From an uncultured Ilumatobacter sp. (GTDB taxonomy: Bacteria > Actinomycetota > Acidimicrobiia > Acidimicrobiales > Ilumatobacteraceae): a stretch of DNA of 64,000 bases. Shown here piece after piece: positions 1 to 64,000 of the stretch. The stretch lies in contig CAJQPY010000011.1 in NCBI GenBank assembly GCA_905480335.1, positions 1-64,000 of the forward strand, read 5' to 3'. The notes under the pieces were generated by a model, which did not search any database, had not been told where the DNA came from, and worked only from the letters and a program-made list of their open reading frames with translations. Both the position numbers and the translations under genes were made by a program. How positions within the stretch are numbered: the first letter of the stretch is position 1; every line of letters starts with the position of its first letter.

Positions 1-1865
1 CGGAAGAAAGCGACGAACGCCTCGCCTATCGATCGATATTTCAAAGGCTCTTCGTCCGACCCGAAGTCGGCGGCCTCATTGGCGCCGCCGGGATCTGGAT
101 CTTCTTCTGGGCGGCCTCAGGAACGTTCGGTACCGTAGGACAAACATTTACCTGGCTCGACACTGCAGCAACCCTAGGCATCATGGCAGTAGCTGTCTCG
201 ATGCTGATGATCGGTGGTGAGTTCGATCTGTCATCGGGCGCAATGACCGGCGCGATGGGAATGTTGATCATCTACCTGGTTAAAGAAACCGGTGAACTCG
301 GCGGCCTCGGATTCCCAATGCTGGTCGCTATTCCGATCTCACTGGCAGTTGCTCTGGCGATTGGCTACCTGAACGGCTGGGTGGTCGAGCGAACCGGACA
401 GCCAAGTTTCATCATCACACTCGGGACCTTCTTCGCGCTGATCGGATTGAAGCTTGGACTGTCGAAGCGTTTTGTCGGCCAGATTCAAATTGGGCGAACC
501 GACGAGGCCAGTGATTTCGATTTTTTCCGACCGATATTTGCCGCAGAATGGGCACGTAACGAACATCCCTTTGAGTTGCGTGACGCCTTCTACATCTCGA
601 TCTGCGCGGCAGGTGTTGTTCTTGTTCTGCTTGCCGTTTGTGAACTCTGGTTCCAGCGCGCCGACAAGCGAAAGCCTGTAGGAATCATTGAGTTCCTCGT
701 CGGACTCGCGCTCGGAATTGGAGCGGGGATTGCAACGCACCTAACAGACGGCGTAGCTGTCAACTGCTTGATTGCTGCTCTCATGGCGATTGCGATCTTC
801 CTCGGAATTCACGGGTGGGCGAATTGGCGATACGAAAGGATCGGGGACCGAGGAAGCGTAGACCTCGATCACACGATGCGCATTCGACTTGGAGTCGGAT
901 TTGGTCTTGTGGTGCTGGGCGGAGCTTGTGCAATGTTGATCGACTCTTCGTCGACACATGAGTTTTTCTTTCCGTTCACCACGCAAGGAATCCGCGTAAT
1001 TCTTTTTCTGGTGTTCGCGACCGCCGGAATGGCCATGATTGCAATGGCTTCACAAGCAGCACTGTCCGTAAATCCTGCTACAAAGGGTGCAGTCACCTCA
1101 GTGCTGGCATTGGCGATCGCTGTAGTCGCGGCAGTCACCTTTCTCGACTCGGAGGCCGAAAAGTTTAGGGCCTCAATGTTCTCAGTGCTTCTATTTTCGT
1201 CAGCGGTGGTGCTTGTTTGGGGATTTGTTGTCTCTCGTTTCGTTGAGCGTCGAGTCAAATCGACTCGGGCGGACCACTTAGGTAGTCGATTACTAATCCT
1301 TGGTATCGTCAGCATCGTTGTCGGCTTAGGTTTTCGGATGCTCTTCGTCACTAACGCCGAGCTACTTGCCGAAGTACCGCCGGCTAAAACGTCGATTCGG
1401 CTTTTTTGGTTCGTGCTATTTACCGCAGTGATGATGTGGGTCTTGGCTCGCACGCGCTTCGGGAGTTGGACATTTGCGGTGGGAGGCAACAAGGAGGCGG
1501 CTCGTCAAGTTGGTGTACCCGCAGCGAGGACGAAGACCCAACTATTCATGCTAGTTTCACTAGCCGCTTGGTTCGTCGGACTGCTCGTTGCGTTCCGAAT
1601 AAACTCAATTCAGTCGAACGCTGGCGATGGGCAGGAATTTCTTTTCATCATTGCTGCGGTCGTTGGTGGCACGCTGCTCACCGGCGGATACGGGACGGCG
1701 TTTGGCGGGGCGATTGGCGCGTGCATCATGTCCATGCCATTGGCTGGAATTTCTGCAGCTCGATGGAATACCGACTGGAGATTCCTAATCATCGGCGTAA
1801 TCCTCCTGCTCGCAGTGGTATCTAACAAATACCTTCGCACCAAGGCTGAGGCAATCCGCAGATGA
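1..1865 (+). CDS. Sugar (probably inositol) ABC transporter permease, enlarged, 5' partial
   Basis: Membrane subunit of a RbsC/XylH-type sugar importer. The reading frame is open from base 3, upstream of the track's ATG at 183, so the gene starts outside the window and at least 620 residues are visible. Family landmarks are GEFDLSSG near the N-terminus, GGNKEAARQVGV about 420 residues later and GGTLLTGGYGTAFGG close to the C-terminus. In ordinary RbsC-type permeases (about 320 residues) the first two are far closer together. The extra 280 or so residues are rich in hydrophobic stretches, about seven by eye. The gene heads the inositol operon and is followed by its ATPase, so inositol is the likely substrate, by context only. 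No periplasmic binding protein is visible; it may lie to the left. Confidence 0.85.
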   Translation, partial: EESDERLAYRSIFQRLFVRPEVGGLIGAAGIWIFFWAASGTFGTVGQTFTWLDTAATLGIMAVAVSMLMIGGEFDLSSGAMTGAMGMLIIYLVKETGELGGLGFPMLVAIPISLAVALAIGYLNGWVVERTGQPSFIITLGTFFALIGLKLGLSKRFVGQIQIGRTDEASDFDFFRPIFAAEWARNEHPFELRDAFYISICAAGVVLVLLAVCELWFQRADKRKPVGIIEFLVGLALGIGAGIATHLTDGVAVNCLIAALMAIAIFLGIHGWANWRYERIGDRGSVDLDHTMRIRLGVGFGLVVLGGACAMLIDSSSTHEFFFPFTTQGIRVILFLVFATAGMAMIAMASQAALSVNPATKGAVTSVLALAIAVVAAVTFLDSEAEKFRASMFSVLLFSSAVVLVWGFVVSRFVERRVKSTRADHLGSRLLILGIVSIVVGLGFRMLFVTNAELLAEVPPAKTSIRLFWFVLFTAVMMWVLARTRFGSWTFAVGGNKEAARQVGVPAARTKTQLFMLVSLAAWFVGLLVAFRINSIQSNAGDGQEFLFIIAAVVGGTLLTGGYGTAFGGAIGACIMSMPLAGISAARWNTDWRFLIIGVILLLAVVSNKYLRTKAEAIRR

Positions 1866-1940
1866 GTCGAACTACCCACGTACCAGCAAAGTTCACGAGT
1901 AATCCGCCGAACATGCTTCATTCACTCATGGAGGACCGCA

Positions 1941-2732
1941 ATGTCTGATCAGCCGCTTCTGCAGCTTGACGACGTGTCAAAGTTTTACGGCAGTATCACT
2001 GCGTTGAGCGACGTCACTACGTCAGTCGCTGCTGGTGAGGTCACGTGCGTACTCGGTGATAACGGCGCCGGAAAATCGACCTTCATCAAAATACTTGCCG
2101 GTGTCCACCAGCAGAGCGAAGGGACAATTCGCCTGGCCGGGGAGGAGGTCATTTTTAACTCCCCGCGTGACGCACTCGCCGGCGGTATCGCCACTGTGTA
2201 CCAGGACCTGGCAATGGTACCGATGATGTCGGTTTGGCGAAATTTCTTCCTCGGATCAGAACCGACCAAGAACATTGGGCCACTCAAGTGGATTGATACC
2301 AAAGAGGCGAAACGGATCACCAAGGAAGAGATGGCCAAGATGGGCATCGACATCCGCGATACCGAGCAGCCCGTCGGCACGCTGTCAGGCGGGGAGCGGC
2401 AATCCGTGGCGATTGCCCGCGCCGGGTACTTCGGCGCAAAAGTGCTGATCCTTGACGAGCCCACCTCAGCGCTTGGCGTGAAGCAGTCCGGTGTCGTATT
2501 GAAACGCATTGTCGAAGCACGCAACCAGGGCCTGGCAGTCATCTTCATCACACACAATCCGCGACACGCCTACCCGGTTGGGAACCGGTTCTTGATCCTC
2601 AACCGCGGACGCTCGATGGGTTCATTCAGCAAGGACGAGATCGATGTCAACGATTTAACGAGTCTCATGTCGGGCGGAGCAGAACTTGAAGCGCTCGAAC
2701 ACGAACTCCGTGTTTCGGGCGCAACAAGTTGA
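1941..2732 (+). CDS. Sugar ABC transporter ATP-binding protein
   Basis: Single-domain ABC ATPase of 263 residues that energises the permease just upstream. Walker A is GDNGAGKST (about 39-47), the Q-loop glutamine is near 88, the signature LSGGERQ is at 148-154, Walker B VLILDEP at 168-174 and the switch histidine in FITH near 205. Many sugar importers of this class (RbsA, XylG) have two fused ABC domains; this one has one, as in the FrcA-type group. The ATG follows a GGAGG-like ribosome site. It is the second gene of the operon, 75 bases after the permease and 25 bases before iolC. Inositol as cargo is inferred from context. Confidence 0.9.
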
Positions 2733-2757
2733 CAGTTGCAGCCGAAAGGAGCGGGCC

Positions 2758-3738
2758 ATGACCGCGCCTTTTCATCCTGAAGAACTCGAAGTCTTGACTC
2801 TTGGCCGGTCGTCGGTCGACTTGTATCCCGAACAACATGGCGTCGCACTCGCCGACGTGGCGACGTTTCGGAAATCGATCGGCGGAAGCCCGACCAACGT
2901 AGCGGTTGCCGCAGCGCGACTCGGCCGCAAGGCGGCGGTGATCAACCGTGTCGGCGACGATGCATTCGGCAACTACATCCGACAAGGCCTCCGTGAGTTC
3001 GGTGTCAGCGACGACTACATCATCACCGACACCAATCTGTTGACCCCGGTTGTGTTCTGCGAGCTCCTGCCGCCGGAGGAACCATCGATCTACTTTTACC
3101 GTGAGCCGCGCGGTCCGGACATGAACATCAACGTCGACGACATCCCGGCCGACGCAGTCCGCGCGGTGCCGTTGTTCTGGACCGCCGGCTCCCGGTTCGC
3201 TGAGGAGCCCAGTCGAACGGCAGCCATGGAAGCGCTTCGTCTTCGTGATCGTGGCGCCCACACGGTGATTGACCTCGATTACCGCCCTATGTTCTGGGAT
3301 TCGGCGGCGCAGGCAGCAGAGTTCATCTCGCCGGTGATCGACCTGTGCACCGTCGCTGTCGGCAATCGTGACGAATGTGAGATCGCTGTCGGGACCCGCG
3401 TCCCTGACGAGGCGGCCGATCGGATGCTCGAACGTGGCGTCACCATCGCAATCGTCAAACTGGGTGGGGACGGCGTGCTGGTCGCCACCGAGCACGAGCG
3501 GGTCGTGATTGAGCCGATCCGTGTTCCAGTCGTGTGTGGCCTCGGAGCAGGTGATGCGTTCGGCGGGTCGCTTTGCCATGGTCTACTCGCAGGATGGGAC
3601 CCGGCGGAGATCGTCGCACGTGCAAACGCTGCCGGGGCAATTGTGGCCGGCCGGCTTATGTGTTCCGACGAGATGCCAACCCCGGCTGAGATCGACCATG
3701 TGCTCAAAACCGGCCACGTTCCGGAGCGGGTCGGATGA
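2758..3738 (+). CDS. iolC: 5-dehydro-2-deoxygluconokinase (PfkB family)
   Basis: Cytosolic kinase that phosphorylates 2-deoxy-5-keto-D-gluconate in myo-inositol breakdown. The PfkB N-terminal signature GGSPTNVAVAAARLG starts near residue 42 and the C-terminal anion-hole/catalytic signature GLGAGDAFGGSL is present with its aspartate. I place the start at ATG 2758, behind GAAAGGAG, giving 326 residues; the longer track ORF overlaps the ATPase gene and its extra N-terminus looks unrelated. Some bacteria fuse IolC to a C-terminal DUF2090 aldolase domain. Here the kinase stands alone and overlaps a separate aldolase gene by 4 bases. Function is supported by family plus operon context with iolD, iolG and iolB. 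Confidence 0.88.
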   Translation: MTAPFHPEELEVLTLGRSSVDLYPEQHGVALADVATFRKSIGGSPTNVAVAAARLGRKAAVINRVGDDAFGNYIRQGLREFGVSDDYIITDTNLLTPVVFCELLPPEEPSIYFYREPRGPDMNINVDDIPADAVRAVPLFWTAGSRFAEEPSRTAAMEALRLRDRGAHTVIDLDYRPMFWDSAAQAAEFISPVIDLCTVAVGNRDECEIAVGTRVPDEAADRMLERGVTIAIVKLGGDGVLVATEHERVVIEPIRVPVVCGLGAGDAFGGSLCHGLLAGWDPAEIVARANAAGAIVAGRLMCSDEMPTPAEIDHVLKTGHVPERVG

Positions 3739-4640
3739 CCCTCATCACCGACGAAAGATGGCTTGAGTTGCTAGAGATGCGGGCCGCTGCTCCGGAGGCG
3801 ATCGGACATGCGCTCGGAAAACGAACTAAACGACCGTTGCTCGCCGCCGATGGCGCAACCTTCATTATCGCGATCGATCACCCCGCTCGTGGCATGGTCG
3901 GCGTCAGCGGCCAGCCGTTCGTTATGGCCAATCGGCGTGATGTACTTGAGCGCACGATGACTGCGATGGCCGACCCTGGGGTTGACGGGGTGATGGCCAC
4001 GCCGGATATTCTCGACGACCTGGCGCTGCTCGGAGCGCTCGACGGCAAGGTCACGATCGGGTCGATCAATCGTGGTGGATTGATGGGGTCATCCTGGGAG
4101 CTTGACGACCAACTGACCGCGCACACCCCCGAGGCCATCGTCGAGCAGGACCTCGACGGCGGCAAGATGCTGCTGCGTATCGATCTCAACGACCCGCGCA
4201 GCCGTTCAACGATTGAATCGTGCGCTGAGTGGATCACCGAACTCGCCGCCGCCCGCAAAGTAGCGATGCTCGAGCCGCTGCCGTACACGACGAATGCCCT
4301 CGGGGCGAAGGCGCTCGACATTGACGATGACGCGCTCGTCCGCTGTGTGGGCGTTGCGAACGCGTTGGGCGCCACCTCGGCGTACACGTGGCTCAAACTT
4401 CCGGCTACCGATCAGGTTGAGCGGGTGATGGCGGCCACGTCACTCCCGGCCTTGATTCTCGGAGGTACCCCCGGCCCCGATCCTGATACGGCCTTCGATG
4501 AGTGGCGTCGGGCGATGGCGGTCCCGAATGTCCGCGGTCTCGTCGTGGGGCGTTCGTTGCTCTACCCACCTGACGGTGATGTCGCCGCTGCTGTGTCGAC
4601 CGCAGCGAAGATCGTCCATCCAAGCGAAGAGAGAGTTTGA
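3735..4640 (+). CDS. Cgl0158-like (beta/alpha)8-barrel aldolase, inositol operon
   Basis: Class I aldolase-like barrel of 301 residues, resembling the Cgl0158-type proteins found in actinobacterial iol clusters. Visible features are the early strand motif IIAIDHPARGM and the likely Schiff-base lysine in TWLKLP, in the C-terminal half where DeoC/LacD-type barrels carry it. The best guess is cleavage of 2-deoxy-5-keto-gluconate-6-phosphate to dihydroxyacetone phosphate and malonate semialdehyde, the step done by IolJ elsewhere. That is inference: a second aldolase-like gene ends the operon and the two cannot be separated by sequence alone. It overlaps iolC by 4 bases (ATGA) and the next dehydrogenase by 1 base (TGATG). 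Confidence 0.75.
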   Translation: MTLITDERWLELLEMRAAAPEAIGHALGKRTKRPLLAADGATFIIAIDHPARGMVGVSGQPFVMANRRDVLERTMTAMADPGVDGVMATPDILDDLALLGALDGKVTIGSINRGGLMGSSWELDDQLTAHTPEAIVEQDLDGGKMLLRIDLNDPRSRSTIESCAEWITELAAARKVAMLEPLPYTTNALGAKALDIDDDALVRCVGVANALGATSAYTWLKLPATDQVERVMAATSLPALILGGTPGPDPDTAFDEWRRAMAVPNVRGLVVGRSLLYPPDGDVAAAVSTAAKIVHPSEERV

Positions 4641-5812
4641 TGACGCGCAAAAAAATCGGCGTCGCCGTGATCGGCTTCGGGTGGATGGGCCAGGCCCACA
4701 CGCGGTCCTACATCCGTATCCCAACGCTATTCCCGGAGCGCACCTACGACCCGGAACTGATCATCATCAGCGACAACATGCAGGAGCGGGTTGACGAAGC
4801 CGTCGATTCGTTCGGATTTCGCGATGGCACCACCGACTGGCGTGACGCGGTTAATCACCCTGACGTCGACGTCGTGTGTGTTTGTGCGCCGAACATGCTG
4901 CACGAGCCGATTGCGATTGCTGCAGCCGAGGCCGGCAAGCACGTGTTTTGCGAGAAGCCAGTCGGCGGTACCCCAGAACAGACCGTCCGGATCGAAGCCG
5001 CTAGCCGCGCCGCAGGGATCATCACCGGAGTGGGCTACAACTATCGCTGGGCGCCGCTGGTGCAATACGCCAAGCAGTTGATCGCTGACGGAACACTGGG
5101 CGAGATCACCAACTACAACGGTCGCTTCTTCACGATGTACGGCTCCGACCCGATGGGCCTGTTGTCGTGGCGCTTCCAACTCGACGGTGCCGGACATGGC
5201 GTGAGCTCCGACATCTTGAGTCATTCGATCGACCTCGCACACATGCTGGTCGGCCCGATCACGAAGGTCGTCGGAACAGGCCATACGTACATCCCCGACC
5301 GGCCGATCCCCCAGCCGGGCGGGACGCACTACGACCTTGGTAAACCTGGAGATCCAACTGGGCCGGTCGAGAACGAGGACTACTTCGGCGCCATGGTCAA
5401 GTTCGAGAGCGGTGCGCGGGGCACGTTTGAAGCGAGCCGAACCATCGTTGGCCCCGAGAGCCAGTGTGCGTTTGAGGTCTACGGGACCAAGGGGTCGCTC
5501 AAGTGGAACCTCGAGACGATGAACGAACTGCAGCTCAACCTCGTCGGCAGTCCGGCCCGCGGCTACACCACGGTTTACGCCGGAGACCGATACCCGTACC
5601 ACGGCAACTTTGTGCCAGGGGACGCCAACTCCATTGGGTACGAGGACCTCAAGGTAATTGAGGACTACGAATACCTGTCCAGCGTCGCCGCAGACCGCCA
5701 ACACGACCCAGGCTTCAGCGAGGCCATCAACTACGTCAGCGTCCAAGACGCCTTGCTTCGCTCGTGGAAAAGCGAGCAGTGGGAAGACGTCGCCAACATC
5801 GCATCTGCCTGA
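4640..5812 (+). CDS. Gfo/Idh/MocA family NAD(P)-dependent oxidoreductase
   Basis: A 390-residue dehydrogenase with the Rossmann start VIGFGWMGQAHTRSY, the family EKP motif (FCEKPVGG) whose lysine is catalytic, and a HSIDLAH segment matching the HxxD active-site region. At 390 residues it is longer than the canonical IolG of this operon (339). It probably oxidises an inositol stereoisomer, inosose or related polyol, or interconverts scyllo- and myo-inositol. The exact substrate cannot be read from sequence. I start at ATG 4640, overlapping the previous stop by one base, not at the TTG one codon earlier used in the track. Expression should be coupled to its neighbours. Confidence 0.85.
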   Translation: MTRKKIGVAVIGFGWMGQAHTRSYIRIPTLFPERTYDPELIIISDNMQERVDEAVDSFGFRDGTTDWRDAVNHPDVDVVCVCAPNMLHEPIAIAAAEAGKHVFCEKPVGGTPEQTVRIEAASRAAGIITGVGYNYRWAPLVQYAKQLIADGTLGEITNYNGRFFTMYGSDPMGLLSWRFQLDGAGHGVSSDILSHSIDLAHMLVGPITKVVGTGHTYIPDRPIPQPGGTHYDLGKPGDPTGPVENEDYFGAMVKFESGARGTFEASRTIVGPESQCAFEVYGTKGSLKWNLETMNELQLNLVGSPARGYTTVYAGDRYPYHGNFVPGDANSIGYEDLKVIEDYEYLSSVAADRQHDPGFSEAINYVSVQDALLRSWKSEQWEDVANIASA

Positions 5813-5825
5813 GAAGGGAATACGA

Positions 5826-7676
5826 ATGGGAACACAACGAATCACGGTTGCGCAAGCCATTGTCGGACACCTCATCTCTCAGACCACCGAACTCGGCGAC
5901 GGTTCCACCGCGCCGCTCTTCCCGGGTGTGTTCGGTATCTTCGGCCACGGCAACGTCACCTGTCTGGGACACGCCCTCGAAGAACGCAAGGACGTCCTTC
6001 CGACGTGGCGCGGTCAGAATGAGCAAGGCATGGCGCTCGCAGCCACTGCGTACAACAAGGCTGTTCGTCGTCGGCAGATCATGACCGCGACGTCATCGAT
6101 CGGTCCCGGCGCAACCAACATGGTGACCGCGGCCGGCGTGGCGCATTCGAACCGCATCCCATTGCTGTTGATCTCCGGTGACTCGTTTGCCTCGCGCACA
6201 CCCGATCCCGTTCTTCAACAAGTCGAACACTTCGGTGTCCCTTCGACCACGGTGAACGATTCGTTCCGAGCAGTGAGCCGCTACTGGGACCGGATCACGA
6301 TGCCCGACCAGATTCTGACTTCGCTCCCGCAGGCAATCGACACGATGCTCGATCCGGCCGACTGCGGTCCTGCGTTCCTCGGGCTTCCCCAGGACGTTCA
6401 AGCGATGGCGTTCGACGTACCCGACGAATTCCTTGCTCCGATGCACCACGCGATCGTCCGTGCTCGCCCCGACCGAGGCCAACTAGCGGCAGTCGTCGAC
6501 GCGTTGCGTCACGCGACGCGTCCACTGCTCCTTGCTGGTGGGGGCGTGCACTACTCGTTTGCCGAAGCCGCGTTGTTGAGCTTCGCAGAGCGCCACAACA
6601 TTCCGGTCGTTGAAACCGTCGCCGGCAAGGCAAGCCTTGCGGCAACGCATCCCCTCAATTGCGGCCCTATCGGGGTGACCGGATGTGAGTCCGCGAACGC
6701 CCTGGCCATCGACGCTGACGTGGTGGTGTCGGTCGGCAGCCGCCTAGAGGACTTCACAACAGGATCGTGGACTCTTTTCCAAAATCCAGGTGTCACGATT
6801 ATCGGACTCAACGTTGCTCGCTTCGATGCGCACAAGCGCCGGTCGCTTCCCTTCGTCGCCGATGCTAGAGAGGGTCTGCGTGAGCTCTCCGATGCACTCG
6901 GTGACTGGCGGGCAAATGACGATTGGAGCGAGCGTGCCGCCTCCGAACGGGCCGGCTACCACGCGTACATCGACAAGATCGCCGCACCGACGGAGAACGA
7001 TGAACCGGTTACCTATGCCCAGGTCGTGGGCGCCGTCGACCGCAACAAGGCCCCCGGTGACTACGCGCTCGCAGCTGCCGGAGGCTTCCCCGGCGAGGTC
7101 AATAACGGCTGGCGCGCCGACGAACTGAACAGCTTCGACTGCGAGTACGGCTTCAGCTGCATGGGCTATGAGATCGCAGGTGGGTGGGGCGCCAAGATGG
7201 CGATGCCAGATCGTGAAGTCATCGTGTTCGTGGGCGACGGCTCGACGATGATGATGAACTCCGATCTCTACAGCTCGGTCATCTCCGGGCACAAAATGAT
7301 CGTGATCATTTGCGATAACGGAGGCTTTGCAGTCATCAATCGGCTGCAGGTGAACCAAGGGGGCGCACCGTTCAATAACCTCCTCGACGACTGTAAAGGG
7401 CCGCACACCGATGTCCGTGTCGATTTCGAGATGCTTGCCAAGGCGCAAGGGTGTAACGCCGAAACGGTCGCTACTGCGGTCGAACTCGAAGCAGCGATGG
7501 TGCGAGCCCGCGCCTCGGACCGAACCTACGTCATCGCACTGCAGACGCACCGCTATCAATGGACCGAGGGCGGCACCTACTGGGAGGTGGGCGTTCCCGA
7601 AGTGTCGAGCCGTCCGAGCGTCGTTGTTGCCCACGAAGAAGTTGTCGCAGGTAAAGCCGCCCAGCGCCGCGCCTGA
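5826..7676 (+). CDS. iolD: 3D-(3,5/4)-trihydroxycyclohexane-1,2-dione acylhydrolase
   Basis: Thiamine-diphosphate enzyme of 616 residues that opens the ring of the trione intermediate in inositol catabolism, giving 5-deoxy-glucuronate. It has the acetolactate-synthase-like architecture: N-terminal pyrimidine-binding part with the catalytic glutamate in GQNEQGMA, a central Rossmann-like domain, and a C-terminal diphosphate-binding motif that begins VGDGSTMMMNSDL and ends with the N/G-rich CDNGGF. The true start is ATG 5826 behind GAGAAGGG; the track ORF reads back into the previous gene. It lies 13 bases after the dehydrogenase gene and 42 bases before iolG, consistent with one transcript. Confidence 0.92.
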   Translation: MGTQRITVAQAIVGHLISQTTELGDGSTAPLFPGVFGIFGHGNVTCLGHALEERKDVLPTWRGQNEQGMALAATAYNKAVRRRQIMTATSSIGPGATNMVTAAGVAHSNRIPLLLISGDSFASRTPDPVLQQVEHFGVPSTTVNDSFRAVSRYWDRITMPDQILTSLPQAIDTMLDPADCGPAFLGLPQDVQAMAFDVPDEFLAPMHHAIVRARPDRGQLAAVVDALRHATRPLLLAGGGVHYSFAEAALLSFAERHNIPVVETVAGKASLAATHPLNCGPIGVTGCESANALAIDADVVVSVGSRLEDFTTGSWTLFQNPGVTIIGLNVARFDAHKRRSLPFVADAREGLRELSDALGDWRANDDWSERAASERAGYHAYIDKIAAPTENDEPVTYAQVVGAVDRNKAPGDYALAAAGGFPGEVNNGWRADELNSFDCEYGFSCMGYEIAGGWGAKMAMPDREVIVFVGDGSTMMMNSDLYSSVISGHKMIVIICDNGGFAVINRLQVNQGGAPFNNLLDDCKGPHTDVRVDFEMLAKAQGCNAETVATAVELEAAMVRARASDRTYVIALQTHRYQWTEGGTYWEVGVPEVSSRPSVVVAHEEVVAGKAAQRRA

Positions 7677-7718
7677 CGCAAAGGTGCAGACCGTTTTTAG
7701 ACCCCGGGAGAACCAATC

Positions 7719-8738
7719 ATGACCATCAGATTTGCTGTACTCGGCTGTGGCCGGATCGGTTCGATGCACGCGCGGATGTTGTCTCGCCAGACGGCTGGAA
7801 CCTCGGTGAGCGTAGTGTTCGACGTGTCCAGCGCAGCCGCTGGCGCTCTCGCCGCCGACATCGGATGTCGAGTCGCTGATTCATTGGCAGATTCCCTCGG
7901 TGCAGACGTCGACGCTGTCGCTATTTGCACCAGCACCGACACCCACGTCGACGCGATGGTGAGCGCAGCAGAGGCGGGCAAAGCGATCTTCTGCGAGAAG
8001 CCAATCTCGTTGTCGATCGAGGAGGTCGAGCGGGGGCTTAATGCCGTCAACGCCGCAGGGGTGAAGTTGCAGATCGGGTTCAACCGACGCTATGACCCGA
8101 GCCACAAGGCAGTCGCCGACGCCGTGGCCCACGGCGTGGTCGGCGACGTGCACCTCTGCAATATCACGAGTCGCGACCCTGCCCCGCCTCCAATTGACTA
8201 CATCGCCGGTTCAGGCGGCATGTTCAACGACATGACCATCCATGACTTCGACATGGCGCGCTACGTCACCGGGAGCGACGTTATCGAGGTGTTTGCGCGA
8301 GGTGCCGTACGAGTCGATCCGATGATCGGGGAGGCCGGCGACATCGACACCGCAGTCGTACTGCTCACCCATGCCAATGGCGCTTTGACCACAATTGACA
8401 ATAGCCGTCAAGCGGCGTACGGCTACGACCAACGCGTCGAGGCATTCGGTTCGTTGGGGATGGCTGCATCTGACAACACCCATCGTTTTAACAGCGTGGT
8501 CGCCACCGACCAGGGGTACCGACAACCACCACTCGAGCACTTTTTCCTTGAGCGCTATGCGCAGAGCTACCTGGACCAGTGGGCGTCCTTTGTCGACATG
8601 GTCGAGCACGGCGGACCGAGCCCGGTCTCGGGTGCTGACGGGCGCGCACCGCTCGTCATCGGCACGGCAGCCTTGCGGTCGATGCGAGAAGGTCGTCCGG
8701 TGACGATCAGAGAGATTGAAAACGAGGTCGCTTCATGA
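7719..8738 (+). CDS. iolG: Inositol 2-dehydrogenase
   Basis: NAD-dependent dehydrogenase of 339 residues that oxidises myo-inositol to 2-keto-myo-inositol, the first catabolic step. The Rossmann motif GCGRIGSMHA starts within the first ten residues. The catalytic lysine lies in FCEKPISL, NRRYDPSH matches the IolG substrate region, and TIHDFDMARY carries the active-site aspartate and histidine pair. Length and motifs match IolG better than the 390-residue paralogue upstream. The stop overlaps the iolB start by 4 bases (ATGA). The presence of two Gfo/Idh enzymes in one inositol operon is common and suggests use of more than one inositol isomer. Confidence 0.9.
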   Translation: MTIRFAVLGCGRIGSMHARMLSRQTAGTSVSVVFDVSSAAAGALAADIGCRVADSLADSLGADVDAVAICTSTDTHVDAMVSAAEAGKAIFCEKPISLSIEEVERGLNAVNAAGVKLQIGFNRRYDPSHKAVADAVAHGVVGDVHLCNITSRDPAPPPIDYIAGSGGMFNDMTIHDFDMARYVTGSDVIEVFARGAVRVDPMIGEAGDIDTAVVLLTHANGALTTIDNSRQAAYGYDQRVEAFGSLGMAASDNTHRFNSVVATDQGYRQPPLEHFFLERYAQSYLDQWASFVDMVEHGGPSPVSGADGRAPLVIGTAALRSMREGRPVTIREIENEVAS

Positions 8739-9649
8739 ACGAACCCACGTCACATTCGGGAATGCCATTGCGCCATGCGCGCCCGGTCGGGCCGATGCGC
8801 GAGACCGACATGGGTCACCATCGCACTCGAAACCCAGACGGAACCGTTCGAATCGATGTGACCCCTGACAATGCCGGTTGGGATTTCCTTAGCTTCGCAG
8901 TGGTCGAACTCGAGGCCGGAGACGCCCACGCCTCGACGCGTCCTGGCGAAGAGACCGCAGTCGTCCCACTCAGCGGTGCCGGAGTCGTCCGCGCCGGCAA
9001 CCAAACCTTCGAGATCAGCCGCACATCTGTGTTCGAACAAATGCCCCACATCGTGTACGTCACGCCAGGCGACCCGATTGAGGTCATCGCGTCGGAAGGC
9101 GGATTCGAGTTTTCGATCGGCTCGGCGCACGCGGAGGGAAAGTATCCGACTCGGTTAATCGAGCCGAGCCAGATGAAGCAGGAACTCCGTGGCGGCGGGG
9201 CGGCCTATCGCCATGTCAATCATGTTCTCGCCCCGCCGGTGAAGGCAGAGCGTCTGATTCTGTACGAGGTTTACGTGCCCCGTGGTACGTGGTCGGGCTG
9301 GGCCCCTCACTGCCATGACGGTCGCGACGGATCGCCGTACCTCGAAGAGGTGTACTACTTTCGCGTCACACCGGACAACGGGTTCGTGATGCAGCGTAAT
9401 TGGCGTGACGACGAGGACTTCGACGAGATTTTCGCAGCGCGTGACGGCGAGACAGTCCTGGTCACGAAGGGGTACCACTCGTCAGTTGCGTGTCCGAGCT
9501 CACACATGATGTTCCTCAACTACCTCGCTGGAGAGCTGTACGACGACGAGCGAACCACACCACCGTGCTTCGATCAGGGGCACACATGGATACAGAACGA
9601 CTGGGACCGCGATGCCTGGGATCTGCCGGTGGTGAGGAAACCCGAGTGA
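8735..9649 (+). CDS. iolB: 5-deoxy-glucuronate isomerase
   Basis: Bicupin isomerase of 304 residues converting 5-deoxy-glucuronate to 2-deoxy-5-keto-gluconate, the IolC substrate. The C-terminal cupin shows the family metal site: the histidines of APHCHDG followed by the glutamates of YLEEVYYFRV. It sits between iolG (4-base overlap) and the LacD-type aldolase, whose GTG overlaps the iolB stop. Together with iolC, iolD and iolG it completes the middle of the pathway. Inosose dehydratase (iolE) and methylmalonate-semialdehyde dehydrogenase (iolA) are not in the window and would have to lie left of it or elsewhere. Confidence 0.93.
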   Translation: MNEPTSHSGMPLRHARPVGPMRETDMGHHRTRNPDGTVRIDVTPDNAGWDFLSFAVVELEAGDAHASTRPGEETAVVPLSGAGVVRAGNQTFEISRTSVFEQMPHIVYVTPGDPIEVIASEGGFEFSIGSAHAEGKYPTRLIEPSQMKQELRGGGAAYRHVNHVLAPPVKAERLILYEVYVPRGTWSGWAPHCHDGRDGSPYLEEVYYFRVTPDNGFVMQRNWRDDEDFDEIFAARDGETVLVTKGYHSSVACPSSHMMFLNYLAGELYDDERTTPPCFDQGHTWIQNDWDRDAWDLPVVRKPE

Positions 9650-10473
9650 CGCTTGCCCGACTTGCCGACAATGCCGGTTGCTTCTCGATTCTCGCAATTG
9701 ACCACCGTGATTCACTGCGCCAGTTCCTCCGACCAGACGATCCGGACTCACTCACAGTGGCGGAGATCACCGAGCTGAAGATCGAAGTTGTTGCAGGCAT
9801 CGCTGACCTCGCGACCGGCGTGATGCTTGAGCCGGAGTACTCCATCCCGCAGGTAATCGACGCAGGTGTGCTGCCGGATGGTGTCGGGTTTCTCGCAGCG
9901 CTCGAGTCCCAGGGCTACCTTTACGATCCCGAGGCATCGCCGACGACGCTGCTGGCAGGCTGGTCGATCGCTCAGGCAAAAGCCTGCGGCGCCGCGTCGG
10001 CCAAGTTGTTGCTGCCGTATCGGCCCGACCGACCGCTGGCAGCCGACCAGGAGCAGGTCGCCCGTGACGTTGTGGCCGGTTGTGTTGAAGTGGATCTGCC
10101 AATCGCGCTCGAGCCGCTGTTCTACGGGCTTGATCCGTCTGACGATCGACCGTCGCTCATCGTCGAGACCGCTCGCCGCTTCGCTGCCATTCAGCCCGAT
10201 TTACTCAAACTTCCCTACCCCGGGACGCGAACCGCGTGCGAACAGGTCAGCGAGATCGTCGACATGCCGTGGGCGATGCTGTCGGGTGGCGGATCCTTCG
10301 ACGACTTCGTCGATCAGTTCACGATCGCTTCCTCAGCCGGTTGCTCGGGGTTTATGGTCGGGCGGGCACTATGGGGCGAGGCGGTCCGCGCCGACACATC
10401 TCGGCGCGCTGATTTGCTCACGTCGATAGTGCGGCCGCGCTTCGAACGGCTGGTTGCGATCAACGCTGCGTGA
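9646..10473 (+). CDS. LacD-type class I aldolase at the end of the inositol operon
   Basis: Barrel aldolase of 275 residues in the tagatose-bisphosphate/sulfofructose-phosphate aldolase group. It has SILAIDHRDSLRQ near the N-terminus (compare AxDxR in LacD), SAKLLLPYRPD in the middle and DLLKLPYPG, where the lysine should form the Schiff base; a GGGSF phosphate-binding-like turn follows. I start at GTG 9646, which overlaps the iolB stop (GTGA) and follows GTGAGGAAA. The longer ORF would run 150 bases into iolB. It may be the real 2-deoxy-5-keto-gluconate-6-phosphate aldolase, or may act on a different sugar phosphate. It ends 6 bases from a convergent dioxygenase gene. Confidence 0.75.
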   Translation: MTLARLADNAGCFSILAIDHRDSLRQFLRPDDPDSLTVAEITELKIEVVAGIADLATGVMLEPEYSIPQVIDAGVLPDGVGFLAALESQGYLYDPEASPTTLLAGWSIAQAKACGAASAKLLLPYRPDRPLAADQEQVARDVVAGCVEVDLPIALEPLFYGLDPSDDRPSLIVETARRFAAIQPDLLKLPYPGTRTACEQVSEIVDMPWAMLSGGGSFDDFVDQFTIASSAGCSGFMVGRALWGEAVRADTSRRADLLTSIVRPRFERLVAINAA

Positions 10474-10479
10474 GCGCCG

Positions 10480-11607
10480 TCAGCGGAGCCGCTCCGTGAG
10501 CTGCGCAGGGGTCCACCGTTCGTCGAGGGCAAGGCGGACGATATCGGCGTCACTCGGCGGTGTGAGCCCACCAATCGGCTGGTCGACGTCGAGATTGCAC
10601 GGGAAGGCGTAGCCCTCGGCACTTGCGGCCACCACGCGGTTGATCGTCTCCGCATCTGCTCCCGCGTCGAGTCTTTCGAGCAAAGTCGGGTATAGCAGTT
10701 CCGCCATTGACCGTCGGTCAACGGACTCGAGCGTGCGACCGAGCGCCGTTCCGATCTGGAGCAGGTTGGCCATGCGGCAGATGTCGTGTGTGTGGTTCGT
10801 ACCAGCTCCGTGAAAAAGAGCCGGGTTAAAAAAGACCGCATCACCCTTGGCCAGCGGAACCTGCATGTGGTGCTCGGCGAAGTATTGCTTGAAGTCGTCG
10901 CGCCTCCATGCGACGTAACCAGCCTCGTATTTCTGCGAATGTGGGAGGTACATCGTCGGACCCGTCTCCAGGGGCATGTCGCAGTGAGCGATCGCCCCTT
11001 GCAAGGTCATCACGGTCGAGAGCCGATGGACGTGCGCCGGATAACTTTCGGCGACGTTGTTCTCCATAAAACCGAGGTGGTAATCGCGATGTGGAAGCTG
11101 CGCCGCGCCGCCTGGATTGACGACGTTGACCTGCGACGTGACTTGGTAATTGGGACCGAGCCAGGATTGCGCTGCGAGTGCGATGATGTCATTCGCGTAG
11201 TAGTCAGCGAATACGTTTGGATTTCGCTCAGCGAGCTTCTGCAGGGCGTTCCAGATGCGATCGTTGGCACCGGGCTTGGCGAAGTGGTCGCCGCCGGTGG
11301 CGGCGGTTGATCGCTCGGCATCAATGATCGCCTGGAACTCCACCGACGCCCGATCGACGATGTCGTGATCTAACGCATGAGTGAAGACCACAATGCCGGG
11401 CCCACCCGAGAGCGCGCTGGCGATTTCGGACATTAAGACTCGGTCGGCGCCAAGCGCCGTCATGCCGTCGCGGAGATCCGAGCTGTCGTAGACAACGGCA
11501 CCCTGCTCAACGCGGGCCGCGTGGGGATAGTCGCCCGGTTTAGTGGTCTGCTCTACCGTGGAAACGAAGTCGTCGATGGAACAGGACGCCTCGGACAGCC
11601 ATACCAC
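10480..11607 (-). CDS. Phytanoyl-CoA dioxygenase family Fe(II)/2-oxoglutarate oxygenase
   Basis: A 375-residue oxygenase of the PhyH family. The facial triad is visible: HRD in QLPHRDYHLGF and the distal histidine in FFNPALFHGAGTNHT, followed by an arginine that could bind 2-oxoglutarate (ICRMANLLQIG). Family members hydroxylate acyl-CoAs, amino acids or small metabolites; the substrate here is unknown. It is convergent with the inositol operon with only 6 bases between the stops, so it is not part of that operon. The start is the track's ATG at 11607; the N-terminal 40 residues are not strongly diagnostic and a downstream start is possible. Confidence 0.8.
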   Translation of the reverse strand: MVWLSEASCSIDDFVSTVEQTTKPGDYPHAARVEQGAVVYDSSDLRDGMTALGADRVLMSEIASALSGGPGIVVFTHALDHDIVDRASVEFQAIIDAERSTAATGGDHFAKPGANDRIWNALQKLAERNPNVFADYYANDIIALAAQSWLGPNYQVTSQVNVVNPGGAAQLPHRDYHLGFMENNVAESYPAHVHRLSTVMTLQGAIAHCDMPLETGPTMYLPHSQKYEAGYVAWRRDDFKQYFAEHHMQVPLAKGDAVFFNPALFHGAGTNHTHDICRMANLLQIGTALGRTLESVDRRSMAELLYPTLLERLDAGADAETINRVVAASAEGYAFPCNLDVDQPIGGLTPPSDADIVRLALDERWTPAQLTERLR

Positions 11608-12140
11608 GATCGGGACACTAGCCCCGTTGAGCGGCCCGTAGCCAGGCCACTAGACACGCAGTGGAGCGTGGCCAAGAGCGGCCGAGAGGTATGCGAGCTT
11701 GACCCGGAACTCAGCGGCGGTCTCCGTGGCCGAGATGCCTCTCGTCAAACAGCGATGTCTGCCCGCCAGCCGCTCCAGCGGGCTGCGAAAAGGCCAACAG
11801 TGAATTGTCGAAATGGGAATCGAGAGTCGTGATGCTGTGGACATAGTTGTCGATGTCGGTGACGATCGCCGGTCGATTTGGGCACAGTTTGAAAAAGCGT
11901 AAACGCTGCGTCCATCTGTACTCCGTCATCCGCGATTTTGTCGAGATGCGGTGTCCGGCTGATTCGAATGCCCAGGCCGAAATTGCGTGAGTCGCATCAT
12001 CGTCGTTCATGATGAGCAGCGCTTTTGGTCACTCGGCGGCCGTGTTCGTCACCTAGCCGAAACGAGGCGATCTGCCCAGAGGCGCGTCAGGCAAGTAGGA
12101 TCTCGTTACGTTCCAGCCAGCGAGTCGCACAGGAGCGTGC
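11608..12140. other. Gap of about 530 bases with no convincing gene
   Basis: This lies between the dioxygenase start (minus) and purA (plus). Minus-strand frames at 11711-12010 and 11650-11844 overlap, and one could continue the other after a frameshift, but I recognise no family in either. No tRNA or strong terminator was seen. The last part must carry the purA promoter; an AGGAG ribosome site lies just before the purA ATG. It may be a decayed gene on the minus strand or simple intergenic DNA. Confidence 0.4.
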
Positions 12141-13418
12141 ATGCCCGTCACCGTCGTCGTCGGAGCCCAGTGGGGCGATGAAGGCAAAGCCAAAGTCATC
12201 GATCTGCTCTCGAAGGAGCACACGTTCGTAGTCCGCTACCAAGGCGGGCATAACGCCGGGCATACGGTAGTGGTCGATGGCGACAAGTACGCCCTCCAGC
12301 TCGTCCCGTCAGGGGTGCTTTACGAGCATGTGATCCCGGTGATCGCCAACGGTGTGGTCGTGGATTTGCCGACGCTGTTCTCCGAAGTTGACATGCTTGA
12401 GTCGCGTGGCATTTCGTGTTCGGAGTTGAAAGTGTCGAGTCGAGCTCACCTCATCTTCCCATGGCATCAAGCGCACGATGCGATCGCCGAGGCGATGCGC
12501 GGTGACGACAAGATCGGCACCACCCTGAAGGGCATCGGCCCGGCGTACGCCGACAAGGCTCGCCGTGTTGGCATCCGCGCCGGCGATGTTCACGATCCCG
12601 AACGGTTCGCTGCGCTGATCCGCGATCGAGCGAAAGCAGAGAATAAGCTGATCGCGGAGGCGGGTGGCGAGCCTCTCGACGTCGAGGACATGGTCATCCA
12701 GTTCGGCGAGATGGGCGCGCGCCTCAAGCCGTACGTGTGTGACACCATCAGCCTGCTTCACAACGGGTTAGCCAATAGTGCACATGTCCTGCTCGAAGGC
12801 GCACAGGCGACTTTCCTTGACCTTGACCACGGCACGTATCCATATGTGACGTCGTCGAATCCGACGGCCGGCGGCGCCTGCGCCGGAACTGGGCTCGGCC
12901 CCCGCCACATCGACCGCGTCGTTGGGATCACTAAGGCGTATACGACTCGCGTGGGCGCAGGTCCGTTCGTGACCGAGTTGTTCGATGAGGACGGCGAAAC
13001 TCTTGGTCGTGTCGGCAAGGAGTTCGGCACCGTTACCGGCCGTGCTCGACGTTGCGGGTGGCTCGACGTCGTGATGCTGCGTTATGCCGTGCGCCTGAAC
13101 TCACTCACCGAACTGTCGCTGACCAAGCTGGACATTCTTGATGGGTTCGAGACGGTCAAGATTTGTACCGGCTACTCGTATCGCGGCGAGGAGATCACCG
13201 AGTACCCCGACCGGTACGACGTGCTCGAAGAGATTGAGCCGGTTTACATCGAGCTTCCCGGCTGGGGAACAGCGTTGACCGAGAAGCGTGAGCCCAGCCA
13301 CCTGCCGCAAGAGGCACAGGACTTCATCCGAGTCGTCGAAGAGCATGTCGGAATTCCGGTTCGTGTCGTCGGCGTCGGCGCCGAACGTGACGACTATCTC
13401 GTTTGGGGGTCTGAGTGA
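12141..13418 (+). CDS. purA: Adenylosuccinate synthetase
   Basis: GTP-dependent enzyme of 425 residues that joins IMP and aspartate to form adenylosuccinate, the first step to AMP. The N-terminal loop reads GAQWGDEGKAKVID, then GGHNAGHTVV follows, both near-universal in PurA; the usual GDEGKGK has alanine for the second glycine. Further signatures are GTTLKGIGPAY and the GTVTGRARRCGW segment. It starts at ATG 12141 behind AGGAG. Its stop overlaps the GTG start of purB by 4 bases, so the two consecutive AMP-branch enzymes are translated together. Confidence 0.96.
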   Translation: MPVTVVVGAQWGDEGKAKVIDLLSKEHTFVVRYQGGHNAGHTVVVDGDKYALQLVPSGVLYEHVIPVIANGVVVDLPTLFSEVDMLESRGISCSELKVSSRAHLIFPWHQAHDAIAEAMRGDDKIGTTLKGIGPAYADKARRVGIRAGDVHDPERFAALIRDRAKAENKLIAEAGGEPLDVEDMVIQFGEMGARLKPYVCDTISLLHNGLANSAHVLLEGAQATFLDLDHGTYPYVTSSNPTAGGACAGTGLGPRHIDRVVGITKAYTTRVGAGPFVTELFDEDGETLGRVGKEFGTVTGRARRCGWLDVVMLRYAVRLNSLTELSLTKLDILDGFETVKICTGYSYRGEEITEYPDRYDVLEEIEPVYIELPGWGTALTEKREPSHLPQEAQDFIRVVEEHVGIPVRVVGVGAERDDYLVWGSE

Positions 13419-14719
13419 TTCCCCGCTACTCCACTCCAGAGATGGATGCGGTGTGGTCGGACCCTGTGCGGTTTGGCCGGTGGCTCGAGGTCGAGTTGTT
13501 GGCCACCGAGGGTCATTCCGAGATAGGTGTCGTCCCGACTGATGCCGCCAAGGTCTGCCGCGCAAAGGCGCCGGTCCCCGACGAGGCTTTCGTCGAGCGG
13601 ATTCTGGAACGCGAGCGGGTGACCGATCACGACGTTGCGGCCTTTGTTGACACGGTGCAGGCCGATATCGACGACCCTGCGGGCTCGTGGATACATTACG
13701 GGCTCACGTCGTCCGATATCGGCGACACCGCTCTGTGCTGGGCGATGCGCGACGCCGTTGACCTGATGATCGATGCAGCGACCGACCTCATCGCCACCCT
13801 CGTCAGGATCGCCCGAGAACATGCCGACACGGTGATGATCGGCCGGACGCACGGTATCCACGCCGAGCCGACCACCTTTGGGGCAAAAGTTGCGCTGTGG
13901 GCGTTTCAGGTCGACCGCGATCGCGCGCGATTGCGCGACGCGCGTGAGGCGGTTGCAGTGATGAAACTCAGCGGTGCAGTCGGAACGTACTCGAACATTC
14001 CGCCCGAGGTTGAGACTTATGTCGGCAACAAACTCGGGCTGCAACCGATTCCCGCGACCCAGGTTGTTGCAAGAGATCGGCACGCTCAGTTTCTTTATGC
14101 CTGCGCATCGGTGGGCTCAACTTGCGAGATGATGGCAATCGAACTCCGCCACCTGCAGCGCACCGAAGTTCGTGAGGTGCAAGAGGGATTCAAGCCGGGC
14201 CAAAAGGGCTCCTCGGCCATGCCCCACAAACGCAATCCGATTTCGGCCGAGACGATCACCGGTTTATCACGGGTGCTCCGTGGGAATCTTTCGGCCGGAA
14301 TGCAAGACGTCGCTTTATGGCATGAGCGCGACATTTCGCACAGTTCTGTTGAACGCGTAATTTTGCCCGACTCAAGTCAATTGGCTTACTACGTCATGCG
14401 TCGATTGCGTCAGCTCCTGGAGGGTCTTGTCGTGATGCCCGAGCGGATGCAGTCGAACCTCGACGCCAGCTACGGCCTGGTCTTCAGCCAGCCGGTTCTG
14501 TTGTCCCTGGTCCAGGGCGGCAAGACGCGTGATGAGGCATACCGGATTGTCCAGCGCAATGCGATGCACGCCTGGGACGAGGGGCTCGACTTTCGCACGC
14601 TGCTCGAAGCCGATGACGACGTCGACAACGCAGTGCTTGACGATGCCTTCGATCTGCGGCGCAGCTTGGCGAATCTCGAACTGGTCTTCGCGCAGCTCGA
14701 CACGCTTGACGTTTCCTGA
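13415..14719 (+). CDS. purB: Adenylosuccinate lyase
   Basis: Fumarase/aspartase superfamily lyase of 434 residues that splits adenylosuccinate to AMP and fumarate, and SAICAR to AICAR. The superfamily signature GSSAMPHKRNP is present, with TSSDIGDTA and GRTHGIHAEPT supplying the other conserved active-site regions. The length is typical of the short PurB class. GTG 13415 overlaps the purA stop in GTGA, implying translational coupling. The pair forms its own two-gene unit; about 50 bases downstream the palindrome of the Rrf2/nirK locus begins. Confidence 0.96.
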   Translation: MIPRYSTPEMDAVWSDPVRFGRWLEVELLATEGHSEIGVVPTDAAKVCRAKAPVPDEAFVERILERERVTDHDVAAFVDTVQADIDDPAGSWIHYGLTSSDIGDTALCWAMRDAVDLMIDAATDLIATLVRIAREHADTVMIGRTHGIHAEPTTFGAKVALWAFQVDRDRARLRDAREAVAVMKLSGAVGTYSNIPPEVETYVGNKLGLQPIPATQVVARDRHAQFLYACASVGSTCEMMAIELRHLQRTEVREVQEGFKPGQKGSSAMPHKRNPISAETITGLSRVLRGNLSAGMQDVALWHERDISHSSVERVILPDSSQLAYYVMRRLRQLLEGLVVMPERMQSNLDASYGLVFSQPVLLSLVQGGKTRDEAYRIVQRNAMHAWDEGLDFRTLLEADDDVDNAVLDDAFDLRRSLANLELVFAQLDTLDVS

Positions 14720-14773
14720 CGACGACGAAGTTTGATCCTCAGAATGGGCCGTTGGACCCTGGCTGGAATGCGC

Positions 14774-14800
14774 AGTTCTTGAGTTAATGAATCAAGAACT
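14774..14800 (+). promoter_or_regulatory. Perfect 9-9-9 palindrome abutting the Rrf2 start codon
   Basis: AGTTCTTGA and its exact complement TCAAGAACT are separated by 9 bases and end immediately before the ATG of the Rrf2-like gene. The size and position fit an operator for a dimeric winged-helix repressor that would block its own gene and the nirK gene behind it. Rrf2 proteins such as NsrR and IscR bind dyads of roughly this size. Binding is inferred; only the symmetry is observed. Confidence 0.6.
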
Positions 14801-15139
14801 ATGCGACTCAAGCTGCAGGCAAGAACCGAACTTACGCTCAAGACGTTGCGTGCGTTGTCGGACCAACGCCGATGGCATGGCGCAGCGCGGGGCGAGCAGA
14901 CCGATTCGAGCGCTGCCTACATGGCGCGCATCGTCGCCCCGCTGACGCACGCAGGTTGGGTTACCTCGGTGCCTGGCCCTACCGGTGGGTGTCAATTGGT
15001 CGTCCAATCTCAAGGAGGTGTCGTTGCATGACCTCATCGAACTCGTCGAGGGCTCTACCGACGATTGCAGGTGTGTGCCCGAGGTGTGCTGACGGCTGAA
15101 CTCGAGTCCATTCCGCTCGCCCAGATCATCCGGAAAAGG
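14801..15139 (+). pseudogene. Rrf2-family (NsrR-like) regulator, frameshifted
   Basis: The first frame gives a clear Rrf2 winged helix: MRLKLQARTELTLKTLRAL, then AAYMARIVAPLTHAGWV and GPTGGCQL, but it stops after 76 residues. From about base 15003 the next frame continues the family (LKEVSLHDLIELVEGSTDD, then CRCVPEVC, where Fe-S cysteines of NsrR/IscR lie) and stops at 15092. The first frame then resumes the expected C-terminal helix (LTAELESIPLAQIIR). Two frame changes and a loss of roughly 20-25 residues are needed. It is either a real pseudogene or an assembly error. Its location in front of a nitrite reductase suits an NO- or Fe-S-responsive repressor. The ATG abuts a perfect palindrome. 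Confidence 0.75.
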
Positions 15140-15149
15140 AGACCCAGCC

Positions 15150-16568
15150 ATGAACTATCGACATTTGATGAGAGGATTGTTCGTTGCCGTACTGGCCTTC
15201 GGCGCCACTGCCTGTGCGCCTGACGCGCCCGACGGCGCAGGGAGCGCGGAGCAGGTGCGCGACGCCAGCGTCGCAGCGGCGTCTGCGGCTGGCGTCTTGC
15301 AGCCGGGCGACACGGTTGAATTCTTCGCGTCGGAGTTCGCTTTTGCGCCATACGAAATCACCGCGGAGCCCGGAACCTACAGGGGCATTCTCGTCAATCA
15401 GGGCGAGGTCGATCACGACATTAAGTTCGACAACGGCGACAGCATTGTCGCCAGCGCCGGGCAGTCGGTCGAATTCGGGTTCACGGTTCCTGAGGGGGGT
15501 GTTGTATTCACCTGCACGATTTCGGGACACGCCGATGCAGGCATGGTCGGCATCGTCCACACCCCTGCATCGCTCGCGGCGGTTCCAGCGGCAGACGAAG
15601 CCGGTCATGCCTCACCTCCCGATGAGTTTCCGGTCGTGGAACTTGACCCTGACGCCCCGCCGTATACCGTCCGCGACCCTCGCGCTCCAGCGCGTGGCGA
15701 GGGTGAAGGGGTAACCCTCATTGAGGGAGGTGCACCTGATGGTGGTGACCTGCTTACGGTCGAGATGACGGTTGAGGAGAAGTTGATGACCGTAGCGGAG
15801 GGCTATGAGCAGCTGGTTTGGACGTTTAATGGAACTGTGCCTGGACCGGTCATTCGGACGGAGGTGGGCGATACGGTTCGAGTCCACCTGGTGAATCCGA
15901 TCGAGTCTGAAGTACCGCACTCTATTGACTTCCATGCGTCGCAAGTTGCCTGGAACGACGAAATGCGCTCAATTGCGCCGGGTGAAGACCTGATCTATGA
16001 GTTCACCACCGACTACGCCGGTGTATGGATGTACCACTGCGGGACCGATCCGGTGTTGCACCACATTGCGAACGGAATGTTCGGGATGGTGATCGTTGAA
16101 CCTAAGGGAGGACTTGCCCCTATGGAGAACGAGTTTTTCCTCGTGCAAAACGAGTGGTACCTCGGAGCACAGGGCGAGGTGTCATCGTTTGCCAAGGCAA
16201 ACCAGGCGGCACCGGCTCCAGACTTCGTGATGTTCAACGGCGTTGCGAAGCAGTACCTTGACAATCCGATCGAGGTCCCCACTGGCGCAGACGTCCGGTT
16301 GTACGTGTTGGACGTCGGGCCGTCAATCGACTCGTCGTTCCACATCGTCGGCACGATTTTCCATAATGTCGTGAAGGAAGGAGTCCAGTTGTTTGAGGGC
16401 AACGATGGCAACTGGGGCTCTCAGGCGGTCGACCTCGCACCCGCTCAAGGCGCAGTGATCGAGTTACGCACGCCAGAGGACGGGCTCTACCCGATTGTCA
16501 CGCACGCCTTCAACTTTCCCGGCCGCGGGGCTATTGAATTGCTCCAGGCGGGTGACGGCGAACCGTGA
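15150..16568 (+). CDS. nirK: Copper-containing nitrite reductase with extra N-terminal cupredoxin, lipoprotein
   Basis: Exported enzyme of 472 residues reducing nitrite to nitric oxide. A lipobox (GATAC) puts the lipid on Cys22, so the protein is membrane-anchored outside. Residues about 50-137 form a plastocyanin-like domain with a type 1 copper set H89, C122, H127, M132. The two NirK cupredoxin domains follow. Their type 1 ligands are H257, C297, H305 and M310, and type 2 ligands H262, H296 and H452. The catalytic aspartate D260 (IDFH) and histidine H398 are also present. All copper ligands seem intact. The architecture resembles the Hyphomicrobium type, where the extra domain may pass electrons. 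It lies directly behind the broken Rrf2 gene. A GGAG ribosome site precedes ATG 15150. Confidence 0.88.
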   Translation: MNYRHLMRGLFVAVLAFGATACAPDAPDGAGSAEQVRDASVAAASAAGVLQPGDTVEFFASEFAFAPYEITAEPGTYRGILVNQGEVDHDIKFDNGDSIVASAGQSVEFGFTVPEGGVVFTCTISGHADAGMVGIVHTPASLAAVPAADEAGHASPPDEFPVVELDPDAPPYTVRDPRAPARGEGEGVTLIEGGAPDGGDLLTVEMTVEEKLMTVAEGYEQLVWTFNGTVPGPVIRTEVGDTVRVHLVNPIESEVPHSIDFHASQVAWNDEMRSIAPGEDLIYEFTTDYAGVWMYHCGTDPVLHHIANGMFGMVIVEPKGGLAPMENEFFLVQNEWYLGAQGEVSSFAKANQAAPAPDFVMFNGVAKQYLDNPIEVPTGADVRLYVLDVGPSIDSSFHIVGTIFHNVVKEGVQLFEGNDGNWGSQAVDLAPAQGAVIELRTPEDGLYPIVTHAFNFPGRGAIELLQAGDGEP

Positions 16569-16583
16569 GGCAGGTCGGCCCGG

Positions 16584-16988
16584 TCAGGCGGCGCGGGAAA
16601 TGCCAGCTCGTTTGAGGACGCTGGCCTCGACGCCGACATCACGCCAACTGGCGTAGGAGATTTTCTTGCTCGCGCTGTAGCTCTTGGCTACCTCGATGAA
16701 CGCACCCTCAAGTGACACCATGTCGACCTTGTTCGACATCGCCGCTATCTCGGCCTCCAAATCGCGGCGCTCCTGGACCAGTAACAGCTCGTCCATTGGG
16801 CTTGCTTCGGCTAGGTCCAACTCGATTGCGTCGAGTCGCTTTTGAATGGTTTCAGCGGTTCGCTTACGGCCTCGCTTCGGTTTTGTGGCGCGCAGGCCCT
16901 CGAGATAGTCGCGCACGATGCGACCTTCGTTGCGGCCCTTGGCCAGGGCTGCTTTATGTTCGTCGGACATTTCTCGCTTGGTCACCAT
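16584..16988 (-). CDS. Conserved actinobacterial protein of unknown function
   Basis: Charged protein of about 134 residues beginning MVTKREMSDEHKAALAKG; an alternative start is the internal ATG at 16970. A basic segment (KPKRGRKRT) is followed by long helices likely to form a coiled coil (about residues 50-90) and a C-terminal part SYASWRDVGVEASVLKRAGI that looks like a small helical nucleic-acid-binding element. I recall similar unannotated proteins across actinobacteria, but no function is assigned. The track's longer ORF start would run into the divergent thioesterase gene. It is convergent with nirK and shares a roughly 50-base divergent promoter region with the thioesterase. Confidence 0.7.
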   Translation of the reverse strand: MVTKREMSDEHKAALAKGRNEGRIVRDYLEGLRATKPKRGRKRTAETIQKRLDAIELDLAEASPMDELLLVQERRDLEAEIAAMSNKVDMVSLEGAFIEVAKSYSASKKISYASWRDVGVEASVLKRAGISRAA

Positions 16989-17036
16989 CTCAACATTGTA
17001 CGGATCTCGGATAGATTGCAATACAGTTGTCTCGAA

Positions 17037-17873
17037 ATGTTTGAATTGGCAGCACATGGACCCGACGTGCATGTGGGTAATGGTCCCCAATATCCATGGG
17101 GCGGCCTGTACGGCGGGCAGATTGTTGCGCAGTCGTTACGGGCGGCCACGCTGTCGGTCGACATCGAACTCGAACCGCATTCAATTCGTGCATATTTCAT
17201 TCGCCGCGGCGATGCGTCCGAGCCGGTTCGCTACGAAGTGGACCGCATTCGTAACGGACGGTCCTTCGCCACTCGTCGGGTCGTCGCGCGCCAAGCGGTG
17301 GGAGCGATCTTGAACGCGGAAAGTTCCTTCCAGCGCCCTGAAGCATCCGTTGAGATGCAGACCATCGAGATGCCGGACGTGCCGCCGGCCGAGGTGCTGG
17401 AGCAAGAATCCTGGTCGCCAGCTTTCCAGCGGGCGTTAGTGCCTGCCGACCGCGTGGTTGACAGTCGGCGAGACGGCGCAGGCCGAACCGTTGCCTGGAT
17501 GAAGGTGTCTGACTCGATCGGTGACCCCGCCGACCCAGCGACGCAGTTGCTGCACCGCTGCTGGCTTGCATTCGTCTCAGACGACCTGCCCACGGACGCA
17601 GTACATCGCACGCATCCGATGTCGCAACAGGTCGACGAAGCCGAGGTCGCCGATGGTGGCGGCGGAGACCACCTATTCGCGGCGAGCCTCGATCACACCG
17701 TGTGGTTTCATCGTAATCTTGCAGCAGACCAGTGGCACCTGCACGACTTCTCCTGTCTGCATTTTGTCGGCGGACGCGGTCTGGCGCTCGGTCATATCTT
17801 CTCCGCTGAGGGCGTTCACGTCGCCACGGTCGCGCAAGAGGTTCTGATGCGCGACACTCGCGACCGTGCTTGA
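17037..17873 (+). CDS. Acyl-CoA thioesterase (TesB-like, double hotdog)
   Basis: Hydrolyses acyl-CoA to free acid and CoA. The family start PQYPWGGLYGGQIVAQSLRAA is near residue 17, the first hotdog continues to RRVVARQ, and the second ends with FVGGRGLALGHIFSAEGVHVATVAQE, typical of TesB C-termini. I choose ATG 17037 (MFELAAHGPD, 278 residues) because the track's upstream ORF crosses the divergent gene; TTG 17016 is also possible. No clear ribosome site precedes it, so a leaderless transcript is plausible. The stop overlaps the serine dehydratase start by 8 bases. Confidence 0.85.
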   Translation: MFELAAHGPDVHVGNGPQYPWGGLYGGQIVAQSLRAATLSVDIELEPHSIRAYFIRRGDASEPVRYEVDRIRNGRSFATRRVVARQAVGAILNAESSFQRPEASVEMQTIEMPDVPPAEVLEQESWSPAFQRALVPADRVVDSRRDGAGRTVAWMKVSDSIGDPADPATQLLHRCWLAFVSDDLPTDAVHRTHPMSQQVDEAEVADGGGGDHLFAASLDHTVWFHRNLAADQWHLHDFSCLHFVGGRGLALGHIFSAEGVHVATVAQEVLMRDTRDRA

Positions 17874-19320
17874 TACCTCTCCCCACCCGATCAGCGTGTT
17901 CGACATGTTGAAGATCGGCGTCGGTCCGTCTAGCTCCCATACGCTGGGACCGTGGCGAGCAGCCGAACACTTCGTCCGCGAGCTTCGCGCATCAGAACGC
18001 CTCGATCGGGTGTCCTCCGTGCGTGTCGAGCTCTACGGATCACTCGCCAAGACCGGTCGCGGGCATGGCACAGGCATCGCCGTAATGATGGGGCTGTGCG
18101 GGAACGACCCCGAGACGTGTGACGTCGATGAGGTGCAGCGCCTCGGTCCAGCCACACTGTCGTCTGGGCAGTTAGCAATCGGGGGAACCCGTGTTGTGCC
18201 TTTCGCACGTGAACACGACATCGTGTTCGACGGAGCGGTCAGCCTCGCAACTCATCCGAACGGAATGCGACTCCTCGCAAAGCTCGACGACGGTGAAGTT
18301 GTCGAACAGGTTTCCTACTCGCTCGGTGGCGGCTTCGTGGCGCACGACGTCGCGGACGGCGAACCGATTGCCGTGGCAGACCTCACCGTCGAGCTTCCGT
18401 GTCCGATCGCGTCGGCCGATGACCTCCTGCGATGGTGTGCTGATGGCCGTTCGGTTGCCGATGTGGTGCGGACCAACGAGCGCGCATGGCGCACCGACTC
18501 GGAGATTGACACTGGCTTGATCCGAATTCGCAACGCAATGCGCGACTGTGTGTTTCGTGGTGTTTCGACCACCGGCACGTTACCCGGTGGTCTCGGCGTA
18601 GCCCGCCGCGCGCAGGCCCTGCATCGGTCGCTGCTCGGCCCTGTCGAAGCTCAGGACTCGGCGGCATGGTTCGACGGTGTGAGTCGCGCCGATCTGGAGT
18701 TCGGTGACACGGTACGACTCGTTAGTTGCCTGGCGCTTGCCGTCAACGAGGAGAACGCTGCATTCGGGCGCGTCGTGACGGCGCCAACGAACGGAGCAGC
18801 GGGGGTCTTGCCGGCGGTACTCTTTCACCATCTTGCAGGGCTTGACCCCGATCGGGCCGACATCGACGCCGAGTCCATCCGGTTCTTGCTGGTCGCTGCA
18901 GAAATCGGGGCGATCTTTAAGAAGCGGGCGACCATTTCGGCTGCGATGGGCGGCTGCCAGGCCGAGATCGGCGTGTCGTCGGCGATGGCAGCCGCGGCGC
19001 TGGCTGAGTGTCAGGGTGGAAGTGCGGCGCATGCGCTGATGGCTGCTGAGATCGCAATGGAGCATCACCTCGGTATGACGTGCGACCCGATCGGCGGCCT
19101 CGTTCAGGTGCCGTGTATCGAACGCAACGCAATGGGCGCGATGAAGGCGATCTCAGCGGCTCATCTGGCGATTGCAAGCCTGCCCGAATTGGCTCAGGTG
19201 TCATTGGACGACGTGATCGACACAATGTGGTCCACTGCACAAGACATGAATGTGAAGTACAAGGAGACTGCCGAAGGCGGGCTCGCCACGCGTATCCCTG
19301 TCAACGTGGTGGAGTGCTAG
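17866..19320 (+). CDS. sdaA: L-serine ammonia-lyase, iron-sulfur type, single chain
   Basis: Deaminates L-serine to pyruvate and ammonia using an oxygen-sensitive [4Fe-4S] cluster. The N-terminal beta domain has [23 protein letters not shown] and the C-terminal alpha domain [15 protein letters not shown]. Likely cluster cysteines are in [17 protein letters not shown] and VPCIERN. The 484 residues match the one-chain form. GTG 17866 overlaps the thioesterase stop. The next gene, pyrE, starts 18 bases downstream, so the three may share a transcript. The enzyme links serine to central carbon metabolism; substrate preference for serine over threonine follows the family. Confidence 0.93.
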
Positions 19321-19338
19321 CCCGATAGTTTCTCGACC

Positions 19339-19917
19339 GTGAGTGAGCTCCCTGCCTTGTCGCCGATTCTCGATCGGCTCCGAGATCACGTGCTTGAACA
19401 CTCGGTCAAGACCGGCGAATTCGTGCTCAAATCGGGTGCGTTCAGCAGTTGGTTTCTCGACACGAAGCAAACCGCCTGCCGGGCCGATGGAATCATCGCC
19501 GTGACCGATGCGGTCATTGAGGTGTTCGGTGACGATCTTCGCACCATTGATGCAATCGGAGGGCTGACGCTCGGCGCCGATCCGATGGCCTACGGCGTCG
19601 CAGCGGTGCTCGGGACCCGGGGGATCGATTTGCGCAGCTTCAGCGTGCGCAAGGAGGCTAAGCAAGGCGGGGTGACGGGTCGTATTGCTGGCGCGTTGCG
19701 TCCTGGAGATCGTGTGCTGGTCACCGAGGACACCACGACGCGAGGAACATCGCTGATCGAGGCTGTTGACCAGATTGAGGCTTTCGGGGCGGAGCCCATT
19801 TTTATGAGCGTGATCGTGGATCGTGGTGGCACGTGCGCTGATATGGCCAATCAGCGGGGTATCGACTATCGACCTCTGTTGGTCGCTCCTGATCTCGGCT
19901 ACGATTACGGGACCTGA
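19339..19917 (+). CDS. pyrE: Orotate phosphoribosyltransferase
   Basis: Transfers phosphoribose from PRPP to orotate to make OMP in pyrimidine synthesis. At 192 residues it has the N-terminal SGAFSSWFLDTKQT loop and the PRPP-binding motif VLVTEDTTTRGTSLIEAV, with the catalytic lysines in SVRKEAKQGG. The start is GTG 19339, 18 bases after the serine dehydratase stop. No other pyrimidine gene is adjacent. After its stop comes about 490 bases without a recognisable gene. Confidence 0.93.
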   Translation: MSELPALSPILDRLRDHVLEHSVKTGEFVLKSGAFSSWFLDTKQTACRADGIIAVTDAVIEVFGDDLRTIDAIGGLTLGADPMAYGVAAVLGTRGIDLRSFSVRKEAKQGGVTGRIAGALRPGDRVLVTEDTTTRGTSLIEAVDQIEAFGAEPIFMSVIVDRGGTCADMANQRGIDYRPLLVAPDLGYDYGT

Positions 19918-20404
19918 GCGCGCTGCGTCTCTACCCCCTATCGGATGGACCTGACCGATCTTTTGGATCCGGCCTAATTACGGACCTGACTTGCGAGTTG
20001 CAGTAGCGCCCGTATCGCCCATATCGCAGCCGAGGTGCCGATAACCCGTGCCGTATAGGGAGACGTTCGGTCGGTTGCCTGAGCAATGTCTACGGTGAGC
20101 GACGGCCGAAATCACTCCGGTCGGGTGTCCGTGAGCCTGTGGAATCGAGACAACCATCGAAGACCACGGCGGCCCCACCGTCGTACTGTTCGCCATCGGT
20201 GATCTGATCGCGGTGGCGAACGCCAAACTCTCTGTCGCGGATTGCGGGTTCGCTGCCAAGTAGGTCGCCGGTGTCACCGAGACCTTTCGGGCAGGTGGTG
20301 TCCACGCACGGATTTGCCAGTTCTTGGACACCGACAATCAGATGGTGGCTGACACTACATCCGGCGCTTGAACGATCGGGCATTTGATTTGCTTGACTGG
20401 GATC
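19918..20404. other. Gap of about 490 bases without a recognisable gene
   Basis: Short open stretches occur on both strands but none resembles a family I know. On the plus strand two short frames around 20150-20370, separated by a stop, have plausible protein-like composition (for example TVVLFAIGDLIAVANAKL) and might be remnants of a decayed gene. No tRNA, clear terminator or repeat was seen. The last bases must contain the promoter for the bifunctional beta-oxidation gene. Confidence 0.35.
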
Positions 20405-22501
20405 ATGTCCGAACCGATCACCGTGTCCGAATCCGTCCGCCTTGAACGTGAGGGAGATATTTCTCTGGTGGTCGTCGCCAATCCGCCGGTGAACGCTTTG
20501 AGTTGGCACGTTCGCCAAGGGCTCTTCGACGGGATCACGCGGGCCACCAATGATGGTGCGAAGGCGATCGTCGTGATCTGCGATGGTCGGACGTTCATTG
20601 CCGGTGCCGACATCAGCGAGTTCGGTGGTGGAGCACCACACGCAGTCGGCCTCCAGGAGGTCCAAACGGCGATGGAGGATGCATCGGTCCCGGTGATTGC
20701 CGCCATTCACGGAACGGCGCTTGGCGGTGGACTCGAAGTCGCGCTCTGCGCTCACTATCGCGTCGCAGTTACTTCGGCGAAGTTCGGGTTGCCGGAGGTC
20801 AATCTTGGACTGCTGCCTGGCGCCGGTGGAACGCAGCGCTTGCCGCGACTCGTAGGGGTGCCTAAAGCATTGGAGATGATGACGACAGGGCGACACATCA
20901 GCAGTGTCGAAGCACTTGACGGTGGCCTGATCGACGACGTCGTCGATGGGGACCCGGCTGCGCTACGCGATGCTGCAATCGCGTTTGCCAACCGAGCCGT
21001 TACCGAAGACCTCCCTCTGCTTCGGGTGCGCGACCGCGACGAGAAGGTGGCCCAAGCACGAGGTGACGATCAGCTTTTTGTCGACTTCCGAAGGGGAATC
21101 GCCCGCAAAACTCGCGGATTCCTCGCACCGGAGTACAACATTCAGTGCATCGAAGCGGCAGCAAACCTGCCATTCGATGCAGGTTTAAAGGTCGAAGGAA
21201 AGCTGTTCATGGAGTTGATGACCGGCCCACAGTCGGCGGCGCAGCGCTATGCGTTTTTCGCTGAACGCGCAGCGAACAAGATTCCTGGCATCGCCAAGGA
21301 CACGTCACTGATTGACGTGCGCAAGGTCGGCGTGCTCGGCGCGGGCACGATGGGCGGTGGCATTGCGATGAACTTCGTCAACGTCGGGATTCCGGTGACG
21401 ATCGTCGAACGTGATGCAGCCGCACTCGATATGGGACTCTCTGTGGTGCGGAAGAACTATGAACGGTCTCGCTCTACTACCGCAGAACAAGTCGAGCAGC
21501 GCATGGCGTTGATCACAGGTTCGATCGACAAGTCTGATTTTGCCGACTGTGACATGGTCATCGAAGCGGTCTTTGAGGACATGGCCCTTAAGCAGTCGAT
21601 CTTCCGAGAGCTCGACGAGATCTGCAAGCCGGGAGCGTTGCTTGCCTCGAATACGTCGGCGCTCGACGTGAACGAGATTGCTGCTGTGACGTCGCGTCCG
21701 GAGAGTGTGATCGGGATGCACTTCTTCTCGCCCGCCAACGTAATGAAGCTGCTTGAGAATGTCCGCGGCGCAAAGTCGAGCGACTCGGTCGTCGCCACCA
21801 CCATGGCGATCGGCAAGAAGATCGGGAAGGTCTCCGTGATGGTCGGGGTCTGTCCGGGATTCGTGGGAAACCGGATGCTGTTCATGCGCGGTGCCGAAGC
21901 CGAACGGATGATCCTCGAAGGAGCGACGCCTGCCCAGGTCGACAACGTGCTTTATGAGTTCGGATTCCCGATGGGTCCGTTCTCGATGAGCGACCTTGCC
22001 GGTCTTGACATCGGTTGGAAAGAGCAGGCGTCCTCGTCGTCGACGATCCGTGAGGTCCTCTGCGAGAATGGTCGACGCGGCCAGAAGAACGGTCGTGGCT
22101 ATTACACGTATGATTCGGACACTCGGGCCGCCACACCCGACCCTGAGGTCGAGCAACTGATCAAGGACTTTGCCGTTGGCCAGGGCATCGAGCAGCGTGA
22201 CGTCACCGACCAAGAGGTGCTCGAACGGCTGCTGTACCCAATGGTCAACGAGGGAGCGAAGATTCTCGAGGAGAAGATTGCGATTCGCGGGAGCGATATA
22301 GATGTGGTGTGGGTAAATGGTTACGGCTGGCCGGTCTACCGGGGCGGCCCGATGCATTGGGCTGATTCAATCGGTCTCGCCGAGATCGTCGGGAAGATTG
22401 AGGGATACAGCGCCTCACTCGGTGGCGGCCACTGGGAACTCAGCCCGCTGCTGCAGTCTCTCGCTGGGTCGGGTGGCCAACTGCAGACTTACTCGGGCTG
22501 A
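20405..22501 (+). CDS. fadJ: Bifunctional enoyl-CoA hydratase/3-hydroxyacyl-CoA dehydrogenase
   Basis: Multifunctional beta-oxidation protein of 698 residues. Residues 1-190 form the crotonase domain with the oxyanion region HGTALGGGLEVALCAHYRVA and catalytic glutamate region LPEVNLGLLPGAGGTQRLPR. A linker leads to the NAD-binding domain (VGVLGAGTMGGGIAMNF) near residue 305, with catalytic histidine in VIGMHFFSPANVMKLLE, and two C-terminal 3HCDH repeats. The symbol denotes the family; FadB and FadN types are close. I start at ATG 20405, 7 codons inside the track ORF. A strong hairpin follows the stop by about 50 bases. Confidence 0.92.
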   Translation: MSEPITVSESVRLEREGDISLVVVANPPVNALSWHVRQGLFDGITRATNDGAKAIVVICDGRTFIAGADISEFGGGAPHAVGLQEVQTAMEDASVPVIAAIHGTALGGGLEVALCAHYRVAVTSAKFGLPEVNLGLLPGAGGTQRLPRLVGVPKALEMMTTGRHISSVEALDGGLIDDVVDGDPAALRDAAIAFANRAVTEDLPLLRVRDRDEKVAQARGDDQLFVDFRRGIARKTRGFLAPEYNIQCIEAAANLPFDAGLKVEGKLFMELMTGPQSAAQRYAFFAERAANKIPGIAKDTSLIDVRKVGVLGAGTMGGGIAMNFVNVGIPVTIVERDAAALDMGLSVVRKNYERSRSTTAEQVEQRMALITGSIDKSDFADCDMVIEAVFEDMALKQSIFRELDEICKPGALLASNTSALDVNEIAAVTSRPESVIGMHFFSPANVMKLLENVRGAKSSDSVVATTMAIGKKIGKVSVMVGVCPGFVGNRMLFMRGAEAERMILEGATPAQVDNVLYEFGFPMGPFSMSDLAGLDIGWKEQASSSSTIREVLCENGRRGQKNGRGYYTYDSDTRAATPDPEVEQLIKDFAVGQGIEQRDVTDQEVLERLLYPMVNEGAKILEEKIAIRGSDIDVVWVNGYGWPVYRGGPMHWADSIGLAEIVGKIEGYSASLGGGHWELSPLLQSLAGSGGQLQTYSG

Positions 22502-22550
22502 GGCTGCGGTCTATTCGCCGGGAGCGGCGGATGCGAGGTGCCTACCGCAA

Positions 22551-22577
22551 CGAGCCCCCGCCGAGGGCGGGGGCTCG
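22551..22577. terminator. Strong hairpin between fadJ and the tRNA block
   Basis: CGAGCCCCCGCC and its exact complement GGCGGGGGCTCG form a 12-bp GC-rich stem with a 3-base loop. It follows the fadJ stop on the plus strand and also lies just past the 3' end of tRNA-Phe on the minus strand, so it could end both converging transcripts. There is no long U-run on either side. Confidence 0.7.
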
Positions 22578-22586
22578 TTCGTGCGG

Positions 22587-22659
22587 TGGTCTCGACCGGC
22601 GTCGATCCGGTGACCTCTCACTTTTCAGGCGAGCGCTCTGCCAACTGAGCTACGAGACC
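22587..22659 (-). tRNA. tRNA-Phe (GAA)
   Basis: A 73-base cloverleaf on the minus strand. The acceptor stem is GGTCTCG paired with CGAGACC, the D-arm is GCTCAGTTGGCAGAGC, the anticodon loop CTGAAAA holds GAA, and the T-arm contains ATCGACG. The discriminator is A and CCA is not encoded. It is the last of three tRNAs on this strand and is followed by a strong hairpin. Confidence 0.95.
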
Positions 22660-22691
22660 ATCATCCAGAGTTTCCTCTGTATTTCAGCAAA

Positions 22692-22721
22692 GGCCACTCT
22701 CCAATTGCTTGGTGAGTGGCC
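22692..22721 (-). terminator. Possible hairpin between tRNA-Asp and tRNA-Phe
   Basis: GGCCACTC and GAGTGGCC can form an 8-bp stem with a 14-base loop. On the minus strand it is followed by TTTGCTG. It could be a weak terminator or a processing site in the tRNA transcript. The long loop lowers confidence. Confidence 0.35.
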
Positions 22722-22729
22722 CCTGTGAG

Positions 22730-22804
22730 CGGTCCCGACGGGATTTGAACCCGCGACCTCCGGCTTGACAGGCCGGCGTGAACTCCTGACTTCACCACGG
22801 GACC
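22730..22804 (-). tRNA. tRNA-Asp (GTC)
   Basis: A 75-base cloverleaf on the minus strand. The acceptor stem is GGTCCCG with CGGGACC, the anticodon loop CTGTCAA holds GTC between CCGGC-type stems, and the T-loop is TTCAAAT. The discriminator G is the known identity base for aspartate. CCA is not encoded. Confidence 0.95.
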
Positions 22805-22861
22805 AGTATGTGTTCCAGGCGGATGTCAATCCGCCGTGTTGCGTGATGCGCTGCCGCACCG

Positions 22862-22934
22862 CACCCCCAACGGGATTCGAACCCGTGCCGCCACCTTGAA
22901 AGGGTGGTGTCCTAGGCCACTAGACGATGGGGGC
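22862..22934 (-). tRNA. tRNA-Glu (TTC)
   Basis: A 73-base cloverleaf on the minus strand. The acceptor stem is GCCCCCA with TGGGGGT (a G-T pair at 1-72), the anticodon loop CTTTCAA holds TTC, and the T-loop is TTCGAAT. The discriminator is G and CCA is not encoded. It is first of the three minus-strand tRNAs. Confidence 0.95.
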
Positions 22935-23103
22935 CTATTTGAGGCGTGGACCTCTTCTCGTTGAGAGCGAGGTGAATCTAACACCGCCATCGCGCCGTTC
23001 CACGCGCGAGTTTCCTCGGTGCGAGACGTTGTGCCGACGTTTCGATTGCTGGCCTGGCATCTTGAAGATGCAGTGGCGGGGACGATGAGGCAGGCTGAAT
23101 TTA

Positions 23104-23374
23104 GTCGGTTTGGGTATCGCTTACCTGCTGGGCCTGATCTCGATTGCCGACATCGTCGTGTCGAAAAATGTCGGAACCGGACCTCCGCACCAAAGGCACG
23201 GGGAATCTGGGGGCTGAGAACGCGAAGAACGTGCTCGAGATCAACGCCGACCTAGTCGTTATGGCTGACGATGTCACCAAGGGCGACGCAGCTAGTGCGG
23301 TGGTCGGCGCGCTTGCGGGTCCGACCGGGGCACATCACACCGGCCACGGCATCTTGGAATTGTTGGTTTTCTAA
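23104..23374 (+). pseudogene. Broken PlsY-like acyl-phosphate glycerol-3-phosphate acyltransferase fragment
   Basis: PlsY is a membrane enzyme that acylates glycerol-3-phosphate. Here VGLGIAYLLGLISIADIVVS reads like the first PlsY helix, and DLRTKGTGNLGAENAKNVL like the conserved phosphate-binding loop (family pattern GSGNxGxxN). The two parts are in different frames, with the change near 23175, and the second ends at TAA 23374 after MADDVTKGDAASAVVGALAG, which matches the next helix start. Only about 90 of roughly 200 expected residues remain, and the rest is absent. It is therefore a decayed or mis-assembled copy. A functional plsY should exist elsewhere. Confidence 0.65.
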
Positions 23375-23417
23375 TCGGTGGTCGGTGGATGTTATCGCTT
23401 GCCTGACATCAGCGGAG

Positions 23418-23894
23418 TCAGACGTTGACGAGGGGATTGCGTGTGGTGCGGCTTGCGCGCTCACGAAGCTTGGCCGGCACAACAGGCAGCAGCATGCCGT
23501 AAGGAGCGGCGTTATACAGGTGATGGATCCGGTGGGCCTCGGCCAGCCGATCGAAGGCGCCGATTCGTCGGTCTTCGAACCAGCTGAGACGTTGATGGAT
23601 GTATACGTCGTGCACGAGTGCGTACATCGCTCCGTAAAGAGTGACGCCCACAGCGGCTGGAATCAGCAAGCCGAGCCCGTTGATGTTGAAGCCTGCGAAT
23701 AACGCAAGGTTGACGGTCGCCGCGAACATCACCGGGTACCAGTCGTTCGCCTCCCAGCGAGTCTCGCGTAGGCGGTGGTGGCTGCGATGCAGGAACTTGC
23801 CGATGCCGTGCATGATCCAGCGGTGCGTCGCGGCGGTGATCGGCTCCATCATCACGAGCGCCACGACGGCGGTCATAATCCACGACGTTTTCAT
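23418..23894 (-). CDS. CrtZ-like beta-carotene hydroxylase (fatty acid hydroxylase superfamily)
   Basis: Membrane di-iron hydroxylase of 158 residues. The histidine clusters expected for the superfamily are present: HRWIMH (24-29), HRSHH (36-40), HDVYIH (95-100) and HRIHH (121-125), embedded in hydrophobic stretches. Order, spacing and length match bacterial CrtZ, which adds 3-hydroxyls to carotenoid rings to give zeaxanthin-type pigments. I use the internal ATG at 23894; the track's much longer ORF crosses the divergent enoyl-CoA hydratase gene. No other carotenoid gene is nearby, so the substrate is a family-based guess. Confidence 0.8.
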   Translation of the reverse strand: MKTSWIMTAVVALVMMEPITAATHRWIMHGIGKFLHRSHHRLRETRWEANDWYPVMFAATVNLALFAGFNINGLGLLIPAAVGVTLYGAMYALVHDVYIHQRLSWFEDRRIGAFDRLAEAHRIHHLYNAAPYGMLLPVVPAKLRERASRTTRNPLVNV

Positions 23895-23976
23895 GGGCCG
23901 AACGATAGACCGCAAGTCAACCGACCCGGCCGACTCTCTACTGAAGTGACACGATGCCGTCATGGAGAACAGGACC

Positions 23977-24747
23977 ATGGAATTCACGACGCTCGACGTC
24001 AGCATCGACGGTCGCATCGGCAGGATCACCCTGAATCGGCCCGACAAATTGAATCCATTGGGGACGGTGCCGCTCATCGAACTTGCGGAGGCTGCGGCCT
24101 GGTTTGACACGACGGAAGCGAGCGTGGTGATCGTGACGGGAGCGGGCCGGGCCTTCTCGTCTGGATTCGACTTGCGAGAGTTCGCCGGCGACTCCGATGC
24201 AACCCCCCGTGACAATCGCGCCCAGGCCGATCTCGGCCGTCGGATGGCCGAGGCAATGGAGCGAATGCGGGCCGTGACGATTGCGGCGATCAAGGGGCCT
24301 TGCGTCGGCGGCGGGGTTGTACTTGCCGGCGTCTGTGACTTTCGGATCGCCTCCGACGACACGTTGTTCGCGATCCCCGAGGTCGATCTTGGGATTCCGC
24401 TCGCCTGGGGCGGTATCCCTCGACTCGTGCGTGAGATTCCACCGGCGATCGTCCGGGAACTCGTGCTCACGTGCCGACCGTTCGATGCGGATGAAGCGCA
24501 GGCGCTCGGTTTCGTCAACCGTGTCGTGCCAAGAGTAGAACTTGAGTCGGCCGTTACCGAACTTGCTGAGCAACTGGCGCGCAAAGCGCCGTCGGTCGTC
24601 CGTGCCACCAAGCGTCAGGTAAATACTGCATTGGAGAACGTTGCGTCGACGGCCGGTGCGTGGGCCGATGCTGATCAACTCGGTGCCGCACTCGGAGATC
24701 CCGAGGCGAGGGTGGCGGCTCGCGACTACCTCTCACGTCGGCGCTGA
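23977..24747 (+). CDS. Enoyl-CoA hydratase/isomerase family protein
   Basis: Single-domain crotonase of about 256 residues. The N-terminal strand RIGRITLNRPDKLN, the oxyanion segment GAGRAFSSGFDL, the second oxyanion region KGPCVGGGVVLAGVCDFRIAS and the EVDLGIPLAWGGIPRL segment are all visible. The glutamate in IPEVDLG matches one of the two catalytic acids, while the first acid position is less clear, so isomerase or another crotonase reaction is possible. The start is ATG 23977 or ATG 23962; the former is preceded by AACAGG. It is divergent from the CrtZ-like gene. Confidence 0.83.
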   Translation: MEFTTLDVSIDGRIGRITLNRPDKLNPLGTVPLIELAEAAAWFDTTEASVVIVTGAGRAFSSGFDLREFAGDSDATPRDNRAQADLGRRMAEAMERMRAVTIAAIKGPCVGGGVVLAGVCDFRIASDDTLFAIPEVDLGIPLAWGGIPRLVREIPPAIVRELVLTCRPFDADEAQALGFVNRVVPRVELESAVTELAEQLARKAPSVVRATKRQVNTALENVASTAGAWADADQLGAALGDPEARVAARDYLSRRR

Positions 24748-24763
24748 GCCCACAATCGTGATT

Positions 24764-25444
24764 TCACTCGTATGTGGCGAGCGCATCGGCCAATGACGAT
24801 TCGATCACGCCAGGAGCCTCGGCGACCGCCGCAAGCCACTGCGGCCGGAAGCTGCTGGCGACGGCGATTGGTGTCGCCACCGGTGCACCGGCATTGGCGA
24901 GGCCTACGAACGAAACGGCGTAGTCACCGGGCCGGAGGTCACGCCCGAGTTCGACGAGCGCGTACGGATCAGGACTGCTGCCGTCGGTATCTAGAGCGAA
25001 GACCGACTGCGAGGTTGGACCGGTCGGTCCGCCGGCCAGGCCGGGACCGTCCGTCAGGATCGCTCCGTGGATCTGGCCGGCTCGGGCGCCGGCGATCTGG
25101 AGCGCAACGTAGGCCCCGAGCCCTCGACCGAGCACGGTAATCGAGCGGTCGGGGTTGCCATCGGTGAGATGGGTGAGCGCATGGTCGACATCGGCCATCA
25201 GCATTTCGGGGGAGTAGCCCCCGCCAGCCGGCACCGTCGAGTCGCCGTGCCCGGTGAAGTCAAGCGCGGCGATTGGTCCGGGCCAGGCCGCAACCCAGTG
25301 TGGCACCGAGTCGGGTGAGCGGTCGCCCAGGCCATGGAGGAGCAGGAGCGGGCGCGAGGGCACGACAGCGTCAAGTGATTCGGCGCGTAAAATGTGCAGC
25401 GCAAGGTCAATCTTGTTGTGTCGGAGGATTACTGCCTCAGTCAC
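24764..25444 (-). CDS. Alpha/beta-hydrolase fold protein lacking the nucleophile
   Basis: A 226-residue alpha/beta-hydrolase: LLLLHGLGDRSP gives the oxyanion strand-loop and LDFTGHGDST the usual DxxGHG. The nucleophile elbow reads VLGRGLGAY, with glycine at position 108 where serine is expected in GxSxG. A standard Ser-His-Asp triad therefore cannot form, and a binding or scaffolding role is more likely than hydrolysis. GTG at 25444 overlaps the stop of the next hydrolase gene upstream by 4 bases, so the two are translated together. Confidence 0.75.
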   Translation of the reverse strand: MTEAVILRHNKIDLALHILRAESLDAVVPSRPLLLLHGLGDRSPDSVPHWVAAWPGPIAALDFTGHGDSTVPAGGGYSPEMLMADVDHALTHLTDGNPDRSITVLGRGLGAYVALQIAGARAGQIHGAILTDGPGLAGGPTGPTSQSVFALDTDGSSPDPYALVELGRDLRPGDYAVSFVGLANAGAPVATPIAVASSFRPQWLAAVAEAPGVIESSLADALATYE

Positions 25445-26391
25445 GCCGGTGCCCCCACGAAGTCGAGCACAAGTCTGCTCACGAGATCAGGTTGCTCGAT
25501 GTGGACGAAGTGCCCGACCCCGTCGAGGACCTCGCAGCGCCCATCGATCGGCATGTACGGCAGCACCTTGTGCGGTGGGGTGCCCCAACCCATCTCCTCC
25601 ATCTCGGCCCCGAGGATCCCGAGGAATGGCATAGGGAGCCCGGGAAGCCGCATCAGCATCCATTCGGGCCGCCATGGACCGAATCCGCCGAAGCGGAGAG
25701 CCGGATCGATCTTCCATCGCCAACCGTCGTCGGACCTAAAGCCGCCAGTTGTGACCAGACGGCGGAGCCACTCGTGTGGGAGCCGGGGGTTCATCCGGCC
25801 ACGGCGATGCGCCAGTTCGTCGAGGGTGCCCGGCTTTCGGCTCGCAGTAGCCGTACGTCCGCGGTGGTCGAGCCAGCCGGCCAAGTCCTTGGCGAGCATC
25901 GTCGTGCGTTCGTGCTCGGCGAGGTCCGGGATGTTCCGCTTGTACGGGATTCCGTCCATGTTGACCAGGCAGCGGAAGCGATGCGGTTGGGCGTCGGCAA
26001 GCTGGGTCATCAGCGCGCCGCCCTTTGAGTGGCCGACCACGGGGATGGGTCGGCCGCCGGCGACGTAGTCGAAAACAGCCAGTGTGTCGCGCATGTCGCC
26101 GTCCCACGAATACAGCGGTGCGTGCGCGCTGTTGCCGTGACCGCGTTGATCCCAGCTCACGACTCGCCATCCGGCAACAGCCAGTTTCGGTGCGAATCCG
26201 TCGAAGGTTCTCGCAAAGTCAAAGCCACCGTGCATCATCATTAGAGCGGGAGCGTCTGCGCTGCCCCATTCGTGCACAGCGATTCGCACACCGTGAGCAG
26301 GGAGGTCGTAGGTGCGATCGGGCCGGTGGGCATCTGGAAAGGGCGATTCTCCGTGTTCGTCGAGACCGGAGTCGGCGTCAGGGTTCACCAT
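25441..26391 (-). CDS. Alpha/beta hydrolase
   Basis: A 316-residue hydrolase with LMMMHGGFDFARTF (oxyanion hole), SWDQRGHGNS, the nucleophile elbow VVGHSKGGAL with its serine, and a C-terminal histidine in GVGHFVHIEQPDL. These form a complete catalytic triad. The fold and lengths suit an epoxide hydrolase, esterase or haloalkane-dehalogenase-like enzyme, but the substrate cannot be told. I start at the internal ATG (MVNPDADSG). The upstream extension in the track is R/P-rich and probably non-coding. It is coupled by a 4-base overlap to a hydrolase-fold partner without a nucleophile, and the two may work together. Confidence 0.82.
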   Translation of the reverse strand: MVNPDADSGLDEHGESPFPDAHRPDRTYDLPAHGVRIAVHEWGSADAPALMMMHGGFDFARTFDGFAPKLAVAGWRVVSWDQRGHGNSAHAPLYSWDGDMRDTLAVFDYVAGGRPIPVVGHSKGGALMTQLADAQPHRFRCLVNMDGIPYKRNIPDLAEHERTTMLAKDLAGWLDHRGRTATASRKPGTLDELAHRRGRMNPRLPHEWLRRLVTTGGFRSDDGWRWKIDPALRFGGFGPWRPEWMLMRLPGLPMPFLGILGAEMEEMGWGTPPHKVLPYMPIDGRCEVLDGVGHFVHIEQPDLVSRLVLDFVGAPA

Positions 26392-26483
26392 TGGGACGAC
26401 GGTAGTGGAGGCCGCCGTGCCATCCCCAGGCCGCACCGGGTGGTGAACGCGCCGTCGCAACGCAAGGGCGTATCATCGAAGCG

Positions 26484-26813
26484 ATGAAGGACAGGTCTGA
26501 CCAACGCAGGCGAGCATGGCGCGCCGGGCTCTGCGTGTTGAGCGCGGGCGGTGTCTTCGTGGCATGCGGGACGACCGACGAGGCGTCGCGCCAGACCCTT
26601 CCGCCGCTCGAGACGACTACAACGACCACCACAACCACCACAACCATCCCGATCGAGCGGTTTTACACGGTGCAGCGGGGTGACATCCTTGCTGTGATCG
26701 CTGCTGATCGAGGGGTCACGGTCGAAGCGATCGTCGACCTGAATGAGTTGGAAAGCGCCGACGCGATTCAGGCTGGGCAGGTCCTGGAAATTCCGGCAAA
26801 CGTTCGCGATTGA
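26484..26813 (+). CDS. LysM-domain lipoprotein
   Basis: Small exported protein of 109 residues. The N-terminal segment ends in the lipobox VFVAC, so Cys28 would be lipidated. A linker with eleven threonines in a row (about 44-54) precedes one LysM domain (FYTVQRGDILAVIAADRG ... LNELESADAIQAGQVLEIP). LysM binds peptidoglycan GlcNAc, so the protein probably bridges membrane and cell wall. The Thr run comes from an ACN-rich repeat. It is divergent from the hydrolase pair; the start is ATG 26484. Confidence 0.85.
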   Translation: MKDRSDQRRRAWRAGLCVLSAGGVFVACGTTDEASRQTLPPLETTTTTTTTTTTIPIERFYTVQRGDILAVIAADRGVTVEAIVDLNELESADAIQAGQVLEIPANVRD

Positions 26814-26895
26814 GTCAGCTCCTGGCGGTCCGTCGATCGAGAGCGAGGTGACCAATGGCCCTGGCGAACACGACCGGTATTCCTAGACTCGGGAC

Positions 26896-27600
26896 ATGAG
26901 CTTTTGGCCGAATGCTGATCATTGGAGCGTCAAGATTCAGCTTGCCTCTCCGCATCCACGCCTCGAGGTCCTCGCCGATACCGGCGTCGCAATGTTGATC
27001 GATGCGCCCTTTGACGTGCCGCCGTGCGAATACGAGGCGCTCGAGTACATGGACTGGAAGTCCGGTGGCGACACCAACTTCGCGCCTATCGCCACGGCCG
27101 ACGGTGAACTCGACTGTCGCGGCTTCTGGGACAAAGGCAAGACTGACAAGGATGCCGAGTGGACCTCCAACGCCCAAATTGCGCCGAGTATTAAGACCTA
27201 TGTTGATGGCGTCGGTGCGAATTTCGGTCGGGTGCGCACAATCAAGCTTGAGCCGCAGGACCGTGAGGCTGCGATTCGCAGCCTGCACCGAGACGACAAC
27301 AATCGGTTTAATCCCGACGACGAGGGGTGGGTGGTGCGGTCATGGGTGGAGTTGACTGACAACCCTGACAGCTACATGCTGCTGTTCGACAACGACGAGG
27401 ACGGCCTGCCCGATCCGGCGACAGAGATTCGTGTACCGCTGCACAAGGGGGCTCGTTTCGTGGTCGACACGCAGCGTTTATGGCATGTCGTGGTCCACAC
27501 CGGCGACGCCCCGCGCTACGCGTTGATTACAAGCTTCGAGTCTGGACCTGCGCTCGACCAGTTCATCACGGCGAACACGCCGGTCCCGGCCGACACCTGA
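26896..27600 (+). CDS. Putative Fe(II)/2-oxoglutarate-dioxygenase-like hypothetical protein
   Basis: A 234-residue protein with no firm family assignment. A double-stranded beta-helix oxygenase is suggested by an HxD-like LHRDDNN, then the strands WVVRSWVELTDNPDSYMLLFDN and RVPLHKGARFVVDTQRLWHVVVHTG, where a distal histidine and a following arginine (APRYAL) match the order H-x-D...H...R seen in aspartyl/asparaginyl hydroxylase-like enzymes. If so it would hydroxylate an unknown substrate. It stands alone, between the LysM lipoprotein and the convergent mutase gene. The ATG at 26896 follows CTCGGGAC, a poor ribosome site. Confidence 0.55.
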   Translation: MSFWPNADHWSVKIQLASPHPRLEVLADTGVAMLIDAPFDVPPCEYEALEYMDWKSGGDTNFAPIATADGELDCRGFWDKGKTDKDAEWTSNAQIAPSIKTYVDGVGANFGRVRTIKLEPQDREAAIRSLHRDDNNRFNPDDEGWVVRSWVELTDNPDSYMLLFDNDEDGLPDPATEIRVPLHKGARFVVDTQRLWHVVVHTGDAPRYALITSFESGPALDQFITANTPVPADT

Positions 27601-27661
27601 CCGCAACTTCGGTTCCCAACGGAGCGCCGCCGCATTCACGCTCCGGCGCAAGATGAAGCGC

Positions 27662-29647
27662 CTACAGGCAACGGTGCGATGTTGCGATGTCAACGATGTC
27701 CCGCATGATTTTTGCAATCTCAAAATCTTTCGGCGTATAGACACGAGCGATCCCGATCTCAGCCAATCGTGGACGGTCGTCCTCTGGGATGATGCCGCCG
27801 ACGACAACCGGAATATCGACCCCCATCTCTTCCAAATGGTGGAGAACGTCGGGAACTAGTTCGAGGTGAGACCCCGAAAGAATCGAGAGTCCGATCACGT
27901 CCGGGTCCTCGTCGCGCGCCGACGCCGCGATTTGTTCTGGCGTAAGCCGAATCCCAGAGTAGACGACTTCCATTCCCGAGTCGCGCGCTGCAACAGCGAT
28001 TTGCTCCGCTCCCGACGAGTGCCCGTCGAGACCCGGCTTCGCCACGAGAAACTTAGGTGGGCCGCCTGTGATCGACTTCACATAGTCGGCAACCTCGCTG
28101 AGACCGGCTGCCGATGCTGTGGCGCCGCCGACTCCCGTTGGCGCTCGATACTCGCCCAACACCTCGCGCATCACCGTGCCCCATTCACCGGTCGTTCCCC
28201 CGGCCTTTGCCAGTGCGATCGACGGAGGCATCACGTTGTTGCCCTCGATCGCAACGCGGCGCAGATCATCAAGAGCAGCATCAACTGCTGCCTGGTCACG
28301 GCTTGACCGCCATGACGCGAGCTCGTCGATCGCTTGCTGCTCGACCGCATGATCGACCTTCATGATGTTGTTATCGCCGCCCAGCGGAGACTCGGCGGTC
28401 TCGGTGAAGTCGTTGACACCAATCACCTTCTGTTCTCCCGATTCGATTCGCCTTGTTCGTGCCGCCATGGACGACACGAGTCGAGACTTCAGTGTTTCGA
28501 CTGCTTCGAATGCGCCGCCGAGCGACAACACGTCGTTGAGCTCGGCTTGTGCAGCTTTTCGTAGTTCGGACGTGCGCCCCTCAATCACCACCGACCCCTC
28601 GAATAGGTCACCGTATTCGAGAAGATCGGTCTCGAACGCGAGGACCTGCTGCATTCGAAGCGACCACTGTTGATCCCACGGCCGGGGGAGACCAAGGGCC
28701 TCGTTCCATGCTGGGAGTTGGACCGAGCGGGCGCGGGCATCTCTCGACAATGTAACGGCGAGCATCTCGAGCACGATCCGCTGCACGTTGTTCTCCGGCT
28801 GGGCTTCGGTCAGCCCGAGCGAGTTGACCTGCACTCCGTAGCGAAAGCGCAACGCTTTCGGGTCGGTCACGCCGTAGCGGTCACGGCCGATTTCGGACCA
28901 CATCTCAGTCATTGCCCGCAGCTTGCAGATCTCCTCAACGAAGCGGATCCCGGCGTTGACGAAGAAAGAAATCGACCCGAAGACCTGTGAGAACTTCTCG
29001 TCGCTGACCTGGCCCGACTCCTTCACCGCGTCGAGAACGCCGAGCGCAGTTGCGAACGAGTAAGCGATCTCCTGGACAGGCGTCGCCCCGACCTCCTGGA
29101 GGTGGTACGAGCAGACATTCATCGGGTTCCACTTGGGTGCGTGCTCGGCGCACCATGCAACCATGTCGACGATCAATCGCCGGGACTCGTTCGGCGGAAA
29201 GATGTAGGTGCCTCGTGACAGGTATTCCTTCACGATGTCGTTCTGCGTCGTGCCGCGCAACTCGGCAGTCGACGTGCCCTGCTCCTCGGCATTGGCGGCG
29301 TAAAGCGCCAATAACCATGCCGCAGTGGCGTTGATCGTCATTGACGTGTTCATTTGTCCCGGAGGGATCTGGTCGAGCAGCGTCCGCATGTCGCCGATGT
29401 GGGCAACCGGTACACCGACTTTGCCAACCTCGCCCTTCGACATCGGGTCGTCGGAGTCGTAGCCGGTCTGCGTCGGCAGGTCAAACGCAATCGACAGCCC
29501 CGTCTGTCCCTTCGCGAGGTTGGTCCGATACAGCTCGTTTGAGGCTGCGGCGGTCGAGTGTCCCGAATACGTTCGCATCATCCACGGGCGATCGCGTTCA
29601 CGCGGTTCTGGGATATCGGGGGACGTCACGGTCGCCGGATCGCTCAT
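27662..29647 (-). CDS. Ethylmalonyl-CoA mutase (MeaA-type, B12-dependent)
   Basis: Adenosylcobalamin-dependent mutase of about 661 residues with both parts in one chain. The catalytic barrel has MRTYSGHSTAAASN, GLSIAFDLPTQTGYDSDD and VNSLGLTEAQPENN. The C-terminal cobalamin domain has KPGLDGHSSGAEQIAV, whose histidine coordinates cobalt. These segments match ethylmalonyl-CoA mutase/MeaA closely as I recall them, rather than methylmalonyl-CoA mutase, and support a role in the ethylmalonyl-CoA pathway for acetyl-CoA assimilation. Crotonyl-CoA carboxylase/reductase is not in the window. I start at ATG 29647 (MSDPATV); the 42 extra residues in the track look non-coding. Confidence 0.83.
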   Translation of the reverse strand: MSDPATVTSPDIPEPRERDRPWMMRTYSGHSTAAASNELYRTNLAKGQTGLSIAFDLPTQTGYDSDDPMSKGEVGKVGVPVAHIGDMRTLLDQIPPGQMNTSMTINATAAWLLALYAANAEEQGTSTAELRGTTQNDIVKEYLSRGTYIFPPNESRRLIVDMVAWCAEHAPKWNPMNVCSYHLQEVGATPVQEIAYSFATALGVLDAVKESGQVSDEKFSQVFGSISFFVNAGIRFVEEICKLRAMTEMWSEIGRDRYGVTDPKALRFRYGVQVNSLGLTEAQPENNVQRIVLEMLAVTLSRDARARSVQLPAWNEALGLPRPWDQQWSLRMQQVLAFETDLLEYGDLFEGSVVIEGRTSELRKAAQAELNDVLSLGGAFEAVETLKSRLVSSMAARTRRIESGEQKVIGVNDFTETAESPLGGDNNIMKVDHAVEQQAIDELASWRSSRDQAAVDAALDDLRRVAIEGNNVMPPSIALAKAGGTTGEWGTVMREVLGEYRAPTGVGGATASAAGLSEVADYVKSITGGPPKFLVAKPGLDGHSSGAEQIAVAARDSGMEVVYSGIRLTPEQIAASARDEDPDVIGLSILSGSHLELVPDVLHHLEEMGVDIPVVVGGIIPEDDRPRLAEIGIARVYTPKDFEIAKIMRDIVDIATSHRCL

Positions 29648-29908
29648 GTCGAAAGTCTTGTCGGCGTCGAACCGTTCACCAAACGGACGTGACGTGACAT
29701 CGGCACGAATTCCACGTTGGGGCAAGTAAGTAGCGACGGAATGTGCGACCAACGGGTCGTTTGAGCCCCCCACCGCAGCATTCTGGGATCACCCGCAACT
29801 GAGTACAAGCCAGCAGAAATGCTCGAGCCCTTCGGCGCTGAGGCCGAAGCATTGGCTGTTGCCGGAACGTACCGGTGGAACTCGAGTTCCCAAGAGCGGC
29901 TTGGGCGC

Positions 29909-30772
29909 TCACCTTCGTAGCTCGTCTTCAGGACGCAGATTTTCCGTGGCGGTAACCGTCCGGTCGGACGGCGGGTTGATCGGCAAAGCATGAGAAGGCG
30001 CGATGGGTCGCAGAGCCGGTGCTCCCTCAGTCTTTTTGATCTTGGTCTGGTAGCCGATCTTCGCGTCAGACGTCGCCCGTGCGAGTGCCTGGAGGTAGTC
30101 GACTCGTGGCATCTCGGTGACGCCGAGCGACGCAAGATGGGGGGTGGCCCACTGGACGTCGATGAGCGCAACGTCGGTCGCGTAAAGCCAGTCGACGAGT
30201 CCGACCAATGCAACTTTTGACGCGTCGGTGGCGTGATGGAACATTGCCTCGCCAGCGAATAATCCCCCGATCCGCACGCCGTACACGCCGCCGACCAGGA
30301 TCCCGTTTTCATCGAGCACCTCCACCGAGTGCGCCCATCCAAGGTCAAACAAGCGGACATACGCCTGGATGATGTCATCATTGATCCAGTGGCCCTCGCG
30401 GTTTGGGTCTCCGCATGCTCGCATCACTGACTCAAACGCAGTGTCGCGACGCGTCTCGAAGCGTCGACAACTCCGCCGGAGCGATCGGCTCACGTGAAGT
30501 CCATCGAGGGGAAGGACCCCACGAGGATCGGGTGAGTACCAGGCGATTTTGCTGCGTCGCCGGTCGGGATGGATTGGCATCGGGAACAGGCCCGTCCGGT
30601 AGGCCGCAAGCAGGGTCCCGGGTTCGAGGTCGGCTCCGACCGCTATGACATCGTTCCCGGCCTCGGCCTCGGCCGGGTCGGGCATGATGAACCTGGACGG
30701 GGCCGGCCAGACGGGTGGACGGGTCGGGCCCATGAGGGTCAGTTCATCAAAGTTGTCCCCGAGTTGTCGCAT
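29909..30772 (-). CDS. aat: Leucyl/phenylalanyl-tRNA--protein transferase
   Basis: Adds Leu or Phe to proteins with N-terminal Arg or Lys, marking them for ClpS/ClpAP-type degradation. Family landmarks are AAYRTGLFPMPI, the long WYSPDPRGVLPLDGLHVSRSLRRS, AHSVEVLDENG, and FAGEAMFHHATDASKVALV. The usual length is about 230, so the 287 here include an N-terminal extension and a C-terminal tail of low similarity. ATG 30733 (MGPTRPPVW) is an alternative start. It follows the 3-hydroxyacyl-CoA dehydrogenase by 21 bases and is probably co-transcribed. Confidence 0.88.
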   Translation of the reverse strand: MRQLGDNFDELTLMGPTRPPVWPAPSRFIMPDPAEAEAGNDVIAVGADLEPGTLLAAYRTGLFPMPIHPDRRRSKIAWYSPDPRGVLPLDGLHVSRSLRRSCRRFETRRDTAFESVMRACGDPNREGHWINDDIIQAYVRLFDLGWAHSVEVLDENGILVGGVYGVRIGGLFAGEAMFHHATDASKVALVGLVDWLYATDVALIDVQWATPHLASLGVTEMPRVDYLQALARATSDAKIGYQTKIKKTEGAPALRPIAPSHALPINPPSDRTVTATENLRPEDELRR

Positions 30773-30793
30773 CGGATGCGCGAGCCGCAGCGA

Positions 30794-31678
30794 TTAGTAC
30801 GCAAGGAAGCCGCGTCCCGACTTTCGACCGAGCTGTCCGGCTGCGACCTTGCGCTTTAACGAGGTCGCTGCCGCGAAGTTTGCATCGCCGAACTCCTCGT
30901 GGAGAGCGTCGAGAATCGCAAGTGACGTATCGAGTCCGACGAGATCAAGGAGTGCGAACGGGCCCATCGGGAAATTGCAACCGCCCTGCATCGCCGTGTC
31001 GATGTCAACAATGGAGGCGGTGCCCTGCTCCCACATCTTGATGGCGTTGTTTAAGTAGGGGAAGAGTAGAGCGTTTACGATGAAGCCCGCTCGGTCGACG
31101 ACTTCCACAGCGTCTTTCCCGCACGAGGCGGCGAAATCGAGCGCAGAGGCAATCGTGTCGTCGGAGGCCGTGAGCGGGCGGATTACCTCGACTAACTTCA
31201 TCATCGGTGCCGGATTGAAGAAGTGGATGCCGCAGACGCGGTCGGGACGTCCCGTTGCCATTGCAATTTCGACAACGGGCAGCGTCGAGGTGTTGGTGGC
31301 GAGGAGGGCGTTGGGGGCAACCACAGTGTCGAGAACAGCGAAAACGGCCTTCTTGACGTCGATGTCCTCGATCACCGACTCGATTACCAGGTCGCAGTGG
31401 GCGAAGTCAGCAAGCTCGTCGGTGCCGGAGATCCTGGCGAGAATGGCATTGCACTGGTCAGCCTCGAGGCGGCCTTTGTCGACCTGGCGGGCGAGGCCCG
31501 CTGCAACGTTGGCGATTGTGGCGTCGGCGGTTGCCTTCGATCGTGAGCGAAGGATCACGGTGCGCCCGGAGCGTGCCGCTACCTCCACAAGGCCGGCACC
31601 CATGATTCCCGATCCGACGATGCCGACGGTGTTGACTGTGCGGACGGTGGGTTGTGTGGCGGTGTCGTCACTGCTCAT
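30794..31678 (-). CDS. 3-hydroxyacyl-CoA (3-hydroxybutyryl-CoA) dehydrogenase
   Basis: NAD(P)-dependent oxidoreductase of 294 residues. The Rossmann motif VGIVGSGIMGAGLVEVAAR begins near residue 18, the catalytic histidine is in VCGIHFFNPAPMMKLVEVI, and the C-terminal helical domain includes GGCNFPMGPFALLDLVGLD. The size is that of PaaH/Hbd enzymes acting on acetoacetyl-CoA/3-hydroxybutyryl-CoA, which would feed beta-oxidation or the ethylmalonyl-CoA pathway with the mutase nearby. It is first in a minus-strand pair with aat, and divergent from mrpA with 109 bases between the starts. Confidence 0.9.
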   Translation of the reverse strand: MSSDDTATQPTVRTVNTVGIVGSGIMGAGLVEVAARSGRTVILRSRSKATADATIANVAAGLARQVDKGRLEADQCNAILARISGTDELADFAHCDLVIESVIEDIDVKKAVFAVLDTVVAPNALLATNTSTLPVVEIAMATGRPDRVCGIHFFNPAPMMKLVEVIRPLTASDDTIASALDFAASCGKDAVEVVDRAGFIVNALLFPYLNNAIKMWEQGTASIVDIDTAMQGGCNFPMGPFALLDLVGLDTSLAILDALHEEFGDANFAAATSLKRKVAAGQLGRKSGRGFLAY

Positions 31679-31787
31679 GCTCCTACGTTAGTTACCGGTT
31701 GGTAGCTTTCGCCAAAATCGTCGGTGAGTCCGCATCGAACACGGCCGGTCGAACCGGTACCCCGTATCGTAGAGATCCTCGCCCTCC

Positions 31788-34181
31788 ATGTTTTTGCTGC
31801 TCCTCATCCACCTGCTGATCGGCATCGCGATTCTGCTGTCGGGCGACCGTCTCGGGCGCCGCGCGTTTGTCGTCGCTGCGCTCGCGCCGTTGGCAACGCT
31901 CATGTGGGCTGCAACGCAATGGTCGACGGTTGTCGGGAATCCGAGCGAGTTCGATGAACTGAGCCATGCATCGTCCGCTGGAGCACAGTTCGAGTCCGTC
32001 AGGTGGATCAGCGACCTCGACCTCGACCTGTACCTCCGCTTTGACGCCTTCGCGCTCATAATGACGCTGCTGGTGTCGGGCATTGGTCTGCTCGTTTGCA
32101 TTTACTCGGTTGGGTACTTCTCTCACATCAAGCCGGGGCAGAGCCGCCTCGCCGGGTTGATGACCCTGTTTGCCGCAGCGATGTTGGGCATTGTCTGGGC
32201 AGACCATCTCATTGCTCTGTTTATTGCCTGGGAACTCACGTCGATCACTAGCTACCTGCTGATCGGCAACGACGACCGCAACCCGCGTGCGCGGGCGGCA
32301 GCGCTGCAGGCGATATTCATCACCGGCGCCGGTGGACTCGCGTTGCTGCTCGGCTTAGTTATCATCGGCCAGAGCGCCGGTACGTACCGGCTGTCCGAGC
32401 TGATCAACTCGCCCCCGTCCGGTAGTGCAGTCGCAGCCGCGCTCGTCTGTATCCTGTTGGGCGCATTCACCAAGTCGGCGCAGGCACCTTTCAGCAGCTG
32501 GCTACCCGGTGCCATGGTGGCCCCCACCCCGATCAGTGCGTACCTTCACTCGGCAACGATGGTGAAGGCGGGCGTGTACCTCGTCGCACGTCTTTCGCCG
32601 ATCGTGGCGAACACTGGACACTGGCGATTGTTCGTGCTGGTTGTGGGTTCGGCGACGATGCTCATCGGGGGACTGCGTGCGATGCGTCAGCGTGACCTCA
32701 AGCTGCTGCTCGCGTACGGAACGGTCAGCCAGCTTGGCTTCATGATGTTGCTTGTCGGGACGGGCGAGTACAAGATCGCACAGGCCGGCATCGTGCTGCT
32801 GCTCGCGCACGGAGCCTTCAAGGCGACGCTGTTCATGCTCGTCGGGATCATCGACCATCAGGTGGGGACCCGCCACATCCGTGAGCTGCATGGGTTTGGC
32901 AACGGGTGGATGCCCGTGAAGGCCATGGCTGTGATCGGTGCTGCGTCGATGGCCGGAATGCCTCCGCTGCTTGGTTTCGTTGCTAAGGAGAAGGCGATCG
33001 ACGCCTATCTCGAGTACGGCGATTTCGCCGGTTCCTCTGCGACGCTCGTGGTGATCATCGCCGGGTCGGTGCTTACATTTGCTTACTCCGCTCGGTTTGT
33101 GCTCGGTGTGTTCGGTGCTTACGGCACCCCTGACCATGAAGTTCACAGTCGATCCGCTCCGGCCCCTTCGGCGATCTTCGTTGCACCCGCAGCGGTGCTC
33201 ACGGTGCTAACCGTGATGGTGGGTCTCTTCCCGGTAGCTATCAGTGATCTGACCAAAGCTGCGCTGCTTAGCCTTGATCCTGACGCATCGCCGTCGACGG
33301 TCAAGCTGTGGGCGGGATTCAACGCGGCGTTCGTGATTTCGCTCGGGATCATTGCGACCGGCACCCTGCTCGTGATCTTCCGTCGTCCGGTCAGCCGATT
33401 CCAGACTGCGTGCGCACAGCCGCTTCGAGCGCTGCCGTCGAGCGGCGACGTGTACGGCGGGACCATTCGGGCGATCGATTGGATAGCGAGAAGGGTCACC
33501 CGGACTGTGCAGAGCGGATCGTTGCCGGCATACCTGTTGGTGATCCTGACGACGGTCGTCGTGCTCCCTGTGATCCCGATGCTGGCCAATTTCGGTGACC
33601 TCCCGAAGTGGATCGAGAATCCCATCCATGTTCCGATTGTCGCAATCATCATCGGATCGGCGATCGGCGCGGCGTTGATCCGGCGTCGTATCGCCGCAGT
33701 GGTCATGCTCGGTGCTGTTGGATTCGCAATGGCGGCGCTCTACGAGACTCAGGGTGCGCCGGACCTTGCGCTCACCCAGTTCGCGATCGAGACCCTCGGC
33801 ACGGTGCTGTTCGTTCTCGTGCTGCGGTTCCTTCCGACCCGCTTCATTGACCTCGCGCCCGCAGTCGTACGTCCACTTCGTCTTGCGGTGTCTTTTCTCG
33901 TCGGGGCGTCGATCTTCGTCTTTGCGATTGCGTCGACGAACGCACGTGACGATGTCGCCGAGGAGTCGATTTCCGTCGAGATGATCGCACGTTCCAAGCC
34001 TGATGGGGACGGTAAAAACGTCGTCAATGTGATCCTCGTCGATTTCCGCGGCGTCGACACGATGGGGGAGATCACCGTTCTGGTGGTGGCCGCCGTCGGT
34101 GCGGTCGCACTTGCTCGTGGAAGCAGACGCAACGACGAAGAATTAGCGGATCTTGAGCGCACAGAGGAGCCGGTGTCGTGA
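31788..34181 (+). CDS. mrpA: Na+/H+ antiporter subunit A
   Basis: Largest Mrp subunit, 797 residues, homologous to NuoL. It has many membrane helices and conserved segments such as LIALFIAWELTSITSYLLIG and SWLPGAMVAPTPISAYLHSATMVKAG, with the buried lysine and histidines of the proton path. The C-terminal region after about residue 640 adds the DUF4040 and MrpB-like parts (GVDTMGEITVLVVAAVGAVAL), as in full-length MrpA. It exports Na+ in exchange for protons, supporting pH and salt homeostasis. It begins the seven-gene operon, and its stop overlaps mrpB by 4 bases (GTGA). Confidence 0.95.
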   Translation: MFLLLLIHLLIGIAILLSGDRLGRRAFVVAALAPLATLMWAATQWSTVVGNPSEFDELSHASSAGAQFESVRWISDLDLDLYLRFDAFALIMTLLVSGIGLLVCIYSVGYFSHIKPGQSRLAGLMTLFAAAMLGIVWADHLIALFIAWELTSITSYLLIGNDDRNPRARAAALQAIFITGAGGLALLLGLVIIGQSAGTYRLSELINSPPSGSAVAAALVCILLGAFTKSAQAPFSSWLPGAMVAPTPISAYLHSATMVKAGVYLVARLSPIVANTGHWRLFVLVVGSATMLIGGLRAMRQRDLKLLLAYGTVSQLGFMMLLVGTGEYKIAQAGIVLLLAHGAFKATLFMLVGIIDHQVGTRHIRELHGFGNGWMPVKAMAVIGAASMAGMPPLLGFVAKEKAIDAYLEYGDFAGSSATLVVIIAGSVLTFAYSARFVLGVFGAYGTPDHEVHSRSAPAPSAIFVAPAAVLTVLTVMVGLFPVAISDLTKAALLSLDPDASPSTVKLWAGFNAAFVISLGIIATGTLLVIFRRPVSRFQTACAQPLRALPSSGDVYGGTIRAIDWIARRVTRTVQSGSLPAYLLVILTTVVVLPVIPMLANFGDLPKWIENPIHVPIVAIIIGSAIGAALIRRRIAAVVMLGAVGFAMAALYETQGAPDLALTQFAIETLGTVLFVLVLRFLPTRFIDLAPAVVRPLRLAVSFLVGASIFVFAIASTNARDDVAEESISVEMIARSKPDGDGKNVVNVILVDFRGVDTMGEITVLVVAAVGAVALARGSRRNDEELADLERTEEPVS

Positions 34182-34738
34182 GGCGGTCGCTCGTCCTCGA
34201 CGTCTCGGTGCGGCTGCTCTACCCGTCGATCATCGTTCTGTCCCTCTACTTCCTGTTCTCAGGACACAACCAGCCCGGGGGCGGCTTCGTCGGAGGCCTG
34301 GCCGCATCGGCTGCGGTCTCGCTGCGCTACGTCACGGGCGGCCTCGAGGCCGTGCGTCGATCATTTCGCTCCGAACCGCCGACGATTTTGGGCGCCGGGC
34401 TTGCGCTTTCCGTCGGAACGGCCGTTTTCCCGATGCTGCTCGGTGGGGCGATCCTTGAACACGCCACGCTGGAACTGCATCCACCGGTGCTCGGCGATAT
34501 CAAGGTCACCTCGGCGTTGCCCTTTGACGTGGGTGTCTACTTGGTGGTGATTGGACTCATCCTGATGGTCTTTGAGGCTTTCGGTGATGATCGCGATGAC
34601 GAAATGGAGATGGTCGAAGCGCCGACGGTGCCCGCCACCTCTGTGCGCGAGGAGTACCGAGCATTAACGCAGCACACGTCGTCGAGCACTCAGCACGCCG
34701 CTGCGAGCGCGCGGCTCGAAGAGAACGAGACATCATGA
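34178..34738 (+). CDS. mrpB: Na+/H+ antiporter subunit B
   Basis: Membrane subunit of 186 residues with the MnhB/MrpB signature FLFSGHNQPGGGFVGGL early in the chain and about four helices. A hydrophilic C-terminal tail rich in Glu, Ser and Gln (about residues 145-186) goes beyond the family core. GTG 34178 overlaps the mrpA stop and its own stop overlaps mrpC. It contributes to the proton/sodium channel in the complex. Confidence 0.93.
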   Translation: MRRSLVLDVSVRLLYPSIIVLSLYFLFSGHNQPGGGFVGGLAASAAVSLRYVTGGLEAVRRSFRSEPPTILGAGLALSVGTAVFPMLLGGAILEHATLELHPPVLGDIKVTSALPFDVGVYLVVIGLILMVFEAFGDDRDDEMEMVEAPTVPATSVREEYRALTQHTSSSTQHAAASARLEENETS

Positions 34739-35169
34739 GTGTGCTTCTTGCGTTTACGGCAGCGACACTGTTCTCGCTCGGCACGTGGTTGCTGCTCCAA
34801 CGGCGTCTGACCCGCATCGTGATCGGTATCGGTCTGATCGGACATGGAACCAATATCTTGCTGATCACGTCAGGTGGTGGTGGGGGGATCCCGCCGGTCA
34901 TTGGAAAGGGTGACAAAGGGGACTTCGCAGATCCGCTCCCTCAGGCGCTCGCCCTGACAGCGATCGTCATCACGTTCGGTGTCACCGCATTTCTACTTGC
35001 GATGGCGTACCGCAGCTGGCAGCTCACTCACGATGACGTGGTTGCAGACGACCGGGAAGACCGCCTGATCGCAGCCAGCCGGCGAACTGACAGCGACGTT
35101 GCCGATGTGGAGGCAGCCGAACGGGCACACATCACCGACTCCTCAGGCGACGAGGAGGATCAGTTGTGA
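34735..35169 (+). CDS. mrpC: Na+/H+ antiporter subunit C
   Basis: NuoK-like subunit of 144 residues with three predicted helices. LIGHGTNILLITSG and ADPLPQALALTAIVITFGVTAF match the MrpC family. An acidic C-terminal tail (about residues 105-144) is extra. Overlaps of 4 bases with mrpB and mrpD show tight coupling and fixed stoichiometry. Confidence 0.93.
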   Translation: MSVLLAFTAATLFSLGTWLLLQRRLTRIVIGIGLIGHGTNILLITSGGGGGIPPVIGKGDKGDFADPLPQALALTAIVITFGVTAFLLAMAYRSWQLTHDDVVADDREDRLIAASRRTDSDVADVEAAERAHITDSSGDEEDQL

Positions 35170-36665
35170 ACAGCGCGCTCGTCCCTCTGCCGATCGTCAT
35201 TCCGTTGCTCGCTGCAGCGCTCGCAGTGATTTTCGTACGCTTCCATATCGTTCAGCGAGCTATAGCGCTGTCTGCGCTCATTGGATCGGTTGGCGTTTCG
35301 ATTGCGCTGCTCGTACAGGTCGAGGAACACGATGTGGTGAAGATGGACGCGGGCGGCTGGGCTGCTCCCCTTGGCATCACCTACGTCGTCGACCGCTTGT
35401 CGGCGATCATGTTGGTCACATCGTCGCTGATGCTGTTGATCGTCTTGATCTACGCAATCGGCCAGCGCGGTGTCGAAGACAACCATCTGGCCTTCGACGC
35501 GGTCTACCTCGTGCTCGCCGCAGGCGTTGCGGCCAGTTTCGTGACCGGCGACATGTTCAACCTCTTCGTAGCGTTTGAGATGATGCTTGCCGCAAGTTTC
35601 GTTTTGCTGACGTTGGGCGGGCGAGCCGATCAAGTGCGTGGAGGGATGACGTACGTGGTGATCAGCCTGGTGGCGTCGGCGATGTTCATCACAGCGCTCG
35701 CATTGCTCTACGCATCGACGGGCACTATCAACATGGCCGACCTCGCTCAGCGCATCCCCGAACTGTCGTCCGGTGTTCGGACTGGGTTCTCGTTGCTGCT
35801 GATTCTCGTGTTCGGTGTCAAGGCGGGCTTGTTCCCACTTTTCTTCTGGCTCCCGGACAGCTACCCCACCGCCCCCGGACCCGTCACGGCGATCTTCGCC
35901 GGATTACTCACCAAGGTGGGGGTCTACGCAATTATTCGGACGCAAACGTTGCTCTTCCCGCCCGATTCCCAACAGGGAACTGTGCTGTTGATCATCGGTG
36001 GGCTGACGATGGCGGTGGGGGCCCTCGGGGCGCTTGCACAAGACGATCTCAAGCGGTTGCTGTCGTTCCACATCGTCGGTCAGATCGGCTTCATGATCTT
36101 CGGTCTCGGTCTGTTTACCGTCGCCGGTATCAGCGCTGTGGTGTTCTACATCGTCCAGACGATCCTCGTGAAGACCAACTTGTTCCTCGTGGCGGGGCTT
36201 ATCGACCGGCACACAGGTAGCAGCCGCATCTCTCGCGTGGGTGGAGTCGTCCGCAGCGCGCCGATTATTGCGGTCTTTTTTGCTGTCCCAGCGCTGTCGC
36301 TCGCCGGGTTGCCTCCGTCCTCTGGATTCGCGGGCAAGTTCGCGCTCATCAACGCCGGCGTGATGTCATCCCAATGGGCGATCGTCACCGTTGCTTTGAT
36401 CGTCAGCCTGCTCACCTTGTTCTCGATGACCAAGATCTGGGCCGGCGTGTTCTGGGGTGAGCCCGAGTCGGCCACACCGCTTGCGGAAGGGCGAACGAAT
36501 GGAGGTCCGCCATTGATGGTCCTCGCCACAGGGCTGACCGTTGCGCTATCGATTTCTTTCGTGGTGTTTGCGGGTCCGATGTTCGAATTGGCAGAGCGGG
36601 CGGGCGACGACCTCATGAATCCGTCGGCATACATCAACGCCGTGCTCGGAGGTGGGGGCTCATGA
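35166..36665 (+). CDS. mrpD: Na+/H+ antiporter subunit D
   Basis: NuoN/NuoM-like subunit of 499 residues with about 14 helices. The family segment GDMFNLFVAFEMMLAASF, with the conserved glutamate, and the lysine in FGVKAGLFPLFFWLPDSYPTA are visible, as is LLTKVGVYAIIRTQT. It is one of the two large ion-translocating subunits. GTG 35166 overlaps the mrpC stop and its own stop overlaps mrpE. Confidence 0.95.
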   Translation: MNSALVPLPIVIPLLAAALAVIFVRFHIVQRAIALSALIGSVGVSIALLVQVEEHDVVKMDAGGWAAPLGITYVVDRLSAIMLVTSSLMLLIVLIYAIGQRGVEDNHLAFDAVYLVLAAGVAASFVTGDMFNLFVAFEMMLAASFVLLTLGGRADQVRGGMTYVVISLVASAMFITALALLYASTGTINMADLAQRIPELSSGVRTGFSLLLILVFGVKAGLFPLFFWLPDSYPTAPGPVTAIFAGLLTKVGVYAIIRTQTLLFPPDSQQGTVLLIIGGLTMAVGALGALAQDDLKRLLSFHIVGQIGFMIFGLGLFTVAGISAVVFYIVQTILVKTNLFLVAGLIDRHTGSSRISRVGGVVRSAPIIAVFFAVPALSLAGLPPSSGFAGKFALINAGVMSSQWAIVTVALIVSLLTLFSMTKIWAGVFWGEPESATPLAEGRTNGGPPLMVLATGLTVALSISFVVFAGPMFELAERAGDDLMNPSAYINAVLGGGGS

Positions 36666-37306
36666 GAGCCAGGTTGCGGATTCCGGCAATCATGTCCTGG
36701 CTGACGGCGTTGTGGATCATGCTCTGGGGCGATCTCACCTGGGCCAACCTCCTCGGTGGGATCGCGATAGCCGGCCTAGTCGTGCTGGTCGCGCGCCTCG
36801 ATTCGGCGTCGCTTCGACCGACCTACTTCCATCCGCACTGGGCCCTCGTCTATGTAGCCGTCTTGATTTGGCAGCTCGTCTTGTCGAACTTCCGCCTTGC
36901 CATCGAGATCCTGACCCCAAGCGACGGGACGCATACGGCGATCATCGCCGTTCCGATTCGAGGCGGCTCCAACGCGGTGGTCAACCTGGTGGCCAACTCG
37001 ATCACCCTGACGCCAGGGACCATGACCGTGGACGTCACGCGTCATGTGCGAGAGGAGTTCGACTACGACGGCGACGGGATCATTGACGAGATGACCGCCG
37101 GTGCAGTCCTCTACGTGCACTGCCTTTACGGCCAAGATATCGAAGCGGTCCGGCTTCAAGTGCTGAGGCTTGAGGAGTTGGCGCTCAAGGCATTCGGCTC
37201 CGATGTGGACCGCTCCCTTGCGCACGCCGACGTCATCGCGTACGAGGCCAAGCTGCACCCGACCGGTGGCGATGGACGCCGAGAGTCCACGGAGGAGACC
37301 TCATGA
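36662..37306 (+). CDS. mrpE: Na+/H+ antiporter subunit E
   Basis: A 214-residue MrpE with two or three N-terminal helices and a cytosolic domain. SITLTPGTMTVDVT, typical of the family, is followed by an unusual short acidic insertion (DYDGDGIIDEMTAG) that resembles a calcium-binding loop (DxDxDG). The protein is longer than the usual 160-170 residues. ATG 36662 overlaps mrpD and its stop overlaps mrpF. Confidence 0.92.
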   Translation: MRARLRIPAIMSWLTALWIMLWGDLTWANLLGGIAIAGLVVLVARLDSASLRPTYFHPHWALVYVAVLIWQLVLSNFRLAIEILTPSDGTHTAIIAVPIRGGSNAVVNLVANSITLTPGTMTVDVTRHVREEFDYDGDGIIDEMTAGAVLYVHCLYGQDIEAVRLQVLRLEELALKAFGSDVDRSLAHADVIAYEAKLHPTGGDGRRESTEETS

Positions 37307-37554
37307 TTGACGTTGCGCTCGCCATCACTTCGTTGGCTGCAGTTCTGTTCGTTGCGCGAATGCTGCGCGGGCCTGCGCTCGCCGATCGCGTGATTTCCGT
37401 CGATGGATTTGTGTCGACCATCGTCATCGGCGTGACCGTCGCATCGGTGCGACCCGGGAGCGGCGTCGTGGAAAGCACCGTCTTGGTCGTCGCCATCAGT
37501 GGGTTCGTCGGCACGGCGATCCTCGCCAGGTTCATCGAACGGCGAGGGAGCTGA
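37303..37554 (+). CDS. mrpF: Na+/H+ antiporter subunit F
   Basis: Short subunit of 83 residues with three helices. The signature MLRGPALADRVISVD is present near residue 23, as in MrpF/PhaF. ATG 37303 overlaps the mrpE stop, and mrpG begins one base after its own stop. Confidence 0.92.
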   Translation: MIDVALAITSLAAVLFVARMLRGPALADRVISVDGFVSTIVIGVTVASVRPGSGVVESTVLVVAISGFVGTAILARFIERRGS

Positions 37555-37555
37555 C

Positions 37556-37888
37556 GTGGGTGGGCTGCTTGACCTACTCGGTGGAGTTGCGCTCATCGTC
37601 GGCGCATTGTTCGCTCTACTCGCCGGGATCGGCGTACACAAGTTCCGAGACCCGTTCTCGCGGATGCATGCCGCCGCGAAAAGCCCCACCCTCGGCCTGG
37701 TACTCGTCACGATCGGTGCGGCTCTCCGGATTCGCACGTTTGGGGCGATCGCAACGCTCACGCTCGTCGCAATCCTACAACTGCTGACGTCGCCTGTTGG
37801 AACCCATCTCGTCGCCAGAGCAGTACATCTCCGAGTCAAGGTTCCTCAGGACGGCGTGGACGAACTCGAACGCGACGAGGCCGTCTGA
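37556..37888 (+). CDS. mrpG: Na+/H+ antiporter subunit G
   Basis: Last Mrp subunit, 110 residues, three helices, with RDPFSRMHAAAKSPTLG, the MrpG/PhaG hallmark. I start at GTG 37556 (GGLLDLLGGVALI), one base after the mrpF stop, instead of the track's start inside mrpF. All seven subunits of a group-1 type (A to G separate) operon are thus present in order. About 190 bases without a gene follow before a convergent cyclophilin gene. Confidence 0.93.
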   Translation: MGGLLDLLGGVALIVGALFALLAGIGVHKFRDPFSRMHAAAKSPTLGLVLVTIGAALRIRTFGAIATLTLVAILQLLTSPVGTHLVARAVHLRVKVPQDGVDELERDEAV

Positions 37889-38082
37889 GTCGTCCTGGCC
37901 CGGTGCACCTCGACCTGCTCCCGTGCCCAGCTGGCCGCAGACCCGTAGGCCATGCACGACGTTCCTGATCAGATGGTCGTGCACAGCGGCTGGGTTGGTG
38001 GGTATCTGTCGTCGATCGGGATCGTCGTGCTGGCAGGACTGGCTGACGTGGACACGGTCTGGGGACGGTCGGTTGCGCTTGC

Positions 38083-38814
38083 TCAGCTCTGGATAATCGT
38101 CACGTCGACGATTCGGAGTTCTTCAGACGAAACGCCGCTCGAGTCGGTTGAACCCAACGCGTTCATGTCCGCCACGACGTCGAGGTCGGCTGCCGTCACC
38201 TGACCGAACAGGCTGTAAAGCGGGGGAAGTGCTGCGCCGTTAGGGCCGGAAATAATGAAGAACTGGCTGCCGTTCGTGTTTGGACCGCTGTTAGCCATCG
38301 CAATCGAGCCGACCTTATACGATCCTTCCTGTGGGAGCTCGTCGGCGAAGCTGTAGCCGGGTCCACCGGTGCCGGTGGCTGTCGGGTCGCCGCACTGGAC
38401 GACGAAATCTTGGATCACCCGATGGCAGATCGTTTCGTCGAAGTAATTGTTGCGAGCGAGAAAGACAAAGTTGTTCACGGCCATGGGAGCCGCGACTTGG
38501 TCGAGTTCGATCGCGAAGCCGCCAATGCTGGTTGTAACCACTGCGGAATACTTCGCATCAGGATCGAGGCAGAACGGTGGCGGGGCTGCGAACTCTTGGG
38601 TGACGCCGCCGGTGCCGCCCTCAGGGGGGCACGCTGTTTTCGGTGCTGTCACCTCGGCGGCATCATCCTCGGCTAACTCCATGTCGGAGCCCGCAACCGA
38701 TGTTGTCGACTTGTCGACCGGACTCGAGACGGCGGTGTCGTTGGATCCCGAGCACGCCAACGTGACGAGCGCCAGTGCCATCGCCGCCCCTACAGAACGA
38801 GCGAGAAACCGCAT
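38083..38814 (-). CDS. Peptidyl-prolyl cis-trans isomerase (cyclophilin) lipoprotein
   Basis: Exported folding catalyst of 243 residues. A signal with lipobox LVTLAC lipidates Cys21. After an acidic linker the cyclophilin domain shows FLARNNYFDETICHRVIQDFVVQCGDP, with the catalytic arginine in HRVI, and NSGPNTNGSQFFIISGP, with the active-site glutamine and phenylalanine. It should isomerise proline bonds in proteins outside the membrane. The start overlaps the stop of the small membrane protein upstream (TAATG). Confidence 0.92.
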   Translation of the reverse strand: MRFLARSVGAAMALALVTLACSGSNDTAVSSPVDKSTTSVAGSDMELAEDDAAEVTAPKTACPPEGGTGGVTQEFAAPPPFCLDPDAKYSAVVTTSIGGFAIELDQVAAPMAVNNFVFLARNNYFDETICHRVIQDFVVQCGDPTATGTGGPGYSFADELPQEGSYKVGSIAMANSGPNTNGSQFFIISGPNGAALPPLYSLFGQVTAADLDVVADMNALGSTDSSGVSSEELRIVDVTIIQS

Positions 38815-39053
38815 TAGGCCGCAACGATTTCGGCGTCAAGGATGTAGATCTCCTCGGTGGCTGCCAGCGTGTCGCTGTCGGCGTCGTCGCCCATGAACCG
38901 GCCGGCGACGAACACCAGCACGAACACGGCGATAATCGCAGCTGCGACGAGCAGGCCAATCCGCGTCGAACGCGATCTTGTTTGCTGTCGTGCGACCTCT
39001 TGCTCGCGCCTCGCTTTGTTGGCTTTCTGACGTTCTCGTTTCGCGGTTCCCAC
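38814..39053 (-). CDS. Small membrane protein with charged N-terminus
   Basis: A 79-residue protein. Residues 1-30 are strongly basic and helical (GTAKRERQKANKARREQE), then one membrane helix (GLLVAAAIIAVFVLVFVAG) and a short acidic tail. I choose GTG 39053; the track ORF extends 84 codons upstream without family features. It precedes and overlaps the cyclophilin gene by one base. Similar proteins often sit before cyclophilins in actinobacteria; function unknown. Confidence 0.72.
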   Translation of the reverse strand: MGTAKRERQKANKARREQEVARQQTRSRSTRIGLLVAAAIIAVFVLVFVAGRFMGDDADSDTLAATEEIYILDAEIVAA

Positions 39054-39166
39054 AGTGATCTCACGATATCGCCGTCGCATCCCACGGCGAGATCTCGTTT
39101 CCAGATCACTCAGTGCAGGGGCGACCGATCGCTCGGATTGGAAGGTACCCAAGTAGGTTGGAGTGA

Positions 39167-39409
39167 ATGGCACAAGTTCGACTCTTCGCGTCGGCCCGCG
39201 AGGCTGCGGGAGTCGGTCGAGATGTGATCGATGGTGCCACGGTGGCTGACGTCCTGAGTTTGGCTGAAGCCCGCTACGGAGCGCGGTTCGCCGACGTCCT
39301 TGCAACGTGTCGGGTGTGGGTCAATGGTGATGATGTTGAGCTTGATACTTCGATCGGGCCCGGGGACGAGCTGGCTGTCCTGCCGCCGGTCTCGGGAGGA
39401 GCAACATGA
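39167..39409 (+). CDS. MoaD/ThiS-like sulfur carrier protein
   Basis: Beta-grasp protein of 80 residues: VRLFASAREAAGV at the start and GDELAVLPPVSGGAT at the end match MoaD, the sulfur carrier for molybdopterin synthesis. MoaD must normally end in Gly-Gly; here two further residues (Ala-Thr) follow because the stop overlaps the next gene's start (ATGA). Trimming would be needed for adenylation. No MoaE or MoeB is nearby, so a different sulfur-transfer role is possible. Confidence 0.78.
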   Translation: MAQVRLFASAREAAGVGRDVIDGATVADVLSLAEARYGARFADVLATCRVWVNGDDVELDTSIGPGDELAVLPPVSGGAT

Positions 39410-39912
39410 GCAACGACGAGAACCAGACAGCCGGCTCTCCGATCGACGCATCGGCACTGTCATTGGCCGAGTTGCGTGAGCTGCGCAGCGAGCTGCAGCA
39501 ACGTGACGACGTCGTGTCGTACGCACGACGCGTCGCGCAGGCACGGCTCGACCTGGTCAACTCCGAGTTGGCCCGCCGATCGTCTGCGGGCGATCTAGCA
39601 GACGACGTCACCGACGTTTTGTCGCAGCATCTCACCGGTGGGCCGGCCCGCCCTCCTCGACCGGCCGAGGACCTGAGTGACGATGCGTTGTCGGTCGAGC
39701 TCGACGCGGTCTGCGCCGAGCATCGATACGGGCGACTTGAAGAACTCGACGAGGCAGAGTTGCAGGCGCTCGCCGACGCGATCTCGGCGTTTGAACGGCG
39801 GGTGTCACAGGACCGACGGGAGCGCTTCGACGAGCTTGACGTCTTGAGCGCAGAGCTTGTTCGCCGTTACCGCGACGGTGAAGCGAGCGTCGACACGTTA
39901 ATGGCCGACTGA
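39406..39912 (+). CDS. RsiG/AmfC-like anti-sigma factor with c-di-GMP motif
   Basis: A 168-residue helical protein similar to actinobacterial 'aerial mycelium formation' proteins, including Streptomyces RsiG, which holds sigma WhiG inactive when bound to cyclic di-GMP. The RsiG ligand signature is E-x3-S-x2-R-x3-Q-x3-D on each of two helices. Here the first copy is D34-S38-R41-Q45-D49 and the second E130-S134-R137-F141-D145, both nearly complete. The end AELVRRYRDGEASVDTL also fits the family. No sigma factor gene lies in the window. It overlaps the MoaD-like gene by 4 bases and precedes mshA by 8. Confidence 0.78.
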   Translation: MSNDENQTAGSPIDASALSLAELRELRSELQQRDDVVSYARRVAQARLDLVNSELARRSSAGDLADDVTDVLSQHLTGGPARPPRPAEDLSDDALSVELDAVCAEHRYGRLEELDEAELQALADAISAFERRVSQDRRERFDELDVLSAELVRRYRDGEASVDTLMAD

Positions 39913-39920
39913 CCCAGGTT

Positions 39921-41210
39921 GTGGCCGAAGTGAGCGAACGTCGAGTCAGGCGCGTCGCGGTCATCTCTCTCCACACGTCGCCGCTCTTGCAGCCCGGGTC
40001 GGGCGACAGCGGCGGCATGAACGTTTATGTTCGCGAACTCGTGTCGTCGTTGTCCCAGACGGGTGTCGAGTGTGTCACCTTCACCCGATCAGATAGGGAG
40101 GGCCTCGCTCCCGAGGTCCAAGTTGAACCGAACCATCGCGTCGTGCACATTGAGGCTGGACCGCATCACCTGCCGAAGGAAGCGTTGGCTGAGGTCTCGG
40201 CGGAGTTCTGTCACGGTGTGATGGAGTGGTTCCGCGCCAACGGAGCTCCCGACGTCATCCACGGCAACTACTGGCTTAGCGGTGTCATCGGACACCACCT
40301 AAAGCACGAATTGGGCGTTCCTTTCGTGTCGACGTTTCACACGCTCGCCCGGGTAAAGGCCGAGGGCGGCGACCCCGAGCCCGAATGGCGCGATCGTGCG
40401 GAAGAAGAAATCATTCAGTGCTCAGACGCGATCTGTGTTAGCTGTGCGGAGGAGGAGGAGCAGTTCCGACGGCTCTACGGCGATCCGCGCGGTCGTATTG
40501 AGATCATCGCTCCCGGCGTCGAACATGCCTTCTTTGCGCCGGGTGATCAAGCGGGTGCCCGCCGGGCAATCGGCCTGGATCTCACAATCCCGTTGATCGT
40601 CTTTGTGGGTCGGATCCAGCCCCTGAAGGGTCCAGATGTGGCGATTCGGGCGTTGGCCGATCTTCGACAGCGCGGCCATTTGGATGCGACCTTGGTCATC
40701 GTTGGGGGAGCGAGTGGACAGGGTGGCGGATTCGAGACACAGCGGGCCCACGATCTTGTTGACGAACTTGACCTGCACGACAGCGTCGTTTTTGTCCCGC
40801 CCCAGCCGCATCACGTCCTGTCGAGCTACTACCGAGCCGCCGACGTTGTCGTCGTACCGAGCCGGTCGGAGAGCTTCGGGCTCGTCGCGCTCGAGGCTGC
40901 AGCCTGCGGGACTCCAGTGGTGGCGAGTGCAGTCGGCGGTCTGCTCAGCCTGGTCGATGACGGATCGACCGGGCGTTTGATTCAGGGTCGCAATCCGAGC
41001 GACTATGGCGGAGCGATGGCCGAGATACTCGATGACTCCGAACTGCGAACTGCGATGAGTGTGGCGGCGCGCCACCGAGCGTCGTCGTATACGTGGCATG
41101 CTGCAGCTGCGCAGCTGCGTGGGCTGTACGAGGACCTTGCCGTCACCTCCCGAGTCAGCTGCGAGTCCCCCCCGGTCTCCGGCGTCGTGCTCGAGGGGCG
41201 GGTCATCTGA
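39921..41210 (+). CDS. mshA: D-inositol-3-phosphate glycosyltransferase
   Basis: GT-B glycosyltransferase of 429 residues that joins UDP-GlcNAc to 1L-inositol-1-phosphate, the first step of mycothiol synthesis. The N-terminal domain has SLHTSPLLQPGSGDSGGMNVYVRE, a MshA hallmark for the inositol phosphate site. The C-terminal domain has VGRIQPLKGPD and the EX7E-like SRSESFGLVALEAAACGTPVV. The gene order mshA followed at once by a ybjN gene is conserved in actinobacteria. GTG 39921 is the start; the stop overlaps the ybjN start by one base. Confidence 0.93.
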   Translation: MAEVSERRVRRVAVISLHTSPLLQPGSGDSGGMNVYVRELVSSLSQTGVECVTFTRSDREGLAPEVQVEPNHRVVHIEAGPHHLPKEALAEVSAEFCHGVMEWFRANGAPDVIHGNYWLSGVIGHHLKHELGVPFVSTFHTLARVKAEGGDPEPEWRDRAEEEIIQCSDAICVSCAEEEEQFRRLYGDPRGRIEIIAPGVEHAFFAPGDQAGARRAIGLDLTIPLIVFVGRIQPLKGPDVAIRALADLRQRGHLDATLVIVGGASGQGGGFETQRAHDLVDELDLHDSVVFVPPQPHHVLSSYYRAADVVVVPSRSESFGLVALEAAACGTPVVASAVGGLLSLVDDGSTGRLIQGRNPSDYGGAMAEILDDSELRTAMSVAARHRASSYTWHAAAAQLRGLYEDLAVTSRVSCESPPVSGVVLEGRVI

Positions 41211-41677
41211 TGAGCGCCGCGTACGATGCGCCGCAGCTTGTTGCGCTGGAGCGCAGAGTCGATCAGTGGATAAGGGAGCTCGATGCCGAGCATGAGCACA
41301 TCGTCGCGGTCGACCGGGCAGAAAAAGACATCATTCGCTGGTACGTGCGGATGCGCGGTGAGGAAAAGGAGTTCACCACCGTGTGGCTCACCCTCGGGCA
41401 GCGGACGTTTCGCTATGAGACCTATGTGATGCCAGCTCCGGAGGAGAACGAGCAGCAGTTGTTCGAGAATCTTCTGCGCCGTAACGACCGGCTCATTGGG
41501 GTGCACTTCTCGATTGGCGCGGAGGATGCCGTCTACCTGAGGGGTGAGCTTCCCACAGCGGTCGTCGGCAAGGACGATATCGATCGGATCCTTGGCACCG
41601 TCTACGCCACTGTGGAGCAAACATTTACACCGTTGCTCCGGATCGGTTTCGCCCGCCACTTCGCCCCCGACAACTGA
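41210..41677 (+). CDS. YbjN-domain protein
   Basis: A 155-residue YbjN-family protein, whose fold resembles type III secretion chaperones. The family core shows in VWLTLGQRTFRYETYVMPAPEENEQ and LLRRNDRL. I start at ATG 41210 within TGATG, overlapping mshA; the track ORF begins much earlier inside mshA. The mshA-ybjN neighbourhood is common in mycothiol producers, but the role is unknown. Cytosolic, no signal. Confidence 0.83.
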   Translation: MSAAYDAPQLVALERRVDQWIRELDAEHEHIVAVDRAEKDIIRWYVRMRGEEKEFTTVWLTLGQRTFRYETYVMPAPEENEQQLFENLLRRNDRLIGVHFSIGAEDAVYLRGELPTAVVGKDDIDRILGTVYATVEQTFTPLLRIGFARHFAPDN

Positions 41678-41889
41678 CCGAATGCGCGGATTTCCCGGGG
41701 CGATTCAGCGTCGAGTTGTGCGTGAGGTTGATGAAACGCAGTTAATGGAAGCGACTCTCGCAGTTCGGTTTTCCGTGTGGTGATCCGGCGACTCCGTGGC
41801 GGACTCCCTCGAGCGGGTGCATCTCTCGGGAGTCGGTCCCCCGCATCCGCTCGGGCGGTCATCGATGCGTTCGCACTACGGTCCGGGAG

Positions 41890-42678
41890 ATGAAAGAGAT
41901 CGACGTCGCAATGATCGGCGGTGGCAAGATGGGTGCCGCGCTGCTGGGTGGGATGCTCGCATCGGGTGAGTATGACGCAGCATCACTCGCTGTGGTTGAG
42001 CAGTTGGAGGCTCGACGAGTGCGACTCATCGAGTTGTTCCCCGGCGTAGAGGTCCTTGCCGTCGTTCCGCCATGTGCTGCGGCGGTGATTGCCGTGAAAC
42101 CCGATGATGTGGCTGACGCCGTTCACGGAGCGGTTGCCGCGGGGGCTCGCAGGGTCCTTTCGATCGCCGCTGGGGTCACTCTGGCTGCGCTTGATGCAGC
42201 CGCTGGTCCGAGTGTGGCTGTCGTTCGCGCGATGCCGAACACTCCGGCACTTGTCGGTCTCGGCACCGCGGCGATTGCCGGCGGAGCGACCGCCTCGGAT
42301 AGCGACCTTGCGTGGGCCGAAGCGATCCTCGGTTCGGTGGGCATTGTCGAGCGACTAGATGAAGCATCTCTTGACGCGTTCACGGGCGTTGCGGGTTCGG
42401 GCCCTGCCTACGTCTTCCTGTTCGCAGAGGCACTTACCGATGCGGCGATCGCCGAAGGGATTGAGCCCGACGTTGCGGAGCGTGTGGTTACTCAACTTTT
42501 GCTGGGTGCTGCAACACTCCTTGACCGGGAGCGGGATCCGGGCCAGTTGCGTCGTGACGTCACATCGCCCGGGGGGACGACGGCTGCTGGGCTAGCGCGT
42601 TTTGACGAGCATGATCTGCGGGCAACCGTGACGGACGCGGTTGCGGCTGCGAGTGCACGCAGTCGCGAGCTTGGCTGA
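41890..42678 (+). CDS. proC: Pyrroline-5-carboxylate reductase
   Basis: NAD(P)H-dependent reductase of 262 residues making proline from pyrroline-5-carboxylate. The Rossmann motif IGGGKMGAALLGGML starts near residue 10, AMPNTPALVGLG lies mid-chain, and the C-terminal domain has GSGPAYVFLFAEALTDAAI and DVTSPGGTTAAGL, typical of ProC. It is preceded by about 210 bases without a gene and is probably transcribed alone. Confidence 0.95.
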   Translation: MKEIDVAMIGGGKMGAALLGGMLASGEYDAASLAVVEQLEARRVRLIELFPGVEVLAVVPPCAAAVIAVKPDDVADAVHGAVAAGARRVLSIAAGVTLAALDAAAGPSVAVVRAMPNTPALVGLGTAAIAGGATASDSDLAWAEAILGSVGIVERLDEASLDAFTGVAGSGPAYVFLFAEALTDAAIAEGIEPDVAERVVTQLLLGAATLLDRERDPGQLRRDVTSPGGTTAAGLARFDEHDLRATVTDAVAAASARSRELG

Positions 42679-42910
42679 CGTGACCAACCGGTGGCTATCA
42701 ACCCAACTATTTTTCGTGTGCCCCTTTTCACGCTGGAGTTTCAGGCCTATCGTGACCGATGTGGAGACGCGTTCGTCTGCTGCGTGGTGGTGACACGACG
42801 CAGCAGGAGGACAGCGCCGACAGGGCTGGTGCCATCGGGGGGTTGGCATCAGCCCTTGTCGCGTCCGGGCCCCGTCCGTGAACTCCAAGGCCGATATCGT
42901 CAGGTCCGTT

Positions 42911-43792
42911 ATGGGCCGCCGGTACGACACCATTTCCTTCCTCTCTGACTACGGGACTGACGATGAGTTTGTCGGTGTTGTGAAATCGGTGATCCGTGAG
43001 CTGGCACCGCATGCGAGAGTGATCGACCTCACCCATGGCATTAGTCCATTCGACGTGCGCGCCGGATCTCTCGCGCTTGCCCGCTCGATCAGCTATGTGG
43101 CGTCCGGCATCGTGATGGCGGTCGTCGACCCCGGAGTGGGCACGGCGCGAAGGGGCATCGCAGTCGAGGTTGCCGATGGGGAGGGGGTGCTCATCGGACC
43201 CGACAACGGTTTACTGGCTCCCGCTGTTGCGATGGCCGGAGGTGCCGAGCGGGCTGTCCAACTCGATAATCCCGACCACCGCCTTGAAACGCCGGGGGCA
43301 ACCTTCGATGGTCGCGATGTCTTCGCCCCGGCTGCTGCCGCGCTGTGCACCGGGGTCGACTTGCTCGACTTGGGAAGTGAGGTCGATGTCGATCTGCTCT
43401 TCCCGGGCGTAGTCCCATTGCCACAGATCGACGATTCACTTGTGATCGCACAGGCTCTCTGGACGGATCGGTTCGGCAATGTCCAGCTCAACATCGGCCC
43501 CGACGATCTTCCCGAGGAACTCGCCGCCGACGTTCAGGTGCGATTTAGTGCTCCGACCGATCCGACCGGTGGGTCGACTCGTGCGGCCACCCGCGTTGCG
43601 TCGTTCGCCGACGTTGCCGCCGGTGCCGTTGGGATGGTCGTCGACGCCAACGGGATGCTTGCCCTTGTCATGAACCAGCGCTCGGCGGCCGATGAACTCG
43701 GCATCGCCGATGGGGATCAGGTCGTGATCACGGCGCTCGCCGACGACGGCGACTCGGGGATGACCGTCAAGGTCGACCTCACCACCCGTTAG
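42911..43792 (+). CDS. SAM hydroxide adenosyltransferase (DUF62/SAM chlorinase-fluorinase superfamily)
   Basis: A 293-residue enzyme that hydrolyses S-adenosyl-methionine to adenosine and methionine. Typical features are FLSDYGTDDEFVGVVK at the start, VIDLTHGISPFDVRAG, VVDPGVGT, and FDGRDVFAPAAA, which holds the conserved Arg-Asp pair of the hydroxide-using branch. The C-terminal barrel has DRFGNVQLNI. I prefer ATG 42911 (MGRRYDTISF) to the GTG 11 codons earlier. The halogenating members have different residues around the halide pocket, and nothing here suggests halogenation. Confidence 0.87.
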   Translation: MGRRYDTISFLSDYGTDDEFVGVVKSVIRELAPHARVIDLTHGISPFDVRAGSLALARSISYVASGIVMAVVDPGVGTARRGIAVEVADGEGVLIGPDNGLLAPAVAMAGGAERAVQLDNPDHRLETPGATFDGRDVFAPAAAALCTGVDLLDLGSEVDVDLLFPGVVPLPQIDDSLVIAQALWTDRFGNVQLNIGPDDLPEELAADVQVRFSAPTDPTGGSTRAATRVASFADVAAGAVGMVVDANGMLALVMNQRSAADELGIADGDQVVITALADDGDSGMTVKVDLTTR

Positions 43793-43804
43793 CGTTTAAG
43801 ACCC

Positions 43805-43888
43805 ATGCGCCCCGCCACCACACTTGCCCTCGGCATTCTGCTCGCTGCGATCTTGATCGCTGGAATCTTGTCGCTCGTTCGACTCTGA
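43805..43888 (+). CDS. Predicted 27-residue single-helix membrane peptide
   Basis: This short frame is below the track cutoff. It starts 12 bases after the SAM hydrolase stop and encodes a basic N-terminus, one hydrophobic helix (LALGILLAAILIAGILSLV) and Arg-Leu at the end. Composition strongly resembles real small membrane proteins, but there is no clear ribosome site, so coupling to the gene before is likely if it is expressed. Confidence 0.5.
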   Translation: MRPATTLALGILLAAILIAGILSLVRL

Positions 43889-43923
43889 CGTCGCTGTCGA
43901 AGAAGCACGATGGAGTTACTAAC

Positions 43924-45417
43924 GTGAATCTCGCCAGCATCATCGATGATCATGCAGCCGACTCGATCGCATTGATCCACCGCGGCCAGCCGACAACGTA
44001 TGGCCAGCTCCGTGATCAGATCGATCGGCTACGCGGCGGCCTGTCCTCGCTCGGCGTTCGTGACGGTGACCGTGTTGCCCTGTTGTGCAGCAACTCAGAC
44101 CACTTCGTGATCGCATATTACGCTGCGCTTGGGCTCGGTGCTGTCGTGGTTCCCCTTAATCCGCTCAGCCCGGCCCCTGAACTCGAGCCGGAGATCGCGA
44201 GCGTTGGCGCCTCGGTGGTCGTCATCGAGAAGCTAAGCGCAGTCACATGGGCGAACGTGGACCGATCTGAGGTCCCGTCGGTGACGACGGTTGTTACCTG
44301 CGACGCGGCTCACGCGTCCGATGGTGACGTACTGATCGATGATCTGCTCGCCGTCGAACCTGTCGACCGAGTCGATGTTGACCCTGATCATCTGTCGACC
44401 CTGATGTTCACGAGCGGAACAGCTGGCAAGCCGCGGGCAGCAATGCTCAGTCACGGCAACCTGCTGGCGAACATAGGCCAGAGCTTGTGCGCAGAAGGTC
44501 ACGTGGTCGCCGACGACGTGATTTACACTGTGCTGCCGCTGTTCCACATTTTTGGTTTGAACGTCTCGCTCAACCTGGGGTTGTCAGTCGGTGCGACCGT
44601 GCTGCTTGTACAGCGGTTCGATCCGGTCACGGCCGTCGAGACCTTCGTCGATCGAAGTGTGACGGTGCTGCCTGGATCGCCGTCGATGTGGTCAGCGTTC
44701 GCGTACTTCGATCAGCTCCAAGGCAGTGAGTTCGCGAACATCCGGTTGGGGCTGTCGGGAGCGGCGAAGCTGCCGATCGCTACGTCACAGCTAATGCGCG
44801 ACCGCTTCGGAGTTGAGATCCTCGAGGGGTATGGACTGACCGAAGCGTCGCCGATTGTCACCTCGTCGATGGGAGCGTCTGTCCGGTTCGGATCGGTCGG
44901 TCGGGTGCTTGACGGGGTAGAGGTCCGCCTGGTGAACGTCGACGGTGACATCCCTGCCGGAGATGTCGGTGAAATCTGGGTTCGCGGACCCAACGTGTTC
45001 GCCGGATACTTCCGCGATGCGGAGGCAACCGATGCGGTGTTGACCGAAGATGGTTGGTTGAAAACCGGTGACATGGCCACGGTCGATGACGACGGTTACA
45101 TCTGGCTTGTCGATCGGGCGAAGGACTTGGTCATCGTGTCGGGCTTCAACGTGTATCCGGCGGAAGTTGAGGAAGTTCTGGCGATTCACCCCGACGTCGT
45201 AGAGGTGGGAGTGGTTGGCGTGCCGCACCCGCACACGGGCGAGGCTGTCAAGGCATTCGTGGTGGCCGCTGACGGGTCGGACATCGATGAGGAGACGCTG
45301 ATTGAGTTCTGTCGCGATCATCTTGCGCGTTACAAGTGTCCGAACAAGGTGCTGTTCGTCGACGAGCTACCGCGGAACACAACCGGCAAGCTTGTACGCC
45401 GTCGCCTTCTCGACTGA
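43924..45417 (+). CDS. Acyl-CoA ligase (class I adenylate-forming)
   Basis: A 497-residue ligase that activates a carboxylic acid to acyl-AMP and then acyl-CoA. The P-loop is MFTSGTAGKPRAAMLSHGN, followed by EGYGLTEASP (adenine site), KTGDMATVDDDGYIWLVDRAKDLVIVSGFNVYPAEVEE (hinge and A8) and the catalytic lysine in NTTGKLVRRRL. A medium- or long-chain fatty acid is likely, since the length and domain order match FadD-type enzymes. GTG 43924 is the start. It is upstream of rex with about 100 bases between them. Confidence 0.9.
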   Translation: MNLASIIDDHAADSIALIHRGQPTTYGQLRDQIDRLRGGLSSLGVRDGDRVALLCSNSDHFVIAYYAALGLGAVVVPLNPLSPAPELEPEIASVGASVVVIEKLSAVTWANVDRSEVPSVTTVVTCDAAHASDGDVLIDDLLAVEPVDRVDVDPDHLSTLMFTSGTAGKPRAAMLSHGNLLANIGQSLCAEGHVVADDVIYTVLPLFHIFGLNVSLNLGLSVGATVLLVQRFDPVTAVETFVDRSVTVLPGSPSMWSAFAYFDQLQGSEFANIRLGLSGAAKLPIATSQLMRDRFGVEILEGYGLTEASPIVTSSMGASVRFGSVGRVLDGVEVRLVNVDGDIPAGDVGEIWVRGPNVFAGYFRDAEATDAVLTEDGWLKTGDMATVDDDGYIWLVDRAKDLVIVSGFNVYPAEVEEVLAIHPDVVEVGVVGVPHPHTGEAVKAFVVAADGSDIDEETLIEFCRDHLARYKCPNKVLFVDELPRNTTGKLVRRRLLD

Positions 45418-45478
45418 GTACTTTTCTATCTACTCGGTGAGACTTTCGTAACATCCCCCGAATTGCATCAGCACAGCT

Positions 45479-45496
45479 TTGTGAAACTGTGCACAA
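45479..45496 (+). promoter_or_regulatory. Rex operator-like site before rex
   Basis: TTGTGAAACTGTGCACAA matches the Rex consensus TTGTGAA-N4-TTCACAA with a single mismatch (TGCACAA). It ends 18 bases before the GTG of rex. In Streptomyces, Rex binds such sites to repress rex-hemACD when the NADH level is low, so autoregulation is expected here. Confidence 0.75.
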
Positions 45497-45514
45497 GCGT
45501 CGTATGTTGGGCGG

Positions 45515-46219
45515 GTGGCCGGTCAGCGGAATCGACGTCGAATTCCCGAAGCGACTGTGTCGCGCCTGCCGGTGTACCTCAAGCTGCTCTCCGACCAGTT
45601 TGAACTTGGGATCACTAATATTTCGTCCGAGGAGCTCGCTGAGCTCGGTGGTGTGAACGCCGCAAAGGTGCGCAAGGACCTTTCGTACCTAGGCAGTTAT
45701 GGAACCCGCGGTGTCGGCTACGACGTTGAGTTTTTAGTTTTCCAGATTAAACGGGAGCTGGGTCTGACGCACGAATGGCATGTCGTTGTCGTCGGCGCCG
45801 GCCATCTCGGCAACGCCCTTGCGGGCTACGGCGGGTTCGGAGAGCGCGGGTTTCCTGTTGGTGGCGTGGTCGATGTCGATCCGGCCAAGATCGGAACTGT
45901 CGTCGGTGGCGTGCGTGTGCGCCACCTTGATGAGTTGGCCGCTGTTGTGCACTCTCGGAAGATCTCGATCGGGGTGATCGCAACGCCAGCTGTTGCAGCT
46001 CAGCACGCCGCAGATTCGCTCGTGTCTGCTGGGATCACGAGCATTTTGAACTTCGCTCCGACGATCATCAACACGCCTCACGGCATCAGCGTTCGGAAAG
46101 TCGATCTTGCCGTTGAACTGCAGATTTTGAGCTATCACGAGCAGCGCCGTGCGAACGTACGCGAAGCGACGAAACTCAAGGCTGTTCCCGGCAATGGTCG
46201 ACGTGGCGCATCGGCCTAA
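45515..46219 (+). CDS. rex: Redox-sensing transcriptional repressor Rex
   Basis: A 234-residue repressor that senses NADH/NAD+. The N-terminal winged helix (RLPVYLKLLSDQFELGI ... ELAELGGVNAAKVRKDLSYLG) binds DNA and the Rossmann domain has VVVVGAGHLGNALAGYGGFGERGF. DNA binding is released by NADH. It begins the rex-hemA-hemC-hemD operon, an order known in Streptomyces, and a near-perfect Rex site lies just upstream. GTG 45515 is the start. hemA follows 12 bases after the stop. Confidence 0.95.
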   Translation: MAGQRNRRRIPEATVSRLPVYLKLLSDQFELGITNISSEELAELGGVNAAKVRKDLSYLGSYGTRGVGYDVEFLVFQIKRELGLTHEWHVVVVGAGHLGNALAGYGGFGERGFPVGGVVDVDPAKIGTVVGGVRVRHLDELAAVVHSRKISIGVIATPAVAAQHAADSLVSAGITSILNFAPTIINTPHGISVRKVDLAVELQILSYHEQRRANVREATKLKAVPGNGRRGASA

Positions 46220-46231
46220 GCTTGTAGAGAC

Positions 46232-47491
46232 ATGTCCATTCTTGTCGTCGGCGTCAACCACCGCAGCGGCCCGCTGCCGTTGCTCGAGCGTCTGACGATC
46301 GCGCCCGACGATCTGGCTAAGCGGGTCAACGGGCTTGCGCAGCGAGACAACATCCGCGAGGCAGTCGTATTGTCGACCTGCAATCGGACGGAGATCTACG
46401 TCATTGCGGAGCGATTCCATGGCGCGTATGCCGATATTTGCGATTTTCTCTGCGAGCTCGGCGAGCTCGACGTCGACGAACTCAGCCCGCATCTCTTCAG
46501 CGAGCACGACGGCGCCGCCGTCGGGCACCTGTTCGAGGTGGCAGCGGGGCTGGATTCCGCGGTCCTCGGAGAAGGCGAGATCCTGGGACAGGTCCGTACT
46601 GCGTGGCAGGTAGCGCTCGACGAAGCCGCTGCGCGCTCGGGGTTGAATTTGCTGATGCGCTCGGCGGTCGAAACAGGCAAGCGAGCACGAAGTGAAACCG
46701 CTATCGGGCGCGGCACCGCCTCGGTCAGCCATGCTGCGGTGGAAATGCTCGGCGATGTGGCCGGTGATCTGTCCAACCGTCGCGTAACCGTCGTCGGAGC
46801 CGGATCGATGGGCGAGGGCGTTGCGATGGCTTTACACAAAGCTGGCGGCGCGGACATTTGCGTTGTCAATCGGTCGCCGGAACGTGGCGCTGCTTTGGCC
46901 CAGCGTGTCGGCGCAACTGCACTTGGCTTCGAACGCCTGGATGAAGCACTCGCCAGTGCCGACGTCGTGGTTGCTTCCACGGGCTCCGGGGCAGCAGTCA
47001 TCACGATCGAGTCGATTGAGCGTGCTCGCGCCGAGGTGGATCGTCCGCTGCTCGTCGTTGATATTGCGGTACCGCGCGACGTCGAGCCGGGTGTCGCTGA
47101 CCTCGATGGCGTCACGGTGTTCGATCTCGATGATTTGCGTGACTGGGCTGACAGAGGCCGAGCGCAGCGCGCCAAAGAGGCCGATATGGTCCGGCGGATT
47201 GTCGCCGAAGAGGTTGAGAACTTCAAGGTCGAACAGACAGCGCGCCAGGCTGCGCCGCTCGTTGCCTCGATGCGTCAGGCCGCCGATGACGTTCGAGCCG
47301 CCGAGCTCGACCGGTTCTCGAGTCGGCTTGCGGATCTGTCCGCCGCCGACCGCGACTCGGTCGAGGCGCTCACTAAGGCAATCATCTCGAAATTGCTCCA
47401 TGAGCCGTCGGTGCGATTGAAGACAGACGCGGGGACACCCCAGGGGGATCGCAATGCGGCTGCTGTGCGTGACTTGTTCAACCTCGGCTGA
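46232..47491 (+). CDS. hemA: Glutamyl-tRNA reductase
   Basis: First committed enzyme of C5 tetrapyrrole synthesis: reduces glutamyl-tRNA(Glu) to glutamate-1-semialdehyde with NADPH. The catalytic cysteine is Cys50 in VVLSTCNRTEIY. The NADPH domain has VTVVGAGSMGEGVA, and the C-terminal dimerisation helices complete 419 residues. A tRNA-Glu(TTC) gene, the donor substrate, is in the same window. It is likely repressed by Rex through the upstream operator. Confidence 0.95.
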   Translation: MSILVVGVNHRSGPLPLLERLTIAPDDLAKRVNGLAQRDNIREAVVLSTCNRTEIYVIAERFHGAYADICDFLCELGELDVDELSPHLFSEHDGAAVGHLFEVAAGLDSAVLGEGEILGQVRTAWQVALDEAAARSGLNLLMRSAVETGKRARSETAIGRGTASVSHAAVEMLGDVAGDLSNRRVTVVGAGSMGEGVAMALHKAGGADICVVNRSPERGAALAQRVGATALGFERLDEALASADVVVASTGSGAAVITIESIERARAEVDRPLLVVDIAVPRDVEPGVADLDGVTVFDLDDLRDWADRGRAQRAKEADMVRRIVAEEVENFKVEQTARQAAPLVASMRQAADDVRAAELDRFSSRLADLSAADRDSVEALTKAIISKLLHEPSVRLKTDAGTPQGDRNAAAVRDLFNLG

Positions 47492-47505
47492 GCTGGTCCG
47501 CTGGC

Positions 47506-48396
47506 GTGCCACATAACTCCGTCCCGCTTCGGCTCGCTACAAGGGGGTCGCGCCAGGCGCTCGCACAGGCGAACGTCGTTGCGGCGTCGGTTACCGCTTC
47601 TAGTGGTCGAATGGTCGAACTTGTTCTCATCGAAACAACTGGCGACATCCGTCTGGATGTTCCGCTCCACACGATCGGCGGACAAGGGGTGTTCGTTAAG
47701 GAAGTCCAGCGAGCCGTCCTCGATGGTCGTGCCGACATAGCGGTCCATTCGGCGAAGGATCTCCCGTCGGCTCCGCCCGTCGGCCTGGTGATCGCTGCGT
47801 TCACAGAGCGCCGCAGCCCGCATGATGTGCTGGTCGGGTCGACGCTCAATGGCCTTGCCGCAGGTGCCACCGTCGCATCAGGGTCGGTTCGGCGTCGGGC
47901 CCAGCTGGCGGCGGTTCGACCGGATCTCACGTTTGTCGAATTACGCGGCAACATTGACACCCGGTTGGACAAAGTGCCCGAGGGTGGAGCGATTGTCATG
48001 GCGCGCGCTGCGCTCGAGATACTCGGTATGACCGACCGAATCGACGAGGAGCTGGACGTCGAACGTTTCGTCCCTGCGGTCGGCCAGGGTTGCGTTGCTG
48101 TCGAGTGTCGGGCTCGCGATGACATGACCATTGAGGTGTTGCATACGGTTGACCACGGCCCGACTAGGCGTCGTGTGGAGGTCGAACGGGCATTTCTTGC
48201 GGAGCTGGGCAGTGGTTGCTCGCTCCCGGTCGGCGGCCATGTCGTTAATGACGACTTGCGCGTATTCCTCGCCGACCCTGATCAGGGTCGTTGGGTCGGC
48301 GACGTGGTGGCGCTGTCGCCTGGGGGCGTCGACTCCGCCGCTGACCTTGGTCTCGCACGGACGTCTGCCCGGCAGCTGCAGGAGCAGTTGGGGTGA
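47506..48396 (+). CDS. hemC: Porphobilinogen deaminase (hydroxymethylbilane synthase)
   Basis: Polymerises four porphobilinogens to hydroxymethylbilane. 296 residues; LRLATRGSRQALAQA at the start, HSAKDLPSAPP for the conserved loop, and GSGCSLPVGGHV with the cysteine that attaches the dipyrromethane cofactor. GTG 47506 is the start. It overlaps hemD by 4 bases at its end, ensuring balanced production of the next enzyme. Confidence 0.95.
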   Translation: MPHNSVPLRLATRGSRQALAQANVVAASVTASSGRMVELVLIETTGDIRLDVPLHTIGGQGVFVKEVQRAVLDGRADIAVHSAKDLPSAPPVGLVIAAFTERRSPHDVLVGSTLNGLAAGATVASGSVRRRAQLAAVRPDLTFVELRGNIDTRLDKVPEGGAIVMARAALEILGMTDRIDEELDVERFVPAVGQGCVAVECRARDDMTIEVLHTVDHGPTRRRVEVERAFLAELGSGCSLPVGGHVVNDDLRVFLADPDQGRWVGDVVALSPGGVDSAADLGLARTSARQLQEQLG

Positions 48397-49133
48397 CTCA
48401 GCCGCTCAGTGGGTGCACTGTCGTGGTCACCCGTGAGCAGCGCGGTCAGTTGGGTCAACTGCTCAACGTGCAGGGAGCGGAAGTCCTCCACGTGCCTTTG
48501 ATCGAGGTGGTTGATGTCGACCCTACGGCCTTGGTTGAGGCGTGGCGAGCCGAGCCTGACTGGGTCATTGTCACCTCTGCAGCAGGGGCAGATCGGGTTG
48601 CGGCTGGCGTCGTCATGCGACCGAGTGTCTCCCTTGCCGCCGTGGGAACAGCGACCGCAGTACGGCTTGAAGAATGCTGCGGTCGTCCCGCAGATCTCGT
48701 GCCTGACCGTCAGCTCGCGAGCGCGTTGGTGGAAGAATTCGTAGCGCTTCACGACCAGCCCCGACGTGTGTTGGTCGCCCAGGCCGATCGGGCCGAGTCG
48801 ACGCTGGTCGACGGGTTGCGGGCAGCAGGACACGAGGTCAACGCAGTCGTGGCGTACCACACGTTGCTTCGCCGCCCGACCGTCGATGATTGTGCGTCGA
48901 TCGCCCGAGCCGACGCGGTGGTCTTCGCTAGTGCATCGGCGGCGTTGGGCTGGGTCAACGCCTTCGAGAATCCGGCTGGGGCGCTGCCACCGATCGTGGT
49001 CGCAATCGGCCCGACGACGTCGGCGGCCGCCATCGAATCAGGTCTCAGGATTTCCCACATTGCCGCTCACCATTCACTTGCAGGAGTCGTTGACGAGTTG
49101 ATTGAAGCGTGGGGCCAATCCCAGGCAACGTGA
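48393..49133 (+). CDS. hemD: Uroporphyrinogen-III synthase
   Basis: A 246-residue synthase that cyclises hydroxymethylbilane with inversion of ring D. HemD is poorly conserved; recognisable parts are TVVVTREQRGQLGQLLN, WVIVTSAAGADRVAAG and the end VVAIGPTTSAAAIESGLRIS. GTG 48393 overlaps the hemC stop. In many actinobacteria hemB follows directly, but here the next gene is a large secreted protein. Confidence 0.9.
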   Translation: MTQPLSGCTVVVTREQRGQLGQLLNVQGAEVLHVPLIEVVDVDPTALVEAWRAEPDWVIVTSAAGADRVAAGVVMRPSVSLAAVGTATAVRLEECCGRPADLVPDRQLASALVEEFVALHDQPRRVLVAQADRAESTLVDGLRAAGHEVNAVVAYHTLLRRPTVDDCASIARADAVVFASASAALGWVNAFENPAGALPPIVVAIGPTTSAAAIESGLRISHIAAHHSLAGVVDELIEAWGQSQAT

Positions 49134-49228
49134 ATTTCCTTGGCGGTTTCCTGGCAGACTTGTCGACGAGCCGTATTGCGTGGGATATTCGACCCGCGCT
49201 TTCGGTGCACGACCGAACGAGGAGCATC

Positions 49229-51688
49229 GTGGCAGACGACCGCCGCAAAGATCGCAGACGGCGATGGACACTCATATGTCCGGTCGCGTTTCTTGCCGGA
49301 CTGCTGATGTTCGTGAATACCGGTGAAGTGGGAGCCACGCCGCAGGTCCTCCTCACGCAAGCCGAAGCCACACCGGTCGACATGAGCACGGGGGCGGTCA
49401 GCGCTGGGATCGGAGCGCACCCATCGGTATCTGGAGATGGTCGGTATGTTGCGTTCCAGGGTGCACCGCCTTCGCCCGACGACGATCGGACCTCCACGAT
49501 CTTCTTCACTGATCGTGAAACTGGTGAAACGACCGAATTGAGTCCAGTTCCCGACGGCTTGCGAGCTGGCGACTCCGTGCACCCGGTGATGTCAGGCAAT
49601 GGGTGCGCAGTCGTGGCCGTCACACAGATGGCGCTTGATGTCTTCCGCGACGACGACAGGGGCGATCGCTGGGATGTGTACCGTACGATGCTGCCGCACT
49701 GCGAGGGCACGGTCGGCGATTGGGAGCTCATGTCGAGCCGAACTGGTTCTGGTGGAATTGCCCGTGACGACGTGGTTGTCGCTCGTCCAACGACATCACG
49801 CAGCGGCACGCTGGTCGCCTACACACACCCCGCTGATCACCTCTTCGATGCCGAGGGCATCACGACGATCTCGCTGGTCGACGCCACCGTGCCGATTGAC
49901 GACCTAGCTCGGTCTCGGTTTGTCGTCGGCGCGCCAGCCGACTCGCCGGCTGACGTATTCATTCATCGCGGGCTTGACCAGCCGGTTCTCTCAGGCAACG
50001 GGGAACACCTCGTGTACCGATCCGATGCGGTGTCGTCCGACGCCGTACCGGGCTGGTCTGCGGGTCTGGTCGACGGTGGAGCGGCGACTGCGCAGATCTA
50101 CTCGTGGACGATTGCCGAATCTGATCCGTTCCTGGCCGTGACGCTGATCAGTTCGCTCCCGGATGGATCGCCCTCCACAGCCGGTGCGGCCGAGCCCGAC
50201 GTTTCGAGTCGCGGACTCGCAGTCACATTCACGTCGTCCGACATCGGACTTGCGGATGCGGAATATCCTGATTGCATCGAGGGATGCCCGAGCCAGGTCT
50301 TCATAGTTGACCGTGACAGCGATGACGACGGCGAGATCGGCGTCGCCGAGACCTTCGCCACCGCCATCGTGAGTGCCCACGATGACGCGACCGACGAGTC
50401 GGGTTTGACCATTGCGGGAACGTCCCCGTCCACGCAACCGTCGATCTCGGGCGACGGTCAGCTCGTCGCCTTCGTGACCCGAGCGCCGAATCTGCAGCTC
50501 ATTGAGGTGCCTGGCGTGGGGAGCGGAAATGACGGGGACATTCTCCTCGCCGAGGTCCGCAACGGTCGGCTTACCCGCGTCACCAATACCGTGGACGGCG
50601 TCCTCCCGGCGCCCGGTGTCCATGCCCATCCTGATCTCAGTGATACCGGCCGAACCGCAGTGTTCGACACGGCGGCCGCCGCCGATCTTCTCGTCGACGT
50701 GGCGCTCGCCGGTCGTCAGGTCGTCGCGCGGTCATCGGAACCGCTGCTCTCACTGCCTGACGCTGACGTGGGGACCACTCTGGTCGGGCTCGCGAGCGAC
50801 GAGTGGTACGTCGCAGTGATCAACGACGGCCCGTCCTCCTTCCGGCCGACCTCGGTCATCGTTTCGAACCCCCGGTTTGAGATCAACGCCGCGAAGAGCA
50901 CCTGCCTCCTCGATATCTCGGTTCCAGCGGGCGGCGCCTGCACCGTGGCATTCACCTTTATGCCCTCCGCCCCAGAGGCATCGAGCGCAACTCTGACGGT
51001 GGCCGAAGAGGGCTTTGGTGCTGTGTCGATTTCGGCAGCACTTCAGGGGGCCGGTGGAAATCCGGCTCTGCGGATCGAGCCAGCGAGCATTGACATCGGG
51101 ACCGTCGTCGTCGGCGAGCCGAGTGTCGAGTTCCAGTTTGACCTAAGCAATATCGGACTCACCCCGACCGAGATCACGTCGTTCGGGATCTCCGGAGCCC
51201 ATGCCGACGACTTCAGATTCGCCAGTAACAACTGTGTGTTCCGGCCGCTCAACCCGCGCGCAGCCTGCAGTGTCGGCGTGATCTTCGCGCCATCCGAGGC
51301 TGGCCGACGTACTGCGTTGGTCCAGCTGGCAACCCGTGACGATCAGTACACAACGATGGTGTTGACCGGCGACGGCGAGTACGAGCCGGTCGTCATGATC
51401 GATGCGGAGTCCGTCGAGGCTGGTCAGGACTTCCTCGCAGCAGGCAGCCACTACCCAGCGAACACCGACGTGACGATTGTGTTCGGTGGCGGTTCGGACT
51501 CGTCCGTCACTGCCGTGACCGATGCGGATGGCAACTTCTTGGTCAGTGTGCCCGTCGACCCGAATGAGCGCGGCGGCGATCGTACGATCGTCGTGCAATC
51601 GGATTCGGGCGCTGCTGCCAGCGCTCCGGTCGAAGTCGTTGAGGAGAATCAGACGTACATCGGTCTTCCCGGCTTCGGTCTCGGCTGA
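49229..51688 (+). CDS. Secreted PD40 beta-propeller plus choice-of-anchor-D protein
   Basis: Large exported protein of about 819 residues. I start at GTG 49229 after GAGGAGCATC, because this puts a basic region and membrane/signal segment (WTLICPVAFLAGLLMFVNT) at the N-terminus, whereas the track start runs into hemD. Seven repeats of the TolB/PD40 type follow, for example HPSVSGDGRYVAFQG, QPVLSGNGEHLVYRS and QPSISGDGQLVAFVT, enough for a seven-bladed propeller. Then come two Ig-like choice-of-anchor-D/ASH domains (for example LRIEPASIDIGTVVVGEP ... CSVGVIFAPSEAGRRTALV) and a final beta domain. Likely a cell-surface adhesin or scaffold; no catalytic motif seen. Confidence 0.72.
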   Translation: MADDRRKDRRRRWTLICPVAFLAGLLMFVNTGEVGATPQVLLTQAEATPVDMSTGAVSAGIGAHPSVSGDGRYVAFQGAPPSPDDDRTSTIFFTDRETGETTELSPVPDGLRAGDSVHPVMSGNGCAVVAVTQMALDVFRDDDRGDRWDVYRTMLPHCEGTVGDWELMSSRTGSGGIARDDVVVARPTTSRSGTLVAYTHPADHLFDAEGITTISLVDATVPIDDLARSRFVVGAPADSPADVFIHRGLDQPVLSGNGEHLVYRSDAVSSDAVPGWSAGLVDGGAATAQIYSWTIAESDPFLAVTLISSLPDGSPSTAGAAEPDVSSRGLAVTFTSSDIGLADAEYPDCIEGCPSQVFIVDRDSDDDGEIGVAETFATAIVSAHDDATDESGLTIAGTSPSTQPSISGDGQLVAFVTRAPNLQLIEVPGVGSGNDGDILLAEVRNGRLTRVTNTVDGVLPAPGVHAHPDLSDTGRTAVFDTAAAADLLVDVALAGRQVVARSSEPLLSLPDADVGTTLVGLASDEWYVAVINDGPSSFRPTSVIVSNPRFEINAAKSTCLLDISVPAGGACTVAFTFMPSAPEASSATLTVAEEGFGAVSISAALQGAGGNPALRIEPASIDIGTVVVGEPSVEFQFDLSNIGLTPTEITSFGISGAHADDFRFASNNCVFRPLNPRAACSVGVIFAPSEAGRRTALVQLATRDDQYTTMVLTGDGEYEPVVMIDAESVEAGQDFLAAGSHYPANTDVTIVFGGGSDSSVTAVTDADGNFLVSVPVDPNERGGDRTIVVQSDSGAAASAPVEVVEENQTYIGLPGFGLG

Positions 51689-51734
51689 ACAAAGCCGGTC
51701 AATGTCCGGCGACGGGCGTGTTTCCGGAGGCGAG

Positions 51735-52970
51735 TCAGATTTCGTCGATCTCAATGGATCGGCCGCCGATGTTGACGGCGTCAAAACACGTTGCGAGCGT
51801 CGGGTCGCCGACGATGTCACATCGCACGCTGAACGTGAGGTTGTCGCCGGGCTCGAGACGGATCTGGGTGATGTTGGGTTCGAATAAGGAGCCGCGGATG
51901 TTTGCGAGGGACCAGACGAATGCCTCTTCACCATTGATGAGCAGCGCTGCCCGGCCGGCATCGCTGTTGCTGTTTTCGACGCGGAGGTCGGTGAGGTCGA
52001 AGAGCATCCCGTCGTTGACGGTGTACACCTCGTCGGCGGTCTCAAGTGCGGGTGGGGTGACACTCAGGCGGAAGAAGACGGGTTCGCCGTCTTCGGACGT
52101 CGAGAGCGCGACGTCGGCACCGGCGACGGTGCTGACGGGAACAAAGGCATCGGTACCACCGGCAAGTTCGCTGGCGGCTTCGTTGAACTCTACGAGACGC
52201 TCGTCGACTGCGTCGCTCGCAGCATCGTTGATCGCCGGATCGATTACTCCGAACCAGGCTGCAACGGCTGCACCGAGAATCGCTGCGACTGCGAGCATGC
52301 GGACGATCGCCGCGCCAGGCACCGTCGGGGGTTGGACCAGTGACAGATCGGTCGCTGTTAGCTCATGGCCGGGCTGCTCGGCTCCGACTTCGAAGTTGAG
52401 GGTGCGGGTTCCGCGGCGAAACACGCCGCGCTTGGCTCTCGCCCTGAGGCGCACAAGGCTGGCACCGCCGGGGGCGACACCCACGGCGGGCGGATCGAAG
52501 CTCCCATCGATGCGACCTGTGGGATCGATCAAACGAATCCGGCAGCTGGCGAGGCCGTTGCCGTGGTTCTCCACCATGAACTCGTAGCTGGCTCGGTGTC
52601 GCGCCCGGATCACCGGCTGCAGCGCAACGATTCGTCGATGGTCGAAAGATCTAATGTTAAGTGTTGTCTCGGCGACGATGCTCTCATCGGGTTCGTTCGT
52701 CGGGATGGTGCGAACGCCGACGACTGTCGGCCCGGCGGTCGTTGATGGCAGCTTTGGTGGGGTGATGAGAACGTCGATGGATCCGAGTGCGCCGCCGAAC
52801 AGGGTGATGTTGCCCCGCTCGACGTTCACCCAGTCCGCGTTGAGTCCACTCGGCACGATTGTGAAGCTCTCAGTCGACTCGCCGAGGTTCTGCACTGACA
52901 GCTTCAGCGTGAGTGACTCACCGGGATCGATGTCGACATCGTCGTTCGAGAACCAGGCCTGCACGGACAC
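51735..52970 (-). CDS. NEW3/COG1470-like protein with single membrane helix
   Basis: A 411-residue protein. Residues 1-215 form two Ig-like domains (VQAWFSNDDVDIDPGESLTLKLSVQN; AVGVAPGGASLVRLRARAKRGVFRRG), then one helix (MLAVAAILGAAVAAWFGV) and a C-terminal beta-rich domain. The N-terminal half resembles the 'hydrolytic protein' found in actinobacterial extracellular contractile injection clusters, but no sheath, tube or baseplate gene is here, so a link to such systems is only suggestive. It is convergent with the secreted propeller gene (stops 46 bases apart) and divergent from hemB. Confidence 0.65.
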   Translation of the reverse strand: MSVQAWFSNDDVDIDPGESLTLKLSVQNLGESTESFTIVPSGLNADWVNVERGNITLFGGALGSIDVLITPPKLPSTTAGPTVVGVRTIPTNEPDESIVAETTLNIRSFDHRRIVALQPVIRARHRASYEFMVENHGNGLASCRIRLIDPTGRIDGSFDPPAVGVAPGGASLVRLRARAKRGVFRRGTRTLNFEVGAEQPGHELTATDLSLVQPPTVPGAAIVRMLAVAAILGAAVAAWFGVIDPAINDAASDAVDERLVEFNEAASELAGGTDAFVPVSTVAGADVALSTSEDGEPVFFRLSVTPPALETADEVYTVNDGMLFDLTDLRVENSNSDAGRAALLINGEEAFVWSLANIRGSLFEPNITQIRLEPGDNLTFSVRCDIVGDPTLATCFDAVNIGGRSIEIDEI

Positions 52971-53076
52971 GCCGTAACGCTACTTGCCGTGATCGCCTGG
53001 TACTGGCAATCAAAGCAGCTAGGAGTGATGGCGGTCGGGCTGGGTGGTGTCGAGGCGCCACCCTTAGGCTGGTCGC

Positions 53077-54114
53077 GTGAACGGCGACACTCCTGACAGG
53101 CCACACGTAAGGATGCGACGTCTTCGGCGCAACGCTGCGCTCCGTGACCTGGTTGCTGACGTGCACGTACGTGTCGACGACCTAGTTGCGCCGCTATTTG
53201 TCCGGGAGGGTATAAACGAGCCGAAGCCCATCGAGTCGCTTCCCGGAGTTGTACAACACACCTGCCAGTCGCTTCGGACTGAGGTCGGCGACCTGATCAA
53301 TCTCGGAGTGAAGGCGGTAATTCTCTTCGGAGTACCAAAACACAAGGACGCACAAGGGAGCGGTGCGTACGATCCTGACGGGATCGTACAGGTCGCTCTC
53401 CGTGATCTGCGTGCCGAGTTTGGCGACTCGATCGTTCTGATGGCGGACCTCTGCGTCGACGAATACACCGACCACGGGCACTGTGGGATCGTCGACGAGC
53501 ACGGAGTAGTCGACAACGACGAAACGCTCAAAATCTATGCCAAGGCTGCGATTGCCCAGGCATCGGCCGGCGCTCACGTCGTGGCACCGAGCGGCATGAT
53601 GGATGGACAGATCGCGGCGATTCGCGGCGCGCTCGATCAGGCGGGATTCCCTGATGTTGCGATTCTTGCCTACTCGGCGAAGTACGCGAGCGCCCTCTAT
53701 GGTCCATTCCGCGACGCCGTCGATGTGTCGATTGCTGATGGCGGCGATCGCAAGGGTTACCAACAGGATTTCCGCACGGCGCGGGAGGCGATGCGCGAGG
53801 TCGCCCTCGACATCGACGAGGGCGCTGACATGGTGATGATCAAGCCGGCGATGGCCTATCTCGACGTCATCACCGACGTCGCTCATCACGTCGACGTCCC
53901 AGTTGCGGCGTACCAGGTGAGCGGCGAGTATGCAATGGTCCATGCGGCCGGTGAACGTGGCTGGATCGATCGCGATGCGGTGGCGCTTGAGCACCTGGTT
54001 GCCATTAAGCGGGCCGGTGCCACGATCATCTTGACCTACTTCACCCGATGGTTTGCTGAGCGTTCGATGGTCTCGCCGTCAACCAGCGTCGATCGAACCG
54101 AGGAGTTCGGATGA
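53077..54114 (+). CDS. hemB: Delta-aminolevulinic acid dehydratase (porphobilinogen synthase)
   Basis: Condenses two 5-aminolevulinates to porphobilinogen. 345 residues; the Schiff-base lysines lie in YSAKYASALYGPFRDA and VMIKPAMAYLD, both intact. The metal region reads ADLCVDEYTDHGHCG: the first and third cysteine positions of the zinc class are present while the middle one is Asp, a mixed pattern I recall in other actinobacteria. GTG 53077 is the start. ATGA links its stop with hemL. Confidence 0.95.
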   Translation: MNGDTPDRPHVRMRRLRRNAALRDLVADVHVRVDDLVAPLFVREGINEPKPIESLPGVVQHTCQSLRTEVGDLINLGVKAVILFGVPKHKDAQGSGAYDPDGIVQVALRDLRAEFGDSIVLMADLCVDEYTDHGHCGIVDEHGVVDNDETLKIYAKAAIAQASAGAHVVAPSGMMDGQIAAIRGALDQAGFPDVAILAYSAKYASALYGPFRDAVDVSIADGGDRKGYQQDFRTAREAMREVALDIDEGADMVMIKPAMAYLDVITDVAHHVDVPVAAYQVSGEYAMVHAAGERGWIDRDAVALEHLVAIKRAGATIILTYFTRWFAERSMVSPSTSVDRTEEFG

Positions 54115-55475
54115 GCGGGATGATTCCGCTCTGCGACGCCGAGACCTGCGTTGCAGCCGGGTGCTCACCGACGGTGTGTACGGGCGCTGGCGTGCCGTCT
54201 AGTCAGACACTCTTCGAGCGCAGTTGCGCAGCCATCCCTGGTGGTGTCAACTCGTCGATCCGGGCCTTTCGGTCGGTTGGAGGTGAACCCTATGTCGTTG
54301 CCCGCGCCGACGGGGCCTCGATAATCGACATCGAAGGCACCACGTACCTTGATCTCGTTCAGAGCTACGGCGCAGTGATTCTCGGACACGCCCACCCGGC
54401 GATTACGGCGGCGGTGTCGACCGCTGCGTCCGACGGGACGTCGTTCGGTGCCCCGACCCCGCGCGAGATGAAACTGGCCGAGGCGATTGCCGAGCGGGTG
54501 CCGAGCTGCGAACGGGTCCGCTTGATGAACTCGGGCACCGAAGCGACGAGTACTGCGATCCGCCTTGCTCGAGGTGTCACGGGGCGCGATCGGATCGTCA
54601 CATTTGCCGGCAACTTTCACGGTGCCACCGATGCCTTACTCGTGGCCGGTGGCAGCGGGATCGCCACCCTCGGTCTTCCAGGCACGGCGGGCGTGCCGAA
54701 TGCGGCGGTGGCCGAGACGATGGTTGCGCCATACAACGTCGTTCCATCGCTAACGGATGAGGTGGCTGCGGTGATCGTTGAGCCTGTGGCAGCGAACATG
54801 GGCGTTGTCGCTCCCGAGCCCGGGTTCCTGCAGGGCTTGCGTGCCGAGTGCGACCGAGTTGGCGCGCTGCTCATCTTCGACGAGGTGATCACCGGATTCC
54901 GCCTCGCTTCGGGCGGTGCGCAGGCGAAGTACGGCGTCGTTCCTGACATCACCTGTTTCGGCAAGGTCATTGGTGGGGGTTTGCCGATCGGCGCTGTCGG
55001 CGGTCGTGCCGATGTGATGGAGAACCTGTCCCCGCTGGGGCCCGTCTTCCACGCAGGGACCTTGTCGGGCAATCCGTTGGCGACAGCTGCAGGATTGGCT
55101 GCGCTTGACCAACTCACCCCGGACGTGTACGCCGAGTTGTCGATGCGTGCCGGTCACCTCGCAGCGCTGATGAGCGACGGGTGCGCCAGCGCCGGCTTCC
55201 CCGCTCGTTTCCCCGTGGTGGGAACGCTCGTCGGCATCGTCTGTGGTGCTGAGGCGGCGAACCCTGTCCGCAATTTCGATGATGCCAGGACGACCGATGA
55301 GTCGGCGTTTGCAGCGTTCTTCCGAGCGATGCTTGCCGAGGGGGTCGCAATGGCCCCAGGGGCCTACGAGGCAATTTTCGTTGGGCTCGCGCACGTCGAC
55401 AGCGTGATCGACCAAATCGGTGCGGCTGCGGCGCGCGCTGCTGCGGTTGCCGTCACCATGTTAGACGACAGCTGA
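54111..55475 (+). CDS. hemL: Glutamate-1-semialdehyde 2,1-aminomutase
   Basis: PLP enzyme of 454 residues that converts the HemA product to 5-aminolevulinate. The PLP lysine is Lys285 in CFGKVIGGGLPIGAVGG; NSGTEATSTAIRLARG and IFDEVITGFR are other class III aminotransferase features. The start at ATG 54111 overlaps hemB (ATGA) and gives a 27-residue N-terminal extension with cysteines at 8, 13, 18 and 23, spaced exactly five apart. GTG 54192 would give a standard N-terminus. Both possibilities remain. Confidence 0.94.
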   Translation: MSGMIPLCDAETCVAAGCSPTVCTGAGVPSSQTLFERSCAAIPGGVNSSIRAFRSVGGEPYVVARADGASIIDIEGTTYLDLVQSYGAVILGHAHPAITAAVSTAASDGTSFGAPTPREMKLAEAIAERVPSCERVRLMNSGTEATSTAIRLARGVTGRDRIVTFAGNFHGATDALLVAGGSGIATLGLPGTAGVPNAAVAETMVAPYNVVPSLTDEVAAVIVEPVAANMGVVAPEPGFLQGLRAECDRVGALLIFDEVITGFRLASGGAQAKYGVVPDITCFGKVIGGGLPIGAVGGRADVMENLSPLGPVFHAGTLSGNPLATAAGLAALDQLTPDVYAELSMRAGHLAALMSDGCASAGFPARFPVVGTLVGIVCGAEAANPVRNFDDARTTDESAFAAFFRAMLAEGVAMAPGAYEAIFVGLAHVDSVIDQIGAAAARAAAVAVTMLDDS

Positions 55476-55533
55476 CGAGCGTCACCCCTGAGGTGCCGCT
55501 CCCGGAGCCGGCTGTTTCGGTACCGTTGGATCA

Positions 55534-56277
55534 GTGAGACAGTTGTTGACGTGGCGTTTCCTTGCTGCCATCGGAGCCCTCGCCCTCCTGGCGTTTGGCG
55601 TCAACAAAACATTTGCCCAGGCGGAGAAGACCGGAGAGATCGCTGCCGCAGCCCCGGCGACGTTCGACGCGGACGGCAACCTGATCTCACGTCGAATCGA
55701 TTTGATTGAGCCGGTTGCGTTCGTCGTCTCTTCGCCCGATTTCGACATCGGGGAAGACGGGCTTTCTGTCGGCGTCCTCGATGCGGTGCTTGATGCAGAC
55801 CGCATTGCGCGGATCGTTCCCGGAACGCCAGGCGAGGTCACGTGTGTAAACTTCGACGATCCGAACCGCTGTGTCTTGGTTGCCGACGTGCTCGGCAACG
55901 CAGTGGTTTGGTTCGCGTTGATGCCCCGTGGACCGAGTGACACTGTCGAATTGGCACCGATTGTCGATTTACAGGACGGCTACGCATTGTTAGTCAATGG
56001 CTGGGAGGTGCTTTACGCCCCGGTGATCGAGCGTGATGCCGACAGCTGCGGTGACGACGTCGTGAGTTTCAGCGATTTCTTGCGTCGCTTCGGACCTGGG
56101 AGCACCACCGTGGTTGACCTTGAGACCCGACAGGTAACCCTGGTGATCTGTGGAGAGGAGTTCATCGAGCCATCGACAACTGCAGGCTATGAGGGCTCGC
56201 TCGACGGCTCGATCGCCACATCTCCTGTGAGCACACTGTCGGTACTGGACCCCGACGTAGTGACGCCCGAGTCCTGA
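55534..56277 (+). CDS. Membrane-anchored hypothetical exported protein
   Basis: A 247-residue protein with an N-terminal signal or anchor (FLAAIGALALLAFGVNKTF) and an extracellular beta-rich domain. Two pairs of cysteines (VTCVNFDDPNRC near 110; DSCGDD and VICGEE near 165 and 200) may form disulfides. A Ser/Thr-rich tail follows. I do not recognise the family. It follows hemL by 58 bases and could share its transcript. GTG 55534 is the start. Confidence 0.65.
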   Translation: MRQLLTWRFLAAIGALALLAFGVNKTFAQAEKTGEIAAAAPATFDADGNLISRRIDLIEPVAFVVSSPDFDIGEDGLSVGVLDAVLDADRIARIVPGTPGEVTCVNFDDPNRCVLVADVLGNAVVWFALMPRGPSDTVELAPIVDLQDGYALLVNGWEVLYAPVIERDADSCGDDVVSFSDFLRRFGPGSTTVVDLETRQVTLVICGEEFIEPSTTAGYEGSLDGSIATSPVSTLSVLDPDVVTPES

Positions 56278-56307
56278 TGGCGATTCGAGGTGAGCCCGGC
56301 GGCCTGG

Positions 56308-57243
56308 TCAGTCGAGAAGCACGTGTGCCGCTGCGAGCCCCGAGTTGTGTGCACCCTCGACCTTTGGGCCGGCAAACGCGTCCCCGGCCAGGACGATCGT
56401 GCCGTCAGCCGTGCTCCAACACGGGTCGGGCCAGATCGTTCGCGGCGCTGCGAGTCGCCATTTTTTGACGTGTGCCTCGAGGATCGAGGCATCACCGATC
56501 CACGGTTTTGCCGCGTGACTGAGCTGTTCGAGGACGTCGTCGTCATCCCAGTGCGCTTCGCTCCAAGTTGGCCTGGCGTGGAAGGTGACCGCCGGCGACG
56601 CGCTGATGCCCTTGGCGGCGTTGTCGCCGATAAAACTGAAAATTTCGTCGCCGTCCTGCACGCCGCCTGACTTCGGTAGAGCGTTCGGACCGTCGAGCGT
56701 AACGAGTAGGCAGATCGTGCGGTCGTATTCGGTGCGCATGGGCGACCCGTCGAAATCGACGTCCGCATCGACCAGCAGCGCTAGCGACTGGGGGATCGGA
56801 CTGGTGAGGATCACTGCGTCGGCCGACCGGGCGCTTCCGTCGTCGATGACGAGTTCCCAACGAGCATTGCCCGATCCCGCTCGAACCGTGAATGCCATGG
56901 TCGAGGTTTCGACAGACACTCCTCTGGCGAGGTCTTTGGCGATCGAGTTCATTCCGCTCGAACCGACGTAGCGCGGGTGGTTGTCGCCACCATCAAAGCC
57001 GTGGTTCCAGACGTGCACCACGCCACGTTCGATCCAGTCGTCGACGCAGGCTTGGAACGCAGGCGTGCGCACTGTGAAGAACTGTGCGCCGTGATCGAGT
57101 CGTGCGTCGCCTATTCGACGGGTTGCCAGCCGTCCGCCGACCGAGCGACCTTTGTCGACGACAGTGACGTCGACGTCATGGGAGGCGAGCTCGCGTGCAG
57201 CCACCAGCCCAGAAATCCCGGCCCCGACGATAACGACTTTCAT
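56308..57243 (-). CDS. FAD-dependent amine oxidase/renalase-like oxidoreductase
   Basis: Flavoprotein of 311 residues. The dinucleotide-binding motif VVIVGAGISGLVAARELA opens the chain, then VVDKGRSVGGRLATRR, and DHGAQFFTVR typical of renalase/monoamine-oxidase-like proteins. The C-terminal TIVLAGDAFAGPKVEGAHNSG is the usual FAD ribityl segment. The substrate is unknown. I use ATG 57243 (MKVVIVG), overlapping the alpha/beta hydrolase stop by 4 bases. Confidence 0.85.
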   Translation of the reverse strand: MKVVIVGAGISGLVAARELASHDVDVTVVDKGRSVGGRLATRRIGDARLDHGAQFFTVRTPAFQACVDDWIERGVVHVWNHGFDGGDNHPRYVGSSGMNSIAKDLARGVSVETSTMAFTVRAGSGNARWELVIDDGSARSADAVILTSPIPQSLALLVDADVDFDGSPMRTEYDRTICLLVTLDGPNALPKSGGVQDGDEIFSFIGDNAAKGISASPAVTFHARPTWSEAHWDDDDVLEQLSHAAKPWIGDASILEAHVKKWRLAAPRTIWPDPCWSTADGTIVLAGDAFAGPKVEGAHNSGLAAAHVLLD

Positions 57244-58097
57244 GCTGACTTGAGGGGGGTGCGCGATGTCGCATCGACTCGCTTGCACCATGCTGTCTCG
57301 GCGCGAGCAAGGAAGTCGAGCAGGATCTCGTTGAATGTGGTCGCGTGCTCGACCATGAAGCCGTGAGCGGCACCGCTGATCACCACGAGCTCGGCGGTCG
57401 GAATCCGTTCGGCCAGCTCCTCACTGTCACCTCGTGGAGTGAGGATGTCCTGGTTGCCGGCCATCACGAGGACCGGGACGTCGATGTTCTCGAGTTCACT
57501 GACCATCGACATGTCGACGTCGAGGAGCGCTTCGACTTGGTTCGCGAACGCGTGCGACGGACGGCCCAGCGCAAGTGGCCCGAGCCACGCCATGGCGGGC
57601 AAGAACCGTCGAAACGATCGTGGGCCGATCACCCAGCGGAAGGCCTCGCGACTCATCATTCCCATGCCGCCCTCAAGGGCGTTGTCGCGCCATTCCATCA
57701 GCAGTTCCTCTCGCCACGGATGGTTCTGCCCGGCGGTGCATGCAAGAGTGATTGATCGGGTCCGTTCGGGGTACTTCACAGCGATGATCTGGCTGATCGC
57801 CCCACCCATCGATGCGCCCACAATGTGAGCGTTCTCGATCTCTGCGTGGTCGAGGACGGCGATCGCGTCATCGGCCATCTGCTCGAGGCTGTACGGCGTG
57901 TGCGGTTTGTCGCTGCGACCTGCACCCCGGTTGTCATGAGCGATCCCTTGATACCACGGGGCAGTGGCGACGCGCTGCAGCGCCCAACCGGCCTTACCGG
58001 CGCCGAGTCCTTGGATGAAGAGGACCGGTGGTCCACCCCGGCGACCCGTCTTCGAGTAGTGGATTCGCGTGCCGTCGCTTGCGCGCACGTAGGTCAT
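57240..58097 (-). CDS. Alpha/beta hydrolase
   Basis: A 285-residue hydrolase with VLFIQGLGAGKAGW (oxyanion), HDNRGAGRSDKP, the nucleophile elbow IVGASMGGAIS with serine, and the C-terminal histidine in GAAHGFMVEHATTF. A complete triad. It resembles 3-oxoadipate enol-lactonase and related esterases but no aromatic-degradation genes are near. Overlaps of 4 bases and 1 base with its neighbours show a minus-strand operon. Confidence 0.87.
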   Translation of the reverse strand: MTYVRASDGTRIHYSKTGRRGGPPVLFIQGLGAGKAGWALQRVATAPWYQGIAHDNRGAGRSDKPHTPYSLEQMADDAIAVLDHAEIENAHIVGASMGGAISQIIAVKYPERTRSITLACTAGQNHPWREELLMEWRDNALEGGMGMMSREAFRWVIGPRSFRRFLPAMAWLGPLALGRPSHAFANQVEALLDVDMSMVSELENIDVPVLVMAGNQDILTPRGDSEELAERIPTAELVVISGAAHGFMVEHATTFNEILLDFLARAETAWCKRVDATSRTPLKSA

Positions 58098-58915
58098 CAG
58101 CGTCCCCCGATTCCGGTGATGGGGAGCCAGTCGAATGCCGTCCCGGTGTTCAGTTCGCCCATTTCCGTCAGCAGGTCGTGGACGTCGGCCTGGACCTTGT
58201 CGGCCAGTTCGAGTTCGGTGAGTGGGCCACGGCGTTTTCGCGGGGGCCGCGTGGCGGGACCGATTTCGACCCGCGCTCGGCGTGAGACCGGACTCGACGT
58301 CGTGGCTGCCGGGAACACGCGGGTCGACGTGGCCAGCGCAGCGCCGATGACGGTGTGATCGATTGCGCCGACCGAGCGGAGTCCGGAGACCGTTGCTGCC
58401 TCGAGGACCACGATTTCGCTGGCTCGCAGCGCTCCGGCAATCTCGTCGGGGTCGTTGAGCAGACCGCCGATTCGACGGTCGAATGCCGCAAGCGGTGCCA
58501 GCTTGCGGCGGCCGACGAAACGAACTGGTCGGTCGACAGCTTCGCTGATAGCGAAAGCGGTGAAGACGGCGCTGTTCGACAGCCGTGGAGAGTTGACGAC
58601 AACGAGCGCTCCGCGTCGTTTCGGAAGGTGCTGGTCACCTCCGGTCGAGACGGCCCAGCGCAGTTGCGCAAATAACATCATGTTGCGAACTAGAACTGGG
58701 TCGCGCCCCCAGTCGTCAGTCGCTCCAGCCGGCTCCTCGGTGACCCGTCGACTGGCCGCGCGGACTCCCTCGGTCGCAGCTGATGTCAGTGCCTCAAACG
58801 TGCTGTTGATCCGGCGGTTGGCGTACGAGACAGTCCGTCCGATTGTTCGGACCGGTGGGGCTGATCCGATGCTTGAGCGGGTGGGGAGCTGGACGACGTC
58901 GGCGAGCGCAGCCAT
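58097..58915 (-). CDS. Acyltransferase-like protein without the HX4D motif
   Basis: A 272-residue protein. The middle part (DDWGRDPVLVRNMMLFAQLRWAV ... RRGALVVVNSPRLSN ... RPVRFVGRRKL) follows the pattern of PlsC-type lysophospholipid acyltransferases, where the catalytic HxxxxD follows the VVVN strand. Here SPRLSN takes its place, so the catalytic histidine and aspartate are gone. It may have become a lipid-binding or regulatory protein. It is coupled to the epimerase-like gene, which ends 1 base inside its start. Confidence 0.55.
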   Translation of the reverse strand: MAALADVVQLPTRSSIGSAPPVRTIGRTVSYANRRINSTFEALTSAATEGVRAASRRVTEEPAGATDDWGRDPVLVRNMMLFAQLRWAVSTGGDQHLPKRRGALVVVNSPRLSNSAVFTAFAISEAVDRPVRFVGRRKLAPLAAFDRRIGGLLNDPDEIAGALRASEIVVLEAATVSGLRSVGAIDHTVIGAALATSTRVFPAATTSSPVSRRARVEIGPATRPPRKRRGPLTELELADKVQADVHDLLTEMGELNTGTAFDWLPITGIGGR

Positions 58916-59886
58916 TAGGCGACCTGCTTTTGGGCGGGCCGTCTAATGACGCCCGGCCACCCGTAGAGATCGTCGATCACCTCGGCAGTGGTTTGCTCTG
59001 GGACGAGGCTAAGCAGTTCTTGCATGCGACCGTTGTCGGCCAGACGACCGTGGCGCAGTAGTTCGGCGATGTGATCAGGCACAGGAGCACCGGCGAGGTG
59101 GCTCATGCGGCGGGCGACTGACCACTGCAGTCCGATGGCCGGGACAGGTAGTCGACGACCGCGGCGGGCCGCTTGCATTGCTGTGATCGAGCCCGAGGCA
59201 ACGACGTTGACCGGTTCAGCGAGTCGTTGCCTCGCAGCAGCAACGATCGCCCTCGCCGCGTCATTCTGACGGATCACGGCGAACGATGGATCGCCGAGAG
59301 CATTGAAGGGAACGGCGGGGAGTCGAAGAAGACGCCCGAGTGGCGACGGGACATGTGGGCCGATCACGGATGCCAGCCGAACGGCGCCGACGGTGACGCC
59401 GACACGCTCGGCCACACTCGCCGCAGTGCGTTCGATGTCGGCGACCGTGTGTCCCCATTCCGATGTGGGTCTAATCGGTGCGAATTCGTCGGGTCGGGTG
59501 AGTGTGCCGGGCCCTGCTCCGTAGACCTCAATGCCGCTGCGGAGGATGACATGCTCGAGCGAACGGCATTCGGCGGCGGCGCCCAGGATGGAGATTGCTG
59601 CGTTGTCGGTGAGTTGTGCGGCCAGTGTTGGGTTGGCGCGGGCATCGGGCTCCCAGACGCCAACATGGACTAAGACGTGAGGATCGAAGTCCATCACCGT
59701 TTCGACGATGCGGTCGTGCTCGTGGGGGTGAATCCGGTGAAACGCCGTACGCTTAAGGCGGCTTCTTGGCGGATCGGCGTCGATCCCCGAGAGTGACTTG
59801 ACCCATGGTTCTTCCTCAAGCAAGTTGGCGACCTGTGTGCCGAGTTCACCGCCAACGCCGCTCATGAACACCCGCTGACCCGCCAT
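58915..59886 (-). CDS. NAD-dependent epimerase/dehydratase-like (extended SDR)
   Basis: An SDR-fold protein of 323 residues. VFMSGVGGELGTQVANLLE provides the glycine-rich NAD motif and VILRSGIEVYGAG the active-site serine strand. Where YxxxK is expected the sequence reads SEWGHTVADIER, so the catalytic tyrosine and lysine are absent and the protein may only bind nucleotide. The start is ATG 59886 (or 59865). Its start codon and that of the divergent M23 gene overlap within CATG, which is unusual. Confidence 0.75.
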   Translation of the reverse strand: MAGQRVFMSGVGGELGTQVANLLEEEPWVKSLSGIDADPPRSRLKRTAFHRIHPHEHDRIVETVMDFDPHVLVHVGVWEPDARANPTLAAQLTDNAAISILGAAAECRSLEHVILRSGIEVYGAGPGTLTRPDEFAPIRPTSEWGHTVADIERTAASVAERVGVTVGAVRLASVIGPHVPSPLGRLLRLPAVPFNALGDPSFAVIRQNDAARAIVAAARQRLAEPVNVVASGSITAMQAARRGRRLPVPAIGLQWSVARRMSHLAGAPVPDHIAELLRHGRLADNGRMQELLSLVPEQTTAEVIDDLYGWPGVIRRPAQKQVA

Positions 59887-60532
59887 GAAACACCACGCTA
59901 GTACCACCCGCCGTCAATTGTTCGGTTCCGTCGGCGGTGCCGCGATCGCCGCTTTCTTCGGTGCTGTGACCCTGCGTGGCGGGCGGCTTGGCGCTGAGCG
60001 AGGACTCGACCTTCTTGATGATCCGGCGTCGGCGATCGAGCGCGCCGTGCGGATGCGACTCGATGACCTGCTCATGTTTCCGGTGCTTCCGGGGCCCGGG
60101 CTCGTTGTGCTCGATAATTTCGGGGGGTACAGCGTGTCCCGGGGCTCGTGTGCGCACCGGGGCATCGACATTTTTCCGACCGATGACGAAGTGCCCAGGG
60201 TGCTCGTGTCGTGCATCGACGGTGTGGTTGAAGGCCAGCGGTTTCTCGCCGGCTCGCAAGGCAACGCATGGGTACTTCAGGACGATGCTGGCGTGTCATA
60301 CCGATATCACCACGTTGGCGAGTTTGAGCCGGGGCTTGAGGTGGGCTCGCCGGTGCGGCGCGGTGACGTGCTCGGGACGGTGGGGTCGACCGGCAATGCC
60401 AACTATCCGCACCTGCACTTTGAGGTTCGGCCCGACGGCGCTTCGTCCGCGTCGGCTGTCAATCCGCTTCCGTTGCTCGCCATTCCGTCACTCAACACGA
60501 CTGTTGGACCCCGCTCGGGTTGCGATCTCTGA
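59885..60532 (+). CDS. M23 family (LytM-like) metallopeptidase, Tat-exported, copy 1
   Basis: Cell-wall endopeptidase-like protein of 215 residues. The twin-arginine signal TTRRQLFGSVGGAAIAAFFG is at the N-terminus. The peptidase domain has the zinc ligands HRGIDI (HxxxD) and HLHFEVR (HxH), with YRYHHVG between, as in active M23 enzymes. It probably cuts peptide cross-links in peptidoglycan, or binds them. It is first of three tandem paralogues, followed by an AT-rich 148-base spacer. Its start overlaps the divergent epimerase-like gene. Confidence 0.85.
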   Translation: MKHHASTTRRQLFGSVGGAAIAAFFGAVTLRGGRLGAERGLDLLDDPASAIERAVRMRLDDLLMFPVLPGPGLVVLDNFGGYSVSRGSCAHRGIDIFPTDDEVPRVLVSCIDGVVEGQRFLAGSQGNAWVLQDDAGVSYRYHHVGEFEPGLEVGSPVRRGDVLGTVGSTGNANYPHLHFEVRPDGASSASAVNPLPLLAIPSLNTTVGPRSGCDL

Positions 60533-60680
60533 AACCCAGAACCACAGAAATATGTCGATCTGATGTCGATAAGGTCACCCATTCGTCATAGATTTATTAT
60601 ATTCGTTTAAGTCACTGAGCGTTTTGACCGATGAATTTTCACGTCAGCGCCGCAATGCGGTGTCGGAAATCGGCAACACC

Positions 60681-61373
60681 ATGAGTATCGATCCCACATC
60701 TCCCGAACCGGCTGTCGGTTGTGAAGCGCGACTGTCGCGCCGTCAGATGCTGCTCAGCGGCGCGGTTGGGTTGTCTGTACTTGCGTTGGGTCGGCTTGGC
60801 TCGGGCTCAGTAGGGGCAGCGACTAGCCAACTGGACAAGCCGGGCTCAGCTCTCGAGAACGCGGTTCGAGTGAGTGCAACAACAACCGCCACCACATCGC
60901 CGCCTCTTGAGGACGGCGACATCCTTTTCCCGATCATTGTGGGCGTCGATGAATATTGCTTCGTTATGGACAATTTCGGGGCATCTCGAGCTGGCGGTTC
61001 TCGTCGTCACGTAGGTGTCGACATCGGAGCCGACGTCAGGCTGCCGGTGATTGCTGTTGTCGATGGCACGCTGTCTAAGAAGTATGAGGACTACGGATCC
61101 TGTAGCGGCGCCGGTCATGGCTGGACGCTTACCGATGAGGTCAACGACGTCGTCTACAAGTTCTTCCATCTGGACAGTCACGAGGAGGGACTTGAGGTCG
61201 GCGACACCGTCACTGCGGGTCAGATCATCGGCTATGTCGGCGAGACCGGGACTAGCGGGGTTTGTAGCGAGCGATACAGTAACTATCACCTGCACTTCGA
61301 GTACCGCCCGGGCGATGAGCCCAACGATTCGTTTGACCTGCTGCAACGGGCACCCAACGTTAGATTCGCCTGA
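60681..61373 (+). CDS. M23 family metallopeptidase, Tat-exported, copy 2
   Basis: A 230-residue paralogue. I start at ATG 60681 instead of the track's upstream TTG. The Tat motif is LSRRQMLLSGAVGLSVLALG. The domain has HVGVDIGADV and YHLHFEYRPG as zinc ligands, with two cysteines (SCSGAG and GVCSER) that could form a disulfide around the active site. About 148 bases of AT-rich DNA (TTTATTATATTC) before it should hold its own promoter. The next copy starts 8 bases after the stop. Confidence 0.85.
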   Translation: MSIDPTSPEPAVGCEARLSRRQMLLSGAVGLSVLALGRLGSGSVGAATSQLDKPGSALENAVRVSATTTATTSPPLEDGDILFPIIVGVDEYCFVMDNFGASRAGGSRRHVGVDIGADVRLPVIAVVDGTLSKKYEDYGSCSGAGHGWTLTDEVNDVVYKFFHLDSHEEGLEVGDTVTAGQIIGYVGETGTSGVCSERYSNYHLHFEYRPGDEPNDSFDLLQRAPNVRFA

Positions 61374-61380
61374 TCCACCC

Positions 61381-62052
61381 ATGGACGATTCCATCTGCAC
61401 CCATCACTCCCGACCGGCCGACGTGTCGAGTGGACTTTCGCGACGGCGGTTGCTGACCGGCGCAGCGGTGACCGCCGGCCTGCTCGCCACGTGGCGGGTC
61501 GCATCGGCGCAGGGCGAGCACCCCCCGATCGACGACGCCGCTACCGCCATGGAACCCGCTCGTCGAATCGACACGTTCGAGGCGCCTGCGGCGGGAGAAA
61601 TCCTTTTCCCACTCCTGCTCGGTGACGAATGGACCTGCTGGGTCGCTGACAACTACGGCGATACGCGAGGTCGGTGTTGTGGTTACTTCCATGAGGGCGT
61701 CGACATCGGAGCCGCCGAACACACCCCGCAGGTGGCCGTCGTGGACGGAGTTCTCATCAAGCGTTACACGGCAGACAATACAACGAAGAACTTTTATGGA
61801 TGGACGTTGCTTGGCGATGACGGCGTCACGTACAAGTATTTCCATAACACGCCGGACGATGCCGGGTGGTCACTTGGCGATCGAGTGCAGCAAGGCGATG
61901 TAATCGGATTCGTCGGCGACACGGGCTCACCCGGGGCCTACCACTTGCACTTCGAGTACCGACCGTTTGATGAGCTTCGAGACAGGGACTGGTCGCAAGA
62001 CCCTTACCCCATTCTGCAACGAATCCCGGGCGCAACCTTTTCCGGAAGCTGA
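61381..62052 (+). CDS. M23 family metallopeptidase, Tat-exported, copy 3
   Basis: A 223-residue paralogue. ATG 61381 is chosen because it is followed by the Tat motif LSRRRLLTGAAVTAGLLATW; the track ORF extends upstream through copy 2. Zinc ligands lie in HEGVDIGAAEHTPQ and YHLHFEYRPF. The middle GWTLLGDDGVTYKYFHN matches GWTLTDEVNDVVYKFFH of copy 2, so copies 2 and 3 are nearest to each other. It is almost certainly co-transcribed with copy 2. Confidence 0.85.
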   Translation: MDDSICTHHSRPADVSSGLSRRRLLTGAAVTAGLLATWRVASAQGEHPPIDDAATAMEPARRIDTFEAPAAGEILFPLLLGDEWTCWVADNYGDTRGRCCGYFHEGVDIGAAEHTPQVAVVDGVLIKRYTADNTTKNFYGWTLLGDDGVTYKYFHNTPDDAGWSLGDRVQQGDVIGFVGDTGSPGAYHLHFEYRPFDELRDRDWSQDPYPILQRIPGATFSGS

Positions 62053-62067
62053 CGTGGACGAACAGGG

Positions 62068-62574
62068 TCAGCGCAGCGTGTCGGCGCGCATGATGATTTC
62101 GCGCGCGAACGGATCAAGCTGACGCCCAGCAATGCGCTCGGTCACCTGAATCGCCTGTGTGGGGTCTTCAACCAGGCCGGACCATCGGATGTAGCCGCCC
62201 ATAACGCCAACCAGACGATCACCGAGTTCTTCGGCGTGGACCATCAGCTTCGTATTGTGACGCAGCAGCTCGCGAATTTCGACGTACAGCGACTTGAGGT
62301 ACGGATCTGGGTGCTCGGTGTTGAACGGACGGTGTCGGTACGGCAATTGAAGTTCGTCGTAGTTGTGGAGATTGTGCGGAGCAGCGATAATCGAGATCAC
62401 ACAGCCGAAGCCGTTCTCGCGCAGCCAGATGATCTCTTCCTGGCGACGGACGCGGCGATGGTTGTCGCCGACACCGCCCGGTCGCTCACAGATCGCCAGC
62501 TTGTCCTTGAGTACCCATGTGAAGTTCCGCGGCGTGATGCCAAGCGCCCATTTGCCGCGCAGGCGGGGAGCCAT
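62068..62574 (-). CDS. Dual-specificity-phosphatase-fold protein with missing active-site cysteine
   Basis: A 168-residue protein resembling actinobacterial phosphatase-like proteins. The signature loop HCX5R reads HAEELGDR (113-120), with alanine in place of the nucleophilic cysteine and the arginine kept. A standard phosphatase reaction is therefore impossible, though it may bind phosphorylated ligands. C-terminal helices (VEDPTQAIQVTERIAGRQLDPFAREII) follow. It is convergent with the M23 array and lies downstream of tilS on the same strand, 61 bases away. Confidence 0.65.
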   Translation of the reverse strand: MAPRLRGKWALGITPRNFTWVLKDKLAICERPGGVGDNHRRVRRQEEIIWLRENGFGCVISIIAAPHNLHNYDELQLPYRHRPFNTEHPDPYLKSLYVEIRELLRHNTKLMVHAEELGDRLVGVMGGYIRWSGLVEDPTQAIQVTERIAGRQLDPFAREIIMRADTLR

Positions 62575-62635
62575 CAGGAGCAGCCCATTGCAGGATTGAA
62601 GCTAGCGGTTGCGGTGTACATGACGGCCTAGGACG

Positions 62636-63556
62636 CTACCTCGTCGATGGCGTGGAGGGAAAATGCGGTGTGGTCGACGTGATCGGCTCGACCCAGAGTT
62701 GTTGCTGTGATCGTCGGACCCGACCCACGCCTGTCACCTCACACGCTGAGCGGCTTCCCGTCGCGACTTGAAGAACTCGCGCAACGGCGGCCGCATCAGG
62801 GGGATAGCCGTCGATGCTCAGCCAGGCCCGAATCGCTCGCCGGGCGACTGGGAGTGGTGCAGCCGCAAGTGCTTTGGCGTCGGTAGGGTTGACCTCGGCG
62901 GCGAGCCCGTCGAGCAGGCTGTCATCATCACCGAGCAGATCTGCGGAGCGCACAAGGAGTGGCACGACGTCGCGCTCAGCAATCGCATTAAGTAACGGCA
63001 GGAGCTCGTGGCGAACCCGGTTGCGACGAAATCGTGGGTTGGTGTTCGTTGGGTCTTCGACCGGGTTGAGGCCCAAGGCGGCACATAGCTGTTGCGTCTC
63101 GCTGCGGCGCAGGCCGAGCAACGGGCGGGTGATGCTGGGTCGCATTGCCGACAGGCCCGTCGCGCCGCTTCCGCGGAGCAGTGCGAGCAGTACCGTTTCC
63201 GCTTGGTCGTCGGCTGTGTGGCCAGTCAATGCGTCAGGTCCGAGCAGATCGAAGCGAGCTGCCCGGGCCCTGGCCTCAAAATTTGCGCCGTCGTCGAGCT
63301 CTGCGCGGCTGCAGGTAAAGATCACCCCAAGACGATCGGCGATCCGCTCCGCAGCGGCCGCCTCGTCGTCGGCTTCGGGGCGGATCCCGTGGTGGACATG
63401 GACCGCAACAACCTCAAGTTCTGCAGCAACGGCAAGCGCGAGCAGAGCGCTGGAGTCGGGTCCCCCCGAAAAGCCACAGGTGACTTTCGTTCCAGGCGAT
63501 GGGAAGGCGCACCGGGCGAGAAGTTCGCCGCTGAGCCGAATTGCGTTGGAAGTCAG
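62636..63556 (-). CDS. tilS: tRNA(Ile)-lysidine synthase, apparent CTG start
   Basis: Modifies C34 of the CAU-anticodon tRNA-Ile with lysine, using ATP. The P-loop-like motif FSGGPDSSALLAL is near residue 39 and HHGIRPEADDEAAA and GHTADDQAETVLLALLRGSG are further TilS marks. The track ORF starts at GTG 63325, past the SGGxDS motif, so it is truncated. Extending upstream, no ATG, GTG or TTG occurs before the in-frame TGA. The best candidate is CTG at 63556, which overlaps the upstream gene's stop as CTGA, in the same way as ATGA/GTGA overlaps elsewhere here. That gives 306 residues, a normal length. ATT a few codons later is another option. Confidence 0.82.
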   Translation of the reverse strand: MTSNAIRLSGELLARCAFPSPGTKVTCGFSGGPDSSALLALAVAAELEVVAVHVHHGIRPEADDEAAAAERIADRLGVIFTCSRAELDDGANFEARARAARFDLLGPDALTGHTADDQAETVLLALLRGSGATGLSAMRPSITRPLLGLRRSETQQLCAALGLNPVEDPTNTNPRFRRNRVRHELLPLLNAIAERDVVPLLVRSADLLGDDDSLLDGLAAEVNPTDAKALAAAPLPVARRAIRAWLSIDGYPPDAAAVARVLQVATGSRSACEVTGVGRVRRSQQQLWVEPITSTTPHFPSTPSTR

Positions 63557-63705
63557 AGGTCTTGATGGCGGCGTTGCCGCTTGCCACTCGGGTGCTTTTT
63601 GGCTTCAACACTGAACATGTAGTAGCCCAGCAGCCCAGCCATTGCCAGCAGAACCACGGCCACCAGGGCCACGCCGATCCAAATGTGCCAGACATATCCG
63701 AGCAT
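63553..63705 (-). CDS. Small membrane protein upstream of tilS
   Basis: A 50-residue frame not in the track. It has a single long hydrophobic helix (IGVALVAVVLLAMAGLLGYY) followed by a basic tail (KKHPSGKRQRRHQD). The gene starts at ATG 63705 and its TGA overlaps the apparent CTG start of tilS, so it probably couples tilS translation. Function unknown. Confidence 0.6.
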   Translation of the reverse strand: MLGYVWHIWIGVALVAVVLLAMAGLLGYYMFSVEAKKHPSGKRQRRHQDL

Positions 63706-63776
63706 GCGATGAGACTACCGTCGCCAGACGCGACGCCACTGATCTGTCAGTGCCCCGGTTAGGACCGATGCGTTGG

Positions 63777-64000
63777 TCAGCCGATGACGGCGACTACAGC
63801 GATTACCGCGACGAGCAGCGCTCTGGTGGTCCACGCGGCCGTTCGGATCCAGTTGGTGGCAACGAGACGGGTGTGCGCCTGTGGGTCGAACTGCTCGGTG
63901 AGCCGTTCGTGAAGGGGCACCGACACGAATGCAGTCGTCCCGTATGCGACCGCCATGAGGGACAGAGCAATGAGGGGCAAGACTCGGGTCATATCACCCG
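63777..64000 (-). CDS. Membrane protein C-terminal part (DUF1772-like), cut by right edge
   Basis: At least 74 residues are visible. The internal methionine used by the track is probably not the start, since the frame is open to base 64000 and the visible part (VSVPLHERLTEQFDPQAHTRLVATNWIRTAAWTTRALL) looks like the C-terminal half of a roughly 150-residue membrane protein of the anthrone-oxygenase-like DUF1772 type. Two helices are seen. Function unknown; 5' partial. Confidence 0.6.
   Translation of the reverse strand, partial: GDMTRVLPLIALSLMAVAYGTTAFVSVPLHERLTEQFDPQAHTRLVATNWIRTAAWTTRALLVAVIAVVAVIG

Follow-up and report, generated by a model that had tools for sequence, protein, structure and literature searches.

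The nirK locus and its rrf2 remnant

The 64,000-nt stretch analysed here (the window) comes from an uncultured Ilumatobacter sp. (contig CAJQPY010000011.1, assembly GCA_905480335.1) and contains, on its forward strand, an intact nirK gene (15150–16568) that encodes a copper nitrite reductase with an N-terminal cupredoxin domain. The gene is preceded by an rrf2 pseudogene (14801–15148, forward strand), by a perfect 9-9-9 inverted repeat (14774–14800) that ends at the rrf2 start codon, and by a DosR/OsdR(DevR)-type box (14746–14760, forward strand) whose centre lies ~47 nt before that codon. The assembly, referred to below as the window genome, is a MAG of 51 contigs that is 94% complete. In a survey of 222 genomes of the family, this nirK was found in eight, the window genome included; the other seven are G064, G038, G123, G079, G067, G017 and G007, each species being represented by one genome. 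G064 (Ilumatobacter sp. SS_bin_52) is the nearest relative with this nirK and served as the reference for the rrf2 alignment.

The nirK product matches the Pfam families Cu-oxidase_3, Cu-oxidase_2 and Copper-bind, and its best matches in the PDB are copper nitrite reductases (E 2e-51). Alignment with the Geobacillus-type enzyme 3wkq locates the type 1 and type 2 copper ligands and the catalytic Asp and His in the motifs HSIDFH, MYHC, HHIANGM, SSFH and THAF, which start in the region of positions 257, 294, 304, 395 and 449, respectively. The TIGR02376 model scores 167 bits, under its equivalog cut-off of 296. The gene has an AGGAG ribosome-binding site of its own and shares 65–75% identity with its family orthologues over nearly its full length. 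It is intact and under constraint. Downstream of nirK and facing it lies a 168-aa open frame (16584–17090, reverse strand) with no Pfam match. In the same window, a long fatty-acid oxidation ORF (20384–22501) is closely followed by a perfect 14-3-14 inverted repeat, AACGAGCCCCCGCCGAGGGCGGGGGCTCGTT (22549–22579), probably a terminator. The nirK match of G007 (L048, C1:427337–428692) contains one in-frame TGA and sits among densely clustered DosR-type boxes, with a DosR-type regulator gene nearby.

The first frame of rrf2 encodes 76 residues from the ATG at 14801 to a stop at 15031; the winged-helix half is in frame to ~15000, Rrf2-like sequence then goes on in a second frame (SLHDLIELVEGSTDDCRCV), and a third frame holds the tail (LTAELESIPLAQII). 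Alignment with the intact G064 gene reveals one extra base near 15003 and a gap of ~61 bases near 15077, two separate lesions less than 80 bp apart. The gap amounts to ~20 codons and removes two of the three cysteines, in agreement with the preliminary description, which had reported a frame broken twice with loss of 20–25 residues around the Fe–S cysteines. The Pfam Rrf2 profile (PF02082) recognizes only the first half of the window gene (31.5 bits, profile positions 4–67 of 132); the intact G064 orthologue covers positions 9–130. The remnant is homologous to the Rrf2 family (45–56% identity to the four intact nirK-linked proteins described next), but the window has no full-length winged-helix and dimerisation region in a single frame.

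An intact Rrf2 gene of 137–148 codons is found directly upstream of the orthologous nirK in four of the seven other genomes (G064, G038, G123 and G079). All four proteins carry a three-cysteine cluster, of the form CVMADRxC-x5-C in three of them and CVMANRPC-x5-C in G038. The G064 cysteines (CVMADRICLSAVPC) are spaced C-x6-C-x5-C, an NsrR-type set of three of which two are lost from the window. Neither the intact G064 protein nor the window fragment is listed as matching NF008240, the curated model for NsrR. NO sensing by the intact Rrf2 proteins is plausible, given their three cysteines and their linkage to nirK. In G067, G017 and G007, nirK and the box are present with no rrf2 immediately upstream, so that a missing local repressor is not unusual in the family.

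Two sites in the promoter region

The inverted repeat reads AGTTCTTGA-N9-TCAAGAACT and the rrf2 ATG follows it directly, exactly as first described. When the 80-bp gap between purB and the ATG was shuffled, arms of at least nine arose in 0.2% of cases. The rest of the 64 kb holds nine more inverted repeats whose arms are at least as long, so what sets this repeat apart is not the length of its arms but its position and conservation. Odd-centred inverted repeats with the same core precede the intact rrf2 of G064, G038 and G123, where they end at the start codon or a few bases upstream of it (cores: window, TTGAGTTAATGAATCAA; G123, TTGAGTCGATGACTCAA; G064, TCGAGTCGATGATTCAA; G038, ATGAGTCCATGATTCAT). 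The arms pair over 13 positions at 12 in G123, 11 in G064, 11 in the window and 10 in G038, each reached by 0–0.45% of shuffles. The G079 repeat is weaker (8 of 13 pairs, reached by 21% of shuffles) and not significant. G067 and G017 have no adjacent upstream rrf2, and the final 42 nt ahead of their nirK showed no significant repeat of this type.

The arms vary among species yet stay largely complementary, as expected of the site of a dimer. Given the significant repeats of shared core at the same place in three relatives, the palindrome very probably serves the Rrf2 repressor as its operator. The proposal that a local repressor has been lost while its operator-like site survives is supported, with an intact gene in the same place in four relatives and a matching repeat in three. 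A role as an RNA hairpin was judged less likely, as the repeat adjoins the start codon and there is no clear ribosome-binding site; this arrangement would suit a leaderless start.

The box, GGGCCGTTGGACCCT, was overlooked in the preliminary description and lies 13 nt upstream of the palindrome. It equals the last 15 positions of the OsdR consensus at 12 of 15, and it resembles both that OsdR/DevR consensus, AGGGCCGATCGGCCCT, and the OsdR site before Streptomyces narG2, AGGGACCTTCGGCCCC (PMC5069765). In each of the eight family members that carry this nirK, the same box, (R)GGACCTTCGRCCCT, or a close variant stands ahead of the gene, at 35–40 nt from the first start codon in six and at 75–78 nt in two. 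Genome-wide, box matches exceed those of control patterns in G064 (18 versus 4) and G007 (51 versus 24). They do not in the window genome (9 versus 9), where a first DosR-box pattern with one mismatch was likewise not enriched, and some other relatives, such as G079 (15 versus 18), show weak enrichment or none. The argument for the identity of the box is therefore carried by clustering in G064 and G007. Eight of the 18 matches in G064 lie on contig C20, home of its DosR-type regulator gene, and the boxes of G007 concentrate at 393–432 kb of C1, with nirK at 427 kb and the DosR-type gene at 434 kb. In G038, the distances between boxes and the regulator gene are within ~0.5 and 10 kb. Of the DosR-type boxes in the window genome, the best (TTTGGGACCTTCGGCCCTG; L109 and L132) is located on contig C45 near 20,680, before a gene for a membrane-anchored cupredoxin whose frame runs into unrelated sequence after GHAESGMVG; this gene, too, may be a regulon member that has decayed.

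The DevR-type recognition helix AEKT(V/I)KNYVSNLL occurs in a response regulator of G064, G038, G017 and G007. The best PDB match of the G064 protein is DevR (3c3w, E 8e-64), and a DosR-type regulator at least 70% identical to it is present in seven of 11 members of the genus, G064 counted. In the window genome, the best match to the G064 protein is only 42% identical and DesR/LiaR-like; the genome encodes three GerE (LuxR-type) proteins, none of them DosR-like. Two LuxR-type candidates were set aside, that on C37 being DesR/LiaR-like beside an ABC transporter and that on C6 being short and without a receiver. As the assembly is 94% complete and the gene could sit in the missing part, loss of the DosR-type activator from the window species is likely rather than proven. 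The box is a better candidate than the palindrome for control by a regulator encoded elsewhere, although no such regulator was found in the window genome.

Probable decay of rrf2 and competing readings

The break in rrf2 is probably real, since the DNA-binding half appears to have evolved faster at codon positions 1 and 2 while the neighbouring nirK has changed evenly. At these positions the remnant shows 22–23 changes unique to the window, against 7–11 unique to G064. The relative-rate test with three outgroups gives P values of 0.058, 0.016 and 0.005, below 0.05 with two of the three; it spans 66 codons and is supportive, not conclusive. Amino-acid changes in nirK are even between the window and G064 (P 0.18–0.61). 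The remnant is 56% identical to its G064 counterpart and the nirK of the same pair 77%, and the G064 Rrf2 protein is closer to those of other genera (59–64%) than to the window remnant. Leave-one-out counts of unique residues (six for the window, six for G079) do not separate the two on their own, so that the argument for decay rests on the rate test. As dS is saturated, dN/dS was given no interpretation.

An assembly or sequencing error, with rrf2 intact in the living organism, is one alternative, the data coming from a single genome, a MAG of 51 contigs. We consider this unlikely, as it would have to place two independent lesions, one of ~61 bases, in one small gene, whereas most of the remaining window is tiled by long ORFs that look intact, with no obviously broken gene among them. 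Nor would indel error raise the rate at codon positions 1 and 2 outside the lesions. That raised rate also speaks against the reading that the 76-residue product, which lacks Fe–S site and dimer helix, is made and binds the palindrome independently of a cluster. The open frame from the ATG at 14801 does still reach the Pfam Rrf2 cut-off, but the helix-turn-helix region has undergone the radical changes G22Q, A31G and G35D at positions invariant in the other four proteins. Rrf2 proteins dimerise through their C-terminal half, and that half is lost here; we regard this reading as very improbable indeed.

The palindrome has stayed perfect while the gene decays, which would fit its use by another regulator of the window genome, such as the IscR-like Rrf2 with two cysteines encoded on C10, in control of nirK. 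For a regulator that has its own gene, one further operator or more would be expected, but the genome search found no second good copy: with up to three mismatches allowed, the sole other match in the window genome is a GC-rich site with three mismatches, and the loose core TTGANTN5ANTCAA, with one mismatch, gives 16 matches against 14 control matches per strand and hence no regulon. Two other Rrf2 proteins were found in this genome, the IscR-like one and one without an Fe–S cysteine cluster, and no other with three cysteines. With the site unique and no such protein at hand, the suggestion that the palindrome is used by a regulator elsewhere is unsupported, and we think it quite improbable. 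The perfect repeat covers only 18 positions and is thus weak evidence either for recent loss or for continued use.

Proposed control of nirK and its likeness to known systems

Decay of a local repressor gene before nirK, with nirK left constitutive or under other control, is in our view the probable explanation of the locus. In the intact relatives, rrf2 and nirK lie head to tail downstream of a single promoter region that carries both sites. As in Streptomyces and Mycobacterium, the DosR/OsdR-type box would by analogy bind a hypoxia- or NO-responsive activator that may switch rrf2-nirK on under hypoxia or NO. The inverted repeat over the start region would be, by its position, the autoregulatory operator of the three-cysteine Rrf2 repressor, whose Fe–S form would keep the promoter off until NO destroys the cluster. 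Gene order, the position of the sites and what is known of the families lead us to infer regulator binding at both sites as well as NO sensing. In the window species, the extra base and the deletion take the cysteine cluster and the dimerisation half out of the rrf2 frame. With the repressor broken and the activator not found, we expect nirK of this lineage to be expressed constitutively or controlled in some other way. It is possible, though rather doubtful, that both dedicated controls have been lost with the gene and both sites kept, nirK now being under a new regulator or expressed constitutively as a housekeeping enzyme that produces NO or removes nitrite.

The analysis describes a putative control region for nirK in Acidimicrobiia with two sites, a DosR-type box and an Rrf2 operator, and offers a natural case in which the enzyme has outlasted its local repressor and, apparently, its activator. 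Such a case makes it simple to test for nitrite reductase expression free of hypoxia or NO control in these uncultured bacteria, a question that bears on the release of NO and N2O. Two of its elements are already known, the Rrf2–nirK pairing in Nitrosomonas and Neisseria (PMC1274295) and DosR-type control of nitrate reductase (PMC5069765). No account of the DosR-type box and Rrf2 operator together at one nirK promoter turned up in the literature searched, and this combination, with the apparent loss of both controls in one lineage, appears to be new.

In Nitrosomonas europaea (NsrR–nirK) and Neisseria (NsrR–aniA/nirK), a repressor of the Rrf2 family controls copper nitrite reductase (PMC1274295). 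The present locus is similar in that an Rrf2-family repressor accompanies nirK and the promoter contains an inverted-repeat operator. The Neisseria promoter has a second, oxygen-responsive FNR site beside its NsrR sites (PMC1274295), whereas the second site here is DosR-type. Unlike the NsrR systems, the protein is actinobacterial, its intact relative gives no NsrR equivalog match, the operator sequence is another one, and the repressor gene of the window is broken. With the regulons of DosR/DevR in Mycobacterium and OsdR in Streptomyces, the locus shares box sequence and promoter position; in those regulons boxes cluster around the regulator gene, as they do in G064 and G007, and Streptomyces OsdR controls the nitrate reductase Nar2 (PMC5069765). 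The target here is nirK instead, and the window genome yielded no such regulator gene.

The Rrf2 fold is shared with RsrR, CymR and IscR, and the PDB matches of the intact G064 protein are the Rrf2-family entries 6y45 and 6hsd, CymR and IscR. In contrast to these three, the Rrf2 proteins of the intact relatives combine three cysteines with linkage to nirK. In MAGs of Chloroflexi (loci L068–L087 and L096), a related nirK often has an Rrf2 gene within ~1–2 kb, which extends the Rrf2–nirK pairing beyond Actinomycetota.
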